In this document: one piece after another, positions 1-64,000 of the stretch
How positions within the stretch are numbered: position 1 is the stretch's first letter
Layout of the letters: the number at the start of each line of letters is the position of its first letter
Origin: Bacteroidales bacterium
GTDB taxonomy: Bacteria; Bacteroidota; Bacteroidia; Bacteroidales; UBA3663
Assembly: GCA_024694125.1 (NCBI GenBank)
Contig: JAILKE010000077.1
Coordinates: forward strand, 1-64,000
Direction: 5' to 3'
DNA: 64,000 nt
Made by a program: the position numbers and the translations under genes
The notes under the pieces: model-generated
The model's input: only the letters and a program-made list of their open reading frames with translations
The model's database searches: none
Told to the model about the DNA's origin: nothing

Positions 1-2
1 GC

Positions 3-476
3 ACGGACGTCCTGCACAAGGGATGGAAGGAGGAGATCCAGAGTTTCTCGCAGGCCTACGACAACTGTCACCTCGACTCATCGCTCCTGCTGATGGAGTC
101 GTACGGATTCATCGACGGCAAGGACGAACGCTTCGTCAAGACGGTCCGGGCGGTCAAGAAGGAACTCTTCCACAATGGTCTGATGTACCGCTACAACACG
201 CCCGATGACTTCGGTCTGCCCAAGTCTGCCTTCACGCTATGTACCTTCTGGCTCATCCGTGCCCTATTTGTCATTGGCGAGACGGACGAGGCCCGGCGCC
301 TCTACGACCAGGTATTGAGCTACTCGAACCATCTGGGTCTGTTCAGCGAGGACATTGACTTCGAGTCGAAACGACTATTGGGCAACTTCCCACAGGCATA
401 CTCTCACCTGGCAGTCATCGACACGGCGCTCCTGTTCGCCGATGAATCGCCCTCTATCTGTCACTTGCCCAGATAG
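3..476 (+). CDS. GH15 glucoamylase-like protein, C-terminal part (truncated by window start)
   Basis: The reading frame is open from the left edge to a stop at 476, so only about 157 C-terminal residues are visible. They contain an SFSQAYD segment, LDSSLLLM, and a final GNFPQAYSHLA stretch. This combination is typical of the last helices of the (alpha/alpha)6 barrel in bacterial GH15 glucoamylase/trehalase-like enzymes, which remove glucose from alpha-glucans or trehalose. The catalytic acid region lies outside the window, so substrate and activity cannot be judged. No signal peptide can be seen because the N-terminus is missing. The next gene downstream has its own promoter, so this is probably the end of a transcription unit. 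Confidence 0.8.
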   Translation, partial: TDVLHKGWKEEIQSFSQAYDNCHLDSSLLLMESYGFIDGKDERFVKTVRAVKKELFHNGLMYRYNTPDDFGLPKSAFTLCTFWLIRALFVIGETDEARRLYDQVLSYSNHLGLFSEDIDFESKRLLGNFPQAYSHLAVIDTALLFADESPSICHLPR

Positions 477-515
477 GAAAATAGACGGGGATTGCGAAAA
501 AAAACGTAGATTTGC

Positions 516-546
516 TTGGCAGTTAGGTAAAATGTATTTACCTTTG
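516..546 (+). promoter_or_regulatory. Bacteroidota-type promoter for the GH43 gene
   Basis: TACCTTTG at 539-546 matches the -7 element TAnnTTTG. TTGG at 516-519 lies 19 nt upstream in the -33 position. The GH43 start codon is about 40 nt downstream. Confidence 0.6.
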
Positions 547-586
547 CGGGTAACGAACATCGAACAAGTACACACTCCCAGCGCAA

Positions 587-1711
587 ATGACTACACATTT
601 CCCCTACATCAGAGCCATACTCCTAGTTCTGCTCAGTACCCTCAGCATCCACATGTCGGCACAGGATTCCGACATACGCAGCGGTAAACTCTGGCTCGAT
701 GACCAGGGTCAGCACATCAATGCCCACGGCGGTGGCATATTGCAGCACAATGGTACCTACTACTGGTACGGAGAACACAAGTCGGACCATACCAGCAATG
801 CGCTGGTGGGCGTGACGTGCTACTCTTCGACCGACCTGATACATTGGCACAACTGCGGCGTGGCCCTCAGCATGAGCGACCGTCCTGGCAGCGACATCGA
901 ACGTGGCTGCATCATCGAACGGCCCAAAGTGATATACAACCACAGGACTGGCAAGTTCTGCATGTGGTTTCACCTCGAGCTGAAGGACCAAGGATACGGT
1001 GCCGCCCGCTACGGCGTGGCGGTGTCCGACCGGCCCGAGGGTCCATTCGAGTTTCTCTCTTCCCAACGCGCCAATCCCGGCCAGTGGCCTACGGAGTTTG
1101 ACAGCCGGGCATTGGCTATCGCAGACACACTCCATATAGCTCGCTACCAACAGTGGTGGACCCCAGACTGGTACCGGGCAGTCGAGTGCGGCCTCTTTGT
1201 CAAGCGTGACCTCGAGGGCGGGCAGATGTCGCGCGACATGACGCTCTATGTGGATGACGACGGCAAGGCATACCACATCTACTCATCGGAGGACAACCTG
1301 ACACTCCACATCGCCCTGCTCACGGACGACTACCTGCATCACTCGGACCGATATACCCGCGTAGCGCCTGCGGGGCACAACGAGGCTCCTGCCATCTTCA
1401 AGCGCCAGGGCACCTACTGGATGATTACTTCGGGCTGCACGGGCTGGGCCCCTAACGCGGCACGCATGTTCTCTGCCCCCTGCATATGGGGACCCTGGAC
1501 GCAACATCCCAATCCCTGCATCGGACCCAGGGCGGACAAGACCTTCGGCGGGCAGAGCACCTTCATACTTCCTCTGGGTAATGACCGATGGATATTCATG
1601 GCCGATATCTGGCGCCCTCGCCATCCCAGCGATGCCCGTTACATCTGGCTACCCATCGATTTTGAAGACGACAAACCCGTCATCCGCTGGTGCGACGAGT
1701 GGCATCCCTGA
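587..1711 (+). CDS. Exported GH43-family enzyme, exo-beta-1,3-galactanase-like
   Basis: A protein of 374 residues with a Sec signal peptide (cleavage near residue 25). It has a single five-bladed beta-propeller domain: NAHGGGIL at about 45-52, YYWYGE at 58-63, then repeated strand motifs such as GVAVSDRPEGPFEF and APAIFKRQGTYWMITSG. In most GH43 enzymes an Asp base sits in the first blade. Here the equivalent position reads AHGGG, as in the exo-beta-1,3-galactanase branch (subfamily 24 and relatives), where the Asp is known to be absent. I infer action on galactan side chains or arabinogalactan in the periplasm or at the surface; the subfamily is not certain. It is monocistronic, with its own promoter and a repeat tract after the stop. 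Confidence 0.75.
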   Translation: MTTHFPYIRAILLVLLSTLSIHMSAQDSDIRSGKLWLDDQGQHINAHGGGILQHNGTYYWYGEHKSDHTSNALVGVTCYSSTDLIHWHNCGVALSMSDRPGSDIERGCIIERPKVIYNHRTGKFCMWFHLELKDQGYGAARYGVAVSDRPEGPFEFLSSQRANPGQWPTEFDSRALAIADTLHIARYQQWWTPDWYRAVECGLFVKRDLEGGQMSRDMTLYVDDDGKAYHIYSSEDNLTLHIALLTDDYLHHSDRYTRVAPAGHNEAPAIFKRQGTYWMITSGCTGWAPNAARMFSAPCIWGPWTQHPNPCIGPRADKTFGGQSTFILPLGNDRWIFMADIWRPRHPSDARYIWLPIDFEDDKPVIRWCDEWHP

Positions 1712-1773
1712 AATGCAATCGAGGCAGTACATGTCATTGTACTGCCTCGCTTTAGTTTGGAACCATCTGGAGT

Positions 1774-1865
1774 TCACTTTGTACTTCGGTACTTTGTCAC
1801 TTTGTACTTTGTCACTTTGTACTTTGTCACTTTGTTCTTAGTCCCTTTGTACTTCGTCACTTAGT
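1774..1865. repeat. Low-complexity word repeat (CACTTTGTACTTTGT units)
   Basis: Degenerate 7-8-nt words (ACTTTGT, CACTTTGT, TACTTTG) are strung together between two convergent genes. The same vocabulary reappears at 30240-30295. The tract runs into the 3' end of the small minus-strand gene, whose last codons lie in it. Confidence 0.8.
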
Positions 1866-2120
1866 CCCTTCCCCAAACACCATTCGTTCCAATTGCTCCA
1901 GTGCATCATTCATATCCTCGGCGAATCGAGAGTGATCCAGCAGGTACTGCTGCCGCCCATTGGCCAATAAGGCATACAGTTCCGGAGGCATGGAATCGAC
2001 ATACGAGGCGATGGCCACCTCAATGTCGTCCTTCTGCCAGTCCATCGTGCTGTAACGATAAACGCGTTCCTTCTGGTGCAGGAAACAGTATGCCGTCTCC
2101 ATGCTCTGCTTAGTGATCAT
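1857..2120 (-). CDS. Small conserved hypothetical protein (87 aa)
   Basis: The protein is 87 residues, mostly helical and acidic, with motifs QAYCFLHQKERVY-like, TMDWQKDDIEVAIASYVD and LLANGRQQYL. The frame is open further upstream, but that extension runs through a perfect promoter at 2162-2193, so the ATG at 2120 is the likely start. I do not recognise a named domain. The balanced amphipathic composition and dedicated promoter argue for a real gene. There is no signal peptide or membrane segment, so it is probably cytosolic. The last residues overlap a low-complexity repeat. Confidence 0.6.
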   Translation of the reverse strand: MITKQSMETAYCFLHQKERVYRYSTMDWQKDDIEVAIASYVDSMPPELYALLANGRQQYLLDHSRFAEDMNDALEQLERMVFGEGTK

Positions 2121-2161
2121 AACTATTTCAATTGTAGTGTTCCATCCGTGGAAACACGATG

Positions 2162-2193
2162 CAAAGATACGCTGTTTTGGCGATTTATACAAA
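2162..2193 (-). promoter_or_regulatory. Consensus Bacteroidota promoter for the 87-aa gene
   Basis: On the minus strand TTTG (2190-2193), a 20-nt spacer and TATCTTTG (2162-2169) match the consensus exactly. This rules out the longer upstream start for the small gene. Confidence 0.8.
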
Positions 2194-2265
2194 CTTACAG
2201 TGCGAAATTGAGGCATTTTACTCGCTTTTCGGGATGGCTGCGTTCAACTATAAACAAAAAATGAT

Positions 2266-2273
2266 TATCTTTG
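2266..2273 (+). promoter_or_regulatory. Putative -7 element for the PL11 lyase gene
   Basis: TATCTTTG lies 36 nt before the PL11 start codon. The -33 element is poor (GTTC at about 2242), so control by an activator is possible. The site also rules out the longer upstream reading frame as the true start. Confidence 0.6.
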
Positions 2274-2308
2274 CGCCGCTAACTGATTATGACTGCACAT
2301 TTTATACA

Positions 2309-5143
2309 ATGAAAAAGCTCATTCCTTTCACTATTTGGCTATGCGTACAGTGCGCATTGGCCCAAACCTACGATACCATCCAGTATTGGCCGCTCAACAC
2401 GTACAGTGAAGCAACCATCAACAATCTGGCTGCAGACTCTGAAAATTGGGCACTGAACGATAAAGGTGGCCGTTACCAGAATGCGGTGGCTACGGATGGT
2501 TCATTGCTCACTGCCAACGGCACTGTAATAGCCGAAACCAACGGCATATACTTTGACCAAGGGATTGCAGCGCGCAATCTGCTACTGTGCTATGACCGTG
2601 GGTCATCGGGCAACGGCGTGCAAATACAATCGGCCAAACCCATCACCCTCAAGAACCTCAAGGCCGGACAGTTCGTCCGATTCGAACTGCGCTCGTCCAG
2701 TTTGGGCAACAACGGCATATCGGACGTGAACAACCTGAACGGCGAGTACGGGCAGGACACCTATACGGGACCGGACTTCAAGACATACACGTACGAAGTA
2801 GTTGCAGATGGAGACGTGAGCTGGACCAACACGGCCGGCGTGATATACCGCAACCTGTTGGTCTATGAGGACGTCACCGAGTACGAAGGTCAGGTTGCTG
2901 CTCCTGTGATGACCTACACTGGCGCTCCGGAATACAAGGTGACCCTCAGCTCGGCCACAGATGGAGCTACGATTCTCTATACGATGGTGGATCACGGCAC
3001 CGTGCTCGACTACCCATCGACCTACACCACCCCATTGACACTGACTCATACCGTCCGACTGCGCGCATTGGCCATCAAGGACAACATGAAGAACAGCGAG
3101 GTGACGGAACAGACATTCGACGTTCCGCTCAGTATGCCCTACGAGGGACGTCCCTTCGAACTGCTCACCGAGCCCTTGTGCCGCGGTCTGATAGCAACCC
3201 ATACAGACAATGGGTATCTGGTGAATTGGCGCCGACTGATAGATGACCCCCTGAATACGACCTTCCGTCTGTACCGCAACGGCGAACTGATATCGGGCAA
3301 GGCATGTACCAACACCAACCTGCTCGACGCATCGGGCACCGATTCCTGCCAATACATACTCGAAACCTGGGTCGATGACGCGTGCACGGAGCGTGACACA
3401 GCACTGATGCTCAGCAACGACTATTGGGACATTGCTCTGGACCGTCCTGACGGCGGCACGACCGAAAGCGGCGAATATATGTATGTACCGGGGGACTGTA
3501 TGGTGGCCGACGTGGACGGAGACCATGAGTATGAGGTGGTGATGAAATGGGACCCCTGCAACACCAACTGGAACCCTGCCAGTCCATCGGCCGTCAATGA
3601 TGTGGCCAATACCGCCGGACAGAAGGACAACTCCCTCAGCGGTTATACCGGTCCCGTCATCATCGACTGCTACGGTCTGAGACCTTCCGACGGAGAGAGC
3701 AAACGGCGCTGGCGCATTCAGTTGGGCAAGAACATCCGTGCTGGCGCCCACTACACTCAGTTGATGGTGTACGACCTGGACGGAGACGGCAAGGCTGAGG
3801 TGGCCTGCAAGACAGCACCGGGAACCATAGACGGGCTGGGCAACTACGTGCTGCTGCCCGGTGATGACGCTACGGCCGACTACCGCGCGACAAACGGCAG
3901 CAAGAGCGGGTACGTCATCTCGGGACCGGAATATCTGACTGTCTTCAACGGCGAGACAGGCGCTGAAATAGCTACGACACGGTTCCTGCCTCCCCGCGAC
4001 ACGATCAGTTCCTGGGGAGACTCGTACGGCAATCGCAGTGAACGCTATCTGGCCTGCGTGGCCTATCTGGGCAATGAGGTACAGACTACGGATGGGGAAA
4101 ACCGACCTGCGGCTTCGCTCGTGATGTGCCGCGGATACTACACTGCAGCATTTCTATGGGCAGTTGATTTCGATGGCTCGGAACTGAGCACCCGCTGGCT
4201 GCACACTTCGGCAGCAGCAGGCTACGGTGCATACGGCGAGGGAGCACACAGCCAGGCAGTAGCTGATGTGGATGGAGACGGGATGGACGAGATCATTTAC
4301 GGATCGTGCGCCATTGACCACGACGGCACTCTGCTGTACCGCACAGGACTGGGACACGGCGATGCGTTGCACGTGGGCGATTTCTTGCCCGACCGTCCTG
4401 GACTGGAGGTAATGATGGTGCACGAGGAGACGACATCGGCCTATGGTACCGAGATGCACGATGCCCTGACTGGCGAACACCTGAGCGGCGTGTATGCCGG
4501 CAGCGACATAGGCCGTGGTCTGATAGCGGACATCGATGCAGCAAGCCGTGGTGCGGAATATTGGAGCACTCAGTCGAATAATGTCTATAGCGCCGACGGC
4601 GTGAGCATCTCGACCAAAAGGCCTACGGTCAACTTCCGTACCTACTGGGACGGCGACCTGCAGGAGGAACTGACAGAACAGGGCGCCATCACCAAATGGA
4701 CCGGACGTTCGAGCAGCATCAATACATTGGTCAATTTCGTCTCTACCTACAAGGCTGGCACTGACCTGATCAAATACACGCCGTGCCTGCAGGCCGACAT
4801 CTTCGGTGACTGGCGCGAGGAACAGATATACTACGATGCTGCTACATTCTCGCATCTGTGGATATTCTCTACCCCCTACCAGACGGACTACAGCATCCCT
4901 ACGCTGATGCACGACCACCAGTACCGTATGGCTACGGTATGGCAGACGTCGGCCTACAATCAACCGCCACACCTCTCATACTATCTGCCAGACTATGTCA
5001 AGGTGCTCGAAGAGTCCACTGGCATCACTTCAACCCAGGCGGAAGACTTCGCTCCCTCGGCTTATAGATTGATTTGGCTTCAGGGCCGACTCTGCATTGA
5101 ACGAGATGGAGAGATATATGACTTGATGGGCCGACGCAAGTAA
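2309..5143 (+). CDS. Exported rhamnogalacturonan lyase, PL11 family
   Basis: The chosen ATG gives 944 residues beginning MKKLIPF with a Sec signal (cleavage after CALAQ, near residue 19). Residues 20-190 look like a carbohydrate-binding beta-sandwich, followed by a CBM-like/FN3-like module. The PL11 catalytic eight-bladed propeller then starts with DNGYLVNWR and continues with VADVDGDHEYEVVMKWDP, GAHYTQLMVYDLDGDGKAEV and FGDWREEQIYYD. The repeated D-x-D-G-D loops are the calcium sites of this fold. The family cleaves the rhamnose-galacturonate backbone of pectin by beta-elimination. The last residues, IYDLMGRRK, resemble a shortened form of the C-terminal tail seen on many exported Prevotella proteins. 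A second PL11 gene starts at 63354. Confidence 0.9.
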   Translation: MKKLIPFTIWLCVQCALAQTYDTIQYWPLNTYSEATINNLAADSENWALNDKGGRYQNAVATDGSLLTANGTVIAETNGIYFDQGIAARNLLLCYDRGSSGNGVQIQSAKPITLKNLKAGQFVRFELRSSSLGNNGISDVNNLNGEYGQDTYTGPDFKTYTYEVVADGDVSWTNTAGVIYRNLLVYEDVTEYEGQVAAPVMTYTGAPEYKVTLSSATDGATILYTMVDHGTVLDYPSTYTTPLTLTHTVRLRALAIKDNMKNSEVTEQTFDVPLSMPYEGRPFELLTEPLCRGLIATHTDNGYLVNWRRLIDDPLNTTFRLYRNGELISGKACTNTNLLDASGTDSCQYILETWVDDACTERDTALMLSNDYWDIALDRPDGGTTESGEYMYVPGDCMVADVDGDHEYEVVMKWDPCNTNWNPASPSAVNDVANTAGQKDNSLSGYTGPVIIDCYGLRPSDGESKRRWRIQLGKNIRAGAHYTQLMVYDLDGDGKAEVACKTAPGTIDGLGNYVLLPGDDATADYRATNGSKSGYVISGPEYLTVFNGETGAEIATTRFLPPRDTISSWGDSYGNRSERYLACVAYLGNEVQTTDGENRPAASLVMCRGYYTAAFLWAVDFDGSELSTRWLHTSAAAGYGAYGEGAHSQAVADVDGDGMDEIIYGSCAIDHDGTLLYRTGLGHGDALHVGDFLPDRPGLEVMMVHEETTSAYGTEMHDALTGEHLSGVYAGSDIGRGLIADIDAASRGAEYWSTQSNNVYSADGVSISTKRPTVNFRTYWDGDLQEELTEQGAITKWTGRSSSINTLVNFVSTYKAGTDLIKYTPCLQADIFGDWREEQIYYDAATFSHLWIFSTPYQTDYSIPTLMHDHQYRMATVWQTSAYNQPPHLSYYLPDYVKVLEESTGITSTQAEDFAPSAYRLIWLQGRLCIERDGEIYDLMGRRK

Positions 5144-5224
5144 TATTGACCCTGCCATCTTCTCTCTATGACCCGCTTGCTCTCGGGCAAACCATCGCAA
5201 TTGATTTGTCTCTGAATAGAATAA

Positions 5225-5252
5225 GGGGACCCGGCTATATGGCCAGGTCCTC
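5225..5252. terminator. Bidirectional hairpin between PL11 and korB
   Basis: The stem GGACCcGGC / GGCCaGGTCC is closed by a short AT loop and followed by a T-rich run on the plus strand. It lies between convergent genes, so it can serve both. Confidence 0.6.
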
Positions 5253-5306
5253 TTTCTATTACGATATCCGACAGTCTATGCTTCGGACATATTAGATACG
5301 CAGGAA

Positions 5307-6335
5307 TTACTTAACCTCCCAGGTATCGCCGCTCAGGAGCAAGTCCTTGAGTGTGCGCTGTGGCTTCTTGCCCTTGACCTCGTCAATCTGTGCATTGACG
5401 CAATCATTGTAGGTAGGAGCTTCAACGTCACGGATGACGCCCAGTGCGATAGGCAGGTCGTCGTCAGCACCGGCATAGCCGTATGGGCTGTATCCCATCA
5501 TAGCGAGCTTGAGGTGGAAAGTAGGATCGGCCATCTTGGCATCGTGCACGAGCAGATCCTTCTCGGTGATGCCGTTCTCTCCGATGGTGACCGACTTGAT
5601 GTTCCAACCATCGAGGATAAGGCCCTTATCACGGTTCTTGCCATAGATCATTGGCTTGCCATCCTCGAGCAGGATAGTCTTGTCTGCACGTACGGCAGGA
5701 TAGGTGATGCGCTTGTGGATACCGTCGGCGAAGATAACGCAGTTGCAGAGTTCCTCTACGACGGCTGCGCCCTTGTGCTTGGCAGCAGCTACCATGCAGG
5801 CTACCGAGCCCTTGATGTCATTGTCGATGGCACGGGCGAAGAAGTTGCCACGTGCGCCCAGGCAAAGCTCTGCTGGGCAGAATGGATCTTCGACAGTACC
5901 CCAAGGTGAAGACTTGCTCACCAGACCACGGTCTGATGTTGGCGAGTACTGACCCTTGGTCAAGCCATAGATCTTGTTGTTGAAGAGCAAGATATTGAGG
6001 TCGATGTTACGACGCATGGCATGGATGAAGTGGTTACCACCGATGGCCAGGCAGTCACCGTCACCACTCACGTTCCAGACGGTGAGGTCTGGACGGGTAG
6101 TCTTGAGACCGGTAGCTACAGCCAATCCACGTCCGTGGATGGTGTGCATACCATAAGTATTCATATAGTATGGCATACGGCTGGAACAACCGATACCTGA
6201 TATCACTGCAGTCTGGCTGGGTGCAATACCCAGTTCGGCCATAGCCTTCTGCATCGAAGCAGCCACAGCGTGATCTCCACAACCAGCGCAGAACTTGAGC
6301 GGCTGATCGGACTTAAAGTCTTGTTGAGTATACAT
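5307..6335 (-). CDS. korB: 2-oxoacid:ferredoxin oxidoreductase, beta (TPP-binding) subunit
   Basis: The protein is 342 residues. It has CAGCGDH at 16-22, the thiamine-pyrophosphate motif GDGD at 91-94 with Asn at 101, and the KIYGLTKGQYSPTS signature of KorB-type beta subunits. With the alpha/gamma fusion at 6900-8732 it would oxidatively decarboxylate 2-oxoglutarate or a related 2-oxoacid to an acyl-CoA, reducing ferredoxin. The ATG at 6335 (MYTQQDFKS) is the start; a longer frame upstream runs through an A/G-rich repeat arm and would add a spurious hydrophobic leader. The gene is unusually far from korA because a 550-bp element with its own gene lies between them. Confidence 0.92.
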   Translation of the reverse strand: MYTQQDFKSDQPLKFCAGCGDHAVAASMQKAMAELGIAPSQTAVISGIGCSSRMPYYMNTYGMHTIHGRGLAVATGLKTTRPDLTVWNVSGDGDCLAIGGNHFIHAMRRNIDLNILLFNNKIYGLTKGQYSPTSDRGLVSKSSPWGTVEDPFCPAELCLGARGNFFARAIDNDIKGSVACMVAAAKHKGAAVVEELCNCVIFADGIHKRITYPAVRADKTILLEDGKPMIYGKNRDKGLILDGWNIKSVTIGENGITEKDLLVHDAKMADPTFHLKLAMMGYSPYGYAGADDDLPIALGVIRDVEAPTYNDCVNAQIDEVKGKKPQRTLKDLLLSGDTWEVK

Positions 6336-6350
6336 AAATGTTATTTTTTG

Positions 6351-6899
6351 AAAGGAAGAGAAAAGGAATAAAAGGGAAGAGAAAAAGGAGAGAAAAAGAC
6401 AATACAAAAACCAGATATGATTTTAGTTCATAATATCAAAACCTTAATCTCATACTCTTCTCATTTTCAAAGTGAATCTTTAATTCCTTTGTTATCTATA
6501 ATGCCTTGCATATATGCATTTAGATACCAACTTGCTCCCTCTATTTTATAAATTAATTCTTGTTCAGTCTCATTTGTAATATATTGGAGGTCGCGAGAAA
6601 GAATAATATAATATCTACATTCTTCCAAACTTCCTTGTGAAATATTCAAGAAACGAAGTTTATCAGGCTTTCCAATTTTCTTATAACCTTCAGCAATATT
6701 AGCCGCTATTGAAACCGCTGCTCTGGTGAACTGAGACCAAAGGCCACGGCGTTCATAGGCAGGAAACTGTGATGTAGCATTATAAACTGCAAGCACAAAT
6801 TCATGTGCCTTTTGCCATGCTATCAAGCGCTGAAAACCATAATCAGTCATAGCAAACGTCCCTTTCACTCCCTTTTCTCTTCTTTTTCACTTCTCTTAA
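6351..6899. mobile_element. Family 1 inverted-repeat element carrying a four-helix-bundle gene (element B)
   Basis: The left arm (6351-6410) is built of GGAAGAGAAAAGG words and ends in AGACAATACAAA. The right arm (6852-6899) reads, on the minus strand, AGAAGAGAAAAGGGAG followed by TGAAAGGGACGTTTGC. The arms are imperfect inverted copies and bracket one gene at 6467-6850. The right arm starts at the base after the korA stop codon, and the left arm ends 15 nt before the korB start. The arms match gene-less copies at 41281-41413, 44261-44494 and 62039-62171. The resemblance to 23S rRNA intervening sequences (a stem enclosing a gene of the same protein family) is my inference. Confidence 0.7.
6467..6850 (-). 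CDS. Four-helix-bundle protein (23S rRNA intervening-sequence protein family)
   Basis: The protein is 127 residues from the ATG at 6850; a GTG at 6868 is a possible alternative. Motifs FQRLIAWQKAHEFV, FPAYERRGLWSQFTRAAVSIAANIAEGY and SLEECRYYIILSRDL are the hallmarks of the TIGR02436/PF05635 family. The fold is a four-helix bundle related to the accessory proteins of diversity-generating retroelements; the biochemical role of the family is not established. The gene lies between korA and korB in the same orientation, inside inverted-repeat arms. The arm itself supplies the purine-rich sequence (AAAGGGA) before the start. Codon and base use are clearly AT-richer than in kor, consistent with a mobile passenger. 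Confidence 0.88.
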   Translation of the reverse strand: MTDYGFQRLIAWQKAHEFVLAVYNATSQFPAYERRGLWSQFTRAAVSIAANIAEGYKKIGKPDKLRFLNISQGSLEECRYYIILSRDLQYITNETEQELIYKIEGASWYLNAYMQGIIDNKGIKDSL

Positions 6900-8732
6900 T
6901 TACAAATTAGCTATAGCCTTCTCGATATCTGCAATCTGGAATGGCTGACCCTTAACCTCATTGAACTGCTTGATGCTGATGCCCTCAATCTGAGAACGGA
7001 GGTAGCCGGCGAATTGGCCATTGTTCAGCTCGCAGCAGAGGATGGTCTTGTAGCGACGGAGAACCTCAGCAGTGTTCTTAGGCAGAGGAGCGATGTAAGA
7101 GAAGTGTGCCTGAGCCAACTTCTTGCCCTGTGCACGGAGATTCTCAACCGCAGCAGAGATATGACCGTAGGTGCCGCCCCAACCGATGACGATAGTATCA
7201 GCATCTGCGTCGCCTGTGACTTCGAGAGCTGGGATGCAGTTGGCGATATAATCGATCTTCTTCTGACGGTTGGTAACCATCATCTGGTGCATGTTAGGAT
7301 CGGTGGTGATAGCTCCAGCAGGAGTCTTCTCTAGGCCACCCAGACGGTGCATCAAGCCCTCGGTACCAGGAATGGCCTTAAGACGGACGAAGGTCTCAGA
7401 ATCGCGGTCGAATGGCTTATAGTCAATAGTACCCTCAGCTGCAACAGCAGGCTTGATGGCTGGCAGAGAGTCGATGTCCTGGATGCGGAACGAAGATGAG
7501 CCATTGCCCAGGAAGGCATCGGTCAAAAGGATAACAGGAGTATTGTGCTCGAGCGCAATCTTGGAAGCGCTATATGCTGCGTGGAAGCAATCAACTGGAG
7601 TAGATGCTGCCATCACTACGCATGGACACTCACCGTTGCGACCATAGAGGCACTGAATCAAGTCGGTCTGCTCGGTCTTGGTAGGCAGACCCGTCGATGG
7701 ACCACCACGCATTACGTCGATGACAACCAATGGCAACTCGGCCATCACTGCCAGACCGATAGCCTCGCTCTTGAGCGCAATGCCAGGGCCTGATGTTGAG
7801 GTTGCTGCCAATGCACCACCGAAGCTGGCACCGATTGCGGTACATATACCTGCAATCTCGTCTTCGGCCTGTACGGTTGTTACGCCGAGGAACTTCAACT
7901 TAGACAGTTCGTGCAGGATGTCGGTAGCTGGGGTGATAGGATATGAACCCAAGAAAAGTTTCAAACCAGCCTTCTCGGCAGCGGCAACAAGGCCGTATGC
8001 TGTAGCGGCATTACCCTTGACGTCGCAGTATGTACCAGCCTCTGCCTGCTTGCTCTCTACTCGATAGGTAGAAACCGAAGCGTGGGTATTGGCACCATAG
8101 TTGAAACCATCAGTGATGACCTTGATGTTGGCCTCGAGGACAGCAGGCTTCTTGCCGAACTTGCCGGTCAGGAAGTCGATAGCCTTGTCCAATGGACGAT
8201 TGAACAACCAGAACACAAAGCCCAATGCGAAGATGTTACGGCAACGGGCGATAGACTTGGCATCCATACCGCTGTCGGCCAATGAAGCCTTGGTTGATTC
8301 GGTCACTGGTACTGGCAGGATCTGCATCACGCCAGCCAGACCCATCTCCTGGAATGGATCGTCGGTAGTGAACTTAGCCTTGTCCAGACCTGCCTTGACG
8401 AAGGTATCCTGGTCATAGATGAGTACGCCACCCTTCTTTAGGTACTTGGCGTTCTGCTTGAGGGCCGCAGGATTCATTGCTACAAGCACGTCGCACTGGT
8501 CACCTGGAGTATAGACCTTCTTACCTACGTGTACCTGATAAGAAGATACACCAGCCAGCGAACCGACTGGAGCACGCATCTCGGCAGGATAGTCTGGGAA
8601 TGTACTGATCTCGTTGCCCAATATGGCTGCAACGGTCGAGAAGATGGTACCGGCCAACTGCATGCCGTCACCTGAGTCACCCGAGAAACGTACTACTACT
8701 TCCGGGGTCTCAATAATCTTTGGATTCTCCAT
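6900..8732 (-). CDS. korA: 2-oxoacid:ferredoxin oxidoreductase, fused gamma-alpha subunit
   Basis: The protein is 610 residues. The N-terminal 190 residues form the gamma domain (VVVRFSGDSGDGMQLAGTIF). The alpha part follows, with GNAATAYGLVAAAEKAGLKLFLGSYPITPATDILHELSK and the GPGIALKSEAIGLAVMAELPLVVIDVMRGGPSTGLPT region that contacts thiamine pyrophosphate and the beta subunit. This fused form is usual in Bacteroidota. The protein works with KorB in the cytosol in reductive or oxidative 2-oxoacid metabolism. Its stop codon touches the right arm of the inserted element at 6899, so korA and korB mRNA presumably includes the element. Confidence 0.92.
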   Translation of the reverse strand: MENPKIIETPEVVVRFSGDSGDGMQLAGTIFSTVAAILGNEISTFPDYPAEMRAPVGSLAGVSSYQVHVGKKVYTPGDQCDVLVAMNPAALKQNAKYLKKGGVLIYDQDTFVKAGLDKAKFTTDDPFQEMGLAGVMQILPVPVTESTKASLADSGMDAKSIARCRNIFALGFVFWLFNRPLDKAIDFLTGKFGKKPAVLEANIKVITDGFNYGANTHASVSTYRVESKQAEAGTYCDVKGNAATAYGLVAAAEKAGLKLFLGSYPITPATDILHELSKLKFLGVTTVQAEDEIAGICTAIGASFGGALAATSTSGPGIALKSEAIGLAVMAELPLVVIDVMRGGPSTGLPTKTEQTDLIQCLYGRNGECPCVVMAASTPVDCFHAAYSASKIALEHNTPVILLTDAFLGNGSSSFRIQDIDSLPAIKPAVAAEGTIDYKPFDRDSETFVRLKAIPGTEGLMHRLGGLEKTPAGAITTDPNMHQMMVTNRQKKIDYIANCIPALEVTGDADADTIVIGWGGTYGHISAAVENLRAQGKKLAQAHFSYIAPLPKNTAEVLRRYKTILCCELNNGQFAGYLRSQIEGISIKQFNEVKGQPFQIADIEKAIANL

Positions 8733-8840
8733 TGTTAATTTTTTGTATATTTAATGTATATAATTTGCATTAGGTATCTCTTGTCTCTCTCCGAGGTCGT
8801 CTTTTCCCTCGGATGCACGCAGTATGGGGGTGTGGGGATG

Positions 8841-9374
8841 TCAACTGTTGGACTGCAATAATTCAGCCAATTTTTCGGCCGACAGATGGATGTCTGACTT
8901 GTTTTCCAGATGCGAGGCATTGAACGTAATCTCGGCCTGCAGGTAGTATGGCTCACGCCAGGCAAGCTGTTCGCGTATCACTCCGAGTATCTCGTCATCA
9001 CTCTTGTCGGCCAACAACGGACGCTTGTGTTTACCTATTATAAGACGCTCCAGAAGCACCTCTTCCGTCGGTTTGAGATATACACTTCGCCCGGACTGAC
9101 GCACCAGTTTCATATTGTCGAAGAAGCATGGTGTACCTCCTCCCAGCGAGATGATGACGTCCTCATAGGTAGCAACCTCCTCGAGCGCACGACGCTCCTT
9201 GAGCCGAAAGCCATCTTCGCCTTCTGCGGCAAAAATTTCCTTGATGGTCTTATGGTAGCGTGCTACAATAAAATCGTCCAGGTCTATAAACTGCAGGTTC
9301 ATGGTTTTGGACAATGCCTTGCCGAGCGTTGTCTTGCCGGCACCCATGTAGCCGATAAGAAAGATTCGTTGCAC
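8841..9374 (-). CDS. aroK: Shikimate kinase
   Basis: The protein is 177 residues from a GTG start at about 9374. The Walker A motif GYMGAGKTT is at 8-16, followed by FIDLDDFIV (shikimate and Mg contacts), the FRLKERRALEEV region and GGGTPCF. Shikimate kinase phosphorylates shikimate in the chorismate pathway. The GTG is preferred because the in-frame sequence upstream contains a TATCTTTG promoter element at about 9398-9406, and because the family usually begins within about five residues of this point. The gene is co-directional with korA, with a 108-nt gap that contains no clear terminator. Confidence 0.88.
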   Translation of the reverse strand: MQRIFLIGYMGAGKTTLGKALSKTMNLQFIDLDDFIVARYHKTIKEIFAAEGEDGFRLKERRALEEVATYEDVIISLGGGTPCFFDNMKLVRQSGRSVYLKPTEEVLLERLIIGKHKRPLLADKSDDEILGVIREQLAWREPYYLQAEITFNASHLENKSDIHLSAEKLAELLQSNS

Positions 9375-9397
9375 CTTAAAAACATCTGAAATTTCTG

Positions 9398-9406
9398 CAA
9401 AGATAC
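9398..9406 (-). promoter_or_regulatory. Putative -7 element for aroK
   Basis: TATCTTTG on the minus strand, about 25 nt before the inferred GTG start. It makes any upstream in-frame start impossible in this transcript. Confidence 0.6.
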
Positions 9407-9500
9407 AGCCCTTTTTCCAAATATACAAGAATTTTGCCACAAAAATCGCATATTTTGTAAATTTCTTTCATATTTTGGCAAGTATATCAAATATTTTGTA

Positions 9501-9508
9501 TATCTTTG
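9501..9508 (+). promoter_or_regulatory. Putative -7 element for the RNase H gene
   Basis: TATCTTTG about 36 nt before the start codon. A TTTG-like -33 element lies upstream with slightly long spacing. Confidence 0.55.
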
Positions 9509-9543
9509 CAGTATGAATCCGATAAAAACATAGAAATATACAA

Positions 9544-10278
9544 ATGCAATCCAATAAATATTATGTAGTATGGCAGGGTTTTGCCCCTGGAGTGTATGAC
9601 AGTTGGGAAGAGGCTCAACTGCAGGTATCGGGCTATCCCAATGCCAGTTACCGCGCATACCGCACACAGGAGGCTGCCATCGAGGCCTTCCGCGCCGGCT
9701 ATGACAAGGACGGACTCATCCAGCAGGTCAACAACCAGTTGAAGCAACGTCAGGAAGAGGGCACCCCCATCCCTCAGCGCCGCCTCACCCCTATCGGCGT
9801 ACGCGATGTACGCAGCACATCCGATACGCAAGTATTGCCCAATGCAACATCGGCCCAACCCTGCACCGTACCATACATTCTCGATTCTCTTGCCGTCGAT
9901 GCGGCCTGTTCGGGCAATCCCGGTCCAATGGAATATCAAGGGGTACTGGTGCGTACTCGTCAGGTCATCTTCCGCGTCGGCCCATTGGAAGGCGGCACCA
10001 ACAATATCGGTGAGTTCCTCGCCATTGTTCACGGCCTTGCCCTGCAGGAGAAACAGGGCACATCGCTGCCATTATACAGTGACAGTGTCAATGCTCAGCT
10101 CTGGGTACGCCAAGGTATATGCAAGACCAAACTCGAAGAGAACGAGGTCAATGCCCCTATCTTCGACATGATACGTCGTGCCGAACAATGGTTGCGCACC
10201 CACACTTTCCGCCTACCTATATATAAATGGGAGACCAAACAATGGGGCGAAATACCCGCTGACTTCGGACGGAAATAA
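9544..10278 (+). CDS. rnhA: RNase HI with N-terminal viroplasmin (hybrid-binding) domain
   Basis: The protein is 244 residues. Residues 5-46 (KYYVVWQGFAPGVYDSW) form the caulimovirus viroplasmin-like domain, which binds RNA/DNA hybrids in eukaryotic RNase H1. A charged linker follows to about residue 108. The RNase H domain carries the acidic residues of the active site: D119 in VDAACSGNPGP, E157 in NIGEFLA, D180 in YSDSVNA and D241 near the C-terminus. It removes RNA from hybrids and R-loops. This two-domain architecture is common in Bacteroidota. The gene is divergent from aroK and stands alone. Confidence 0.9.
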   Translation: MQSNKYYVVWQGFAPGVYDSWEEAQLQVSGYPNASYRAYRTQEAAIEAFRAGYDKDGLIQQVNNQLKQRQEEGTPIPQRRLTPIGVRDVRSTSDTQVLPNATSAQPCTVPYILDSLAVDAACSGNPGPMEYQGVLVRTRQVIFRVGPLEGGTNNIGEFLAIVHGLALQEKQGTSLPLYSDSVNAQLWVRQGICKTKLEENEVNAPIFDMIRRAEQWLRTHTFRLPIYKWETKQWGEIPADFGRK

Positions 10279-10443
10279 CCTACCGTTCCTCCCGACATTG
10301 CTACATCTCGACATCCCCTCTTATTCATGTTAGATCCAACTCAAGTTACAATCTGCCACCGTGCAACGATGTCGACAACTGAACTACATGGCTATAGAGC
10401 TATGTCAGAGCAACGAACAATCGGACAATAATAAAAAAGAAAT

Positions 10444-11202
10444 ATGAAAATCATCTGCGTCGGCATGAACTATGCCGAACACAATAAAGAACTCAAACAC
10501 TCTATCGGAGAAGTGGAGGGTATCACATTGGCCAATGATCCTACCAATATAGGAACTGGCAATGCCGGAGCGCTCACTGGACAAGAGTCCATTACAGACG
10601 TAGCAGCACAACCGAAGTTTGCTCCTACCCTCTTTCTGAAACCAGAGACCGCATGGTTACGCCCCGATTGGCCATTCTACATTCCCGACTTCAGCAACGA
10701 AGTCGAGTACGAGACCGAACTGGTCGTGCGCATCAATCGTCTGGGCAAGAGCATACCCGAGCGCTATGCCTACCGTTATTACGAAGAGGTCACATTGGGA
10801 ATAGACTTCACTTGCCGAGACCTGCAACGCCAGCTCAAGGCCAAAGGCCTACCCTGGGAAATATCCAAGGGATTCGACAATTCCGCCTTCTGCGGCGAGT
10901 GGGTCAAGTTGAAGGACCTCGGCATAATACGTCAAGGCGAGGGTCCTAACCCATCCGAGAAGACCATCCAGGACCTGCATTTCGAGATGCAGCTCAATGG
11001 AGAAACCCGACAAGTAGGTTGGACTGGAGATATGCTCCATACCGTTGACCGCATCATCTCGTATGCCTCACGATTCTACAATCTCAAGATGGGCGACTTG
11101 ATTTTCACAGGCACACCCAAGGGCGTGGGCCGAGTACACGAAGGAGACCTCATTACGGCACAACTCGAAGGCAAACAAGTCCTCGAGTGCCGCATCAGAT
11201 AG
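10444..11202 (+). CDS. Fumarylacetoacetate hydrolase (FAH) family protein
   Basis: The protein is 252 residues, starting MKIICVGMNYAEHN. The FAH fold signatures FLKPET, FSNEVEYETELVVRI and VTLGIDFTCRDLQ, plus the C-terminal GDLIFTGTPKGVGRV, are all present. FAH-family enzymes hydrolyse or hydrate acylpyruvates and similar 2-oxo acids; the substrate here is unknown. It is longer than the roughly 204-residue Bacteroidales homologues I know. Most of the extra length is a 35-40-residue insert at about 18-58 (GEVEGITLANDPTN and on). A 165-nt non-coding gap separates it from the RNase H gene. Confidence 0.85.
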   Translation: MKIICVGMNYAEHNKELKHSIGEVEGITLANDPTNIGTGNAGALTGQESITDVAAQPKFAPTLFLKPETAWLRPDWPFYIPDFSNEVEYETELVVRINRLGKSIPERYAYRYYEEVTLGIDFTCRDLQRQLKAKGLPWEISKGFDNSAFCGEWVKLKDLGIIRQGEGPNPSEKTIQDLHFEMQLNGETRQVGWTGDMLHTVDRIISYASRFYNLKMGDLIFTGTPKGVGRVHEGDLITAQLEGKQVLECRIR

Positions 11203-11331
11203 GGACAAGAGACAACCTACAGAAACTATAGACAACACTGGGGAAGATTGTCCTCACAACATGGAGAGGCTGTCCTCACAATATGGAGAGGCTATCCACC
11301 CAACAAAAAGAGGCCGTCCTCAAAATAAGAA

Positions 11332-11363
11332 GAGACCTTTCACCCCAAAGGATGAAAGGTCTC
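11332..11363. terminator. Hairpin terminator between the convergent FAH gene and exported-protein gene
   Basis: An 11-bp stem (GAGACCTTTCA / TGAAAGGTCTC) with a 10-nt loop. Just upstream (11240-11320) are imperfect repeats of GGAGAGGCTGTCCTCA-like words. Confidence 0.75.
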
Positions 11364-11385
11364 ACTTTATATTGTCTATGCTTGT

Positions 11386-12477
11386 TTATCGACGAGGACG
11401 GGCGAAGATAGAGTTCGCGATTGGAGTAAAGAAGCCAAAGAGGCGCTCTACAGGAATACGGCAACTGCCATATTCACGCTCACCCTTACGATAGCAGATC
11501 AGCACATAATCACCAATGATAGATGGATTGAGGATAGTGTACTCAGGGTCATTGAGCAAGTTATCAATCTTGAGTTGGACACGACCCTCGTGAATGATGA
11601 TACGCTGCAAATCAAGACTACCTGGATTAACGAAGAGATTCTTCATATCCAGCAGGAGACCAGTCTCCTTGCTATAAGTATAGTAGTTCTGATCAAGCTC
11701 AGCGAGAGAACCACGATAGTAGAGACGGCGGCTCAACTTGAGTGATACATATTTAGGACCCTCCGAGATAGAATCGATCTCAACCTTGACAGTATGAGGA
11801 TACCACTGATCGGGCGTAACTACCTTAAACATAGCTTCGAGGCCCTTTTCGGTATTCTGAGCCACAAGCGTATCAATAGACTGCTGGCAACGAGTAGGCA
11901 GATAAGCCGGCACCTGCATACGGGAAACACTCTCGTAAATGATGTCACGGTTATTCTTGAGGCTCAATGTGTCGCGGATATCACGATATACACGCAAGGT
12001 ATAACCCAAGCGATAGAGTTCATCCCCATTTGGTTTAGGCAACATAGGGCGTGCTACGACGATGTCAGCCTCGTTGAAACGATGAATAACATCGCCATTA
12101 CTCCAGTAACCACCACGATGGATGGTTTTATTCTTATAATTATCGCACTCATCAGCCTCAAACACATAGCGGCCGACAATCTTGTTGCCCTCATCGAACT
12201 CGAGTACATTGATGGTCATATAACCAACCAGGTCCGATGCCAACAGACGAGCACTATAGGTACCAAACACCTTATTCGTATTCAGAATCTCACCCTCTTC
12301 ATTGACAAACGTGCGAGTACCCCAAATCAGTCCGCCATCATCGTATGCCAAATCGAGACGGAACAGCACACTGTCAGGGCCATAGGAACCCTCGAGTGCC
12401 AACGGACGATTAGCTGCGACTGTAACGCCTAAGGAGAGAGCAGTCAAGAACAGGAAAGAGTACAAGAACTTAAGCAT
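11386..12477 (-). CDS. Exported protein of unknown function (363 aa)
   Basis: Starting at the ATG at 12477, the protein begins MLKFLYSFLFLTALSLGVTVAA, a clear Sec signal. The mature part is beta-rich: an N-terminal half with GSYGPDSVLFRLDLAYDDGG and a C-terminal half with DQNYYTYSKETGLLLDMKNLF. The latter is faintly like the DUF3298/RsiV module, but too weakly to assign it. Two Cys residues flank a QQSID segment. The gene has its own consensus promoter and no operon partner. Function unknown. Confidence 0.75.
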   Translation of the reverse strand: MLKFLYSFLFLTALSLGVTVAANRPLALEGSYGPDSVLFRLDLAYDDGGLIWGTRTFVNEEGEILNTNKVFGTYSARLLASDLVGYMTINVLEFDEGNKIVGRYVFEADECDNYKNKTIHRGGYWSNGDVIHRFNEADIVVARPMLPKPNGDELYRLGYTLRVYRDIRDTLSLKNNRDIIYESVSRMQVPAYLPTRCQQSIDTLVAQNTEKGLEAMFKVVTPDQWYPHTVKVEIDSISEGPKYVSLKLSRRLYYRGSLAELDQNYYTYSKETGLLLDMKNLFVNPGSLDLQRIIIHEGRVQLKIDNLLNDPEYTILNPSIIGDYVLICYRKGEREYGSCRIPVERLFGFFTPIANSIFARPRR

Positions 12478-12548
12478 AGGTAATATAATTTGTATTGTAA
12501 GTCTTGAAGGCCGCATACCATTGATACGGCAACACTATTTGGATGGTG

Positions 12549-12580
12549 CAAATATACGAAACTATATAGAAATGTGCAAA
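12549..12580 (-). promoter_or_regulatory. Consensus promoter for the exported-protein gene
   Basis: On the minus strand TTTG (12577-12580), a 20-nt spacer and TATATTTG (12549-12556). The start codon at 12477 leaves a leader of about 65 nt and excludes the upstream in-frame start. Confidence 0.8.
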
Positions 12581-12716
12581 TATTTTGCCCATTTTTTGTA
12601 CTAAACAGACAAAAATTGCACAAAAAGTGGCAATTAAACAGCTGCAACATAGGATTGTAGTGCACAATAACGCTGCAAAAAGGAATCCGTACGTGCCAAT
12701 CCGTTTTTGACACTAA

Positions 12717-12756
12717 TACTGCCTCTGCAGGACATAGAACCTGTTCAGAGGCAGTA
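12717..12756 (-). terminator. Hairpin downstream of the GH105 gene
   Basis: An 11-bp perfect stem TACTGCCTCTG / CAGAGGCAGTA just past the GH105 stop codon, with an 18-nt loop. The plus-strand side lacks a long T run. Confidence 0.65.
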
Positions 12757-12763
12757 TGACGAA

Positions 12764-14128
12764 TTATTTCTTCTTTTTAGATTGCTTGGCAGGATTGACA
12801 TTCTCGACAATCTTGCCCAGTTCATAGCAAGCGACGATAAATGGGCCGGTACCCTTGCCGTCATCGTGGCGAATACGCTCATTAATATAATAATTGAATG
12901 AGCCGTCGCGATAAGGCTTGCCTCCCAGACCTCCCACTGCGCAACATTGCGACAACGTGAGTCGGCCTATAGAGTCACGGATCAGCATCGGGCCATCGAG
13001 AGGTTCGTCGCGATGCTTGAATGGAGTCTGCTGCAGACCATTGTAGGCGTCAATGGCAATCTGCACACGATCGGCTGGCAGGTAACCCTTGTTGATAGCC
13101 TTGCATATACCATACATGAACTGAGTCGTTACGGTAGCCTCAGGCCAGTTACCCTCACGGTCAGGTTGATCCATCACCTGGTACCACATACCGCCGCGCT
13201 GATATTGCGGCAGTGCATCGACCAGAGTATTGATGTAGCGGATCAAAGTATCGCGACCGGAGATCATCACCGTATCCTTGTGGCCCTGATTGAATTGGCT
13301 TTGGAATCCTTCAGGGATATAGTCCAATATATCGACCATAGCCATCAGGTACCAACCGATGGAGCGGCCCCAGAAGTTAGGACTGTGACCCTCAGCATCG
13401 CTCCAACGTTGAGCAGCCGACTCGTCCCATGCGTGGTGCAACAGGCCCGTCTTTGGGTCATAAGTATGACGCCAACAAGTGATGACCTGCTGCAGGGCCT
13501 CGGCCTTCCAGCTGTCGTCCTTGAACGTATCGCCATACGCCGCCATGAAAGGCGAAGCCATATAGATACCATCCAGCCACATCTGGTGAGGATAGACCAA
13601 CTTGTGCCAGAAACCACCATCACAAGTCTTAGGTTGATTGCGCAACTGACGGATCAGCTGTTCCTTCATTGCTGCCTTGTATTTGGCCAATTTCGGTTTG
13701 GCAGCCTCCTTGCCACCTACCAGTTCAGGATTGGCCTTGATGTCACGATATACCTGGCACAGGACCATACCACCGCGAATCAAGTCGAGGTTGTAGGCCT
13801 CCATAGCACGTTTCTTGATTGTACCGTCTTCATTGACCAATGTGTCGCACCACTGTTCGGCGTAGTCAAAGTAACGGCGGTCACCCGTCTCTGCATAGAG
13901 ATAGAGATATGCATTACCACCTACGCCCTGCGAGTAGCCGAAGAATGGGCGCGTACCCCAGTCATACATCCACAGTTCAGGGAAACGTTTCATTTCATCC
14001 TCAGCAAAGGCGATAGCCATCTGCTTAGGCTCGTCAATCAGGTTCTTAGGCTGATTCTTCTTTGAACGGGCGAAGGCACCCGAAATACATACGAGCGACA
14101 AAACTACATAGAGAGAGAGTTTCTTCAT
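12764..14128 (-). CDS. Exported GH105 unsaturated rhamnogalacturonyl hydrolase
   Basis: The protein is 454 residues with a Sec signal (MKKLSLYVVLSLVCISGAFA). The (alpha/alpha)6-barrel motifs WMYDWGTRPFFGYSQGV, GGFWHKLVYPHQMWLDGIYMASPF, FWGRSIGWYLMAMVDILDYIPE and LSQCCAVGGLGG fit GH105 (YteR/YesR). The family hydrates the unsaturated galacturonyl residue left by pectin lyases, so it would act after the PL11 and PL10 enzymes of this window. The C-terminus is a lysine run (KQSKKKK). It follows aspS in the same direction, but a hairpin lies between them, so it may be separately transcribed. Confidence 0.88.
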   Translation of the reverse strand: MKKLSLYVVLSLVCISGAFARSKKNQPKNLIDEPKQMAIAFAEDEMKRFPELWMYDWGTRPFFGYSQGVGGNAYLYLYAETGDRRYFDYAEQWCDTLVNEDGTIKKRAMEAYNLDLIRGGMVLCQVYRDIKANPELVGGKEAAKPKLAKYKAAMKEQLIRQLRNQPKTCDGGFWHKLVYPHQMWLDGIYMASPFMAAYGDTFKDDSWKAEALQQVITCWRHTYDPKTGLLHHAWDESAAQRWSDAEGHSPNFWGRSIGWYLMAMVDILDYIPEGFQSQFNQGHKDTVMISGRDTLIRYINTLVDALPQYQRGGMWYQVMDQPDREGNWPEATVTTQFMYGICKAINKGYLPADRVQIAIDAYNGLQQTPFKHRDEPLDGPMLIRDSIGRLTLSQCCAVGGLGGKPYRDGSFNYYINERIRHDDGKGTGPFIVACYELGKIVENVNPAKQSKKKK

Positions 14129-14162
14129 AATAAAAAGATGTGAGGTTCATAAAAACGAATAC

Positions 14163-14199
14163 AGGCAATGTGACCGTCATGAGGGACCGACACATTGCT
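14163..14199 (-). terminator. Possible hairpin terminator after aspS
   Basis: GCAATGTG pairs with CACATTGC, extended by an internal GTC/GAC pair, in the 86-nt gap between aspS and GH105. The T run on the minus strand is short. Confidence 0.45.
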
Positions 14200-14214
14200 T
14201 GCATTCATATCCGA

Positions 14215-16029
14215 TTATTCTTCCTTGAGGTTGAGTGCCAACTGCAGTTCATCCAACTGAGCCTGATCGATGGCACAAGGAGCATCGACCATCACGTCAC
14301 GACCAGAGTTATTCTTTGGGAATGCGATGGTATCGCGGATGCTGTCAATCTCGGCGAACATACTTACGACACGGTCCAGGCCGAAAGCCAGACCAGCGTG
14401 AGGAGGAGCACCATACTTGAAGGCATTGATGAGGCAGCCGAACTGCTCCATAGCCTTCTCGGGCGTGAAGCCGAGCAGCTTGAACATCTTGGCCTGCAGG
14501 GCAGAATCGTGGATACGTACCGAGCCACCGCCCAACTCGACGCCATTCATTACACAGTCGTATGCCCAAGAGCGAACCTTGCCCTGATCAGTGTCGAGCA
14601 ATGGAATATCGTCTGGGTTAGGCATGGTGAATGGGTGGTGCGTAGCGTAGTAGCGCTGCGTCTCGTCATCCCACTCGAAGAGCGGGAAGTCGATGACCCA
14701 CAGAGGCACGAACTTGCTTGGATCGCGGAAGCCCAACTGCTGGCCCATCTCCAGACGGAGGGCGCAGAGTTGCTTCTGCGTCTTGCGACGTTCGCCGCAC
14801 AGGATGAGCATCAAGTCGCCGTTATTTGCACCGAAGCGGTCACACAGAGCGGCAATCACCTCTGGAGCATAGAACTTGTCGATTGATGACTTGAGCGAAC
14901 CATCCTCATTCTTGCGAATCCAAATCAAGCCCTTGGCACCGATCTGTGAGCGCTTGACGAAGTCGGTGAGTTGGTCAATCTGCTTGCGGGTATAGCTGGC
15001 GCAACCAGGGGCGCAGATACCAGCTACGTATGCGGCATCATCGAAGACCGAGAACTGACCAGCAGGCAGCACATCCATCACAGCCTCAGGGCGTGCACCC
15101 TCGGCGAACTTGGATTCCTTGGCAGGATCGACCTTCAGTTCAACGAACTTCATATCGAAACGGAGATCGGGTTTGTCCGATCCGTAGTAACGCATGGCAT
15201 CCTCCCAGGTCATACGTGGGAAAGTATCGAACTCAATGCCCTTCAGTTCCTTGAAGAGGTGCTTCATCATACCCTCGAACATCTGGATGACGTCCTCCTG
15301 ATCGACGAACGACATCTCGCAGTCTATCTGCGTGAACTCAGGCTGACGGTCAGCGCGCAGGTCCTCATCACGGAAGCACTTCACTATCTGGAAGTAGCGG
15401 TCCATACCAGCCACCATCAGGAGTTGTTTGAATTGCTGTGGAGACTGTGGCAAGGCATAGAACTGACCAGGATTCATACGAGAAGGAACGACGAAGTCAC
15501 GAGCACCCTCAGGCGTAGATTTGATCAGCATAGGAGTCTCAATCTCCAGGAAGTGCTGTCCATCCAGGTAACGGCGCACCTCGAAAGCCAGTTTGTGGCG
15601 CAGTTCGAGGTTCTTGCGCACACATGGACGACGCAGGTCCAGATAGCGGTATTGCATACGCAGGTCATCACCGCCATCGGTATTGTCCTCGATGGTGAAT
15701 GGAGGAACCTCCGATGAAGAAATGACGTTCAATTCACTGACGACGATTTCGATGTCGCCAGTTGGGTTCTTGGCGTTTTTAGAGGCACGTTCGCGTACAG
15801 CGCCAATGGCCTGTACCACATATTCGCGGCCCAGGTGATTGGCCTTTTCGCACAACTCGGCATTGCCGTCCGACTCATCGAACACCAGCTGTGTGATACC
15901 ATAACGGTCACGCAGATCCACGAAAGTGAGTCCGCCCATCTTACGCACACGCTGTACCCAGCCTGCCAGAGTCACTTGCTGGCCCACATTGGCGAGGCGG
16001 AGCTCGCCACAAGTCTGTTTACGATACAT
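14215..16029 (-). CDS. aspS: Aspartyl-tRNA synthetase
   Basis: The protein is 604 residues. The N-terminal OB-fold anticodon-binding domain ([21 protein letters not shown]) is followed by class II motif 2 ([23 protein letters not shown]), a GAD insertion domain characteristic of bacterial enzymes, and motif 3 ([24 protein letters not shown]). It charges tRNA-Asp in the cytosol. Length and domain order are normal for the bacterial type. The leader before the start codon is filled by a CGAAAAC-type word repeat (16036-16140). Confidence 0.97.
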
Positions 16030-16035
16030 ATAAAA

Positions 16036-16140
16036 GAATTTAACGAAAACTAAAGAACGAAAACGAAAACTAATGAACGATAACGAAAACGAAAACGAAA
16101 AACTTCGTACCTTAACGATAACGAAAACGAAAAACGTTTC
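16036..16140. repeat. CGAAAAC word repeat, copy 1
   Basis: Tandem, degenerate units of AACGAAAACGAAAACGATA with an ACTTCGTAC island, between aspS and the TamL-like gene. An inverted copy lies at 20096-20192. The two copies bracket the three-gene block 16253-20038. Confidence 0.85.
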
Positions 16141-16252
16141 TGTCTATTATCAATTAGTTCGTTGTGCTATTTATCAAGCGCGCAAATTTACTACATATTT
16201 TTTAATTTTCCAAATAAATGGCGCTTTTTGTCCCAATAATAGGCCGAACTTG

Positions 16253-18556
16253 TCAGAAAGGATAACCGACTGCGAAGTGGAACGTACGCTTATCGTGGCC
16301 AAAGGGGTTCTTGATGAGCCAGGTGTCCGATGCCGGGTCATAGGCCTTGATACCGTAATCCGCTCTCAATACGACGAAGTCCGTCACCATACGCAGACCG
16401 AGGCCCCATGCCATGGCTATCTCACGGTAGAAGTCCTTACTGATCACGCCGTTAGGTTGGTCCGGATAGTCCTTGAGCGTCCATACATTACCAGCATCGA
16501 TGAAGGCTGCGAACTCGAATTTCCAGAACAGACGGCTGCGCAGTTCGACCGAGGCATCCAGTCGCACGTCACCACACTGGTAGAAGAACTCACTCTGCTG
16601 GACCGTGGCTTCCGTACCACTACTATCCGATGACGAGGTCTGACGCGTGTATCGACCTGGCCCCAGACGTCGCACATTCCAGCCACGCACCGAGTTGGCG
16701 CCGCCCGAATAATAGCGTTTCTCGAATGGCATGACGTTGCTGTTGCCATAGGGCACTGCTATGCCGCCGGACAGGTGCATGGCCAATCGCGAGCGGTCCG
16801 TGAGGTACTTGCTGCACGCCCAGTCCACATCGAACTTGGCATACTGTTCGAAGGGCAGGTTGAAAATCTGATATTGCCCGTCCGACTGTTCGAAGGCGAA
16901 CTGCTTGGCCAATGCGTTGAGCAGATTGCCCGCTATCTCCGGACTGAGGCGCAACATCCACAGGTCGTGCGAGGTCTCCGGACGCGAGTTCATCATACTG
17001 CGGCCATTACCAGCATATATATTGTACGATGAAGAAAGGATAAAGTGCGAACGGAAACTGTTAGAGGTCGATGTACTGTACTGGCTGATGCGGTTGCTGA
17101 AGTCGAGGCTGATCTCGGGCAGATAGACATAACTCAGGTCAATGGCATTGAGCACATGGTACAGATTGTGAGCCGGCGTATTCCATTTATATACCAGACC
17201 GGCATTGGTGATGATACGGGTATATTCCGGACGCGACTGGTAACTGTAGCCAGCCTTGATGGCCGTCGTGGCCGAGAATGCCCGGCGACGTTCTGCACTC
17301 ATGAAGGGGAACAGATAACGAGGGAAATCGATCTGATTGTCGAACGAATATTCCATATAGTTATCATTGACGAAGCCCGACAGGTCACCCGACAGAGACT
17401 CGTATCCGCCCTTGAGCGTCGCGCTGTACGACTCCGAACCACGGAACAGGTTGCGGTGCTGGTAGGTCAACGAGGCCGCAAAGCCCAGGTCACCCGCCGT
17501 GTTGGTACCATCCAGTTCGAACTGCACAGCCTGTGGGTTCTGCGGGCTCAGATAGACCGTGCAAGCCAGTTCGTTGGGTTGTCCAGTCGGTTCCAGGCGC
17601 ACGTTGACATACTTGAGGATATGCAGGCGCGAGAAGGCGCTGTAGGTCTTGCGCACGTTCGACTCACTGTACAGCGTACCCGGTTGGATATAGCAGTTTT
17701 CGACCAATACCTTGGCACGCAGATAGTCCGGTTTGCCCATACGCTGACCCGTAGCCAGGTCATAGTCGGGCACGAAGTGCACGCTCTTGATCATATAACG
17801 GTTATGGATACCACGCACCACCATTGTCAGGTCCACCCGTTTGTCACGTTCGACCGTATCAGCCAGGAACGAGATATTCTCCTTGTTGAAGTCATAGAAG
17901 CCCGAGTCACGCATCTGGCTCGTCAGGCGCGTACGTTCCGACTCGAGTATGCTGCGGTCCAGGTGCACCCCTTTCTTGAGCGCGCCGTCCGGCGCCAGTT
18001 CCATGATGAGAGGTTCCAGCAGCGGGTCCTCGACCATATACTTGATACGGTTGACGCGGTGAGCCTGTCGGCGCGTAGCGTGGTAGGTGATCTCCGCCTT
18101 ACGTTTGCGCACCTCGGTAGTGTGCGTCACCGTAGCCTCCAAGTAACCCTGGTTGACCAATGCACGTTGCATCGCCTGGTCCGTGCGCAGCGCCAGTTCT
18201 TCGTCGTACACCGGCGGCTGTGCTCCGAGTTTCGCCCTGAACCTGTGCCATGCGCTCACCGTATCGTTGTGCCATATCCATGCCGACATAGGCAATATAC
18301 CGAAGGTGCGATGATAGGCATTCTGAGCGACCGCCAGTCGCAGTTTGCTGTTGTTGCTGGGGCGGCCGTCCACCTCGATGTACACGCGGCTGACCACCGC
18401 CTTGTCTTCGGGGATGTGTCGGGTCACGCTGCATCCCGACAGCAGTATCACGGATACGAGCAATGCCTTTACACCCCACCCCATACCCCATCGAGAGGCA
18501 TAGGCCATAAACAGGCAAAACCATTGTTTGCAACGTTCAGTAGGATGAAAAGGCAT
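16253..18556 (-). CDS. TamL/BamA-family outer-membrane lipoprotein
   Basis: The protein is 767 residues. The lipobox LLSGC (C at residue 42 from the start given) suggests that the real start may be the ATG at 18484, which gives a normal 17-residue lipoprotein signal. POTRA-like repeats (VYIEVDGRP, GYLEATVTH, GFYDFNKENI) fill the first half. The C-terminal half is a beta-barrel of the surface-antigen/Omp85 type, with YYSGGANSVRGW, FEFAAFIDAGNVW and a terminal aromatic residue (AVGYPF). Bacteroidota carry this lipid-anchored TamA relative (TamL), which helps place outer-membrane proteins. The genes upstream (DUF695, PhnP-like) are co-directional with short gaps. Confidence 0.85.
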   Translation of the reverse strand: MPFHPTERCKQWFCLFMAYASRWGMGWGVKALLVSVILLSGCSVTRHIPEDKAVVSRVYIEVDGRPSNNSKLRLAVAQNAYHRTFGILPMSAWIWHNDTVSAWHRFRAKLGAQPPVYDEELALRTDQAMQRALVNQGYLEATVTHTTEVRKRKAEITYHATRRQAHRVNRIKYMVEDPLLEPLIMELAPDGALKKGVHLDRSILESERTRLTSQMRDSGFYDFNKENISFLADTVERDKRVDLTMVVRGIHNRYMIKSVHFVPDYDLATGQRMGKPDYLRAKVLVENCYIQPGTLYSESNVRKTYSAFSRLHILKYVNVRLEPTGQPNELACTVYLSPQNPQAVQFELDGTNTAGDLGFAASLTYQHRNLFRGSESYSATLKGGYESLSGDLSGFVNDNYMEYSFDNQIDFPRYLFPFMSAERRRAFSATTAIKAGYSYQSRPEYTRIITNAGLVYKWNTPAHNLYHVLNAIDLSYVYLPEISLDFSNRISQYSTSTSNSFRSHFILSSSYNIYAGNGRSMMNSRPETSHDLWMLRLSPEIAGNLLNALAKQFAFEQSDGQYQIFNLPFEQYAKFDVDWACSKYLTDRSRLAMHLSGGIAVPYGNSNVMPFEKRYYSGGANSVRGWNVRRLGPGRYTRQTSSSDSSGTEATVQQSEFFYQCGDVRLDASVELRSRLFWKFEFAAFIDAGNVWTLKDYPDQPNGVISKDFYREIAMAWGLGLRMVTDFVVLRADYGIKAYDPASDTWLIKNPFGHDKRTFHFAVGYPF

Positions 18557-18594
18557 AAATAGTGTACTACTTTTTGATCAGTCCTCCACTTGGG

Positions 18595-19032
18595 TCAATC
18601 CTCCTCGCCTTTCAGTTCGAGCAGGTCGCGATACTCCTGATTGTCAGGATCATCGTATGCATTGACCACGATAGGCAGTTGTGGGTAGGAAGCGAGGGTA
18701 TCGTTCAGGCGCTGTCCGAACGCCTCGATATTGCGGCAGATGAAGTTTATCTCGCGCTTGCCCTGACCAGTGTATATACCGGTCACGATGGCGAGTTTAT
18801 CCTTCTCCATCGCAGCGCGCAGTTTGTCGCCCACCTCCTCCATGGTCTGCGCCTCGGCATCGTCAGCTGGCAGGCCCTTCTCGTCGGCCTTGTAGGTCCA
18901 GGCGATCTCGAGGCGTTCGCGCAGTTTGCCCGACTCGACGAAGGCCTCGATGCCCGAGCGGCCGGAGATGAATGTGTAGGTTCCGTCTTCATTTTCCGAT
19001 AGAGCGGTGAACCAGTTGTCTGTTAAAATCAT
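18595..19032 (-). CDS. DUF695-like protein (145 aa)
   Basis: The protein is 145 residues, acidic and soluble. It starts MILTDNWFTALSENEDGTYTFISGR and contains RLEIAWTYKADEKGLP, IVTGIYTGQGKREINFIC and LPIVVNAYDDPDNQEYRDL. This pattern fits the DUF695 family, for which no function is known to me. It is followed 38 nt later by the TamL-like gene and preceded by a GC-rich repeat tract. Confidence 0.65.
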   Translation of the reverse strand: MILTDNWFTALSENEDGTYTFISGRSGIEAFVESGKLRERLEIAWTYKADEKGLPADDAEAQTMEEVGDKLRAAMEKDKLAIVTGIYTGQGKREINFICRNIEAFGQRLNDTLASYPQLPIVVNAYDDPDNQEYRDLLELKGEED

Positions 19033-19039
19033 ATCTATG

Positions 19040-19261
19040 TAGAGTAATCAAGTGATAATGCCGGGACGATGCGAGACCGGCGCGATGTCGGGACGGGGCG
19101 ATGCCGGGCCGGGAGCGGTGCGGTGGCGGGCTCATTACAATGGCCAATATTGGCCATTGTTTAGGGTACCAGCGGGACAGGGCGGGACGGCGGAACAGTG
19201 ACCGGTGGGAACAGGGGTGACGGCGGGAACAGGGGTACCAGCGGGAACAGGGTGGGCCGCG
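19040..19261. repeat. GC-rich word-repeat tract with a perfect 24-bp palindrome
   Basis: Degenerate GCGGGAACAGGGG and GGGACGATGC-like units fill the gap. At 19137-19160 lies a 24-bp palindrome without a loop, centred on GGCCAATATTGGCC. The tract reaches the stop codon of the PhnP-like gene. No gene is visible in it. Confidence 0.75.
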
Positions 19262-20038
19262 TTACCGTGCAGGGGCGTCATTTACCTCGATGACCAGGCC
19301 ATCGTAGGCGAGGTGGACACCTGCGGGCAGTTTCGTATCGGTCTGGGCGTGCAGGCCGATGGCGTGGCCCATGTGAGTGAAGTAAGTCTGACGGGGTTGC
19401 ATGCGGTGCACCACCTCGAGCGCCTGTTCCACCGAGAAATGAGTGGGATGAGGCGTCCAGCGTAGGGCATCAATGATGAGCGTATCAATCCCCTGCAGTT
19501 TGCTCCACTCCTGCTCCGGTATCGAAGTGCAGTCCGTCAGGTAAGCGAGGTCACCAACGCGCCATCCATAAATAGGCAGTTTACCGTGAAAAATCTGAAT
19601 GGGACGCACCACCGTATCACCGAAGGTCAGCACCTCTTCAGGAGCAGTCGGGTGCAGGTCCATCTTGGGCACGCCTGGATAACGATGCACGAAGATGTAG
19701 TCATACTTGTCGATGAAAGTGGCCGACACCGTGGCATCGGCATAGGTGGCCAGAGGCGACTCGTAGCAGAAGGCGCGCAGGTCATCCAGTCCAGCTACAT
19801 GGTCGAAGTGATTGTGCGTCACGAGCAGGGCATCGATGTGGGTCAATCCAGCGCGCAGCGCCTGTTGTCTGAAGTCCGGTCCGCAGTCTATCAGCAGGTT
19901 CTGGCCCTGGCTGGTCTCTACGAGGCAAGAGCACCGCAGACGGTTGTCGCGAGGGTCCTTGGATGTGCACACCTCACATTGACAGGTAGGGAACGGCACA
20001 CCACATGAGGTACCAGTACCCAGAAAAGTAACTTTCAA
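19262..20038 (-). CDS. PhnP-like MBL-fold metallohydrolase
   Basis: The protein is 258 residues. It opens with MKVTFLGTGTSCGVPFPTCQCEVC, typical of the PhnP/lipoate-biosynthesis-linked branch with extra metal-binding Cys residues. The metal motif is THNHFDHVAGLDDLRAF, followed by LTDCTSIPE and THMGHAIG. Members act on phosphodiesters such as cyclic phosphates; the substrate here is unknown. Its last codons overlap the start of the GC-rich repeat. It is upstream of and co-directional with DUF695 and the TamL-like gene. Confidence 0.85.
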   Translation of the reverse strand: MKVTFLGTGTSCGVPFPTCQCEVCTSKDPRDNRLRCSCLVETSQGQNLLIDCGPDFRQQALRAGLTHIDALLVTHNHFDHVAGLDDLRAFCYESPLATYADATVSATFIDKYDYIFVHRYPGVPKMDLHPTAPEEVLTFGDTVVRPIQIFHGKLPIYGWRVGDLAYLTDCTSIPEQEWSKLQGIDTLIIDALRWTPHPTHFSVEQALEVVHRMQPRQTYFTHMGHAIGLHAQTDTKLPAGVHLAYDGLVIEVNDAPAR

Positions 20039-20095
20039 TGGCTTATACTAAAAATAGTTATTCGTTATCAGTCAATCATTACAACCACAACGGGA

Positions 20096-20192
20096 GCATT
20101 TTCGTTTTGGTTTTCGGTTTCGTACGAAACTGTTTTCGTTATGGTTTTCGTTTTCGTACGAAGTTGTTTTCGTCTTCGTTATGGTTTTCGTT
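20096..20192. repeat. CGAAAAC word repeat, copy 2 (inverted relative to copy 1)
   Basis: Units GTTTTCGTTATGGTTTTCG and TTTCGTACGAA alternate. The reverse complement matches the words at 16036-16140. The murB stop codon lies at its right edge. Confidence 0.85.
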
Positions 20193-21265
20193 TATATAAA
20201 ATTCACTTCGGGTTCAATCTGAATATCGAAACGTTCGCGCACCGTATCCGTGACAAGTGCAGCCAGTTGCATGATGTCGCGGGCCGAGGCATGGCCACGG
20301 TTGACCAGCACCAGACACTGCTTCTCGTACACCTCGGCGTCACCCACGCGGCGCTGACTGCATCCAGCGTGTTCTATCAGCCAACCGGCAGGGACCTTGA
20401 CATGCGAGGCGTCCACCTCGTACGAAGGCATGTCCGGATGATTGGACAGCAGCGCCTTGTATCGAACCGTAGGGATGACAGGGTTCTTGAAGAAACTGCC
20501 GGCATTGCCCAGCACGGCAGGGTCGGGCAGTTTCGCCGACCGGATGGCGCATATCGTGTCACGCATGGCGTGCAGCGTGATCTGCTTGCCGCGGAGCGAC
20601 TTGTTCGACTTACGTTTGTCCGACGACTGAGCCAGCGAGAAACCCCTCTCCAGCAGCGCAGCCTTGATGTTGCCGTATTCGAGCAGGAAGGGAGCCTTGC
20701 GCGACAGGCTGAGCAGCACGCTGGTCACGATGAAGCGGTTCTTGAATTCCGGCGTCTTGAAAATACTGGTGCGGTAGCCATAGTGGCAGTCAGCCACGCT
20801 GACGATGACGTTCTTACCCTGCACGATGTCATAGACCGATACAGCTACGACCACATCCTTGAACTCCACACCGTATGCGCCGATGTTCTGCACAGCTGCG
20901 GCGCCCACTTCGCCAGGTATGCCCGACAGGTTCTCCACACCATAGAAACCACGGTCCACGCACCATTCACAGACATGGTCCCACGACTCGCCGGCGCCGC
21001 ACTCCAGCAGTATCACCTCCTCCGTCTGAGAGGTGGGGCGAATGCCCTTGATACTACCGTGTAAAATCACACCCTCGTAGTCCTGGGTGAAGAGCAGGTT
21101 GCTCCCCTGACCCACATGCCAGAACGGACGTCCCTTGACGCGCTCGTCGGCGAAGATCTGAGGCAGGTCCTCTTCGGCTGAATACTCTACCAGCAGCGCT
21201 GCCTGAGCATTGACGCCGAAGGTATTATATGGTCGCAGTGATGCGTTTTCTGTATATTTGATCAT
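20192..21265 (-). CDS. murB: UDP-N-acetylenolpyruvoylglucosamine reductase
   Basis: The protein is 357 residues from the ATG at 21265 (MIKYTENASLRPYNTFGV). It has the FAD-binding PCMH fold: WHVGQGSNLLF, GAGESWDHVCEWC, GIPGEVGAAAVQNIGAYG, YGYRTSIFK and the active-site LGNAGSFFKNPV. It reduces the enolpyruvyl group to make UDP-MurNAc in peptidoglycan synthesis. The frame remains open upstream to 21499, but a perfect promoter at 21292-21323 shows that the upstream part is not translated. The stop codon sits in the CGAAAAC repeat. Confidence 0.95.
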   Translation of the reverse strand: MIKYTENASLRPYNTFGVNAQAALLVEYSAEEDLPQIFADERVKGRPFWHVGQGSNLLFTQDYEGVILHGSIKGIRPTSQTEEVILLECGAGESWDHVCEWCVDRGFYGVENLSGIPGEVGAAAVQNIGAYGVEFKDVVVAVSVYDIVQGKNVIVSVADCHYGYRTSIFKTPEFKNRFIVTSVLLSLSRKAPFLLEYGNIKAALLERGFSLAQSSDKRKSNKSLRGKQITLHAMRDTICAIRSAKLPDPAVLGNAGSFFKNPVIPTVRYKALLSNHPDMPSYEVDASHVKVPAGWLIEHAGCSQRRVGDAEVYEKQCLVLVNRGHASARDIMQLAALVTDTVRERFDIQIEPEVNFI

Positions 21266-21291
21266 TGGTGAGAAAATCGAATTTTTGGGTG

Positions 21292-21323
21292 CAAATATAG
21301 TCAAAAATCGCGAGATTTCCAAA
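21292..21323 (-). promoter_or_regulatory. Consensus promoter for murB
   Basis: On the minus strand TTTG (21320-21323), a 20-nt spacer and TATATTTG (21292-21299), 27 nt before the murB ATG. Confidence 0.8.
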
Positions 21324-21358
21324 TTTTCGTCCAAAATGCGCAAAAAAAAGTAAATCAG

Positions 21359-21508
21359 CGCCATAATGTACACCGCCACACATAGCAAGGCAGGAGAGCG
21401 CACACAGAGCAGCCCGTCCCGTACAGAACCAAACCAGGCTGGGGATGCGCATCCCCAGCCTGGTAGTATAAAAATAGAGAAAGGCTTAAAAAAGTACATT
21501 ATATGGCG
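21359..21508. repeat. Inverted-repeat unit with a 32-bp perfect palindrome
   Basis: CGCCATAATGTAC at 21359-21371 is mirrored by GTACATTATATGGCG at 21494-21508. Inside, 21433-21464 is a 32-bp palindrome without a loop (outer bases ACCAGGCTGGGGATGC). It can serve as terminator for the PII-like gene upstream on the minus strand. No gene is visible here. Confidence 0.65.
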
Positions 21509-21538
21509 GAGCGGGACAATGTCCTGACTCCGTGGCCC

Positions 21539-21832
21539 TTAGAGCGATTCCTCGACCGGAAGGACGAAGGCCCGCAGACCGAGCATAGGGCGCTCGTGGT
21601 CAATCTTGCGGAGACGCTCCATGATGACAGGCACACGGTCGTCTTCGCACATAGAGAGGATGGCGCTGTTCATGCCAGGCCAGGCGTGACTGCCGTAGTG
21701 AGGTTCGCCCGATACAGAGCCACGGCCCTGGACGTCCTCAAAGCAGGTGAAACCACGCATCATACTACTGTTGAGCGCTGCGATTACCTCCTCGCGATGC
21801 GCCTGATCGAATGCTATAAAAACTGCTTTCAT
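21539..21832 (-). CDS. PII-like small protein linked to RND efflux
   Basis: The protein is 97 residues: MKAVFIAFDQAHREEVIAALNSSMMRGFTCFEDVQGRGS, then HYGSHAWPGMNSAILSMCEDD and RPMLGLRAFVLPVEE. Size and the predicted beta-alpha-beta-beta-alpha-beta order suggest a ferredoxin-like fold of the PII/NG-PII type, which often sits beside RND transporter genes in Bacteroidota. The ligand and target are unknown. The ATG overlaps the stop codon of the RND gene (TAATG), so it is very likely co-translated with the transporter. Confidence 0.65.
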   Translation of the reverse strand: MKAVFIAFDQAHREEVIAALNSSMMRGFTCFEDVQGRGSVSGEPHYGSHAWPGMNSAILSMCEDDRVPVIMERLRKIDHERPMLGLRAFVLPVEESL

Positions 21833-24800
21833 TACTTACGACGTTTAAAGATGTGATGTTTCTTTTTCCACTCAAGTTCGATGCCGAGTTCGTCGGCCCA
21901 CTTGACACGTTCACGCTGGATCTTGATGCCCTGGAAGATACAATATACCGAAGGTACGACCACCAGAGTCATGACCGTAGATACGAGCAGACCACCGATG
22001 ATGGAGATACCCATAGGCTGCCACATCTCCGAACCCTGACCGGTACCGATAGCCATAGGCAACATACCGAGGATGGTGGTGAGTGTGGTCATCAACACAG
22101 GACGCAGACGGCTACGGCCGGCAGCCACGACGGCAGTGATGACCGAGTAGCCACGTTCACGCAGCAAGTGGATATAGTCGATGAGCACGATACCGTTCTT
22201 GACCACAATACCGATCAGCATGATGGCGCCCAACATAGACATCACGTTGAGGTCCACACCCGTGATCCACAGAGCCAGCACGACGCCGGTGAAGGTGAAC
22301 GGAATAGAGACGAGCATGATGATGAATGGGTCGGACATAGACTCGAACTGAGCAGCCATGACGATGAAGACGATGATGAGGATGAGCAATCCGAGCATAC
22401 CCAGGTCGCGGAAGGAATCCTGCTGATCCTCGTACGAACCGGCTACCTGGATATCGACGTCGCCTGTGAGCAGACCGCGGTCGCGCATACCCTCCACGAA
22501 AGCCTGACCAGCCTCGACCACCTTACCCAGGTTGGACTTGTCCGTGTTGACCACGCAGGTGAGCGTATTGACGCGCTGGCGGTCCTTGCGTTCGATGGTA
22601 GGCATGGTGAAACGCTCCACCACCTGGCCCACGTCCTTGATGCGGACCTTGCAGACCTCGGTCATGCCGCGCTCGTTGGTACGTGTACCGTAGAGCATGA
22701 TATTCTCGATGGTCTCGATGCTCTCGCGCACCTCGGGGCTGTAGCGTACCACGATGTCGTACTCGTTACCATCCTCGCGGAAATAAGATGCTGTCGTACC
22801 GTTGAAGCGGCTGCGGATGAAGGCACCTGCCGTAGAGAGGTCCAGACCGTAGCGGGCCAACTTCTCGCGGTCGAAATCGACCTGAATCTCAGGCTGGTAG
22901 TCCGAACGGGAGATGAGGCTCTGGCTGACGCCGTCCAAGGTCATCATCGAGTCGCGCAGGATGCGGATGAGCGAGTCCGTCTGAGCCAGGTTGTAACCAT
23001 AGACCTCGAACTGAGCTACGGTCTGACCACCCATGCCCGACTGGCCACCCTCGACTACGTTCTTCTTGACCAACTCAGGGTAGGCCTTGAGGTCCTCACG
23101 CATCTGGTTACCCACATCATACATGGTGAGGTTCATCAGACGGTCCTTGACCTTGTACATAGATATGTTGAACGATATGATGTGCGTACCGTTGTTCTGC
23201 ATCGATGCGAAGGTATTGTCCGTATCAGCCTGACCGGTGGTGAAGTTACAAGCCTTGAGCACCTTGGTCTCAGGTGTACCCCAACGGGTCATCCACTTGT
23301 TGGCCAGTTCGTTGGCAATCTCTTCGGCACGAGCCTGACGAGTACCGATAGGCAACTCGAGGCTGACCGAGATACGGCCAGAGTCCTGCGACGGGAAGAA
23401 GCCGGTACCGATCTGCTTGGTGAAGACAGGCATCAATGACAGGAAGAAGAAGACGATGATGCCCAATACGACCACGCCACGGTGACGCACAGCCCAGTTG
23501 ATACGCTTGGCGTACCACACGTCGAGTTTGTCGAGCATGCCGCGTACCACAAAGTGGTTGTACCAACGGCTGAACCAGTTCTCGCGCTTCTTGAGGCGCA
23601 GCATCAGCGAGCAGAGCATTGGGGTGAAGGTCAATGCCGAGGTGGTAGAGACGGTCATGATGATACACATCATCCAGCCCAGCTCCTTGAAGAGCACACC
23701 GGACATACCGGTCACCATGGTCAATGGGAAGAACACGCCGATCATGGTCAATGTAGAGGCAACAACGGAGATGGCCACCTCGTTGGTACCATGTATAGCT
23801 GCCTGTTTCGGGTCGGAACCACGTTCGATGTGGTTGGTGACATTCTCCAGGACGACGATGGCATCATCGACCACATTACCGATAGCGATGCTCAAGCACG
23901 AGAGCGAAATCATATTGAGCGACGAACCCGTAGCGCTCAGATAGATGAACGATGCAATCAGAGAGAGAGGGATGGTGATGACGATGACCACCACAGCACG
24001 CCAGCGGCCCAGGAAGATGAAGCAGACGATAGCCACGAAGAGCATGGCGTAGATGATGGTCTCCTCCAGCGAACCGATGGTAGCGTAGATATTCTCGGAC
24101 GTATTGACAATGACGCCGATGGTGACGTCCGATGGCAGAGTGCGCTGCAGACGTGGCAGCAACTCGAGCACCTTCTCGGCGATAGCCACCGAGTTGGCAC
24201 CGGACTGCTTCTGCACGATGATCATGGCACCCTGCTCGCCCGAGTAGCCCTGTGGGTCGCTTGGGTTGGTGAAGTAGGTGATGACCTTCTGTGCACGTTC
24301 CTGGAGCGTATCGGCTACCGTAGCGACGTCGCGCAGATAGACGGTCTTGTTGCCCATGGTCGATACGACGATGTTCTCCATCTGCTTCGGGTCCTTGAAC
24401 TCACCCTGCACACGCAGCGTGTAGGCGTTGTTACCCGTATCGAACGATCCGCCAGGGACGTTGCGGTTCTCGACGGCAATCTTCTGCGAGATGGCCTCGA
24501 CGGTCAGGTTGTAGGCCTCGAGTTTCTCTGGCTGGCAATAGACATACACCGTACGCTCCGGGGCACCCGAGATGGATACCGAACCGACGCCTGCGATACG
24601 GGCAATCGGGTTGGCCACCTGGTCGTCCAGAATCTTGTAGAGTGCATCGCGACTCTCGTTAGCCTGGGCACTGAGCACCAGGATAGGAATCATGTCGCTC
24701 GAGAACTTGAAGATGATAGGCGTACCGGCACCGTCAGGCAGTGCCGTGGATATCATATCGAGTTTGTCTCGCACGTCGTTGGTCAACTGGTCGATATTGT

Positions 24801-25095
24801 GTCCATACTCGAACTCCATCGTAATGATGGCATAGTTCTCCATCGACTTGGAGGTGATATGCTTCAAGTAGTTGACCGAGTTGAGCGTATTCTCCAGCGG
24901 ACGGGTCACATTGTTCTCTATATCCTCGGCCGATGCGCCTGCATAGGTCTCCATGACCATGATCATGTTGGTATCGATGTCCGGGAAGAGGTCGATAGGC
25001 AACTTGCTCAGGCTGAAGAGACCGAATATGGCAATGGCGATAAACACCAGCGAGGTCATGATCGGTCGTTTGACCGCACCTTCGTATAATGACAT
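21832..25095 (-). CDS. RND-family efflux pump, inner-membrane transporter
   Basis: The protein is 1087 residues. The first membrane segment (SLVFIAIAIFGLFSLSKLPIDLFPDID) opens the duplicated RND layout of 12 segments with two large periplasmic loops. The proton-relay Asp pair is present in GNVVDDAIVVLENV in segment 4. Segments 11-12 include VVKNGIVLIDYIHLLRERG and GMLPMAIGTGQGSEMWQPMG. It belongs to the HAE-1/AcrB-like group by motif; the exported substrate is not predictable. The operon order on the minus strand is outer-membrane factor, adaptor, RND, PII-like. The C-terminus is a basic cytosolic tail. Confidence 0.94.
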   Translation of the reverse strand: MSLYEGAVKRPIMTSLVFIAIAIFGLFSLSKLPIDLFPDIDTNMIMVMETYAGASAEDIENNVTRPLENTLNSVNYLKHITSKSMENYAIITMEFEYGHNIDQLTNDVRDKLDMISTALPDGAGTPIIFKFSSDMIPILVLSAQANESRDALYKILDDQVANPIARIAGVGSVSISGAPERTVYVYCQPEKLEAYNLTVEAISQKIAVENRNVPGGSFDTGNNAYTLRVQGEFKDPKQMENIVVSTMGNKTVYLRDVATVADTLQERAQKVITYFTNPSDPQGYSGEQGAMIIVQKQSGANSVAIAEKVLELLPRLQRTLPSDVTIGVIVNTSENIYATIGSLEETIIYAMLFVAIVCFIFLGRWRAVVVIVITIPLSLIASFIYLSATGSSLNMISLSCLSIAIGNVVDDAIVVLENVTNHIERGSDPKQAAIHGTNEVAISVVASTLTMIGVFFPLTMVTGMSGVLFKELGWMMCIIMTVSTTSALTFTPMLCSLMLRLKKRENWFSRWYNHFVVRGMLDKLDVWYAKRINWAVRHRGVVVLGIIVFFFLSLMPVFTKQIGTGFFPSQDSGRISVSLELPIGTRQARAEEIANELANKWMTRWGTPETKVLKACNFTTGQADTDNTFASMQNNGTHIISFNISMYKVKDRLMNLTMYDVGNQMREDLKAYPELVKKNVVEGGQSGMGGQTVAQFEVYGYNLAQTDSLIRILRDSMMTLDGVSQSLISRSDYQPEIQVDFDREKLARYGLDLSTAGAFIRSRFNGTTASYFREDGNEYDIVVRYSPEVRESIETIENIMLYGTRTNERGMTEVCKVRIKDVGQVVERFTMPTIERKDRQRVNTLTCVVNTDKSNLGKVVEAGQAFVEGMRDRGLLTGDVDIQVAGSYEDQQDSFRDLGMLGLLILIIVFIVMAAQFESMSDPFIIMLVSIPFTFTGVVLALWITGVDLNVMSMLGAIMLIGIVVKNGIVLIDYIHLLRERGYSVITAVVAAGRSRLRPVLMTTLTTILGMLPMAIGTGQGSEMWQPMGISIIGGLLVSTVMTLVVVPSVYCIFQGIKIQRERVKWADELGIELEWKKKHHIFKRRK

Positions 25096-25202
25096 ATCTG
25101 TATATTCAGTATTATAGGGTTAATGGAATGATTGTTTCGCCAGTTTTCTGCTTACTCACGTTCAGTAGAAAAGGATGCGAAAAAAATGGAGTGAATAGTC
25201 CA

Positions 25203-26231
25203 TTACTGGAGCACATTGACGGCACGACCGTCTGAGAGCAGAGTCTGTCCGAAGACGACGACCTCGTCGCCCGCGTTGATACCGCTCAAAATCTCGTACT
25301 CGGCATCCAGGCGGCGGCCCAGTTCGATGGTCTTGTGGTAAGCCTTGCCACCACTGATGACATAGACGAAACGCTCGCCCGAACCGGTCTGCTTCACTAC
25401 TGCCTGATCCGGTACCAGCACACGGTTGGCAGTACCGAAGTTAAGGGTGACGCGGGCAAACATACCTGGACGTACGCGCTGCTTCAAGTTAGGAATCTGC
25501 ACCTCGATCTGGAAGGTACGGGTGGCTGCGTTGATGGTAGGATAGATGATGCTGACGCGGCCCTCGAAGGTCTCACCTGGGTAGGCGTCGATCGAGATGT
25601 TGCTGATAGGCATACCTACCTTGACGCTCTTGTAGTACTGCTCATTGACGTCGAGCAGAATCTTGACAGGAGTGATCTTCTCCACTACCAGTACAGGCTG
25701 AGCACCGCTATACAGGTCGCCTGCATCGTAGTTGCGGGCAGTGACGATACCGTCTGTAGGAGCCAGCAGGCGGGTATTCTCCATCAGGTTCTGGTACTGA
25801 CGCTCGTCTATGTCCAGTGCCATCTTGGCCTGCTCGTAGGCAGACTTAGCGACGCCGCCTATCTTGTACAGTTCCTCGATGCGGTTGAAGTCCATACGCT
25901 CCTGAGCCAATTTGGTTGTGAGCTGAACCAGCGAGTTGTCATCGAGTTCGACGAGCAGGTCACCCTTGCTCACGTAGCGGCCCACCTCGGTATTGATCTT
26001 GCGGATACGTACTGGCTGCTGTGGTGCGATGTTGTTGGTCACATCTGCCTCGACATTGGCGGTGAACTCGACCAACTGATCGACATCGCGCGCTTCGACA
26101 CGCTTGCTCTTTACATTGACAGCCTCCTGTTCCTCATTGGTCTTGAAGGTGGTAGGAGTCTCTTTCTCGCCCATACAGCTGCTCAACAGTACGGCAGCCA
26201 GGGCGGACACTAAAAGGGATGATTTCTTCAT
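25203..26231 (-). CDS. RND efflux periplasmic adaptor (membrane-fusion) lipoprotein
   Basis: The protein is 342 residues from the ATG at 26231 (MKKSSLLVSALAAVLLSSC), with a lipobox ending at Cys 19. Barrel-sandwich halves (PVRIRKINTEVGRYVSKGDLLVELDD and LLAPTDGIVTARNYDAGD) flank a short helical hairpin with QERMDFNRIEELYKIGGVAKSAYEQAK. A beta-barrel and membrane-proximal domain follow (VPDQAVVKQTGSGERFVYV). It bridges the RND pump and the outer-membrane channel. An upstream in-frame ATG at 26309 lies in a low-complexity tract and is unlikely. Confidence 0.93.
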   Translation of the reverse strand: MKKSSLLVSALAAVLLSSCMGEKETPTTFKTNEEQEAVNVKSKRVEARDVDQLVEFTANVEADVTNNIAPQQPVRIRKINTEVGRYVSKGDLLVELDDNSLVQLTTKLAQERMDFNRIEELYKIGGVAKSAYEQAKMALDIDERQYQNLMENTRLLAPTDGIVTARNYDAGDLYSGAQPVLVVEKITPVKILLDVNEQYYKSVKVGMPISNISIDAYPGETFEGRVSIIYPTINAATRTFQIEVQIPNLKQRVRPGMFARVTLNFGTANRVLVPDQAVVKQTGSGERFVYVISGGKAYHKTIELGRRLDAEYEILSGINAGDEVVVFGQTLLSDGRAVNVLQ

Positions 26232-26289
26232 ATCTTGTTTTTTATTATATTTCTGTAGGAAAATTAAAGCCGTTTCAAAAAGACTAATT

Positions 26290-26375
26290 GAAGGCTTTTC
26301 AATTTTCAACTTTCAATTTTCAATTTTCAATTAGATAGGTTTTATCAATTATCAATTGTCAATTATCAATTGTCT
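26290..26375. repeat. TTTCAA and TCAATTATCAATTG word repeats
   Basis: Two repeat vocabularies lie side by side: (TTTTCAACTTTCAA)n at 26294-26332 and (TATCAATTGTCAAT)n at 26341-26372. The second overlaps the 3' end of the outer-membrane factor gene and supplies its TGA stop codon. The same pair of vocabularies occurs at 33534-33640 and near 62170-62224. Confidence 0.85.
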
Positions 26376-27697
26376 CCGACCGTCCGTCCGAGGGTCTCCT
26401 CGAGTGTAGCCTGGGCCGAAACGAAGTCATAGATAGCCTGTACATACTGCAGGCGGGTCTGCTGCAGCGAGTTGGCACTGCTGTTCAGCTCCAACTGGGT
26501 GCCCGAACCGACCTCGTAGCGCTTGCTGCTGATCTGGTAGGCACGTTCCGAGGCATAGACCGACTGCTTGTTGGCCACCACCTGTTCGGCGGCAGTCTCG
26601 ATGGTATTGAGCGACGAGTTGATAGCCAGTTCCAGTTGCTCGAGCGCATACTGGCGCTGCTCCTCGACGTTCTCTATGGAGAGTTTGTTCTGCTTGGTCT
26701 TCATGAAACTGGCACCGCTCAGGGTCCAACTGAAGGCAAGTGTGATGGAGGCGCTGCCGTAGTAGGTAGCATCGAATGGATTGAACTCCGTCGGCATCGA
26801 ACTCCATCCACCCTGTATCTGCAGAGCCAGGGTCGGGATGTAGCCGAGTTTGTTCAGTTTCTCCGACAGGCGGAGCTGGCGTGCCTGGATATCTATCTGA
26901 CGGATGGAGGTGTTGTCTTCCAGGTCATTGTCCTGCTTCAGCACCATCAGGTCGTTGAACAGACTCTGCTCGTAGTCCTTGAGGTGACCCTCGAAGCGGA
27001 TAGGCTCGTTCACGTCCACACCCATCAGCACCTTGAGCTGCATCTCGGCCAGCTTCAGGCTATTCTGCATGGAGAGCAGGTTAGGCTCGATGCTCACCTT
27101 CTGCACATAGGCAGTCAGTGTATCGTACTCTGCCACCTGGTCGTACTTGTACATATTGCGGGTCAAGGCGAGATTCTCCTCTGCCAGGTCGTACGATGCG
27201 CGGAGCACGTCGTAGCTGTCACGCGCCAGGATGAGCTGGTAGAAGGCCTTCTTGACCGCCGATATGGTGCTGATCTTGCTGCTGCGCGCCTGTTCCAGGG
27301 CGAGTTCGACCGATGCCTGATTGATCTCGAGCGACTTCCACAACTGTGCAGCCACCAGCGGCACTGACACGGTACCGGTCAGTGAGTAGTTGTAGGGCTG
27401 GCCCATCTTGAAGGCACCCATGCTGGTCACTATGGTAGCTACCTCCAGGTTGTGTGTACCTGCGGCGGTGACCGATACGCTCGGGAGCAGACCTGCTATG
27501 GTCTCCTTCTTGGCATACTTCTGAATCTCAATAGTTCGATTGGCAACCCGGACTTCGTGATTGTCGCTCAGTGCGACTTCCAGCACCTTGTCCAGATTGA
27601 AGCTGACGCTGTCCTGCTGCTGGGCCAACACCGGTTGGGCTATAGTGCAGGCAGTCATCATCAAACCTAAAGACAATACCTTGAATTTTTGTTTCAT
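26366..27697 (-). CDS. TolC-family outer-membrane efflux protein
   Basis: The protein is 443 residues from the ATG at 27697 with a Sec signal (cleaved after VLAQ). Two outer-membrane-factor repeats with long helices are visible: EVRVANRTIEIQKYAKKETIAGLLPSVSV and the later LPS-like GYIPTLALQIQGGW, ending in LQQTRLQYVQAIYDFVSAQATLEETLG. It forms the trimeric exit duct for the adaptor and pump encoded downstream. It is the first gene of the efflux operon. The stop codon is part of a TCAATTG repeat tract, so the exact C-terminus could vary with that repeat. Confidence 0.92.
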   Translation of the reverse strand: MKQKFKVLSLGLMMTACTIAQPVLAQQQDSVSFNLDKVLEVALSDNHEVRVANRTIEIQKYAKKETIAGLLPSVSVTAAGTHNLEVATIVTSMGAFKMGQPYNYSLTGTVSVPLVAAQLWKSLEINQASVELALEQARSSKISTISAVKKAFYQLILARDSYDVLRASYDLAEENLALTRNMYKYDQVAEYDTLTAYVQKVSIEPNLLSMQNSLKLAEMQLKVLMGVDVNEPIRFEGHLKDYEQSLFNDLMVLKQDNDLEDNTSIRQIDIQARQLRLSEKLNKLGYIPTLALQIQGGWSSMPTEFNPFDATYYGSASITLAFSWTLSGASFMKTKQNKLSIENVEEQRQYALEQLELAINSSLNTIETAAEQVVANKQSVYASERAYQISSKRYEVGSGTQLELNSSANSLQQTRLQYVQAIYDFVSAQATLEETLGRTVGDN

Positions 27698-27836
27698 CTG
27701 TGTACTTATAGTTATTTTGTTTATATTTTCGGTTGGGTTCAATTATTATTCTCCAATCGTCGGACGGTTTTCAGACATTTGCAGTCACGAGCGGTTCCAA
27801 CGTCTGTGGTCCTGACCGCTCTCCCAAAAACCACTG

Positions 27837-27844
27837 CAAAGATA
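27837..27844 (-). promoter_or_regulatory. Promoter -7 element for the efflux operon
   Basis: TATCTTTG on the minus strand, with TTTC at 27864-27867 in the -33 position (19-nt spacer). It leaves a leader of about 135 nt before the outer-membrane factor gene. Confidence 0.6.
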
Positions 27845-27971
27845 ATACATATTTATAATTTACGAAAATTGCTTTCACTAAAGCAACAAACTTTATCAAC
27901 CAAAAATTAAATAAAAACCGCATTTTAATATTTTTTAGCACTGATTTGCAAGTCAATTGAGCAAAATAGAG

Positions 27972-27979
27972 TATCTTTG
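27972..27979 (+). promoter_or_regulatory. Promoter -7 element for the two-component operon
   Basis: TATCTTTG with TTTG at 27945-27948 (23-nt spacing, slightly long). The start codon is 200 nt further, so the leader is long and contains the repeat at 28094-28160. The rest of the gap 27698-28180 is AT-rich, with no gene visible. Confidence 0.55.
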
Positions 27980-28093
27980 CGGCGAAAGGATGGATTTTTT
28001 TCAGGGATTGAAGTACAGGTATTACATCCCTATTATATCCCTATTACTTCAATCGTCTTGTCAATAGCCGATTCTATCGGCCCTGTCACTTCC

Positions 28094-28160
28094 CATTTTT
28101 CAATTTTCAACTTTCAATTTTCAACTTTCAATTTTCAACTTTCATTTTTTAACTTTTAAT
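28094..28160. repeat. TTTTCAACTTTCAA word repeat in the two-component leader
   Basis: Four to five degenerate units of TTTCAATTTTCAAC lie directly before the histidine kinase start. They share the vocabulary of 26294-26332 and 33605-33640. Confidence 0.85.
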
Positions 28161-28180
28161 CGTGAATTGTTAATTTCTTC

Positions 28181-29245
28181 ATGAAGAAACCCTCCGCCAT
28201 ACTCAGTCTGATACAACGATACCCTGCGCTGTTCGCATGGGTGTGTATCTACATTATATTTATATTGTCATCATCGGCACATCAGAACATCAAGGTGGCC
28301 TTCCTTTTGGCCAATACTACTATTGTGCCGATGATCGTGCTTTGGGCTTCGACTCGATACTATCTGGCGCCCAAGGTGCTCCACAAGAATACAGGAATGT
28401 TCTTCGGCGGGTGTGTTATCCTGTTATTGGTAGTATCGACACTTGCCTCCGAGAGCGATCTGCTCATTTCGTCCAAACTGTACCACAGCGGCCAACTGCA
28501 CTTTCCGCCCGAGGTCGAGGCCGCCATCAAGCGCGGCGACTCTCAGCGCCACTACCTGCACGCCAAGTATTCCATCCTGCTGCTCACCACGATGGCTGTG
28601 ACCACCATCAGTTGGATGTTGGACGAGCGAAAGCAGCAGAACCTGTTGCAGCGCGAACATCGTACCCAACTCGAACTGAAGTATCTCCGTGCGCAGATCA
28701 ATCCGCATTTTCTCTTCAATGCCCTCAACTGCATCTACTCGCTCACCATGACACAGGACAGCAAGGCTCCCGACTCGGTACTCAAACTGAGCGAGATGCT
28801 CCGCTACGTGACCGACGACTGCCGCTCGGACCGCGTGCCGTTGCACAAGGAGATATCCTACATACGCAACTACATCGACTTCCAGCGCATACGCATGGAG
28901 GAGGAGGCCGATGTCCAGTTCGACTGCCAGGTGGCAGACCCCAACTGCAAGATTCCGCCTATGCTGTTCCAACCTATGGTCGAGAACTGCTTCAAGCACA
29001 GCAGCATCATCAGCCGCCAGGATGCCTACATCCACATCTCGCTCCAGCAGGATGACAAGCGACTGCTCTTCGTCGCCGACAACTCGATACCAGCCACCCA
29101 GCGCCAGACGCAGAACGAAGAGCGGACGGGCATCGGCCTGAACAATGTGAAACAACGCCTGCAACTGCTGTTCGGAGACAAGGCCGACGTGCAGGTTCAA
29201 GAATCTGATAACAATTACCGAATTGAATTATGTATAAAGTTCTGA
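28181..29245 (+). CDS. LytS/YehU-type sensor histidine kinase
   Basis: The protein is 354 residues. Four hydrophobic membrane segments (about 15-33, 38-58, 72-90 and 130-147) precede a short helix and the His_kinase domain (PF06580), with the phosphoacceptor in YLRAQINPHFLFNALN (H176). The ATP-binding HATPase part has PMLFQPMVENCFKHS and RTGIGLNNVKQRLQLLFG. There is no large extracytoplasmic sensor, so the signal is probably sensed in the membrane. The 3' end overlaps the LytTR regulator gene by 16 nt, a clear pair. Confidence 0.92.
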   Translation: MKKPSAILSLIQRYPALFAWVCIYIIFILSSSAHQNIKVAFLLANTTIVPMIVLWASTRYYLAPKVLHKNTGMFFGGCVILLLVVSTLASESDLLISSKLYHSGQLHFPPEVEAAIKRGDSQRHYLHAKYSILLLTTMAVTTISWMLDERKQQNLLQREHRTQLELKYLRAQINPHFLFNALNCIYSLTMTQDSKAPDSVLKLSEMLRYVTDDCRSDRVPLHKEISYIRNYIDFQRIRMEEEADVQFDCQVADPNCKIPPMLFQPMVENCFKHSSIISRQDAYIHISLQQDDKRLLFVADNSIPATQRQTQNEERTGIGLNNVKQRLQLLFGDKADVQVQESDNNYRIELCIKF

Positions 29246-29982
29246 TCGTCGATGACGAATTTCTGGCCCGCAAACTGCTGCAGGGCTATCTGGACAAGAT
29301 GCCCGATGTGGAGGTGGTCGGCTCGTGCGCCAATGCCTTCGAGGCATTCAAGGCCATCAAGGAGCACCAGGTCGATATCCTGCTGCTGGACATCAACATG
29401 CCGGACCTGAATGGTCTGGACTTCGCGCGCACCTGCCACGATGTGCCCGCCATCATCTTCACCACCGCCTACTCGGAGTACGCGCTGGAGAGCTACGAGG
29501 TCTCGGCGGTCGATTACCTGCTCAAGCCGATTGCCCTCACCCGCTTTGCCGAGGCGATGCAGAAGGCCCGCAACAAGGTCTCAGCCCTGCGCGCTGTCGC
29601 TCCCGCCACCCCTGCCCCACAGCAGGAACAGCCCGTCCCTGCCGAGCCTGCTTCCACGGACTCTGCCCCCAGCAAGGACTATATGTTGGTCAAGGCCGAC
29701 TACAAGCTCTACAAGATTAACTACGACGACCTGCTCTACATCGAGGGCCAACATGAATATGTCTCGTTCTACACCAAGGAGAAACGCATCACTGCGCTCT
29801 ACGCCCTCAAGACACTCGAAGAGACTCTCCCCGCCGACCGCTTCCTCCGCGTGCACAAGAGCTACATCGTCGCCATCAACCAGATTCGCGAAATCGAACC
29901 GCTCTCCCTCACTGTGGCCAACGTCAAGATTCCTATCGGCGGCATATACCGAGAAACACTGATGAAAAGGCTATCCGATTAG
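29230..29982 (+). CDS. LytTR-family response regulator
   Basis: The protein is 250 residues. The receiver domain has DDE at 8-10, the phosphorylated D54 in LLLDINMPDLNG, and the conserved T/Y and K (YLLKP). A linker of about 30 residues rich in Pro, Ala and Gln follows. The LytTR DNA-binding domain starts at YMLVKADYKLYKINYDDLLYIEG and ends RVHKSYIVAINQI. It is phosphorylated by the overlapping LytS-type kinase; the target genes are not evident. Adjacent carbohydrate genes (GH2) are possible but unproven targets. The last codons are part of a strong terminator stem. Confidence 0.93.
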   Translation: MYKVLIVDDEFLARKLLQGYLDKMPDVEVVGSCANAFEAFKAIKEHQVDILLLDINMPDLNGLDFARTCHDVPAIIFTTAYSEYALESYEVSAVDYLLKPIALTRFAEAMQKARNKVSALRAVAPATPAPQQEQPVPAEPASTDSAPSKDYMLVKADYKLYKINYDDLLYIEGQHEYVSFYTKEKRITALYALKTLEETLPADRFLRVHKSYIVAINQIREIEPLSLTVANVKIPIGGIYRETLMKRLSD

Positions 29983-30012
29983 CGCATGGTAAGCGCTAAT
30001 CGGAAGCCTTTT
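29965..30012 (+). terminator. Terminator overlapping the end of the response regulator
   Basis: A long stem pairs AAAAGGCTatCCGATTAGCG with its complement across a short loop, ending in CCTTTTC. The stop codon TAG lies inside the stem. Confidence 0.8.
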
Positions 30013-30145
30013 CAATTGATAATTGACAATTGATAATTGACATTAGCCCTGAAGGGCAATTGATAATTGACAATTGATAATTGATAACCCTACTTTCATA
30101 GTGCGATTGGTGTGCGATTGAAATGCGATTGGTGAGCGATTGGTC
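30013..30145. repeat. TTGATAATTGACAA and TGCGATTGG word repeats
   Basis: At 30013-30086, AATTGATAATTGACAATTG units repeat, with a GCCCTGAAGGGC hairpin inside. At 30101-30145, TGCGATTGG/TGAGCGATTGG units repeat about four times. This gap (29983-30312) holds repeats, two hairpins and no gene. Confidence 0.85.
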
Positions 30146-30194
30146 ATCCCTACCGAATCGTACACGAAGCCTGGTCCGAACGCAATCCAAACGA

Positions 30195-30224
30195 TTGCGG
30201 GTATTCTGCCAAAAATACCCGCAA
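30195..30224 (+). terminator. Second hairpin in the gap before GH2
   Basis: An 11-bp stem TTGCGGGTATT / AATACCCGCAA with a short loop. There is no long T run, so it may be a processing or stability hairpin rather than a terminator. Confidence 0.5.
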
Positions 30225-30239
30225 AGTAGCAATCTACAT

Positions 30240-30295
30240 TCCCCTTTGTACTTTGTCCTTTGTTCCTTTGTCACTTCGTACTTTGTCCCTTCATT
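30240..30295. repeat. ACTTTGTCC word repeat before GH2
   Basis: Units TTTGTACTTTGTCC and CCTTTGTCACTTCG repeat directly before the GH2 gene. They share words with 1774-1865. Confidence 0.8.
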
Positions 30296-30312
30296 AAATA
30301 CCTTAAAATATT

Positions 30313-32439
30313 ATGTCACACTTCCCCCTCCTAACACTGTTCCTTGGGCTGTTCTGCTGGAACCAGGCATCGGCCCAGATGGGATTCGGTCACTCCACAC
30401 CATGTAATGACGGATGGCGCTTCGCCCTGACCGACGACACATTGGCCATCACACCCAGTTACGATGACAGCGCATGGCGCGACGTACAGTTGCCCCACGA
30501 CTGGAGCATCGAGGGCACACCCGACCCCAAGTGGGCCAGCTGCACCGGTTATCTGCCCGGTGGCTACGGCACCTACAGACGCACCTTCGACTTCCGCCCC
30601 GTGCAGGGTCGCCAGTATTACATCTACTTCGAGGGCGTCTATTGCCGCTCGCAGGTCTGGCTGAACGGACACCTGCTCGGCTACCGTCCGAACGGCTACG
30701 CCTCGTTCGGCTATGACATGACCCCCTGGCTGCAGTCGGGCACCAATACCCTGTGCGTCAGGGTGAACCACTCCCACTATGCCGACTCGCGTTGGTACAC
30801 CGGGTCGGGCATCTACCGCGACGTGTGGATGGTCGAGGCTCCCACCACGCACCTCGCCCAGTGGGCCACGCGCTACGTCTGCACCGATCTGACCGACCAG
30901 AGCGCCACGGTGCACGTATCGACCCAGATTGACAACGACCACGCCGGGACACGACTCGAGTACGAGGTCGATGGCCGACGTGTCGATTCGATCTTCACCA
31001 TCGACCATCCACGCCGATGGGACATAGACAGCCCCAACCTCTATGCACTCAAGGTGCGCCTCATCGACGGCGGAGTGCCGACGGACAGCACCACCATACA
31101 GATGGGACTGCGCAGCCTGCGCTTCGATGCCGACAGCGGCTTCTACCTGAATGAGCGCAACATCAAGGTCAAGGGCGTTTGCATACACCACGACGCCGGC
31201 GTGCTGGGCGCTGCCGTACCGCCCGAGGTGTGGCACCGCCGTCTGTTGGCGCTGAAGCAGTTGGGCGTCAACGGCATCCGTTGCTCGCACAATCCCCAGG
31301 CTCCTGTCCTGTACGACCTGTGCGACCGGTTGGGCCTGCTCGTGATGGACGAGGCATCGGACGAATGGGAATATCCCAAGCGCAAGTGGGTCGAGGGCTG
31401 GAACGTGGGCAAACCGTCGTTCGACGGCACCTACGACTTCTTCGAGGAATGGATAGACCGGGATGTGGCGGACATGGTGCGCCGCGACCGCAATCATCCC
31501 TGCGTCTTCCTGTGGAGCATCGGCAATGAGGTCGATTACCCGAACGACCCCTACTCCCACCCCATCCTGGACGGCAAGAATGCCGTGATCAGCCAACCGA
31601 TGTTCGGCGGCTATGACCCCAAGCGCCCCAATGCGGAGCGTATCGGCATCATCGCCCAGCGCCTATCCAAGATTGTGCGCAGCCTCGACTCGAGCCGCCC
31701 CGTGACGGGCGCATTGGCTGGCGTGGTGATGAGCAACCAGACCGCCTACCCCGGCGCTGTAGATGTGGTGGGGTACAACTATACGGAGAACCGGTACGTC
31801 GAGGATCACCAGAACTATCCCGGACGCATCATCTACGGCTCGGAGACGGGTCGCGGCGAGAAACCCTGGGCTGCCGTGCGCGACAACCAGCACATCTTCG
31901 GCCACTTCGTCTGGACGGGACTGGACTATCTGGGCGAGTCGGGCCGCTGGCCTTCGCGTGGACTGGGCACCGGACTGCTGGACTTCACGGGCGAACCTAA
32001 GTTCTCCGGCCTGCAGCAGGCTGCTCTCTGGGCGGGCGAACCTGCCCCACAGTGGCCTGGACGCAACGGGCAGCGTGGTCATCGCCGCAACCAGGAACAG
32101 GCGGAACAAGCCGCTCCTCATGCCTTCGTCGTCGATCCGGACACTATCTGCTCCAACCTCCCTGGCTCGACCCTGCAACTGCGCATCACGCTCACCGACG
32201 CCCAGCAGCAACGCTTGTTCCGCTCGGACCTGGCTGTGACCTGCCGCGTTGAGGGTGCCGGTCATCTGCTGGGACTGGAGACGGGCAATAACCAGGATAT
32301 GTCTCTCCCATCGGCCAATGTCCGCAACCTCCACTTAGGCCGTCTCCTCGCCTATGTGCGCCGTGATGCACCTGGCCCCATCCGCCTCATTCTCGAAACG
32401 GAAGGGGTAATGTATAGTGAGATAGTGAGTAATGAGTAA
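30313..32439 (+). CDS. Exported GH2 glycoside hydrolase (beta-galactosidase-like)
   Basis: The protein is 708 residues with a Sec signal (cleaved after ASAQ, residue 22). The GH2 sugar-binding domain (WRDVQLPHDWSIEG, GGYGTYRRTF, YFEGVYCRSQVWLNG) is followed by an immunoglobulin-like domain. The TIM barrel has the acid/base Glu in SIGNEVDYP (about 405) and the nucleophile Glu in YGSETGR (about 511). A C-terminal beta domain (GAGHLLGLETGNNQD) follows. Members release beta-galactose or related sugars from pectin and other glycans. The final residues (EGVMYSEIVSNE) run into a GTAATGAG repeat, which may have changed the original C-terminus. Confidence 0.9.
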   Translation: MSHFPLLTLFLGLFCWNQASAQMGFGHSTPCNDGWRFALTDDTLAITPSYDDSAWRDVQLPHDWSIEGTPDPKWASCTGYLPGGYGTYRRTFDFRPVQGRQYYIYFEGVYCRSQVWLNGHLLGYRPNGYASFGYDMTPWLQSGTNTLCVRVNHSHYADSRWYTGSGIYRDVWMVEAPTTHLAQWATRYVCTDLTDQSATVHVSTQIDNDHAGTRLEYEVDGRRVDSIFTIDHPRRWDIDSPNLYALKVRLIDGGVPTDSTTIQMGLRSLRFDADSGFYLNERNIKVKGVCIHHDAGVLGAAVPPEVWHRRLLALKQLGVNGIRCSHNPQAPVLYDLCDRLGLLVMDEASDEWEYPKRKWVEGWNVGKPSFDGTYDFFEEWIDRDVADMVRRDRNHPCVFLWSIGNEVDYPNDPYSHPILDGKNAVISQPMFGGYDPKRPNAERIGIIAQRLSKIVRSLDSSRPVTGALAGVVMSNQTAYPGAVDVVGYNYTENRYVEDHQNYPGRIIYGSETGRGEKPWAAVRDNQHIFGHFVWTGLDYLGESGRWPSRGLGTGLLDFTGEPKFSGLQQAALWAGEPAPQWPGRNGQRGHRRNQEQAEQAAPHAFVVDPDTICSNLPGSTLQLRITLTDAQQQRLFRSDLAVTCRVEGAGHLLGLETGNNQDMSLPSANVRNLHLGRLLAYVRRDAPGPIRLILETEGVMYSEIVSNE

Positions 32440-32540
32440 TGGGTAATGAGTAATGAGTAGAGAGTAAAGGGTAAAGAGTAAAGAGTAAAGGGTAATGAGT
32501 AATGTAGAATGAAACGATGGTCTTGACTATCGTTCGTGAA
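32425..32540. repeat. GAGTAATGGGTAATGAGTAAAG word repeat with a hairpin
   Basis: Degenerate GAGTAATG and AGAGTAAAGG words overlap the GH2 3' end and continue to about 32510. They end in a hairpin whose arms are AACGATgGTC and GACtATCGTT (32514-32535). The remaining gap to 32599 is AT-rich and has no gene. Confidence 0.8.
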
Positions 32541-32599
32541 CCTCTTTATCTTTTCAAACTTCTCTATGTAATTTAAATCCCAACAACTTCATATATTAA

Positions 32600-33532
32600 A
32601 TGAAATCCCTTCTGCGTAACATCGTATCTATTATTCTGGTGGCACTGATGACATTCTGCGCCGATCTGTTGGACGAAACAGAGATTATCTTCCCCGAGAT
32701 TGGAGCCCTCTGCATCGGACTCTGGGTGATAGACAAACCGGTATGGAAGATACGACGTTGGCAGATACCGATGCTATTCACACTGGCAGCCACCATAGGT
32801 GTGCTGCTGGTGCGCTTTGTGCCCTTGGCACTACCCCTGCGACTGGAGATAGGGTTTGCCCTCATTGCCCTGCTGCTGATGGTGCTCAATGCCTCGATGA
32901 CGCCAGCCATCTCGGCCTGTATGTTGCCTGTCCTGATGGGAACGGAGTCCTGGATATATCCGCTCACGGTATTGATTCTCACCACAGTACTTACTGTGGG
33001 CCAATGGTTGATGGAGCGCTTTCACCTGCGGCACGTACAGCACCGCGAACCATCCTTCTCCGTGCCGCCCTCCTATCTCGATATCTCGCTCCGGTGGTTG
33101 GCGCTGATGTTGATTCTGCTACCCATCATGCTGGTCACAACACGCCACGGCTGGCAATATGCGATGGTGCCGCCGCTCATCGTCACCCTGGTTGAGTTCT
33201 CCAACTCTGCCAGCGGTTTCCGTGACCGTCCTTTCCAGATATGGTTCACGCTGATAGGCTGTGCCCTGCTGGGCGCCCTGGCGGAGGGTGTGCTGCACCA
33301 GACCTGGGGCATCCCCCACACCCTGACTGCCACCCTCACCTCGGCCATCATCCTGCTCTTCTTCCATCTCTCCCACTATTATTTCGCTCCTGCCTTCGCC
33401 ATCGCCCTTGTCCCTATGATCATCCCCGCCCACGTTGTCCCTCTCTACCCTCTCTACGTTCTGTTCGGTTCCGCCTACTTCATCCTGATGGCCAAGATAT
33501 GTTTCTCTCGCCGAATGAAGTTCTGGAGCTAA
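32600..33532 (+). CDS. Integral membrane protein, HPP-like
   Basis: The protein is 310 residues with about eight hydrophobic segments and no signal peptide. The first half contains FPEIGALCIGLWVIDKP, LLLMVLNASMTPAISACMLPV and GTESWIYPLTV; the second half has PPLIVTLVEFSNSASGF and FFHLSHYYFAPAFAIALVPMII. The arrangement resembles HPP-family proteins, and the two halves look like diverged copies of each other. HPP proteins include nitrite transporters in other organisms, but no function can be assigned here. The charged loop between the halves (HLRHVQHREPSF) is probably cytosolic. Confidence 0.6.
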   Translation: MKSLLRNIVSIILVALMTFCADLLDETEIIFPEIGALCIGLWVIDKPVWKIRRWQIPMLFTLAATIGVLLVRFVPLALPLRLEIGFALIALLLMVLNASMTPAISACMLPVLMGTESWIYPLTVLILTTVLTVGQWLMERFHLRHVQHREPSFSVPPSYLDISLRWLALMLILLPIMLVTTRHGWQYAMVPPLIVTLVEFSNSASGFRDRPFQIWFTLIGCALLGALAEGVLHQTWGIPHTLTATLTSAIILLFFHLSHYYFAPAFAIALVPMIIPAHVVPLYPLYVLFGSAYFILMAKICFSRRMKFWS

Positions 33533-33533
33533 C

Positions 33534-33640
33534 CATTGATAATTGATAATTGACAATCGATAATTGATAATTGATAGCAGACCTATTGAAAATTGATACC
33601 AATACACATTTTTAACTTTTACTTTTTAATTTTCAATTTC
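33534..33640. repeat. TTGATAATTGACAA and TTTTCAATTT word repeats
   Basis: Both vocabularies seen at 26290-26375 recur here in the same order. The rest of the 305-nt gap up to 33837 contains three TTTTCAAAAGC-like direct repeats at 33776-33822, just before GH3. No gene is visible. Confidence 0.8.
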
Positions 33641-33837
33641 CCATTCCCGCATCATCCTTTCCATTTAAAAGATTTTTGTAACAAAAGAATTGGGTAAGTA
33701 TCAAAACAATAGGATTATGTAATAAATCAATAATAAGGGATTGAGAAATAATACCGAACTTTGCACCGTCGAAAAAGCCTTAAATTGTTTTCAAAAGCTT
33801 TTTACTGTTTTCAAAAGCCTTAAACTATTCACAAGAG

Positions 33838-36450
33838 ATGAAAAAATCATTCAATCCATTGACCCCCAGAATCCATAAGTCATTGGGTAGCATCCTGCTG
33901 ACAGCGGCACTGCCGACCATGCTCACAGCACAGGAACTGCTCCCCTACCAGAACCCCGCACTGTCACCCCAGGAACGCGCTGCCGACCTGTGTCAACGAC
34001 TGACACTGGAGGAGAAGTCGCTGTTGATGCTGGATGACTCGCCAGCCATAGAGCGACTAGGCATCAAGAACTTCAACTGGTGGAGCGAGGCTCTGCACGG
34101 CGTGGCCAACCAGGGCAACGTAACCGTCTATCCCGAGCCTATTGGTATGGCAGCCTCGTGGAACGACGAACTGGTCTATCAGGTATTTGACCAGACCAGC
34201 GACGAAGCCCGCGCCGCCTACAACAAGTGGCACGCCGATGGTCACCGGGACCAGAGGTTCCACTCCCTGTCGTTCTGGACGCCCAATGTCAATATCTTCC
34301 GCGACCCACGTTGGGGACGTGGACAGGAGACCTACGGCGAAGATCCCTACCTGACATCCAGGATGGGCGTACAGGTGGTGCGCGGACTGCAAGGCCCATC
34401 GGACACGAAGTACCGCAAACTGTATGCCTGTGCCAAGCACTACGCCATACACAGCGGTCCGGAATGGGGCCGACACGTGGACAACATCAACAACGTCTCA
34501 CCACGCGACCTGTGGGAAACCTATATGCCGGCTTTCAAGGCCTGCGTCCAGGAGGGCGAAGTCCGCGAAGTGATGTGCGCCTACCAGCGATGGGATGACG
34601 AACCATGCTGCGCCAACACCCGACTGCTGCAACGCATACTGCGCGACGAGTGGGGATTCAAGTATATGGTGGTATCGGACTGCGGTGCCGTGACCGACTT
34701 CTGGACCACGCATCGGACCTCATCGACCCCTGAACACGCTGCAGCCAAGGGCGTACTGGCAGGCACCGACGTGGAGTGCGGCTACAACTACGGCTACAAG
34801 CATCTGCCCGAGGCTGTGCGCGCCGGACTGGTGAGCGAACAGGAGGTCAACGAGAAGGTACTGCGTCTGCTGGAGGGCCGATTTGAACTGGGCGAGATGG
34901 ATGACCCCGCACTGGTCAGTTGGTCGAAACTGGGTCCCGACATCCTCAACTGCGACAAGCACCAAGAAACTGCCCTCGAGATGGCTCGCCAGAGCCTGGT
35001 ATTGCTCCAGAACCGCGGCAACATACTGCCGCTCGCCAAGGGCAAGGTAGCGGTCATTGGCCCCAATGTCAATGATGACGTACTGATGTGGGGCAACTAC
35101 AACGGCACACCGAACCAGACCACTACACTGCTGGAGGGAATCGAGCAGAAAGTGGGCAAACGGAGAGTCCTGTCGTTCAAAGGCTGCGACCTGGTACACG
35201 ACAAACAGCTGGTATCGTACTATGACCAATGCTGGGCAGACGGCAAGGTGGGATTCAAGGGCACCTTCTGGAACAATGGCAAGCGCGAGGGCAATCCCGT
35301 CGCCACCCGCCATCACTCGCGCCCTATCAACGTGACGACCTACGGCAACTACGCCTTTGCCCCAGGAGTGAACCTGACGGACTTCTCGGGCGTGTACGAG
35401 GCTACCTTCCGCCCCAAGCAGAGCGGCGAGGTGCTGCTCAACGTCGAGGGATGCTCCTACTTCGAGGTGCTGGTCAATGGCGAATCGACCACCCGTCACC
35501 GCACATGGCGCAACACCGACACCCGCACCATCATCCAGGCTGAAGCCGGCAAGGAATACAAGATCGAGATACGCTACGCTCAGGTCGAGAACTGGAACGC
35601 CAACCTGCGCGTGGACATCGGCAAGGAGGTCGAGGTCAACTATAACCAACTCATCGACCAATTGCAGGGTTACGAGACCGTAATCTTCGCCGGCGGTATT
35701 TCTGCCCGACTGGAGGGCGAAGAAATGCCGATCAGTCTGCCTGGTTTCAAGGGTGGTGACCGCACCGACATCGAACTGCCCACGGTACAGCGCCGATTCA
35801 TCGAGGCATTGCATCGGGCTGGCAAACGGGTCGTGTTCGTCAACTTCTCAGGTTCGGCGATGGCACTCGTTCCAGAAGTGGAGAACTGTGATGCTATCCT
35901 CCAGGCCTGGTATCCAGGCGAACGCGGAGGTGAGGCCATTGCAGATGTGCTCTATGGAGACTACAATCCGCAGGGCAAGTTGCCCGTCACGTTCTACAAG
36001 AGCCTGGCGCAGTTACCAGACTTCCAAGACTATAATATGAAGGGGCGCACCTACCGATATATGACCGAGAAGCCACTCTTCCCCTTCGGCTTCGGATTGA
36101 GCTATACGCGATTCAACATCGGCGTGGCACAGATGGAGCACGACAACCGGAGTGTGCAGCTCTCCATACCCGTGGAGAATGTGGGCCGACGTGCCGGCAC
36201 CGAAGTGATACAGGTCTATCTGCGCCGCACCGACGACACACAGGGCCCAGTCAAGACTCTGCGCGGTTATGCCCGCGTGACGCTCAAGGCTGGAGATAGC
36301 CGCGTGGTGAACATCAACCTCAACGCACAGCAACTGGAGACTTTCGACCCATCGACCAACCAGATGCGTGTACTGCCTGGACAATACGAGATTTATTACG
36401 GCACATCGTCGGACGAATCCGACTTGAAATGCTTAGACCTGACTATCTGA
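33838..36450 (+). CDS. Exported GH3 beta-glycosidase (beta-xylosidase/glucosidase-like) with PA14 domain
   Basis: The protein is 870 residues. A somewhat long N-terminal signal ends near LTAQ (residue 32). The GH3 N-terminal TIM barrel contains RWGRGQETYGEDPYL and the nucleophile Asp in MVVSDCGAV (about residue 281). The alpha/beta sandwich domain is interrupted at about 470-590 by a PA14-like insert (FSGVYEATFRPKQSGEVLLNVEGCS), and a fibronectin-III-like domain closes the protein (GRRAGTEVIQVYLRR). The family cleaves terminal beta-xylose, glucose or arabinose from oligosaccharides. The GH43-GH8 gene follows 32 nt downstream, so the three genes 33838-41236 look like one xylan/arabinan operon. 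Confidence 0.92.
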   Translation: MKKSFNPLTPRIHKSLGSILLTAALPTMLTAQELLPYQNPALSPQERAADLCQRLTLEEKSLLMLDDSPAIERLGIKNFNWWSEALHGVANQGNVTVYPEPIGMAASWNDELVYQVFDQTSDEARAAYNKWHADGHRDQRFHSLSFWTPNVNIFRDPRWGRGQETYGEDPYLTSRMGVQVVRGLQGPSDTKYRKLYACAKHYAIHSGPEWGRHVDNINNVSPRDLWETYMPAFKACVQEGEVREVMCAYQRWDDEPCCANTRLLQRILRDEWGFKYMVVSDCGAVTDFWTTHRTSSTPEHAAAKGVLAGTDVECGYNYGYKHLPEAVRAGLVSEQEVNEKVLRLLEGRFELGEMDDPALVSWSKLGPDILNCDKHQETALEMARQSLVLLQNRGNILPLAKGKVAVIGPNVNDDVLMWGNYNGTPNQTTTLLEGIEQKVGKRRVLSFKGCDLVHDKQLVSYYDQCWADGKVGFKGTFWNNGKREGNPVATRHHSRPINVTTYGNYAFAPGVNLTDFSGVYEATFRPKQSGEVLLNVEGCSYFEVLVNGESTTRHRTWRNTDTRTIIQAEAGKEYKIEIRYAQVENWNANLRVDIGKEVEVNYNQLIDQLQGYETVIFAGGISARLEGEEMPISLPGFKGGDRTDIELPTVQRRFIEALHRAGKRVVFVNFSGSAMALVPEVENCDAILQAWYPGERGGEAIADVLYGDYNPQGKLPVTFYKSLAQLPDFQDYNMKGRTYRYMTEKPLFPFGFGLSYTRFNIGVAQMEHDNRSVQLSIPVENVGRRAGTEVIQVYLRRTDDTQGPVKTLRGYARVTLKAGDSRVVNINLNAQQLETFDPSTNQMRVLPGQYEIYYGTSSDESDLKCLDLTI

Positions 36451-36482
36451 CAAGTAGTCATTCTTATTTTGAACAACTACTT

Positions 36483-39400
36483 ATGAACAAGACATTATTA
36501 TTCATGCCGTTCCTGCTGCTGAGTGCAGTGGCGGCACAAGGCCAGAACCCTATTATCTCGGGACAGTTTACGGCCGACCCGACTGCCAGGGTTTTCGACG
36601 GACGGCTCTACCTCTATCCGTCGCACGACATCCATCCATCGTCCAATCCAGCACAGCAACAAGACTGGTTCTGTATGGCAGACTATCACTGCTTCTCGTC
36701 GGCCAATCTGACCGAATGGACTGACCACGGCCGTATATTGGACCAAACCGAAGTACCATGGGGCAATCCGAAGGGCTACTCTATGTGGGCTCCCGATTGC
36801 GTGAAGGGCAAGGACGGAAGATACTATTTCTTCTTCCCCGATGCCACAGGAGGTGACCGCCGTGGCTTCGGCATCGGCGTGGCTGTGAGCGACACCCCTT
36901 ATGGACCCTTTGTGGCTGAACCCAAACAACTGGAGGGTGTGATGGGCATTGACCCCTGTGTACTCCAGACCAGTCAGGGAGAGAACTACCTCTTCTGGGG
37001 CGGTGGCAATATCCGTGTTGCCAAGTTGAATGACAACCTCCTGGCATTGGCCGATGAGGAGTTGCAGAACCCCACCGAAGTGCCATTCCGTATGCCAGGT
37101 GCTCCTGCTGCCGATGAGAAGAAAGGTAAGAAGGGCAAGAAAGATGCTCCTGCCGAGGCTCCCCGCATGATGAAGTTCTACGGTCACGCAGTGGAGGGAC
37201 TGCCCGATGGATTCAAGGAGGGACCATTTGCCTTCGAACGCAATGGCAAGTTCTACCTCACCTTTCCCTGGGTACGTGGCAAGAAGGAAAAACCGACCGA
37301 CAATCCCACCGAGACACTGGCTTATGCCATGAGCGACAACCCAATGGGACCATACGAGTTTAAGGGCATCATCATGGCCGAGTCGGCCACTGGCTGCTGG
37401 ACCAACCACCATTCCATCGTCGAGTATCAGGGTCAATGGTACCTCTTCTATCACCACAACGACTACTCGCCTCGTTTCGACAAGAACCGCTCGGTATGTT
37501 GTGACTCTCTCTTCTTCAATGCTGACGGCACTATCCAGGAGGTGAAACCTACCCTGCGCGGCGTAGGCATCACCGATGGCCGAGGTCAAGTTCAGATGGA
37601 CCGTTACAGCACTATAGGCGGCGGTGCTCACATAGCCTATATAGACACGACCAACTGCTTCCTGGGCTGGAAGACCATATTGCCAGCAGGCGGATTTGTC
37701 ACTTATAGTAACGTGCGTGTGCCCGAAGGCGACTACCAGATATGGGTCAACACAGTGGGATGGTTCGGCCGCGGACAGGTACAGACCATCGACAAGACTA
37801 AGCTCAAACTGGAGGTATTGCCACAACAGAACGGGCTCGCCACACTGCGCCTCTCTAACCCCGAGGGTCAACCAGTCGAGGTGGACTGGATATCGCTCAA
37901 TGCCCGCCAACCATTGACCCCTGCCCTGCGAGGTGGTCTGGAGACTGGCGGTTATCGCAACCTCTTTGTCGAGGCTGGCTACAGTGAGGCCGAGGTAGAG
38001 CAGAAGTTACAGGAGGTATTCAACGACGTCTTCCGCAGCAAGAACAAGTGCTACTTTGAGGTAGGCGACGATATGGCCTACATCAGCGATATAAAGAACA
38101 AGGATGTCCGCACCGAAGGCATGTCGTACGGCATGATGATAGCGGTACAGTTCGGAGATAAGGATATCTTCGACCGCCTGTGGCGTTGGAGCAAGAAATA
38201 TATGCAGATGGAGGAGGGTCCGATGAAGGGCTATTTCCGTTGGACCTGCAAGACCGATGGCACCCCCAATGCCCAGGGTCCTGCATCGGACGGCGAACTC
38301 TATTATATCACCTCGCTTATCTTTGCCTCCAACCGTTGGGGCAATGCAGGCGAAATCAACTACCTCAAGGAGGCTCAATACATACTCGACCAGGTACAGC
38401 CACACGAAGTAGAACAAGAGGTACTGTGGGACGAGAACGGTCGTCTGGAGAAACCGAAGAAGGTAAAGCGTACACTCTCACTGATCGACCCGGACTCTAA
38501 GCTCATCACTTTTGTACCAGGTGCCAACTACACCGATCCCTCGTATCACCTGCCCGCCTTCTACGAAGTCTGGGCACGTTATGCCGAAGACGGTCGTGCC
38601 TCCTACTGGCGTGAGTGTGCCCGCAAGAGCCGGGAGTACCTGCACCGCAGCATCCACCCATTGACGGGTCTCAACCCCGACTGCAACAAATACGATGGCA
38701 GTTCGCTCTATGACCCCAAGAAGGCCGTCAACCGTTCTCCCTGGGCTGGTATGAACACCGCTTTCCGCTACGACTCTTGGCGCGTACCGATGAATATTGC
38801 ACTGGACTACAGTTGGTCGTGCGCCGACCGCGCCTGGCAGCAGGACTATGCGCACAAGATCCAGAACTTCCTCTACAGCGAAGGACTCACCACATTTGTC
38901 GATCAGTACAACGTGGACGGAACCAAGCCCGAGCGCCTCTATCGCGCAGGCGACTATCCCGAGAAACTGCGTCACTCCGTGGGCTTCGTCGCCACGTCAG
39001 CAGCAGCCTCTATCTGCTGCACGCACCCCATCAGCTATGAGTTCATCGACCACCTCTGGACGATGCCACATCAGCCCGACGAGGAGGAATTCTTCGATGC
39101 CTATTATGACGGTCTGCTCCGCCTCTTTGCCTTCATGCACCTGAGCGGTCACTACCGTGTCATCGAACGTACTCCACAGTTATCTACCTACCTCACCCCT
39201 GTCTCTACTGCCTATGCGCAGCCCGACGAGGAGGGCTTTGTGCGCCGTTGGCTGATACGCGACCCATTGGACAAACCCAATCGTAGCAATACCGTCTTTG
39301 TAGATAGTTACCTGCACGAGACCTTCCCCACCGCGCTGCAACCCAACAAGAAGGAGAAGGCGCTGTGGCACGGCTATGACAGCCAACTGTACAACGTCAA

Positions 39401-39743
39401 ACTGTACCGCTACTCGACCTGCACAGGCAAGCAGAAGTATGGCATCATCTATTGGGTCACAACAGTGATAGAGTGTGACGAAGAGATGAAGAACGTACGC
39501 CTCGCCATCGGCTCCAACTCTGCCTCCAAGTGGTGGGTGGACGGCCAGGAGGCAGCGCTGCTGTCGGGCGACCGACGGATGGTGCGCGATGACGTGGTGT
39601 CGCGCCCAGTAACACTGCACCGTGGCCGCAACGTCATCACGGGAGCCATCATCAATGGTCCGGGCATGAGCGACTTCTGCCTGCGACTGATAGACCAACA
39701 ATTACAACCAATCAAGAACGTCAAGATATGCTTACCATACTAA
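36483..39743 (+). CDS. Exported GH43-GH8 fusion (xylan/xylo-oligosaccharide enzyme)
   Basis: The protein is 1086 residues from the ATG at 36483 with a Sec signal (LSAVAAQG). Residues 20-480 are GH43, subfamily-1-like (NPIISGQFTADPTARVF, YLYPSHD, MWAPDCVKGKDGRYYFFFPD), with a lysine-rich insert (EKKGKKGKKDAPAE) near 215-230 and a beta-sandwich at its end. Residues about 483-890 are GH8 of the reducing-end xylose-releasing type, with the acid Glu in TEGMSYGMM (about 545) and an Asp in ASDGELYY (about 602). The last 160 residues form a beta domain seen on other xylan enzymes (SKWWVDGQEAALLSGDRR). I infer that it trims xylo-oligosaccharides from both ends. The 3' end overlaps the next GH43 gene by 16 nt. 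Confidence 0.9.
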   Translation: MNKTLLFMPFLLLSAVAAQGQNPIISGQFTADPTARVFDGRLYLYPSHDIHPSSNPAQQQDWFCMADYHCFSSANLTEWTDHGRILDQTEVPWGNPKGYSMWAPDCVKGKDGRYYFFFPDATGGDRRGFGIGVAVSDTPYGPFVAEPKQLEGVMGIDPCVLQTSQGENYLFWGGGNIRVAKLNDNLLALADEELQNPTEVPFRMPGAPAADEKKGKKGKKDAPAEAPRMMKFYGHAVEGLPDGFKEGPFAFERNGKFYLTFPWVRGKKEKPTDNPTETLAYAMSDNPMGPYEFKGIIMAESATGCWTNHHSIVEYQGQWYLFYHHNDYSPRFDKNRSVCCDSLFFNADGTIQEVKPTLRGVGITDGRGQVQMDRYSTIGGGAHIAYIDTTNCFLGWKTILPAGGFVTYSNVRVPEGDYQIWVNTVGWFGRGQVQTIDKTKLKLEVLPQQNGLATLRLSNPEGQPVEVDWISLNARQPLTPALRGGLETGGYRNLFVEAGYSEAEVEQKLQEVFNDVFRSKNKCYFEVGDDMAYISDIKNKDVRTEGMSYGMMIAVQFGDKDIFDRLWRWSKKYMQMEEGPMKGYFRWTCKTDGTPNAQGPASDGELYYITSLIFASNRWGNAGEINYLKEAQYILDQVQPHEVEQEVLWDENGRLEKPKKVKRTLSLIDPDSKLITFVPGANYTDPSYHLPAFYEVWARYAEDGRASYWRECARKSREYLHRSIHPLTGLNPDCNKYDGSSLYDPKKAVNRSPWAGMNTAFRYDSWRVPMNIALDYSWSCADRAWQQDYAHKIQNFLYSEGLTTFVDQYNVDGTKPERLYRAGDYPEKLRHSVGFVATSAAASICCTHPISYEFIDHLWTMPHQPDEEEFFDAYYDGLLRLFAFMHLSGHYRVIERTPQLSTYLTPVSTAYAQPDEEGFVRRWLIRDPLDKPNRSNTVFVDSYLHETFPTALQPNKKEKALWHGYDSQLYNVKLYRYSTCTGKQKYGIIYWVTTVIECDEEMKNVRLAIGSNSASKWWVDGQEAALLSGDRRMVRDDVVSRPVTLHRGRNVITGAIINGPGMSDFCLRLIDQQLQPIKNVKICLPY

Positions 39744-41236
39744 ACAAGATAGAAAAGAGTATCAACCGGATGCAGGGCACGTTGGCCAGCTGCATCCTGC
39801 TGGCTACCGGACTGTGTGCCATGCCCGATGCCATGGCCCAGGGCGGTGCACCCTGGATACACGACCCATCCACCCTCGCCTACTGTGACGGCAAGTGGTA
39901 CACCTTCGGCACAGGCGGAGGCGGACTGATCTCGGCCGACGGCTGGCACTGGCAGGGCGGCGCCATACGCCCAGGTGGCGGTGCTGCTCCGGACGTGGTC
40001 AAGATAGGCAACCGCTACCTCGTGTCGTACAGCGGAACGGGCGGAGGTCTGGGCGGTGGACACAACGGCCGTATCCTCACGATGTGGACCAAGAGCCTCG
40101 ACCCGACATCGGCCCTGTGCCACTATACCGATGCCCTGGAGGTGATTGCCTCCGATGGTGACGAAGACAATGACGCCATCGATCCAGGACTGCTGCTGGA
40201 CCCTGTCACAGGACGGCTGTGGGTATCGTATGGCACCTACTTCGGTCACATCCGACTGGTGGAACTCGACAAGGAGACCGGTGCACGCAAGGATGGTACA
40301 CCGGTCACGGATATAGCCATCGACTGCGAAGCTACCGACCTGATCTACCGCAACGGGTGGTACTACCTGCTGGGTACACACGGCACCTGCTGCGACGGAG
40401 TCAACTCGACCTACAATATCATAGTAGGCCGCAGCCGTCAGGTACAAGGCCCCTATCTGGACAATGTGGACAGATCCATGTTGCAGGGTGGTGGCAAGAT
40501 GGTGATACACGCCGGCGACCGCAAGACGGGACCTGGCCACTTCGGACGTACCATCATCGACGAGGGTGTCGAGGTGATGTCGTGCCACTACGAGGCTGAC
40601 TACGACCAGTCGGGACGCTCTGTACTGGGCATCCGTCCCCTGTTGTGGACCAATGACTGGCCCACTGCCGGCGACCGTCTCCGCGAAGGTTCCTATTATC
40701 TGGAGTCTCAGCGCCACGGCTATGCCCTGGAACTGTCCGTGGATTTCGTCCGACAGCAGGTGGCACGTCAGCGTCACTGGGGCATCGACCCCAACGAGAC
40801 CATCAAGCCGCTGCCCCTGCAATCCTTGGCCGACGTACAGTCAACCTGGCCCACTGGACCGACCGGCATCCGTATGGGTGACTATATGTTCCGCCCCCAC
40901 CAGCAGTGGGTCATCACGGCTGTACCCGAAGCCGGCGGTTACCTGAGCAATCCCTACTTCAAGATTACCATATCAGGCACCAATCGTGCCCTGGCCATAT
41001 CGGAGGACTGCGAAGTGATCTCTGTGCCCGAATACACTGGCGGAGACCAACAGTTGTGGCGCATCGAACAATGCACTGACGGCTCATTCCGCATCATGCC
41101 CAAACGCCTGCCCGATGCCCCGACCGACAATACGGAATATGTACTGTACGCCGCAGGAGACAGCACCCCCATCCTGGCCAAGTGGGACTTCAAGACAGAC
41201 AATGCCAAGTGGCAACTGCGTCCAGCCTCACGCTGA
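39728..41236 (+). CDS. Exported GH43 arabinanase-like enzyme with C-terminal beta-trefoil
   Basis: The protein is 502 residues. The signal may start at the first Met or, better as a signal peptide, at Met 15 (39770, MQGTLASCILLATGLC). The GH43 propeller starts with WIHDPSTLAYCDGKWYTFGTGGGG (Asp base in HDPS) and continues with DNDAIDPGLLLDP and IDCEATDLIYRNGWYYLLGTHGTCCDG, characteristic of endo-1,5-alpha-arabinanase-like members. The last 110 residues carry QxW-like repeats (QLWRIEQ, KWQLRP) of a ricin-type beta-trefoil binding domain. It would cut arabinan side chains of pectin or arabinoxylan. It overlaps the upstream gene by 16 nt. Confidence 0.85.
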   Translation: MLTILNKIEKSINRMQGTLASCILLATGLCAMPDAMAQGGAPWIHDPSTLAYCDGKWYTFGTGGGGLISADGWHWQGGAIRPGGGAAPDVVKIGNRYLVSYSGTGGGLGGGHNGRILTMWTKSLDPTSALCHYTDALEVIASDGDEDNDAIDPGLLLDPVTGRLWVSYGTYFGHIRLVELDKETGARKDGTPVTDIAIDCEATDLIYRNGWYYLLGTHGTCCDGVNSTYNIIVGRSRQVQGPYLDNVDRSMLQGGGKMVIHAGDRKTGPGHFGRTIIDEGVEVMSCHYEADYDQSGRSVLGIRPLLWTNDWPTAGDRLREGSYYLESQRHGYALELSVDFVRQQVARQRHWGIDPNETIKPLPLQSLADVQSTWPTGPTGIRMGDYMFRPHQQWVITAVPEAGGYLSNPYFKITISGTNRALAISEDCEVISVPEYTGGDQQLWRIEQCTDGSFRIMPKRLPDAPTDNTEYVLYAAGDSTPILAKWDFKTDNAKWQLRPASR

Positions 41237-41280
41237 AAGATGGACAATACCCCTAACTCAACTTTCGCAAGCTTCAGTTG

Positions 41281-41413
41281 AGAGTAGAGAAAGGCTAAAA
41301 AAAGTAGAAAAAGGGGAGTGAAAGGGACGACACAAACGACCCTTGAGAACTCCTGCCAGTAATAACAAACGTCCCTTTTACTACCTTTTTACTCCCCTTT
41401 CACTTCCCTTCTT
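41281..41413. mobile_element. Family 1 inverted-repeat element without a gene (element C)
   Basis: The left arm ends with GGGAGTGAAAGGGACGACACAAA, and the right arm begins AAACGTCCCTTTTACTACC. The two are inverted copies enclosing a core of about 35 nt. On the minus strand the right tip reads GGGACGTTTGTTATTACTG, which matches 17 of 19 bases of the same tip plus start codon of the four-helix-bundle gene in element B. The core also matches that of element D. Confidence 0.75.
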
Positions 41414-41419
41414 TACCGA

Positions 41420-41450
41420 AAGTTTCGCAAGTTGAATACTTGCGAAACTT
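41420..41450. terminator. 13-bp perfect hairpin after element C
   Basis: AAGTTTCGCAAGT and ACTTGCGAAACTT pair around a 5-nt loop. A partial copy of the same word (AACTTTCGCAAG) lies at 41258-41269, before the element. Confidence 0.6.
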
Positions 41451-41493
41451 GAATACCCCTAATCTAAAAGAGTGACACTACCCTACAAACAAT

Positions 41494-41519
41494 AAAGGAG
41501 AGCCGTTGGGCTCTCCTTT
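41494..41519. terminator. Rubredoxin terminator
   Basis: An 11-bp perfect stem AAAGGAGAGCC / GGCTCTCCTTT with a 4-nt loop and T/A-rich flanks, 14 nt past the rubredoxin stop codon. Confidence 0.8.
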
Positions 41520-41532
41520 ATTAGTGGTGGGG

Positions 41533-41694
41533 TTAATCTACTGGCGAGAACTGGTCCTTGCCTACGCTACACAGTGGGCAAACCCAATCTTCGGGCAGGT
41601 CCTCGAATGCGGTACCTGGTTCAATGCCGTTGTCTGGATCTCCGACCTCTGGGTCATACTCGTAACCGCAGACGTCGCATACATACTTTTTCAT
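41533..41694 (-). CDS. Rubredoxin
   Basis: The protein is 53 residues: [19 protein letters not shown] at the start and [15 protein letters not shown] near the end. Both CxxC iron ligand pairs (VCDVCG and CPLCS) are intact, and length and spacing are normal. Rubredoxin is a small cytosolic electron carrier, typically used in oxygen or peroxide detoxification in anaerobes. The gene has its own promoter (TATTTTTG at 41821-41828) and a leader of about 120 nt with a small hairpin (CGGAG...CTCCG near 41725), so post-transcriptional control is possible. Confidence 0.95.
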
Positions 41695-41820
41695 GATAAT
41701 GCAGTATTTAGAATTAAAAAATCCGGAGACTTGCTCCGCTTAACTATTGTAAATGGTAGCAGTTAATCGCCCGGCGACAGGATAATTCAATCCTATTGTC
41801 TTGGCCTTGGGCTACGGGTG

Positions 41821-41852
41821 CAAAAATAGAGCAATTTTCGCAATTATCCAAC
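41821..41852 (-). promoter_or_regulatory. Promoter for rubredoxin
   Basis: TATTTTTG (41821-41828) with GTTG (41849-41852) at a 20-nt spacing on the minus strand. Confidence 0.6.
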
Positions 41853-41924
41853 GAATTGCGGCACATTTGTGCGCATTTTATTGATTTATGCTCAATTACA
41901 GACCGAAAAACGTGGTTTTTCGGA

Positions 41925-43025
41925 TTATTTTACGCTCTTTGGGAGGCTCTTCTTGAATTTCTTATATTGTTTCTTCAGTTCGCCTGGTGCTCCGCTGTAC
42001 CATCCATAGCCCGTACGACGCTCAAAGCCTATCTCCGAGAGATTGCGGCGAGGAATACCGTCACGGTCGCAGAAGAAGGGCTGACAGTCCTTCAAGTCAT
42101 AGAACCGCGCCCACAGTGGACGGGCCTTGGCATCCTTGACCACCTTGACATCGGCCAACTTACCATCCTCACCGCGCACATACTCGACACGGATACCCTT
42201 GAGCTGCGTCCGCTCGAACCATGCCATAGCGGCATCCACGGCACGCACCACACGCTGGTCGGGATGAGGCAGTTCCATGAGCAGCGCAACGATGGAGGCA
42301 CTCTCCGAGGTGCAGTACGAAGGCAGTTCGTAGGCTCGGGCAGGCGCAGGCAACAATGTCACGTGATCGTGCTGCTGGCACCAGACGGTGAGCGTACCAT
42401 TGCACTCCATCTGCGTAGCGAGAATACACTCTATACCCTTGTCAAAAGCCTCCTGGGCACGACGGCGTATATCGGCCGATACCAGGTCTCCATCATAAGG
42501 GGCTGTGCCCGATGCAATGTCGCGCAACACATACATCACCCGGACCATAGCATCGTCATTGTAGGTGATGTGCACCTGGTAGCCGATTGTCTCGGGCCAG
42601 AACTGGGGCCAACCGCCATTGTCATACTGCGCATCGAGCAGATACTTTACACCGCGCAGGAAGGACTCACGGAAACGGGCATCGTGCGTCTCTCTGTACA
42701 ACCGGGCCAGGAACCGCATCTGCATCGTAGTGGCACGGTTATCAATGGTCGAGTCATCGCGGCGCTCCTTGTCAGCCAATACCTGGCTGCGGGCCTCGTC
42801 ATCGAGCGGCATTGCCATTTCCACATTCTTGGGCCAAGCACCTGTATTACGCTGCCAGTCGAGCAAGCGCAGTCCCACCCTCATCGCACTATCTGTGCGG
42901 AAAAAGGAGTCATCTGCCTTGGTCAATACATTGCGAGTACGAGATTCACGGCCCATCACAGTGCCCGACAGTAGGGCAAACATTAATACCGGAGATGCGG
43001 CACGTAGTAGAAATCGTGTTTTCAT
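41925..43025 (-). CDS. Exported pectate lyase, PL10 family
   Basis: The protein is 366 residues with an N-terminal signal (LRAASPVLMFALLSGTVMG). PL10 signatures LLDWQRNTGAWPKNVEM, STIDNRATTMQMRFLARLY, YDNGGWPQFWP and HITYNDDAMVRVMYVL are all present, with a C-terminal RTGYGWYSGAP. The family cleaves polygalacturonate by beta-elimination, so it supplies unsaturated oligomers for the GH105 enzyme. The C-terminus is strongly basic (KKQYKKFKKSLPKSVK). It stands alone between rubredoxin and folP. Confidence 0.9.
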   Translation of the reverse strand: MKTRFLLRAASPVLMFALLSGTVMGRESRTRNVLTKADDSFFRTDSAMRVGLRLLDWQRNTGAWPKNVEMAMPLDDEARSQVLADKERRDDSTIDNRATTMQMRFLARLYRETHDARFRESFLRGVKYLLDAQYDNGGWPQFWPETIGYQVHITYNDDAMVRVMYVLRDIASGTAPYDGDLVSADIRRRAQEAFDKGIECILATQMECNGTLTVWCQQHDHVTLLPAPARAYELPSYCTSESASIVALLMELPHPDQRVVRAVDAAMAWFERTQLKGIRVEYVRGEDGKLADVKVVKDAKARPLWARFYDLKDCQPFFCDRDGIPRRNLSEIGFERRTGYGWYSGAPGELKKQYKKFKKSLPKSVK

Positions 43026-43128
43026 AAAACTGAGAGATTAATAAAATGGTATGATCGAAAGTCCACGTCGGCGAACCGAGTATCTTCCATGATTTAAGTT
43101 TCTCCTATTTCAGATCGGTTCAACTTTT

Positions 43129-43941
43129 TTATTGGTTCAATGCCTGGACTATGCGTACGGCCTGGACAGCCTCACGCACATCGTGCACACGCAGGATATG
43201 GGCACCTGCCTGCAATGCCAGGGTGTGCAGCACGGTCGTGCCATTGAGCGCCTCGTCGGCCTTGATGCCGAGCAACTGCCACACCATACGCTTGCGGCTC
43301 ACACCAACCAGCATAGGCATGGAGGGGTAACGGCCGATGAGCTGCGACAGGGTGCGGAGCGTAGCATAGTTCTGCTGCAAGTCCTTGCTGAACCCGAAGT
43401 CCGGATCCAATATCACCTGCACTCCTTCCAGCTGCGGCAACTGTCGGTCGAAGAACGTCTCGACATCGGCCGAATCGGCGCCGAGGATAAAGGGGGCACA
43501 CAACTGACGCACCACCGTGAGCATCTCGGCATCGCGCGTACCGCCATATACATCATTGACGATATCGGCGCCCAGTTCCTCGACTGCTACACGCGCTACC
43601 TCGGCACGATAGGTATCGACCGATACAGGCACCTGGACCTCCTGGCGTACGATGGGCAGACCCCAGCGCAGGCGGCGGATCTCCTCCTGGGCTGTAGGTG
43701 GAACATAATTAGGACGGGTGCTGCATGCACCGACGTCAATCATCTCGGCGCCGTCGGCTACCATCTGGCGAACACGTTGACGCAGAGCCTGTGCCTGCTC
43801 CTCGCCCATTGCATCGGCATCGGACAGACACCGCGAACCGGCAAAGAATGAATCGGGAGTCACATTGATGATGCCCATCACCACGGGATGGTCATAGTGG
43901 ATGGTCCTGCCATCGCGCAAAGAAATAGAGAAATCAATCAT
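43129..43941 (-). CDS. folP: Dihydropteroate synthase
   Basis: The protein is 270 residues from the ATG at 43941 (MIDFSISLRDGRTIHYDHPVVMGIINVTPDSFF). The INVTPDSFF motif, MIDVGACSTRPN, DIVNDVYGGTRDAEML, VILDPDFGFSK and VGVSRKRMVW line the pterin and pABA sites of the TIM barrel. It makes 7,8-dihydropteroate for folate. An upstream in-frame Met at 43974 overlaps the promoter -7 element and cannot be used. The active-site loop is standard, so sulfonamide resistance cannot be inferred. Confidence 0.94.
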   Translation of the reverse strand: MIDFSISLRDGRTIHYDHPVVMGIINVTPDSFFAGSRCLSDADAMGEEQAQALRQRVRQMVADGAEMIDVGACSTRPNYVPPTAQEEIRRLRWGLPIVRQEVQVPVSVDTYRAEVARVAVEELGADIVNDVYGGTRDAEMLTVVRQLCAPFILGADSADVETFFDRQLPQLEGVQVILDPDFGFSKDLQQNYATLRTLSQLIGRYPSMPMLVGVSRKRMVWQLLGIKADEALNGTTVLHTLALQAGAHILRVHDVREAVQAVRIVQALNQ

Positions 43942-43971
43942 TCCTATCACAATCAATACATATTCGGGCGA

Positions 43972-43979
43972 CAAAGATA
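43972..43979 (-). promoter_or_regulatory. Putative -7 element for folP
   Basis: TATCTTTG on the minus strand, about 30 nt before the folP start. No good -33 element is visible. Confidence 0.55.
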
Positions 43980-44144
43980 ATTATTTTTTGTCAAGTGGTT
44001 CGTTTTTTTGACCGAAAACTATCATTTCAGTTTGAGTTTGTTCTATTGACCACCCTAAACCCCTCATATTGCTACTTTTTGTTGTCAAAAATGGCGAATT
44101 TGAACGCAAAAGATATGCATCATCATACGATTTTACTGTTTTTT

Positions 44145-44177
44145 GTTGCACCAAATATAAAAAATACTTTATCTTTA
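44145..44177 (+). promoter_or_regulatory. Putative promoter of the NfeD-like/flotillin operon
   Basis: GTTG (44145-44148), a 21-nt spacer and TATCTTTA (44170-44177). The leader of about 330 nt to the first gene contains two overlapping very short reading frames (9 and 11 codons at 44209-44238 and 44235-44270) and element D. I see no longer gene here. Confidence 0.4.
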
Positions 44178-44260
44178 CACCAAACAAAAACAAATAAATA
44201 TAATTCCTATGAAAACTACACTTCACATATTGGAATGAGCAAAGCCGACTTTAAGATAGA

Positions 44261-44494
44261 AGGGAAATAAAAGGGATATAAAAGAGTAGTAAAAGGGGAG
44301 AAAAAGGGACGATACAAAGCCCTCTGAGGACTCCCGCCTGTAGCTACAATCGTCCTTGTCAATTCCTTGTCACTTCTTTGTCAAATCCTTGTCAATTCTT
44401 TGTCAATTCCCTGTCACTTCCTTTAAGGACTGTCCCTTGTATCGTCCTTGTCACTTCCCTGTCACTTCTTTGTCACTTCCCTGTCACTTCCTTT
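44261..44494. mobile_element. Family 1 inverted-repeat element without a gene, expanded (element D)
   Basis: The left arm of AAAAGGGGAG words ends in GGGACGATACAAAG. The core CTGAGGACTCCCGCCTGTAG aligns with element C. The right arm repeats TTGTCAATTCC and TTGTCACTTC words. A second right tip (TTGTATCGTCC at 44437-44447) starts another run of the same words, so the right arm is doubled or nested. It ends 18 nt before the NfeD-like gene. Confidence 0.75.
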
Positions 44495-44511
44495 AAAAAA
44501 ATTACTATCAT

Positions 44512-45084
44512 ATGAACGAACTTTTTGAAACGTACAAGACCCTCAACCCAATGCTTCAGATTTATTGGGGCATGGCCATCGTAGCCAGTGTGGTATTTAT
44601 ATTCCAGGCCATATCCGTCTTTGCCGGCTTCGACGCCGACGCCGACGTGAGCGGGACTGATGCAGACTTCGATGCAGATGGTTTCCATCTCGTATCGATC
44701 AAGACCATCGTATGCTTCATACTGGGCTTCGGATGGACCGGCGTCTTGCTGTGGGACGACATTGTCAACGGCTGGTTATTGAGCCTGATCGCCACCCTGG
44801 TGGGCCTGCTCTTCATGTCGCTGATTGCCTATATGCTCTATATGGTAATGAAGTTGGACAAGGACAACACCTTCCACATCCAGCAGACGGTGGGTATGGA
44901 GGCCGATGTCTATCTGGCCATCCCCGGCGAACGTGCTGAGAGCGGCAAGGTTCTGGTCTCCGTCAACGGATCGCTCCACGAACTCGAAGCGCTGACCGAC
45001 AACGCCGACAAGATTCCCACTGGCAGCAAGGTCCGCGTGACCAGTGTGGAAGGCAACAGCCTGGTCATCGTCGAAAAAATATAA
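44512..45084 (+). CDS. NfeD-like membrane protein, flotillin partner
   Basis: The protein is 190 residues. There are three to four membrane segments (IYWGMAIVASVVFIFQAISV, IVCFILGFGWTGVLLW and LLSLIATLVGLLFMSLIAYMLYMV) and a loop very rich in Asp (DADADVSGTDADFDADG) between the first two. The C-terminal 65 residues form an OB-fold-like domain (MEADVYLAIPGERAESGKVLVSVNGSLHELEA, GSKVRVTSVEGNSLVIVEKI), as in NfeD1b proteins. Such proteins pair with flotillins, and the flotillin gene follows about 107 nt downstream. Confidence 0.8.
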   Translation: MNELFETYKTLNPMLQIYWGMAIVASVVFIFQAISVFAGFDADADVSGTDADFDADGFHLVSIKTIVCFILGFGWTGVLLWDDIVNGWLLSLIATLVGLLFMSLIAYMLYMVMKLDKDNTFHIQQTVGMEADVYLAIPGERAESGKVLVSVNGSLHELEALTDNADKIPTGSKVRVTSVEGNSLVIVEKI

Positions 45085-45191
45085 GTGCTCAATAGTCAAT
45101 TGCATCGTCCGTCAACACACGGGACGAAGCAATGATACCTTGAACTCCCTAAAAATAAAAGAACAACAACCTAAATTTTTATAACAACATT

Positions 45192-46694
45192 ATGAACGAA
45201 TTCACACTGATAGTCATCCTCATAGTGGTGGCAGTGGTATTGGTATCGGCCATATTGAAGCGGTACCGTCGTTGTCCATCGGACAAGATCCTCGTAGTAT
45301 ATGGCTCGACCGGCAAGGGCTCGGCCAAGTGCGTACACGGTGGTGGCGTCTTCGTATGGCCAGTCATCCAGGATTATGCCTACCTGAACCTTACTCCAAT
45401 CAGTATCGAGGCGAACCTGACCAATGCACTGTCACGCCAGAATATCCGCGTGGATGTACCATGCCGATTCACCGTAGGTATATCGACCGAGACCGACTCG
45501 ATGAACAATGCAGCCGAACGTCTGTTGGGCCTGAGCGCCAACGACATTCAGGACATGGCTCGGGATATCCTGTTCGGTCAGTTGCGTCTGGTCATTGCCT
45601 CCATGTCCATCGAGGAACTGAACCAGGACCGTGACGTATTCCAGGAGAACATCAAGAAGAACGTCGAGATAGAACTCAAGAAGATAGGCCTCAAGTTGAT
45701 CAACGTCAACATCACCGATATCAAGGACGAGAGCGGTTACATCGAGGCTCTCGGTCAGGAGGCTGCTGCCAAGGCTATCAACGAAGCCAAGGTCAAAGTG
45801 GCTGAGAAGGAGAACCTCGCCAAGGTCAAGGTAGCCGAACAGGAGATGTCCGGTGAATCGGGTAAGGCTCGCTTCGAGATGGAGACCCGTAAGGCCGTGG
45901 CTGCTGCCAATGCCGAGGCTGTCAAGGGCGAGAACAGCGCCAAGGTGGAGATAGCCAACTCCGACGCCGACCTGCGCGAACGTGAAGCCGAGGCACAGCG
46001 CCGTGCTACCGCTGCCGAGAAGATTGCTGCTGCCAAGGCCCTCGAAGAGTCATACTCGGCCGAACAGAAAGCCGAGTTGGCCCGTGCCGAACGTGAACGC
46101 TCGACCCAGCAGGCCAACATCATCGTCAAGCAGGAAATCGAGAAACAGCGTATCGTGGTCGAGGCCGAGGCCGAAGCCGAACAGAAACGTGTCACTGCTC
46201 GTGGTGATGCCGACTCGGTAGCCTTCCGCGCCAAGGGTGAGGCCGATGCCGTACGCATCAAGGCCGAAGGTGACGGTGCTGCCGCTGCTCTCAAGGCCAA
46301 GGGCGAGGCTGAGGCTATCTACGCCAAGATGGAGGCCGAAGCCCGCGGTCTGAACGAGGTACTGACCAAGCAGGCTGCCGGTTACGACAAGATGATCCAG
46401 GCTGCCGGCGGCGATGCCACCAAGGCCTACACCTTGCTCCTCCTCGAGAAGTTGCCTGATCTCGTCAAGACTCAGGTCGATGCTATCAAGGGCATCAACA
46501 TCGACAAGGTCACTGTATGGGACGGCGGTCAGGGCGCCGATGGCAAGGGTTCTACTGCCGGCTTCATCTCCAACCTCTACAAGTCCGTTCCTCCCCTCCA
46601 GGACCTCTTCGACCAGGTGGGCATGAAGTTGCCCGAGTATCTTGGCAAGAACGCCGAAAAGGCCAAGGCCACTGAGGCTGAAGACGAAAAATAA
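45192..46694 (+). CDS. Flotillin (SPFH-domain membrane scaffold protein)
   Basis: The protein is 500 residues. One N-terminal membrane segment (residues 5-22, LIVILIVVAVVLVSAIL) is followed by the SPFH domain (about 30-200; PISIEANLTNALSRQNIRVDVPCRFTVGIS) and a long coiled coil of Ala-Glu-Lys repeats to about 420 (AEKIAAAKALEESYSAEQKAEL, AEAEAEQKRVTARGDADS). A short C-terminal region (MKLPEYLGKNAEKAKATEAEDEK) follows. Flotillins organise membrane microdomains and membrane protein complexes. It forms an operon with the NfeD-like gene and is followed by a large terminator. Confidence 0.95.
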   Translation: MNEFTLIVILIVVAVVLVSAILKRYRRCPSDKILVVYGSTGKGSAKCVHGGGVFVWPVIQDYAYLNLTPISIEANLTNALSRQNIRVDVPCRFTVGISTETDSMNNAAERLLGLSANDIQDMARDILFGQLRLVIASMSIEELNQDRDVFQENIKKNVEIELKKIGLKLINVNITDIKDESGYIEALGQEAAAKAINEAKVKVAEKENLAKVKVAEQEMSGESGKARFEMETRKAVAAANAEAVKGENSAKVEIANSDADLREREAEAQRRATAAEKIAAAKALEESYSAEQKAELARAERERSTQQANIIVKQEIEKQRIVVEAEAEAEQKRVTARGDADSVAFRAKGEADAVRIKAEGDGAAAALKAKGEAEAIYAKMEAEARGLNEVLTKQAAGYDKMIQAAGGDATKAYTLLLLEKLPDLVKTQVDAIKGINIDKVTVWDGGQGADGKGSTAGFISNLYKSVPPLQDLFDQVGMKLPEYLGKNAEKAKATEAEDEK

Positions 46695-46745
46695 CCTAAT
46701 CCCGAGGACCAGAAGTAACCCGAAGCGAGGTTACGTCCTATAATC

Positions 46746-46797
46746 CAGTCGGGCATCCGCCAGCGAGACAATCGCTACGGGTGCCCGACTCTTTTTA
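46746..46797 (+). terminator. Terminator of the flotillin operon
   Basis: The outer stem AGTCGGGCA / TGCCCGACT and inner stem AGCGA / TCGCT form one long hairpin, followed by CTTTTTATT. Confidence 0.85.
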
Positions 46798-46885
46798 TTA
46801 GCACGATGTCCCATCATTGGACAAGGCCAGTTTCACCCCTCGCTACGGGTAGGGTAAAGCATCGGTAAACACAGGTGAAAAGCAA

Positions 46886-46950
46886 GTTCAGCGTAAGACC
46901 AGCGTAAGTGAAGAGTAAGTCATTTCACTTACGCTGGTCTTACGCTGAAC
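46886..46950. repeat. 27-bp perfect hairpin
   Basis: Arms 46886-46912 and 46924-46950 are perfect complements (outer bases GTTCAGCGTAAG) with an 11-nt loop. Each arm carries the word AGCGTAAG twice. No T run follows, so it is not an ordinary terminator. The rest of the 46695-47186 gap holds a GTAACC/GGTTAC hairpin, the flotillin terminator and a promoter. Confidence 0.75.
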
Positions 46951-47078
46951 CTTCGGTCAGGCTGCGCTGACACAGTCCTGTTCGATACGAAATAAATACA
47001 ATTTGGAACATGTGGCTGTTAGTCGGGAAAAGCGGGCAACGAAATTGAGCCTCATATCCGAGATAAGTCGGTCGAAAG

Positions 47079-47110
47079 TTTGGATATCTGCCAAAAAAAT
47101 GCTATCTTTG
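47079..47110 (+). promoter_or_regulatory. Consensus promoter for the YhaM-like gene
   Basis: TTTG (47079-47082), a 20-nt spacer and TATCTTTG (47103-47110). The leader is about 70 nt. Confidence 0.8.
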
Positions 47111-47186
47111 CGAGCAATTAAGGGAACAACATTCCGGCTGTCCCCTTGACCATGACAACAACAATTTTTAACCCGTAAGACATATC

Positions 47187-48062
47187 ATGCTCGAATATCT
47201 CTGTACCTCCCGTTCGAACGGCGTGACCCGCACCGGTTCGCCCTACTGCACAATGAAGTGCGCCAATCTGGAAGAAGTGATCAACATCGCCGTGTGGGAC
47301 TGTGCCCCAGAGGCAGGACCTACGCCGGGCCAGATTGTGCGGTTCCACTCTATTCAGGACCGAGATGGCAAGAAGTCGTGCAATGCTCGCGACATGGCGA
47401 CCGGACCCGTAGCGGACGAGACGCACCCGCTCTACAACCTGATGCCTCACCCCATCAGCCGCCGTGTGTGGGATGCCACCATTCAGCAGTTGACAGGCTA
47501 CTGCACGGACATGCAGTTGGCTGCCATCATCAACGACTTCGGGCAGAAACTCTATGATCCATACTCCAAACATCCTGCTGCCACGGGTATGCACCACGCC
47601 TTCCAGGGCGGTCTGCTCAACCACACGCACCAGATGCTGCAGATGCTGGCTGGCCTGTACCCCGCATTGCCCTACCCGATCAAGGTGGAGCGCTGCATAC
47701 TGGCCATCATGTTCCATGACTACGGCAAACTGATGGAGTACAACCGCGAGGGCGAGACGCAGGAGGATATGTACCTGCTGGGCCACATCTATATCTCCGC
47801 CCACAAGTTGCAGAACATCCTGGAACAGTCTCTCTGCCAGTCGCCCGAGGGCAAGCAGCAGTACGAGGAGGAGATCAAGCGCATCGTACACTGTGTCCTG
47901 GCTCACCACGGCGAGAAGGAATATGGCTCGCCTGTCGTGCCCTGCATGCAGGAGGCTGTCATCGTCAATTACCTGGACAACCTGTCGGCCAAAGCGGAGA
48001 ACATCAAGGACACCGGTAACATGGAACAGTCGTTCTGCCTCGGAACCCACGTAATCAAGTAA
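47187..48062 (+). CDS. YhaM-like HD-domain nuclease
   Basis: The protein is 291 residues. The N-terminal part (about 10-110) is an OB-fold-like nucleic-acid-binding region. The HD domain contains GMHHAFQGGLLNHTHQML, IMFHDYGKLMEY and HCVLAHHGEKEYG, which supply the metal-binding His/Asp residues, and AVIVNYLDNLSAK. YhaM (CBF1) proteins are 3'-5' exoribonucleases with this OB-HD order. It has its own consensus promoter. Alternatives within the HD phosphohydrolase superfamily are possible, but the OB-HD order and the HH residues favour YhaM. Confidence 0.8.
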   Translation: MLEYLCTSRSNGVTRTGSPYCTMKCANLEEVINIAVWDCAPEAGPTPGQIVRFHSIQDRDGKKSCNARDMATGPVADETHPLYNLMPHPISRRVWDATIQQLTGYCTDMQLAAIINDFGQKLYDPYSKHPAATGMHHAFQGGLLNHTHQMLQMLAGLYPALPYPIKVERCILAIMFHDYGKLMEYNREGETQEDMYLLGHIYISAHKLQNILEQSLCQSPEGKQQYEEEIKRIVHCVLAHHGEKEYGSPVVPCMQEAVIVNYLDNLSAKAENIKDTGNMEQSFCLGTHVIK

Positions 48063-48127
48063 GGACTACCCCCAACTCCCACATACGCCTTAACTCCCCA
48101 ACAAAATAAAAAGAGTTATTCTAAATA

Positions 48128-48667
48128 ATGAACTGGACAGAAGAAACTGAAAAAAGAGTACAACGCGGAGTGGCATACTTCAAGCAGGGATACAACTGCT
48201 CGCAGAGTGTGGCACTCACTTTTGCAGACAGATATAACATCCCCGAACCCCTGATGGCACGAATCTCCGCCTCGTTCGGAGGCGGCATAGGCCGAATGCG
48301 CGAGACCTGCGGAGCTGCCTGCGGCATGTTCCTGCTGGCAGGACTGGAGGTTACCAACACCGAGGGACGCCACGAAGAACTGGCGCCTGACATCAATCCC
48401 TACCCCGACCCACTGCTCAAGAAGAAAGACTACGAAGTGGTGCAGCACCTGGCAGCCATGTACCGCGAACAGACCGGCAGCCTGCTGTGCCGCGAACTGC
48501 TCGGTCTGAACAAACAACGCGCCGACGGCACCATCCCCGACATCGTCATCAGCGCTACTCCCGAAGCCCGCACGGACGAATACTACAAGAAACGTCCCTG
48601 CGTCCGCATGGTCGAGCTAGCCATACGAACCTATATGCGCTACCTGCAGGAAGAGGTAGGGGAATAA
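48128..48667 (+). CDS. C-GCAxxG-C-C family redox protein
   Basis: The protein is 179 residues. It contains YNCSQSVALTFADRY, GGGIGRMRETCGAACGMFLLAG (the CGAxxG core), a later LLCRELLG and a final RPCVRMVELAIRTY, giving the cysteine series that defines the PF09719 family. Proteins of this kind are thought to be redox-active or electron-transfer proteins in anaerobes, but no reaction is established. It follows the YhaM-like gene by 65 nt and may be co-transcribed. Confidence 0.85.
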   Translation: MNWTEETEKRVQRGVAYFKQGYNCSQSVALTFADRYNIPEPLMARISASFGGGIGRMRETCGAACGMFLLAGLEVTNTEGRHEELAPDINPYPDPLLKKKDYEVVQHLAAMYREQTGSLLCRELLGLNKQRADGTIPDIVISATPEARTDEYYKKRPCVRMVELAIRTYMRYLQEEVGE

Positions 48668-48814
48668 GTTAAGAAGAAGTTAAAGGAAGTTAGCGAGGTT
48701 AGGCTGGGATGCCTAACCCCACGCTCCCTCCCCCATGTTCCCCAAGCAGAGCGATATGTAACAGCTGTATCAAAAATTGATACAATTGGGCACAATAGAA
48801 TCCAACAAAATCAG

Positions 48815-48822
48815 TACCTTTG
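48815..48822 (+). promoter_or_regulatory. Putative -7 element for GH97
   Basis: TACCTTTG lies 32 nt before the GH97 start codon. The -33 region is poor. Confidence 0.55.
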
Positions 48823-48853
48823 CACCGTAAACACAATAAACCTATTAATATCA

Positions 48854-50800
48854 ATGAAGAAAGTCATTACTTCCGTCCTGACATTGGGCCTGACCACATT
48901 GACCCTGACAGGACAAGACACTACAAACCTCACAACGTACAACGTACCCAGCCCAGACGGCAAACTGCAGGTGGCATTGAGCCAGACAGCCAACGGAGAG
49001 ATACAATATGCCGTGGTACTGGACCGCGACACCGTGGTGATGCCCTCCTCACTGGGAATGCAGACCAGCATAGGCGACTTCAGCCAACATCTGAAGATAG
49101 CCAAGGCTGGGACATTGATTCCCGTGAGCGACAACTACACCATGAACAACGCCAAGCGCCGCAACTGCAGCTTCAGCGCCAACGAACGGACTTACACCAT
49201 ACAGGACAGCGAGGGCAAGCCTGTGTGGGACGTCACCTTCCACGTCGATAACAACAACGTGGCATTCCGTTACAAGGTGTACGACCGCGGCGACCGCAAG
49301 GCCTGCGTGGTGCAGGAGGAACGGACCGAATACACCATGCCCGATGGGACACGCACCTACATCTGCCCACAGATGACGCCACAGACGGGCTTTGCACGCA
49401 CGGCACCCAGCTACGAGACATACTACGAGTACGGCGCCGAGATGGGCAAGAACGGACACGGACGCGGCTACACGTTGCCGGCACTGTTCCACACTTCCAA
49501 CGCATGGGTGATGCTGTGCGAGACAGGCGTGGACGGCGACTACTGTGCATCGCGCCTCACCTGCCAGGGCCACACCTACCGGGTAGCCTACCCCGAGCAG
49601 ACAGAGTTCGGCGGTATCGGTTCGGCAGCTCCCGGTCTGATGTTGCCCGGACTCACTCCGTGGCGCACCATCACCGTGGGACGCGACCTGGCACCTATAG
49701 CCGAAACCACCATCATGTGGGACCTGGTCAAGCCACTCTACGCCGCCGCCAGTTACTACAAGTACGGCAAGAGCACCTGGAGCTGGGTGATACGTATGGA
49801 CGGCAGCTGCAACTACGACGAGCAGAAGGAGTACATCGACTTCGCTGCTGAACTGGGATGGCAGTATGTGCTGATCGATGCATGGTGGGACACCAACATA
49901 GGCTACGACAAGATAGCCGAACTGTCCGCCTACGCCGAGAAGAAGGGCATAGGACTGTTCCTGTGGTACAACAGCAACGGATACTGGAACGACGCACCCC
50001 AGGGTCCACGCGGCAAGATGCACCGCATGATAGACCGACGCCGCGAGATGCTGTGGCTCAAACAGGCAGGCATCAAGGGTCTGAAGGTGGACTTCATCGG
50101 ATCGGACAAACAGCAGACCATGCAGATGTACGAGGATATACTGGCTGATGCCAACGAGTACGGCCTGATGGTCATCTTCCACGGCTGCACCATCCCACGC
50201 GGATGGGAACGTATGTACCCGAACTTCGTCGCCTGTGAGGCAGCCCGTGTATCGGAGAACCTCGCCTTCAGCCAGCACGACAACGACATCGAGGCACTGG
50301 CTGCCACAATCCTGCCTGTGTTGCGCAACTCCATCGGCAATATGGACTTCGGCGGTTCGACGCTCAATAAGCACTACTCTAAAAACAACCAGCGCGGCAC
50401 TGAGCGCAAGACGACCGACGTCTATGCCCTCGCCACGGCGGTACTGTTCCAGACGCCTGTGCAGAACTTCGCCCTGGCACCCAACAACCTGACTGACGCA
50501 CCTGCATGGGCCATAGACTTCATGCGCCAGGTACCTACCTGCTGGCAGGACCTCAAATGGCTGGCTGGCACGCCAGGACAAGACCTGGTAATGGCACGCC
50601 AGGACATGCACGGCCACTGGTACACTGCAGGCGTCAATGCCGGAAAGGAACCGCTCACCCTGCAGTTGGACCTAACCCTGTACGAAGTGGGCGAACAGTT
50701 GAGCCTCTACATCGACAATGACGTCAAGCCTATCAAGGTAAACAAGAAACGCACCCTGCGCGTAACCATCCCCGCCAATGGCGGATTCGTCATCAAGTAA
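48854..50800 (+). CDS. Exported GH97 glycoside hydrolase (retaining, alpha-galactosidase-like)
   Basis: The protein is 648 residues with a signal peptide (MKKVITSVLTLGLTTLTLTG). The N-terminal beta-sandwich (VPSPDGKLQVALSQTANGEIQYAVVLD) is typical of GH97. The catalytic TIM barrel has WSWVIRMDGSCNYDEQKEYIDFAAELGWQYVLIDAWWD and the nucleophile region IKGLKVDFIGSDKQ, with Asp at about 411. A C-terminal beta domain ends RVTIPANGGFVIK. In this family an Asp in KVDF marks the retaining branch (alpha-galactosidase type), whereas SusB-like members invert. I therefore infer alpha-galactosidase rather than alpha-glucosidase activity. Confidence 0.9.
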   Translation: MKKVITSVLTLGLTTLTLTGQDTTNLTTYNVPSPDGKLQVALSQTANGEIQYAVVLDRDTVVMPSSLGMQTSIGDFSQHLKIAKAGTLIPVSDNYTMNNAKRRNCSFSANERTYTIQDSEGKPVWDVTFHVDNNNVAFRYKVYDRGDRKACVVQEERTEYTMPDGTRTYICPQMTPQTGFARTAPSYETYYEYGAEMGKNGHGRGYTLPALFHTSNAWVMLCETGVDGDYCASRLTCQGHTYRVAYPEQTEFGGIGSAAPGLMLPGLTPWRTITVGRDLAPIAETTIMWDLVKPLYAAASYYKYGKSTWSWVIRMDGSCNYDEQKEYIDFAAELGWQYVLIDAWWDTNIGYDKIAELSAYAEKKGIGLFLWYNSNGYWNDAPQGPRGKMHRMIDRRREMLWLKQAGIKGLKVDFIGSDKQQTMQMYEDILADANEYGLMVIFHGCTIPRGWERMYPNFVACEAARVSENLAFSQHDNDIEALAATILPVLRNSIGNMDFGGSTLNKHYSKNNQRGTERKTTDVYALATAVLFQTPVQNFALAPNNLTDAPAWAIDFMRQVPTCWQDLKWLAGTPGQDLVMARQDMHGHWYTAGVNAGKEPLTLQLDLTLYEVGEQLSLYIDNDVKPIKVNKKRTLRVTIPANGGFVIK

Positions 50801-50813
50801 CAGACACACTATC

Positions 50814-50857
50814 CAGGTCCCAATGCAGCAGACCACCGTCCGCTGCATTGGGACCTG
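50814..50857. terminator. Terminator after GH97
   Basis: A 16-bp perfect stem CAGGTCCCAATGCAGC / GCTGCATTGGGACCTG with a 12-nt loop, 14 nt past the GH97 stop codon. Confidence 0.85.
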
Positions 50858-50897
50858 ATTTCAAAACCATCGATACTGATACAAAAAAAACACGCCT

Positions 50898-53777
50898 ATG
50901 GACAAACTTCGCCTATTCACACTGCTGCTGTGCGCACTCTCCATGTGGCACATTGGGGCACAGGACATCGGACACACCTCTCCCATCGACTCCCTGCACA
51001 CGTTGCTCTCGGAGCGCGCACTGCTGCAGGAGAAAGTCTATCTGCACACGGACAATCAGTGCTACTACGCCGGCGACACGCTCTGGTACAAAGCCTATCT
51101 GCTGCGCGCCGACAACCATCGGCCATCACAGATGAGCAAGATCCTGTACGTAGAACTGCTCACGCCCGACGGATACCTGGTGGAGCGCCAACGCATCATC
51201 GTGGAACACAACACCCAGTCGTACGGACAGTTCGCGCTGCCCGACACCATTTATTCGGGCTACTACGAACTGCGCGCCTACACGCGCTGGCAACTGAACT
51301 TCAACGTCAGTCACAAACCGCACAACCTGCTGGACAACGACCGCTTCTACAGCAAAAACCTCGCCGACGACTACTACCGTACCTACCAGGGGCTGTACAG
51401 CCGCGTCATCCCTATCTACGAAAAACCGCAACAACCGGGCGACTATGCCACGAAACGCATCATCAGCCGTCCACGCCGCCGCCAGGCTGCACTGCCCGAT
51501 GACCAGCCATCGGTCACCTTCTACCCGGAGGGCGGACACCTGGTCGAAGGTATGCCGTGCCGTGTGGCATTCGAGGTGATGGATGGATACGGCAAACCAT
51601 TGGACCTGCAGGGCACTCTCACTGACGGCACTGCCGTACGAACGTTGGCCGATGGTCGCGGTCTGTTCGACATCACACCCCGGACATCGGACAAACAACG
51701 CCTCACGCTGCACTACCGCGACCGGACCTACGACTACCCGTTGCCACAGGTGCAACCCAAGGGTGCGGTAATCAGGCACGATGCCGAACTGCAGCAGATC
51801 CAGGTATCGAGCCAAGGTACCGACATAGGCGCCGTGTCCATAACCTGCCGCGGCAGACTGGTCGCCTTCGAACGCGAGCAGCACTCGTTCTCCACCTCGG
51901 CTCTACCCACTGGCGTGAACGAAGTGACTGCCTACGACACGGAGGGCCGACCGCTGGCAGTGCGACAGATATTCGTCAACCATCACGACGTGGGACGCAC
52001 CCTGCCCGTCACCCTCACGATGCAGGAGGGCGGACAGACCGTCGAGACCATCAGCGCCCCTGCCTACCGCCGCATGAACCTGCACACCGAAGTAGATACT
52101 ACACGCCGCACTCTGCGCACATTGAGCATCTCTGTACGCGACCAACGCAGCGACGAAACGACGTACGATGATGGCGACATACTGACCGACCTGCTACTGG
52201 CGGGGGACCTGCGCGGCTTTGTCGCCCACCCGGCATACTACTTTGAGGCAGATGATGCCACCCACCGTCAGCGATTGGACCTGCTCATGATGATACAGGG
52301 TTGGCGCAAGTATGCCCCTGTCACCAGCGCCCGTTATGAGGCAGAAACGAACTTCGCCCTGCAGGGACAGGCGCACAGGCTCAACAGCTCGGACAATAAC
52401 GACTTCGACCTGCTCAGCCTGATCAATGAAGTTTATGCATCCAATGCATCGCCTGACCTGAGCAATCCGTGCTTCACCATATCGGACGCAGGACAACTCA
52501 TCCTGCTGGGCGCCAACGAGGTACTCCCCACGACCAAAGGACTGGAATATGTCGATATGGCCGACACCGAGTCATCTAACGGACTGGTGCTGAGTACGGA
52601 GTCGTCCAGCACCGACGCATCGGGCACCAACACATCGAACGGCACAACCGCCTATCAGTCATCGGCCGACACGGAGCATGTCTCCTACCTGCAGAACGAA
52701 CGTATGGACCACGGCAAGACCCGGCACAAGAACCCACCTATGGTCGAAGCGGAATTGAGCAAGAACACAGACGTGGTGGGTGCCGTGACTCTGGCCGACA
52801 CATCGGGCCACTTCTCCTTCGCCCTGCCGCCCTACTACGACCAGGCATACCTCTTCATGACCGCCTACCGACATCAGGACTCTGCCCGCATGTGTCTGAC
52901 CAGCCGCGAAGACTCGGAGAAACACAACCCCTTTGCCTGCCCCGCCTACTATGTCCACCAGGAATACTTCTACCCCATCTACTCGCAACCCTACGCTTGG
53001 CAGCAGACGCACTCACCCGAACAGGCAGACATGGCCGATGGACCAGTTTTGAGCGCTGTGGACAGTATGCTGTACGACAAGATATTGGACAATGTCACAG
53101 TCAAGTCGCACAATATACGCAAACTGCACCGCTTCGACAAGAGTAAACCAGCGTTCGAGATTGAGTTCTCCCGACTGCTGAACCTCACCACGGACTGCGG
53201 CCTGCACTATACGGGCTACAACAATATCCTGTTCTGGGAAGAGGCTGCCCATGCCCTGTTCGGCAACATGGGTCAGAGCAATGACGACTTCGGCATACGC
53301 GCCAAGGTGGCTGGACACACGTTCCTCAAGACCTACCGCATCCCTGCCAACGAGACGGTCGGATTAAACATGACAGCCGCAACATTGGCCCTGAAGACCG
53401 ACCCACGCCACATCTGGAAGGTGCGTGTCTATACGGACTACGACATGCGTAATGACGTGGGACGCGAAGAGAACCGCGGCGAACCTGATGTGGAATTTGA
53501 ACTGATCGAATTACCCGGCGGTGGACGTCGAACCATCAACCGCGACCGACGCCTGATCCTGGACGGCTTTGCCTATCCCGAAGACTTCTACCATCCGGAC
53601 TACTCGGGCATTGTCCCTGATAAACCCACCGACTACCGCCGCACGTTATACTGGAACGCCAATGCTCACCCCGATGCGGACGGCAACCTCGATATCCCCT
53701 TCTACACCGGATCTCGTCCCGTGCGTATGCAGGTCAGCATCTGCGGCGTCGGCGCCGACGGACAGATATATCATTAA
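50898..53777 (+). CDS. Exported MG2-domain (alpha-2-macroglobulin-like) protein
   Basis: The protein is 959 residues with a Sec signal (MDKLRLFTLLLCALSMWHIGA). The MG2-like module (EKVYLHTDNQCYYAGDTLWYKAYLLRAD, SGYYELRAYTRW) is followed by repeated immunoglobulin-like macroglobulin domains (VTFYPEGGHLVEGMPCRVAFEV, RLFDITPRT-like) and a C-terminal region with PALSEIEFSRLL-like and GSRPVRMQVSICGVGADGQ. No bait region or thioester motif is visible. Proteins of this group are common in Bacteroidota as large periplasmic or surface proteins of unknown function. The Ser/Thr/Asp-rich stretch at about 560-590 is probably a flexible loop. The gene is separated from GH97 by a terminator. Confidence 0.75.
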   Translation: MDKLRLFTLLLCALSMWHIGAQDIGHTSPIDSLHTLLSERALLQEKVYLHTDNQCYYAGDTLWYKAYLLRADNHRPSQMSKILYVELLTPDGYLVERQRIIVEHNTQSYGQFALPDTIYSGYYELRAYTRWQLNFNVSHKPHNLLDNDRFYSKNLADDYYRTYQGLYSRVIPIYEKPQQPGDYATKRIISRPRRRQAALPDDQPSVTFYPEGGHLVEGMPCRVAFEVMDGYGKPLDLQGTLTDGTAVRTLADGRGLFDITPRTSDKQRLTLHYRDRTYDYPLPQVQPKGAVIRHDAELQQIQVSSQGTDIGAVSITCRGRLVAFEREQHSFSTSALPTGVNEVTAYDTEGRPLAVRQIFVNHHDVGRTLPVTLTMQEGGQTVETISAPAYRRMNLHTEVDTTRRTLRTLSISVRDQRSDETTYDDGDILTDLLLAGDLRGFVAHPAYYFEADDATHRQRLDLLMMIQGWRKYAPVTSARYEAETNFALQGQAHRLNSSDNNDFDLLSLINEVYASNASPDLSNPCFTISDAGQLILLGANEVLPTTKGLEYVDMADTESSNGLVLSTESSSTDASGTNTSNGTTAYQSSADTEHVSYLQNERMDHGKTRHKNPPMVEAELSKNTDVVGAVTLADTSGHFSFALPPYYDQAYLFMTAYRHQDSARMCLTSREDSEKHNPFACPAYYVHQEYFYPIYSQPYAWQQTHSPEQADMADGPVLSAVDSMLYDKILDNVTVKSHNIRKLHRFDKSKPAFEIEFSRLLNLTTDCGLHYTGYNNILFWEEAAHALFGNMGQSNDDFGIRAKVAGHTFLKTYRIPANETVGLNMTAATLALKTDPRHIWKVRVYTDYDMRNDVGREENRGEPDVEFELIELPGGGRRTINRDRRLILDGFAYPEDFYHPDYSGIVPDKPTDYRRTLYWNANAHPDADGNLDIPFYTGSRPVRMQVSICGVGADGQIYH

Positions 53778-53842
53778 ATCTGATCTCACTACACTTCAAC
53801 TTGCTCATTTGTAGGATTTTATGTAAGTCAACAGAAGTATTT

Positions 53843-53915
53843 ATACTTTCATTGAAAGTATCATTTCGTACTTTCATTGAAAGTATTACTTTTTTTTTGA
53901 ACTTTCATTGAAAAT
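53843..53915. repeat. Three palindromic ACTTTCATTGAAAGT sites
   Basis: Sites at 53843-53861 and 53869-53885 are perfect palindromes around a central T; the one at 53901-53915 is nearly so. They lie between convergent genes, where no promoter is expected. The rest of the gap 53778-54096 holds a long hairpin and a Family 2 end; no gene is visible. Confidence 0.75.
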
Positions 53916-53916
53916 A

Positions 53917-53970
53917 AAAAAGAAGAAAGCAAATCGCCGCACTATTACGACAATTTGCTTTCTTCTTTTT
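53917..53970. terminator. 18-bp hairpin terminator between convergent genes
   Basis: Perfect arms at 53917-53934 and 53953-53970 (AGAAGAAAGCAAAT and complement) are flanked by A and T runs on both sides. It is suitable for both the MG2-domain gene and ilvE. Confidence 0.8.
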
Positions 53971-54036
53971 ATTGTACTATATATCAATCAGCCTGTTAAT
54001 TGTGAGAAAAAACAGCAATATCAAGCGGACTTAATA

Positions 54037-54092
54037 TAGTCGATTGTATTTTTAATCCTCCCTCCCTTGTAGGGAGGGCTGGGGAGAGTCCT
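54037..54092. repeat. Solo Family 2 element end next to ilvE
   Basis: It has TAGTCGATTGTATTT, then CCTCCCTCCCTTGTAGGGAGGG and finally GGGGAGAGTCCT. The 37-nt tip matches the right end of the DUF559 element (59140-59176) in 33 positions, and the inner flank matches too. It ends 4 nt before the ilvE stop codon. No opposite end or nuclease gene is nearby. Confidence 0.8.
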
Positions 54093-54096
54093 CCTC

Positions 54097-55119
54097 TTAT
54101 TCAATAATGGTTACCCAGCCGTGAGTATCCTCGATATCACCGTACTGGATGCCACGCAAGGTCTCGTAGAACTTGGTGCAGACAGGGCCTGGCTTATCAC
54201 TTGGCAGGATGTTATAAACCTTGTCAGCATCCAGGTCATCAATGCGATGGATAGGAGCAATCACTGCAGCGGTACCGCACATAGCAGCCTCGTCGAGATA
54301 CTCAAGCTCCTCTACTGGCATTGGACGAACCTCAATCTTGTAACCCAAGTCCTTGGCTACCTGCTGGATAGACATATTGGTGATGGAAGGCAAGATAGAC
54401 TCCGATGCTGGAGTGACGTAGCTGTTGCCCTTGATGCCGAAGAAATTGGCTGGACCGCACTCGTCGATGAACTTCTTGCTGCGGGCATCGAGATAGATAA
54501 CGGCGCTGTAGCCCTTCTGGTGAGCCAGAACACCGCTGGCCAGCGAAGCAGCATAGTTGCCACCCACCTTGACACGGCCTGTGCCGAGCGGAGCTGCACG
54601 GTCGTAACCACGCATGATGCAGCATGGTGTAGCCTTGAATCCGTCCTTGAAGTATGGGCCTACTGGCATGACAAAGACGATAAACTCATACTGGTCAGCA
54701 GGATTGACACCGACCTGAGGGCCTGTACCGAACAGTACTGGACGGATATACATGGAACAACCAGTCTCGTACGGAGGTACCAGGTCTGCATTGAGCTTGA
54801 CTACCTTCTTGATAGCCTCTTCGAACAGGCCATCGGGCAGTGGTTGCATCAGGATAGTACGGCAGGTATCCTGCATGCGCTGGGCATTCTTGTCCATACG
54901 GAACACTCGTATCTTGCCGTCCTTGCCGCGGAAAGCCTTGAGGCCCTCGAAACCGGCCTGACCATAGTGCAGTACGGTAGCAGCCATGTGCATGGTCACC
55001 TCCTCACTCTCACTGACACGTAGTTCACCCCAGGCACCATTCTTATAGGTGCATCTTACATTGTAAGGAGCCTTTCTGTAGCCGAAGCCAAGCTTGCTCC
55101 AATCAATCTGTTCTGCCAT
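54097..55119 (-). CDS. ilvE: Branched-chain amino acid aminotransferase
   Basis: The protein is 340 residues. The PLP fold-type IV motifs are present: VLHYGQAGFEGLKAFR, GTGRVKVGGNYAASLASG with the PLP-binding Lys, LDARSKKFIDECGPANFFGIKG and EAAMCGTAAVIAPIHRI. It transfers amino groups to and from the keto acids of leucine, isoleucine and valine. Length and motifs are those of the bacterial ilvE type II group. The upstream region (TAAATTTG at 55232-55239) gives a likely promoter. A solo Family 2 element end touches its 3' side. Confidence 0.95.
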   Translation of the reverse strand: MAEQIDWSKLGFGYRKAPYNVRCTYKNGAWGELRVSESEEVTMHMAATVLHYGQAGFEGLKAFRGKDGKIRVFRMDKNAQRMQDTCRTILMQPLPDGLFEEAIKKVVKLNADLVPPYETGCSMYIRPVLFGTGPQVGVNPADQYEFIVFVMPVGPYFKDGFKATPCCIMRGYDRAAPLGTGRVKVGGNYAASLASGVLAHQKGYSAVIYLDARSKKFIDECGPANFFGIKGNSYVTPASESILPSITNMSIQQVAKDLGYKIEVRPMPVEELEYLDEAAMCGTAAVIAPIHRIDDLDADKVYNILPSDKPGPVCTKFYETLRGIQYGDIEDTHGWVTIIE

Positions 55120-55231
55120 AATATCGTTGTTTAGTTGTTATTGTTTCTTGTGGCATCTTTTCAATATCCTTTTGGGAGCCGTCTATCGTACATATATATT
55201 AATGTATATGCATCATATTCGAACCCGGCTG

Positions 55232-55239
55232 CAAATTTA
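55232..55239 (-). promoter_or_regulatory. Putative -7 element for ilvE
   Basis: TAAATTTG on the minus strand, about 110 nt before the ilvE start codon. The remainder of the 634-nt gap 55120-55753 is AT-rich. It contains only a possible 21-codon frame (55355-55420, preceded by TATTTTTG at 55324) and the rplY promoter. Confidence 0.45.
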
Positions 55240-55637
55240 ACAAAATAAATCATACGTTGTTCATTTCTTTCACTTTTTTTTGGGAATTTATTATTTTTTA
55301 CCTCAATATGCCGAAAAATATCGTATTTTTGCTTTCATATTGACATCTCAGCCCATGGATACGGCAGCCCTTGTAATTGTATTCTGCATGGTGCGCACAA
55401 GCAAGAAAGAACCTACTTGATTACACTATTTTAATCAAAATTTAGTAAAAATGCTTTGTTTTTCAAAATATGATTTACAGATTTGTGTTCACACGATTCG
55501 TTGAAAATTACAAAAATATTTTCATTCGTATTCGTCAATACAAGTCCGAAAACTAAAGTTTTATACCCCCATTCCGCTTTCACCATTGAGCAAAATGAAA
55601 CTCTAATAGCGTTGAAAATGAAAAAATCACGACAAAA

Positions 55638-55669
55638 TTTGGTACATTGACAAAAAAACAGTAACTTTG
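55638..55669 (+). promoter_or_regulatory. Consensus promoter for rplY
   Basis: TTTG (55638-55641), a 20-nt spacer and TAACTTTG (55662-55669). The leader is about 80 nt. Confidence 0.85.
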
Positions 55670-55753
55670 CGGCGCTTTTTAGTTTAAGCCAGTGCGATGG
55701 TGTATTGCCTTTTAAAAAGCAATTAGAGTAACACATTTTTAACAAACTAAACA

Positions 55754-56314
55754 ATGAAAGAGTTTTCTCTCTGTGGCACAAAGCGTGCCGAGAATGGCAA
55801 GAAGGCTGCTAAGCAGCTTCGCGCCCAGGGTTTGATTCCTTGCAACCTCATCAGCAAGGATGGTGCCCAGTCATTCACCGTTAAGGCCGGCGACGTCCGC
55901 AACCTTCTCTACACTTCTTACGTTTATGCCGTTAAGCTCAACATCGATGGTGCTGAGTGCTTGGCTGTTCTCAAGGAGTTGCAGTTCGGTGCAGTCAATG
56001 AGGAGCTTCTCCACATCGACTTCCAGAAGTTTGAGGCCAACGAGGCTATCTCTGTTTCTATCCCAGTTAAGCTGGAAGGTTTCGCAGAGGGTGTCAAGAC
56101 TGGTGGTAAGCTGGTTAAGCAGGTTCGTAGCCTGACCGTAAAGGGTCTCTACACCAACATTCCTGACCGTCTTATCGTTGACGTAACCCCTATCGAGCTC
56201 GGCAAGACTCTCAACGTCGCTGCTCTGAAGTATGACAATCTCGAGATCCAGACCGCTCCTTCGGTTATCGTTGCTGCTGTCAAGGCTACTCGTGCTTCTC
56301 GTCAGAACGGTTAA
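55754..56314 (+). CDS. rplY: 50S ribosomal protein L25/general stress protein Ctc
   Basis: The protein is 186 residues. The N-terminal 5S-rRNA-binding L25 domain (EFSLCGTKRAENGKKAAKQLRAQGLIPCNLI) is followed by the Ctc C-terminal beta domain (HIDFQKFEANEAISVSIPVKLEGFAEGVKTGGKLVKQVRSL, IPDRLIVDVTPIELGKTLNV). Many bacteria have this long form. Codon use is strongly biased to CTC, GTT and AAG, as expected for a highly expressed ribosomal gene. It has a strong promoter and a strong terminator, so it stands alone. Confidence 0.95.
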   Translation: MKEFSLCGTKRAENGKKAAKQLRAQGLIPCNLISKDGAQSFTVKAGDVRNLLYTSYVYAVKLNIDGAECLAVLKELQFGAVNEELLHIDFQKFEANEAISVSIPVKLEGFAEGVKTGGKLVKQVRSLTVKGLYTNIPDRLIVDVTPIELGKTLNVAALKYDNLEIQTAPSVIVAAVKATRASRQNG

Positions 56315-56338
56315 GTTTGGTGCCAAACTCCAAACGTC

Positions 56339-56372
56339 AATCCCCCTTCCCTCCAACGGGAGGGGGATTTTT
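56339..56372 (+). terminator. Terminator after rplY
   Basis: ATCCCCC pairs with GGGGGAT and CTCC with GGGAG across an AAC loop, followed by TTTTT. A smaller GTTTGG/CCAAAC hairpin precedes it. Confidence 0.85.
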
Positions 56373-56441
56373 AGTTGATTGAACCGGAATACAGAAACCA
56401 GGAACCGATTGAGAGACTATATCCGACAGGAATTATAGACC

Positions 56442-56525
56442 AGATTATTTGTATTGTCCCCGTCTCTTCCCTGTCACTTCCCTGTCAATTCCTTGTCACT
56501 TCTCTGTCAATTCCTTGTCACTTCT
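56442..56525. repeat. Family 1 right arm alone (element F)
   Basis: TTTGTATTGTCC is followed by repeated CTTCCCTGTCA and ATTCCTTGTCA words. The tip matches the complement of the left tip of element B (TTTGTATTGTC). No matching left arm is found upstream. It ends 15 nt before the MBL lipoprotein gene. Confidence 0.7.
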
Positions 56526-56539
56526 ATTTTATTATTCCT

Positions 56540-57421
56540 ATGCTCCCCCTCCGTTATCTTCCCGTATTGGGCGCTTTGCTCATAGTTGGCTGTACCACTA
56601 CTCCCAAGCAAGAGGTATATACACCAGTCATCACCAAGTCGGACCTGCCCTGTGACATCATCGACGATGAACAGACTGCAGTATATTGCCTGCAAGACAA
56701 TGCCGAACCGAAGTTAATGCCCACTTCTCTCTTTCCCGATGCCCCCGACAGCCTCATTCAGCAGTTAGGAGTACAGGACGGCGTACCATCGTCCATCAGC
56801 ACCTTCCTGATGTATGACCATGGCGAGTGGTCGCTCTTCGACACTGGACTGGGGGCAGACCACGGCGGACAGTTGCTCACTCTGCTGCAGCGCAACGGAC
56901 TGCAGCCGGACTCCATATCGCGCATCTACCTCACCCACTTCCACGGTGACCACATCGGAGGTATGATGCAGGGCGATGCTCCACTCTTCACCCACGCTCA
57001 GGTCTATGCCAACCATCTGGAATATATGCATTGGATATTCAACCAGACAGAGACCGAGACGCCACAGCAGCACAAGGTGATGGCTGCCTATCGCGACCAA
57101 GTACAACTCTTCGCATGGGGAGACTCTCTGCCAGGTGGCGTAGTTGCCATCGAGGCTCCCGGACACACACCCGGCCATACGGTATTCCGCAAGGGCAACC
57201 TGCTCATCCTGGGCGACTTGATGCACGGCTTCCAGCTGCAGTACAACCACCGTTACATCAGTTGTAAGTACGATATGGATCCCGAAAAGGCCGCACAGAC
57301 GCGCAATCACATCATCAGCATCGCGCACAACGAACATCTCACCATCTGCGGCATGCACCTGCCTGCCCCATCTTTCTTTGAGGTCAACCCTGTATCCACC
57401 TCAACTAATCCTAAACAGTAA
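56540..57421 (+). CDS. MBL-fold metallohydrolase lipoprotein
   Basis: The protein is 293 residues from the ATG at 56540 ([18 protein letters not shown]), a lipobox ending at Cys 18. Zinc-binding motifs are [10 protein letters not shown], the later [12 protein letters not shown] and GDLMHG. It resembles lactonase/hydrolase-type MBL proteins, but the substrate is unknown; being lipid-anchored, it acts in the periplasm or at the outer membrane. The ATG is preferred over the longer upstream frame because that stretch is the word repeat of element F. pth follows 7 nt later. Confidence 0.85.
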
Positions 57422-57428
57422 TTCTGCA

Positions 57429-57992
57429 ATGAAATATCTCATAGTTGGACTCGGCAACATCGGCGAGGAATATTGGGGCACACGCCACAATATAGGATTC
57501 CGTGTGGTCAATGCCCTGGCCGAAGCCCACGATGCTAAGTTTGAGGAGGCTCGATACGGCGCAACCTGCGAGTTCCGCGTCAAGAACCAGCAACTGCTGT
57601 TGCTCAAGCCCAACACCTACATGAACCTGTCCGGTTCGGCAGTACGATACTGGATGCAGGAGGAGAAGATTACCATCGACCACGTCCTCATCATCTGCGA
57701 TGACATCGCCCTGCCCTTCGGCACCCTGCGTATGCGTGCCAAAGGTTCGGCCGGAGGACACAACGGACTCAAGGACATCGCAGCCAAGTGCGGCGGCGAA
57801 GGTTTTGCCCGTCTGCGCTTCGGCGTGGGAGGAGACTTCCCCAAAGGCGCTCAATGTGATTGGGTATTGGGCCACTTCCCCCAGGAAGAAGAGGATCAAA
57901 TGCCCGAACGCCTTGAAGTAACAACCAAGTTTATCGAGACCTTCTGTCTGGAGGGTTGCTCCAATGCAATGAACAAGTACAATGGCAAATGA
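57429..57992 (+). CDS. pth: Peptidyl-tRNA hydrolase
   Basis: The protein is 187 residues starting [24 protein letters not shown], the classical Pth motif with the catalytic His in [26 protein letters not shown] and [13 protein letters not shown] complete the active site. It recycles peptidyl-tRNAs released from stalled ribosomes. The 3' end overlaps the S4-domain gene by 11 nt, so the two are co-translated, and the MBL gene lies 7 nt upstream. Confidence 0.96.
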
Positions 57993-58431
57993 AGTCCGTA
58001 TAGATAAATGGCTCTGGGCCGTGCGCATCTTCAAGACGCGCAGCATTGCCGCCGATGCCATCAAACTGGGCCGCGTCACCATTGGCGGCCAGAAAGTCAA
58101 AGCATCACGCACCGTGCATGTGGGTGAAATAATAGATGTTCGCAAACCTCCCATCACATACTCCTTCAAGGTGCTCGCCCTGACAGAGAATCGCATGGGC
58201 GCTAAACTCGTCCATGGCTTTATGGAGAACGTGACTCGTCAGGAGCAACTTGACTTGCTCCAGATGAACCGTATCTCGGGCTTCATTGACCGCGCCAAGG
58301 GCTTAGGCCGTCCTACCAAGAAGGATCGCCGCGACATTGATGACTTCAATACGCCAGAATATATTGATGAATTTGACTTCAGCCTCGATGACCTCGATGA
58401 TCCAGAGGTTTGGGCAGAAATGACAAAGTAA
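57982..58431 (+). CDS. S4-domain RNA-binding protein (HslR/Hsp15-like)
   Basis: The protein is 149 residues. The N-terminal S4 domain ([41 protein letters not shown]) is that of Hsp15, which binds 50S subunits carrying stalled nascent chains. The acidic C-terminus ([21 protein letters not shown]) is characteristic of Bacteroidota versions. Overlap with pth fits a shared ribosome-rescue role. The stop codon (58429-58431) directly touches the left end of the Family 2 element. Confidence 0.9.
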
Positions 58432-59176
58432 AGGACTCTCCCCGACCCTCCCTAAAAGGGAGGGAGAAAAAAAAATACATTCACGGATCATATAACCTAA
58501 TTGACTCTTATATATCCAAGGCTATTGAATATATTCGGAATTAATTCTAAATGCAGAACGACAAGGACTCTGAAACAAAGAACAAATTCTATTGGCATGA
58601 TACAGCCGATCCTATATTATATCCTCAACTTTTAGAGTATGCCAGATACAACAGACGTCATCCGACCGAATCGGAATCTGTTCTTTGGAATGTTCTGAAA
58701 TCTAGAGGACTGGGGGTACCCTTCCTGCGACAATTTATAATCGATCAATATATTGTAGATTTTGTATATAAGAAGGGCAAATTAGTGATTGAGGTAGATG
58801 GGGGCTACCACTCCGAGCCCCGACAAGCCATTGAAGACGAAAACCGCACCCGCAGACTGCAGTATCTTGGATATCGAGTACTGAGATTCACCAACGAAGA
58901 TATCGTTTTCAATATAGACTACGTCATAAAATCTATAAAATACAATCTTTAATACATATTATATAACAACTATCAAGTCAAAATATAATATGTCAACAAG
59001 GAAATTATTATGCAGCACAATCTCTCAGCAAAACGTTCAATTATCGTGGTTGAAAAATATTGCCACTCCTTGGGACATCCCAAGAAGCAAATTGCTGCAC
59101 CTTATTGTGCGAATCACAAATTAGTCGATTGTATTTATATTCTCCCTCCCTCATAGGGAGGGCCGGGGAGAGTCCT
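58432..59176. mobile_element. Family 2 inverted-repeat element carrying a DUF559 nuclease (element A)
   Basis: The left end (58432-58468) and right end (59140-59176) are inverted 37-nt copies, identical in 34 positions. Each folds into a CCCTCCCT / AGGGAGGG hairpin with outer bases AGGACTCTCCCC. The 745-bp unit carries one gene (58551-58952) and starts at the base after a stop codon. Its right end abuts the A run that forms the terminator of a putative small RNA. The inner DNA is AT-rich, unlike its neighbours. Confidence 0.8.
58551..58952 (+). CDS. DUF559 (Vsr-like) endonuclease-domain protein
   Basis: The protein is 133 residues. RRHPTESESVLWNVLKSRGLGVPFLRQFIIDQYIVDFVYKKGKLVIEVDGGYHSE contains the PD-(D/E)XK-type motif of DUF559 (PF04480): E in ESESVLW, D in IVDF, E-x-D in IEVDG. 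LQYLGYRVLRFTNEDI closes the fold as in very-short-patch repair endonucleases. Function in this family is not established. The gene is alone between inverted repeats and is clearly AT-richer than the flanking pth and cca genes. Confidence 0.9.
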   Translation: MQNDKDSETKNKFYWHDTADPILYPQLLEYARYNRRHPTESESVLWNVLKSRGLGVPFLRQFIIDQYIVDFVYKKGKLVIEVDGGYHSEPRQAIEDENRTRRLQYLGYRVLRFTNEDIVFNIDYVIKSIKYNL

Positions 59177-59243
59177 AAAAAAAAGAGGGTCGTCTCACGA
59201 CGACCATCTTCACTAACCTTAAATCTTATACCATGAAAAACAC
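59177..59243 (-). ncRNA. Putative small RNA, about 65 nt
   Basis: A perfect promoter (TTTG 59276-59279, 20-nt spacer, TATCTTTG 59248-59255) drives minus-strand transcription from about 59243. A GC-rich hairpin (GGTCGTC / GACGACC, 59188-59205) followed by eight T residues ends it after 65 nt. No credible protein of that length is encoded on that strand. It diverges from cca. I do not recognise the family with certainty. Confidence 0.6.
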
Positions 59244-59247
59244 ACTG

Positions 59248-59279
59248 CAAAGATAGAGCAAATTTCTTTGCTGACCAAA
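59248..59279 (-). promoter_or_regulatory. Consensus promoter of the putative small RNA
   Basis: TTTG, 20 nt, TATCTTTG on the minus strand. It points away from cca and has no gene other than the 65-nt transcript before the terminator. Confidence 0.75.
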
Positions 59280-59313
59280 TATTTTTAGCAAAAAAATTCA
59301 AAATCAGGCCAAA

Positions 59314-60882
59314 ATGTTTAAGAAATTGACCCAAAACGAAATAATTTGTCATCTACAACTGCCAATTTTTCGCATTATCCAGGAAGAAGCAGATGCTTTA
59401 GACAGAGAGTGTTATGTAGTGGGAGGCTTCGTCCGTGACCTCTTCATAGACCGTCCGTCCAAGGATATAGACTGCGTCACCGTGGGTAGCGGAATTGAAC
59501 TGGCTCAGCGCGTAGCTAAACGGCTCAATGAGCAGCCGAGCGACCGCAAGGGACAGAAAGCGCACTTGAGCATATTTCGCAATTTCGGCACAGCGCAAGT
59601 CAAATATTACTCGCGCAGACATGGCTTGATGGAGGTTGAATTTGTAGGTGCACGCAAGGAGAGCTACAGCCACGACAGCCGGAAACCTGTGGTCGAAGAC
59701 GGTACACTGGAGGATGATCAGAACCGCCGTGACTTGACCATCAACGATATGGCCATCTGTCTGAACCAACAGCACTTCGGCGAACTCATTGACCCATTCG
59801 GCGGTATGCAAGACCTGGAGGCAGGCCTCATACGCACACCATTGGACCCCGATATCACTTTCAGCGACGACCCACTGCGCATGCTGCGCGCCATACGCTT
59901 TGCCTGCCGCTTTGACTTCAAGATTGTACCTGAAACCTTCGAGGCCATAGCACGCAACCGTGAGCGCATCAAGATCATCTCGGCAGAACGCATCATCGAG
60001 GAACTGAACAAGATAATGTTGTGCGACAAACCTTCAACTGGTTGGGCACAACTGCAACGCTGCGGTCTGCTGCAGATTATTCTGCCTGAATTGCAGGCAT
60101 TGTCGGGCATCGAGACCAAAGAGGGCCGTGGACACAAGGACAACTTCGTACATACCATAACAGTCCTGGACAACGTGGTGCGCGCTCAGGCTGAAAAAGA
60201 GAAGCTGGAAGCAGCGCAACCCAAGGAGCAGAGCGAAGGAAAAGACAACGGAAACAACGCTGCACCACAGTTTGACAAGCGCCTGTATCTGCGTTGGGCA
60301 GCACTGATGCATGACCTGGGCAAGGCTCGCGCCAAGGCTTGGGACGACAAGATCGGCTGGACATTCCACAACCATGATTACCTGGGCGAGCGCATGGTAC
60401 CAGGCATCTTCCGGCGCCTGAAGTTACCCCTGGGCGCCGAAGAGAAATTTGTACAGAAAATGGTGCGGATGCACATGCGCCCCATCAATCTGGCAGAAGA
60501 TGGCATTACGGACTCGGCCATCCGTCGCGTACTCTTCGAGGCGGGAGATGACATCGACGAACTCATGACACTGTGCGAAGCCGACATCACCTCCAAGATT
60601 GCAGAGAAGGTACGTCGATTCCTGGACAACTTCAAGATTGTGCGTCAGAAGATGGCCGAGATACAGGCCAAGGACGACTATCGCAACTGGACCCCTCCTA
60701 TTGACGGCATCGAGATAATGCAGCGCTACGGTCTGACACCGTCTAAACCAGTCGGCATACTGCGCGAAGCACAGAAAGATGCCATCCTGGACGGCGAATG
60801 TGACAATACGCGCGAAGCAGCCCTTGCCTTTCTGGACAAGACTGCAGCCGAAATGGGTTTGACTGTTGTCAATAAGGGGTAA
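59314..60882 (+). CDS. cca: CCA tRNA nucleotidyltransferase/poly(A) polymerase-like with HD domain
   Basis: The protein is 522 residues. The class II nucleotidyltransferase core has YVVGGFVRDLFIDRPSKDIDCVTVGSG with the two metal-binding Asp residues, RRDLTINDMAICL, and the RNA-binding FSDDPLRMLRAIRFACRF. A HD domain follows (HTITVLDNVV, LMHDLGKARA, HNHDYLGERM). The charged insert at about 290-320 (AEKEKLEAAQPKEQSEGKDNGNN) is a likely loop. It adds or repairs the CCA tail of tRNAs. Confidence 0.94.
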   Translation: MFKKLTQNEIICHLQLPIFRIIQEEADALDRECYVVGGFVRDLFIDRPSKDIDCVTVGSGIELAQRVAKRLNEQPSDRKGQKAHLSIFRNFGTAQVKYYSRRHGLMEVEFVGARKESYSHDSRKPVVEDGTLEDDQNRRDLTINDMAICLNQQHFGELIDPFGGMQDLEAGLIRTPLDPDITFSDDPLRMLRAIRFACRFDFKIVPETFEAIARNRERIKIISAERIIEELNKIMLCDKPSTGWAQLQRCGLLQIILPELQALSGIETKEGRGHKDNFVHTITVLDNVVRAQAEKEKLEAAQPKEQSEGKDNGNNAAPQFDKRLYLRWAALMHDLGKARAKAWDDKIGWTFHNHDYLGERMVPGIFRRLKLPLGAEEKFVQKMVRMHMRPINLAEDGITDSAIRRVLFEAGDDIDELMTLCEADITSKIAEKVRRFLDNFKIVRQKMAEIQAKDDYRNWTPPIDGIEIMQRYGLTPSKPVGILREAQKDAILDGECDNTREAALAFLDKTAAEMGLTVVNKG

Positions 60883-61000
60883 TGGTTAAAGTTTAATGGT
60901 TAATGGGGTATTGATCCAACCATTTGGCATCGGTCCTTACTGGATATTATAGTCCATTGCCCCACTTTCCTCCTATTCACCCATCACATTTCCCCCTATT

Positions 61001-61375
61001 ATGAGCGAATCCTATCAACTCGGCAAAAATGGCGAAGAAATGGCTGCCGACTACCTGCGCAGCCTCGGCTATCGTATTGAGGCCCAACGTTGGCGCCTGC
61101 ATCACCTCGAACTGGATATCATTGCGACCGACCGCGAATCGGACGAAATAGTCTTTGTCGAGGTCAAGACGCGCACAACGCCTATCTTCGGTGCTCCGGA
61201 GGAAGCTGTCGATTACCGCAAGATAATGAACACCGTCCGTGCAGCCGATGCCTACCTCAAGCAATATCAGATTATGAAGGACTGGCGCTTCGACATCATT
61301 GCCATCATCGACGACGGCAAACACGAACCGAAGTTACGCCATTTCAAGGAGGCATTCTATCCGCCGTTGGGATGA
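61001..61375 (+). CDS. YraN/UPF0102 family protein
   Basis: The protein is 124 residues: QLGKNGEEMAADYLRSLGYRIEAQRWR, LELDIIATDRESDEIVFVEVKTRT and RFDIIAIIDDG. The E-x-K core of the PD-(D/E)XK nuclease-like fold (FVEVKTR) is intact. UPF0102 proteins are near-universal in bacteria and have been linked to DNA repair or recombination. ruvA follows 62 nt downstream, so the two may be transcribed together. Confidence 0.93.
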   Translation: MSESYQLGKNGEEMAADYLRSLGYRIEAQRWRLHHLELDIIATDRESDEIVFVEVKTRTTPIFGAPEEAVDYRKIMNTVRAADAYLKQYQIMKDWRFDIIAIIDDGKHEPKLRHFKEAFYPPLG

Positions 61376-61437
61376 GGGTCAATAGCTAGCAATACCATAA
61401 TCAAAGATAAACGCAACAAACTAAAACACATATCATC

Positions 61438-62031
61438 ATGTTTGAATACTTAAAAGGCGAAGTCACCGAACTGGAACCCACTCAGGCAGTCATCGAATGT
61501 GGCGGCGTGGGCTATAGCTGCAACATATCAGTATATACGTACGATAAACTGAAGCGCGGCGAAGTGCAGAAACTCTATATTGCAGAGAGCATCCGCGAAG
61601 ATGCACACGTGCTGTTTGGCTTCATCTCGAAGCAGGAACGCGCCCTATACAACCTGCTCATCAGTGTTTCCGGCGTTGGTCCAGGCACAGCCCGTTGTAT
61701 ATTGTCCAGCCTCTCCCCCGACGAACTCGTCGCTGTGGTAGCTTCGGGCAATGACCGTCAACTGCGCAACGTCAAGGGACTGGGTCCAAAGACTGCACAA
61801 CGCATCATCGTCGATCTCAAGGACAAAGTAGGCAGCCTCGGCATTACAGCAGCATCCGCCTCCGACAGTCCCATCGTGGCCAGCAACAAGAACGGCGACG
61901 AAGCCATACAGGCTCTCGTGGCCCTCGGATACCCAATGGCCAATGCCTCCAAAGCCGTTGCCCAACTGCTCAGCCAGGATCCATCCATGTCTGTTCAATC
62001 CCTCATCAAACAGGGCCTGCACATGATGTAA
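61438..62031 (+). CDS. ruvA: Holliday junction branch migration protein RuvA
   Basis: The protein is 197 residues. The N-terminal OB-fold domain I (MFEYLKGEVTELEPTQAVIECGGVGYSCNIS) carries the Holliday-junction contact surface. Domain II has two helix-hairpin-helix motifs (LLISVSGVGPGTARCILSSLS, NVKGLGPKTAQRIIVDLKDK). Domain III (DEAIQALVALGYPMANASKAVAQL) binds RuvB. Length and domains are complete. The left arm of a Family 1 element begins 8 nt after the stop codon. Confidence 0.96.
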   Translation: MFEYLKGEVTELEPTQAVIECGGVGYSCNISVYTYDKLKRGEVQKLYIAESIREDAHVLFGFISKQERALYNLLISVSGVGPGTARCILSSLSPDELVAVVASGNDRQLRNVKGLGPKTAQRIIVDLKDKVGSLGITAASASDSPIVASNKNGDEAIQALVALGYPMANASKAVAQLLSQDPSMSVQSLIKQGLHMM

Positions 62032-62038
62032 TATTATA

Positions 62039-62171
62039 AAAGGAAGTAAAAAGGGAGTGAAAAGGAAGTGAAAGGGTAGCAAAAGGGACGATACAAATAC
62101 CTATCGAACAACTTATTCCCATACTATTATAATGCTTGGCTCGCTCGATACTTTCGTCCTTGTCACTTTCC
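62039..62171. mobile_element. Family 1 inverted-repeat element without a gene (element E)
   Basis: The left arm of AAGGGAGTGAAAAGGAAGTG words ends in AAAAGGGACGATACAAAT. The right tip CTTTCGTCCTTGTCACTTTCC is the inverted counterpart. The 70-nt core differs from cores C and D. It is followed by TTCTTAATTTTTAATTATCAATTGACAA-type repeats up to 62224. Confidence 0.75.
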
Positions 62172-62234
62172 ATTTTTAATTCTTAATTTTTAATTATCAA
62201 TTGACAATTGACATTGTCAATTCCTTTTAAGTAC

Positions 62235-62273
62235 AAATTGTCCCTGCCAACACAATGTTAGCAGGGACAATTT
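62235..62273. terminator. Terminator hairpin for the 39-residue gene
   Basis: A 13-bp perfect stem AAATTGTCCCTGC / GCAGGGACAATTT, flanked by A/T runs on both sides. It is about 50 nt past the small gene on the minus strand and can also stop transcripts from ruvA. Confidence 0.8.
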
Positions 62274-62320
62274 TATATGCTTATGAGACCACAGTCTCCG
62301 AGAGATCTAAGAAAAGTAGT

Positions 62321-62440
62321 TTAGAACTTAACGTTCTTTACTACATCGTTGCCAGGATAAAAGTACATGGCAGCGGCATCGTTCCATCCATGAATATAGG
62401 AGGTCCATGCCTTTTTCAATTTTGCTTCAATCTTTTTCAT
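62321..62440 (-). CDS. Small protein of 39 aa, function unknown
   Basis: The ATG at 62440 opens MKKIEAKLKKAWTSYIH, followed by a second half with GWNDAAAMYFYP and ending NVVKNVKF-like after a GNDVVK segment. A -7 element (TACCTTTG, 62537-62544), an AT-rich leader of about 95 nt and a strong terminator form a complete transcription unit around it. The basic N-terminal helix and aromatic-rich second half look protein-like. I do not recognise a family. Confidence 0.6.
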   Translation of the reverse strand: MKKIEAKLKKAWTSYIHGWNDAAAMYFYPGNDVVKNVKF

Positions 62441-62536
62441 AATCTTAAACTTTAATACCTTAATAAATACCTTAAATAACTAATACTAAATAGAATACAC
62501 TGAGCTATTCAATAAACCATCTTTATTTTTACGCTG

Positions 62537-62544
62537 CAAAGGTA
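62537..62544 (-). promoter_or_regulatory. Putative -7 element for the 39-aa gene
   Basis: TACCTTTG on the minus strand. A CAAT/ATTG-like -33 element lies 23 nt upstream. The remaining gap to the SMR gene (62441-62822) is AT-rich and has only this and the SMR promoter. Confidence 0.5.
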
Positions 62545-62721
62545 CAGTCTTTTCGACAAAGTTGTATCAATACAGACTGTTTTTTGCACAAAATCACGTT
62601 TTTTGTATCATTTTTGATATGCATATTCAGCAAAAACGATAGAAGCAATAGAGTTTTAGTGGATAGGCAGATAGCAAAACATATTAAAACGGCCCAAAAA
62701 GAGACATAAAATGGGTATATA

Positions 62722-62753
62722 TTTGGAGTATTGCCCAAAATACTGTATATTTG
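62722..62753 (+). promoter_or_regulatory. Consensus promoter for the SMR transporter
   Basis: TTTG (62722-62725), a 20-nt spacer and TATATTTG (62746-62753). The leader is about 65 nt. Confidence 0.85.
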
Positions 62754-62822
62754 CACCGCCTTACATAGAAGGAGACGCCGGAACAGTTCTGCAGCCCTCG
62801 TAATCCAAAGGCTCACAGCAAT

Positions 62823-63143
62823 ATGAATTGGATATTACTGATAGTGGCAGGACTGTGCGAAGTAGGTTTCACCTTTTGTCTGGGGCGCGCCCGACTGACG
62901 AGCGGTACTGAGTGGTGGCTCTGGATAGGAGGATTCCTCCTGTTCTCAGTATTGAGCATGACACTGCTGGCCAAGGTCTCGCAGACTCTGCCTCTGGGCA
63001 CGGTCTATCCCGTATGGACCGGCATAGGAGCAGTGGGGACGGTATTGATTGGTATATTCCTGTTCAACGAACCCGTCACCTTCTGGCGCCTGTTCTTCAT
63101 CACCACTCTCATTGGCTCAATCATCGGACTGAAGATGAGCTGA
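62823..63143 (+). CDS. Small multidrug resistance (SMR) family transporter
   Basis: The protein is 106 residues with four membrane helices (about 3-20, 29-48, 57-78 and 84-103). The essential Glu is in LIVAGLCEVGFTFCLG (residue 13), and the second signature is LPLGTVYPVWTGIGAVGTVLIG. The family exports quaternary ammonium compounds or guanidinium as a dimer in the inner membrane. The Val-Gly after the Glu and the WTGIGAVGT stretch suit both the Gdx/SugE and QacE-like groups, so the substrate is open. No guanidine riboswitch is visible in the leader. Confidence 0.92.
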   Translation: MNWILLIVAGLCEVGFTFCLGRARLTSGTEWWLWIGGFLLFSVLSMTLLAKVSQTLPLGTVYPVWTGIGAVGTVLIGIFLFNEPVTFWRLFFITTLIGSIIGLKMS

Positions 63144-63224
63144 TTTACCCCCAACACAAAGCACATGACTCAGGGTAGGCGTAGCCATTGTGCTGTACTC
63201 AACTAACTTATATAGGACACAACG

Positions 63225-63290
63225 TTTTTTAATTACCAATTGAGAAATACATATTGAGAATTACCAATTGCAAATAATCATTTGCAAGCT
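63225..63290. repeat. ACCAATTG word repeat before the second PL11 gene
   Basis: Four imperfect units (ATTACCAATTGAGAA, ATATTGAGAATTACC, ATTGCAAATAATCATTTGCAA) lie in the leader of the PL11 gene. No clear promoter is visible next to them. Confidence 0.6.
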
Positions 63291-63353
63291 ATCTTGTGTC
63301 TGCATATTGCCCAATGCCATACCAACAACAAAATATAACCAACAAATCAAAAG

Positions 63354-64000
63354 ATGAAAAGTCTTCACACCTGGGTGTGCTGCACGGCACTGGCACTGAT
63401 GCCATTGGCCCTGACAGCACAGACACCCGACACCCCTGCCACACAGCAGGAGCAACTGGATCGTGGCCTGATACGCGTACAGACGGCTACGTACTCTACA
63501 TTTCTCTCATGGCGCATGCTCGGCAGCGATGACGAACACACCTCATTCCTGGTACTCAAGGACGGCGTTGCACTCCGCGACACCATACGCAATGCAACCA
63601 GCATGCGTTCCTCCACGGCAGCCACGGTGGACATGCAATTGGTTGTCCTTCAGAATGGCGTGCCCACCGACACCATCTCGCCCATGACGTTCAACAACCG
63701 CTACTACCACCTGATGCAGCTGGACCGTCCTGCTGGCGGCAGCAACGCTTCGGGCGACTATACCTATTCGCCCAACGACTGCTCGGTCGGAGATGTAGAT
63801 GGCGATGGCCAATACGAACTGATTGTCAAGTGGGACCCAAGCAATTCGCAGGACAACTCCAAAAACGGATATACGGGCAATGTCTATCTGGATTGCTACA
63901 GGCTCTTTACGGACGAGAAACTGTGGCGCATAGACCTGGGCGTCAATATCCGCGCCGGAGCACACTACACACAGTTTCTGGTCTATGACTTCGACAAGGA
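63354..64000 (+). CDS. Exported rhamnogalacturonan lyase, PL11 family (truncated by window end)
   Basis: The start at 63354 gives MKSLHTWVCCTALALMPLALTAQ, a Sec signal. Immediately after it the PL11 catalytic propeller begins: RGLIRVQTATYSTFLSWRMLGSDDEHTSFLVLKDG, YSPNDCSVGDVDGDGQYELIVKWDPSNSQDNSKNGYTG and GVNIRAGAHYTQFLVYDFDKE. The frame is open to the right edge (about 215 residues visible). Unlike the first PL11 (2309-5143), it lacks an N-terminal beta-sandwich, so it is the compact form. The C-terminal part of the family fold lies outside the window. Confidence 0.9.
   Translation, partial: MKSLHTWVCCTALALMPLALTAQTPDTPATQQEQLDRGLIRVQTATYSTFLSWRMLGSDDEHTSFLVLKDGVALRDTIRNATSMRSSTAATVDMQLVVLQNGVPTDTISPMTFNNRYYHLMQLDRPAGGSNASGDYTYSPNDCSVGDVDGDGQYELIVKWDPSNSQDNSKNGYTGNVYLDCYRLFTDEKLWRIDLGVNIRAGAHYTQFLVYDFDK

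Follow-up and report, generated by a model that had tools for sequence, protein, structure and literature searches.

A DUF559 nuclease gene framed by inverted REP-like palindromes as a candidate minimal mobile element in Bacteroidales

The 745-bp unit at positions 58,432-59,176 (plus strand) of the window, by which we mean the whole 64,000-nt stretch of DNA analysed, is probably a minimal mobile element. Its sole gene encodes a DUF559 nuclease of the Vsr/EDxHD fold, and tagged REP-type palindromes form its two ends; we put the probability of this reading at about 0.7. The preliminary description had suggested that the nuclease gene provides the mobility of such a minimal element, and this suggestion is now well supported by empty sites, by a recurrent architecture and by in-frame units for which empty MetH alleles exist. 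Below, G000 designates the genome carrying the window, other G numbers designate the genomes of relatives, and L numbers designate loci.

The unit, its nuclease and its neighbourhood

The left end of the unit (58,432-58,474, plus strand) is a REP-like palindrome composed of an outward-facing tag (GGACTCTCCCC, 58,433-58,443), an 8-bp hairpin (58,446-58,464) and an AT-rich tail, and the right end (59,134-59,176, minus strand) is an inverted copy of it, with the hairpin at 59,144-59,162 and the tag at 59,165-59,175. When recomputed, the agreement between the two arms was 34 of the first 37 positions, the figure given earlier for 37-nt inverted ends, and 88% over 43 nt. Each arm also folds on itself, as had been noted, forming as single-stranded DNA an 8-bp hairpin of -9.2 kcal/mol on the left and -9.0 kcal/mol on the right (z -2.3 and -2.0, respectively). 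The only open reading frame between the inverted ends is the DUF559 (PF04480) nuclease gene (58,551-58,952, plus strand; 133 aa), and neither a DDE nor any other known transposase was found inside. The stretch from the gene to the right end (58,953-59,133) is non-coding, with no open reading frame of 60 aa or more wholly inside it, and is overlapped from 59,041 by an unsupported minus-strand frame. The G + C content is 0.40 in the gene and 0.39 in the unit versus 0.53 in the window, in agreement with the AT-rich base use described before.

On the left, the unit adjoins an intact gene for an S4-domain RNA-binding protein (57,982-58,431, plus strand) located downstream of pth. The stop codon of this gene, TAA, occupies 58,429-58,431, so that the unit does begin, as first described, at the base following the pth-S4 operon. 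On the right, the unit is abutted by the T-run in the terminator of a FopS-type sRNA (RF04319; 59,175-59,243, minus strand; 70.4 bits against a gathering cut-off of 56). This sRNA belongs to a dispersed paralogous family spread across the order, and it accounts for the second dispersed repeat at the right side of the unit. The junction of the unit, inspected for target-site duplication, sits in an A-run.

To our knowledge, DUF559 is a common family, in Bacteroidota among other groups, without an established role. The window protein matches its Pfam profile with an E-value of 1.5e-28 (99.2 bits, curated cut-off 20.6), and in the DUF559 alignment all of the family-conserved residues are intact, with E42, D70, E81, D83, H87 and D96 conserved; an E-x-D-G-x-x-H motif is found in 88 of 91 short DUF559 loci. 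An AlphaFold2 model of the protein (pLDDT 88) most closely resembles the homing endonuclease I-Bth0305I, the DUF559 protein NGO0050 and Vsr among PDB structures, with 3r3p as the top match (E 1.8e-5). Sequence profiles also support the likeness to I-Bth0305I and NGO0050, with a profile match to the EDxHD/Vsr-like fold at an E-value of 4e-7. The initial assignment to a Vsr-like nuclease with intact acidic motifs is thus borne out by the Pfam match, the conserved residues and the fold. A reading of the unit as a defence system was rejected, PADLOC having returned weak nuclease-domain matches only.

Empty sites and dispersed palindromes

Empty sites in close relatives, which the preliminary description had proposed to look for, were found in five congeners (G009, G013, G006, G001 and G002), where the S4 gene is followed by the FopS repeat within a few dozen bases. 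The site is filled in G011 (L053/L070), and in G010 the comparison is limited by a contig end. At a second site, rfb, a DUF559 unit is present in three congeners. A unit inserted in frame in MetH is found in G364 and G415, and the linker is uninterrupted in G061, G065, G108 and G242, which are listed in the same genus; the unit stands in place of linker residues, with no clear target duplication.

The inverted hairpin ends are real, but they are not unique to the unit; the preliminary description missed that they form a dispersed REP-like family, with the unit as one member. A third, solo copy of the window-type palindrome lies within the window itself (54,041-54,092, minus strand), adjoining the stop codon of a branched-chain aminotransferase gene (54,097-55,119, minus strand), and further end copies were revealed by a BLAST search of the genome. 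The hairpin with its outer tag, GGACTCTCCCC-RR-CCCTCCC, was counted by pattern searches. The exact pattern, GGACTCTCCCCRRCCCTCCC, has 24 copies in G000, 23 in G011 and one in G009, and none in the 38 other relatives' genomes searched, while the reversed pattern, used as a control with up to two mismatches allowed, gave one match across all genomes. These counts are lower bounds because the genomes of the genus are fragmentary, with some contigs ending in repeats.

The 24 copies of G000 are distributed over 18 sites, of which 12 have a single copy, three have a direct pair and three, among them the DUF559 unit, have an inverted pair. They are often placed after stop codons, and their hairpins are C/G-rich. 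G011 is the sole congener found with a nuclease of the window type, at the same locus and with 63% identity. Of the 18 sites, no more than two coincide with any of the G011 sites compared, namely that of the DUF559 unit and that of a pair between uvrC and apt. As the sites are mostly unshared, the palindromes have spread separately in the lineages of G000 and G011, and their sequence has remained identical although the nuclease and the host genes have diverged. All three DUF559 genes of G000 lie inside inverted palindromes, and each has its own palindrome type (the other two at L009 and L011); the L009 type is also dispersed, with about eight further copies.

Two sites bear on what is actually inserted. 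In G006, which is empty at uvrC-apt, GTTTCACGTGAAA stands between the genes; we take it to be a parS-like motif. In G000, G011, G009 and G010, a version of GTTTCACGTGAAA is located between two inverted palindromes, which in G009 and G010 are of a different type. Similarly, G364 has two in-frame palindromes within its fused mutase (IcmF), and the sequence lying between them can be aligned to native IcmF. Since these inverted pairs enclose ancestral host DNA, at least some pairs represent two separate insertions, and a single palindrome appears to be the usual inserted unit. A tight MITE reading, with the whole inverted pair as the mobile unit, is therefore doubtful, and pairs framing host DNA likewise fit poorly with a one-piece transposon.

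Palindrome and nuclease vary together to some extent, although the relatedness among the compared genomes was only partly controlled. Among pairs of loci with nuclease identity above 60%, 40% score at least 18 on palindrome similarity, compared with 0-6% below 60%; this rise is attributable to pairs from the same family. Palindrome and nuclease similarity are weakly correlated when different families are compared (0.14, with 4 of 500 permutations as large). A generic palindrome, CCCTCTCC...GGAGAGGG, occurs in 53 of 159 DUF559-positive and 21 of 235 DUF559-negative genomes (394 genomes, uncorrected for phylogeny). This link persists without family f45 (p 1.7e-5) but does not hold within family f33 (7/20 versus 4/21), and it is thus counted as weak support.

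Recurrence across bacteria and inside reading frames

The architecture of the window unit recurs at DUF559 genes elsewhere. The two 400-nt flanks of each of 86 short Bacteroidota DUF559 genes were scored for their best inverted match to each other, and 52% of the genes reached the threshold of 18; the proportion was 3.5% when flanks were paired across loci and 7.5% for 147 genes neighbouring DUF559 at the same loci. The survey of hairpin flanks recommended in the preliminary description therefore gave a clear excess over both controls, and it is not the case that DUF559 genes normally lack such ends, as about half or more have them. In the printed alignments the ends share a common plan, namely an outward tag (GACCTC, ACCCC, GACCC or AATCCCCC), a linker, a C-rich stem, a loop and a G-rich stem. 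In the complete genome G425, the DUF559 unit has long, near-identical inverted ends with a score of 52.

Beyond Bacteroidota, the window protein used as a query for related loci gave no matches, whereas NGO0050 did. Of the loci found with NGO0050, 6 of the 14 scored reach 18, with clear cases in Sedimenticola, Marinobacter and Rhodanobacter and a shorter one in a Nitrospirae genome. Among loci on plasmids and chromids, 8 of 15 reach 18, including those of Pseudanabaena, three Deinococcus species and Sinorhizobium meliloti. DUF559 genes with inverted ends are thus present in at least five phyla (Bacteroidota, Cyanobacteria, Deinococcota, alpha- and gamma-Proteobacteria, and Nitrospirae). The flanks of the E. 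coli DUF559 gene ycjD were also scored and show no inverted palindromic ends. Given this case and the roughly half of DUF559 genes that fail the strict flank test, some members of the family are domesticated or decayed. In the three Deinococcus species (L309, L310 and L313), the DUF559 gene interrupts an hpaB...hpaE cluster at three different positions and in the opposite direction.

Many DUF559 matches sit within open frames of approximately 850-1480 codons. The hosts of those that were read, named from their sequences, are presumably LeuS (at a position in the editing domain), MetH (in the linker that precedes the cobalamin domain), HsdR and PurL, among others. In these copies the host frame is continuous, with no intron or intein seen, and both ends of the unit are translated into Pro/Gly-rich peptides (e.g., APQPPKGE...APPLGAGGA). 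The cross-locus null for the in-frame units is inflated, as all such ends are C-rich. The nuclease domains of LeuS (L043, L051, L102 and L105) and of MetH (L109, L117 and L128) occupy the same position in several genera, which may reflect either repeated homing or vertical inheritance from long ago. At four loci (L042, L106, L011 and L054), the nuclease frame runs into the downstream palindrome, and the C-terminus is encoded by the repeat.

Possible mode of spread, alternatives and known systems

The pairing of a DUF559 gene with hairpin ends in at least five phyla, even within essential genes, raises the possibility that the nuclease is the mover of the palindromes. In the mechanism that we propose, which takes up the second suggestion of the preliminary description, a nuclease recognising the hairpin, the nuclease would recognise its own palindrome (tag and hairpin), probably when extruded or single-stranded during replication, and would nick or cut beside it or at the target; repair of the lesion would then copy the whole unit or one palindrome to a new place, and solo palindromes would be the non-autonomous offspring of the unit. 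We know of no covalent intermediate formed by a nuclease of the Vsr/EDxHD fold, and thus copying would most likely proceed via host repair, in a homing-like or template-switch manner, rather than by transesterification. We therefore favour DUF559 and its palindromes as a putative nuclease-driven analogue of the RAYT/REP system, based on an unrelated enzyme. For other C-rich palindromes we are aware of no mover, and DUF559 nucleases are candidates for the enzyme, long missing, by which palindromes of this kind are spread. The wider proposition has, in our estimate, an even chance of being correct: that a superfamily of C-rich tagged palindromes found throughout bacteria has its dedicated mobility enzymes in the DUF559 nucleases, making up an element class in which a stand-alone nuclease of the Vsr/EDxHD fold, with neither transposase nor reverse transcriptase, spreads itself together with its hairpin ends, also in frame through essential proteins. 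No link between DUF559 and palindromes appeared in the titles, abstracts and passages of the literature covered; bioRxiv and subscription papers lay outside the search, and priority is uncertain.

An alternative hypothesis regards every DUF559 protein as a homing endonuclease specific to a single target gene or intergenic site, where it would cut the allele lacking the insertion, the palindromes serving merely as homology or structural arms. The closest solved catalytic domain is that of the EDxHD homing endonuclease I-Bth0305I, conserved host-gene positions are occupied in MetH and LeuS, patchily and in several genera, and the filling of the rfb site in three congeners is also in keeping with homing. 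However, the DUF559 unit is free-standing, with no intron or intein and no splicing element to protect the host gene, and it has palindromic ends, of which gene-less solo copies are dispersed at unrelated sites. In addition, homing enzymes of this type have been described with a long DNA-binding arm (PMC3943268), which is absent from the 133-aa protein. We consider homing in this strict form unlikely.

Still less probable is that a Y1/RAYT or other transposase moves the palindromes and that DUF559 is cargo or an accessory. The mobilisation of REPs by Y1 transposases is an established idea (PMC8266576), G000 and G011 each harbor one Y1 transposase gene, and it is not obvious how a metal-dependent nuclease could join strands by itself. 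Against this, the Y1 gene of G000 is located on contig C17, where no exact window-type palindrome is present, and it is DUF559 that is the gene repeatedly found between the ends in several phyla. Moreover, G425 contains no Y1 transposase despite the strong inverted ends at its DUF559 gene, and a RAYT is thus not required there. The comparison with REPtrons (REP/REPIN with RAYT, TnpA_REP) is instructive in both directions. In both systems, a single small enzyme gene is framed by tagged palindromes, with a cognate repeat for each enzyme, and the likeness, tested in G000, extends to dispersed solo and inverted-pair copies. In contrast to REPtrons, the framed gene here encodes a DUF559 protein of the Vsr/EDxHD fold in place of a Y1 HUH transposase, and in both G000 and G011 the Y1 gene is located elsewhere; the tags resemble GGACTC, GACC or ACCTC rather than GTAG; and the units are also found in frame within essential genes. 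CGTC-class REPs, which were reported without a dedicated transposase, and Rickettsia palindromic elements are likewise short tagged palindromes, often in inverted pairs and some of them in frame in protein genes (PMC3733652). CGTC-tagged REPs are defined by a CGTC (TGTC, CCTC) tag, an 8-9 bp stem starting with A/T pairs and a CCA tail, whereas the window palindrome, also with an 8-bp stem, has a GGACTC tag, a C/G stem start and an attached enzyme gene. Insertion sequences and MITEs resemble the unit in having inverted ends around one gene together with shorter derivatives, but the DUF559 unit possesses no DDE transposase, no clear target duplication was seen, and solo ends predominate.

A similarly improbable alternative is a housekeeping role, in which DUF559, acting in repair like Vsr or as a structure-specific nuclease, removes or controls hairpins or mismatches, and palindromes gather near it without being moved by it. 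Its fold and active-site layout resemble those of Vsr, the very-short-patch repair endonuclease that nicks T:G mismatches at methyltransferase sites, and E. coli ycjD is a single gene with no palindromes. Caulobacter VsrA, a DUF559-domain protein, was reported to trigger an SOS response when a cytosine methyltransferase is absent and was interpreted as a mismatch-repair enzyme (PMC12907096). We know of no description of palindromic ends for Vsr or VsrA. A housekeeping role is difficult to reconcile with the patchy presence and precise empty sites of the units, with several different copies per genome, with in-frame insertion into essential genes and with a location in the hpa cluster that differs among the three Deinococcus species.

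Finally, intrinsic terminators or generic hairpins lying by chance beside the gene, a reading that placement after stop codons and C/G-rich stems might suggest, are rejected as a highly improbable account of the ends, as the palindromes are translated inside reading frames, carry a conserved unpaired tag outside the hairpin, match between left and right far above control genes and, with each nuclease having its own type, are species-restricted in step with the nuclease, and the true terminator in the neighbourhood is that of the FopS sRNA.

If the unit is a mobile element as favoured here, the Pro/Gly-rich in-frame insertions in LeuS, MetH and other proteins of Bacteroidota would be explained as translated ends of mobile elements. 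Linking the two families opens both questions, the role of DUF559 and the mover of the palindromes, to a direct test that requires a single small protein and an oligonucleotide of 43 nt; a check for cutting or nicking of the hairpin by the purified nuclease had already been proposed.

Several minor features of the repeats were also recorded. The uvrC-apt and ackA-pta intergenic regions carry palindromes whose type differs between congeners (G000, G009, G010 and G011), as would be expected of hot spots or of a conversion from one palindrome type to another. At L048 (G010) and L064 (G009), a repeat, GCTAAAGC.TCGTCTTCTCGC...TTTTTGCTGCGAGGACC, is nested in the hairpin loop of a palindrome at a DUF559 end. 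At six sites of G000 (C13:5343, C77:276, C43:4522, C43:37785, C45:1089 and C44:1658), the palindrome lies within a larger repeat family with internal units of TTAATGAAAATTAATG...AAGATTA, and here the palindrome and the internal units are amplified together. On contig C36 of G000 (47,301-47,379; L021-L025), the tag GGGGAGAGTCC is repeated five times in tandem at a spacing of 17 nt, four times without a hairpin and with one full palindrome beside, suggesting that copying starts or ends at the tag.
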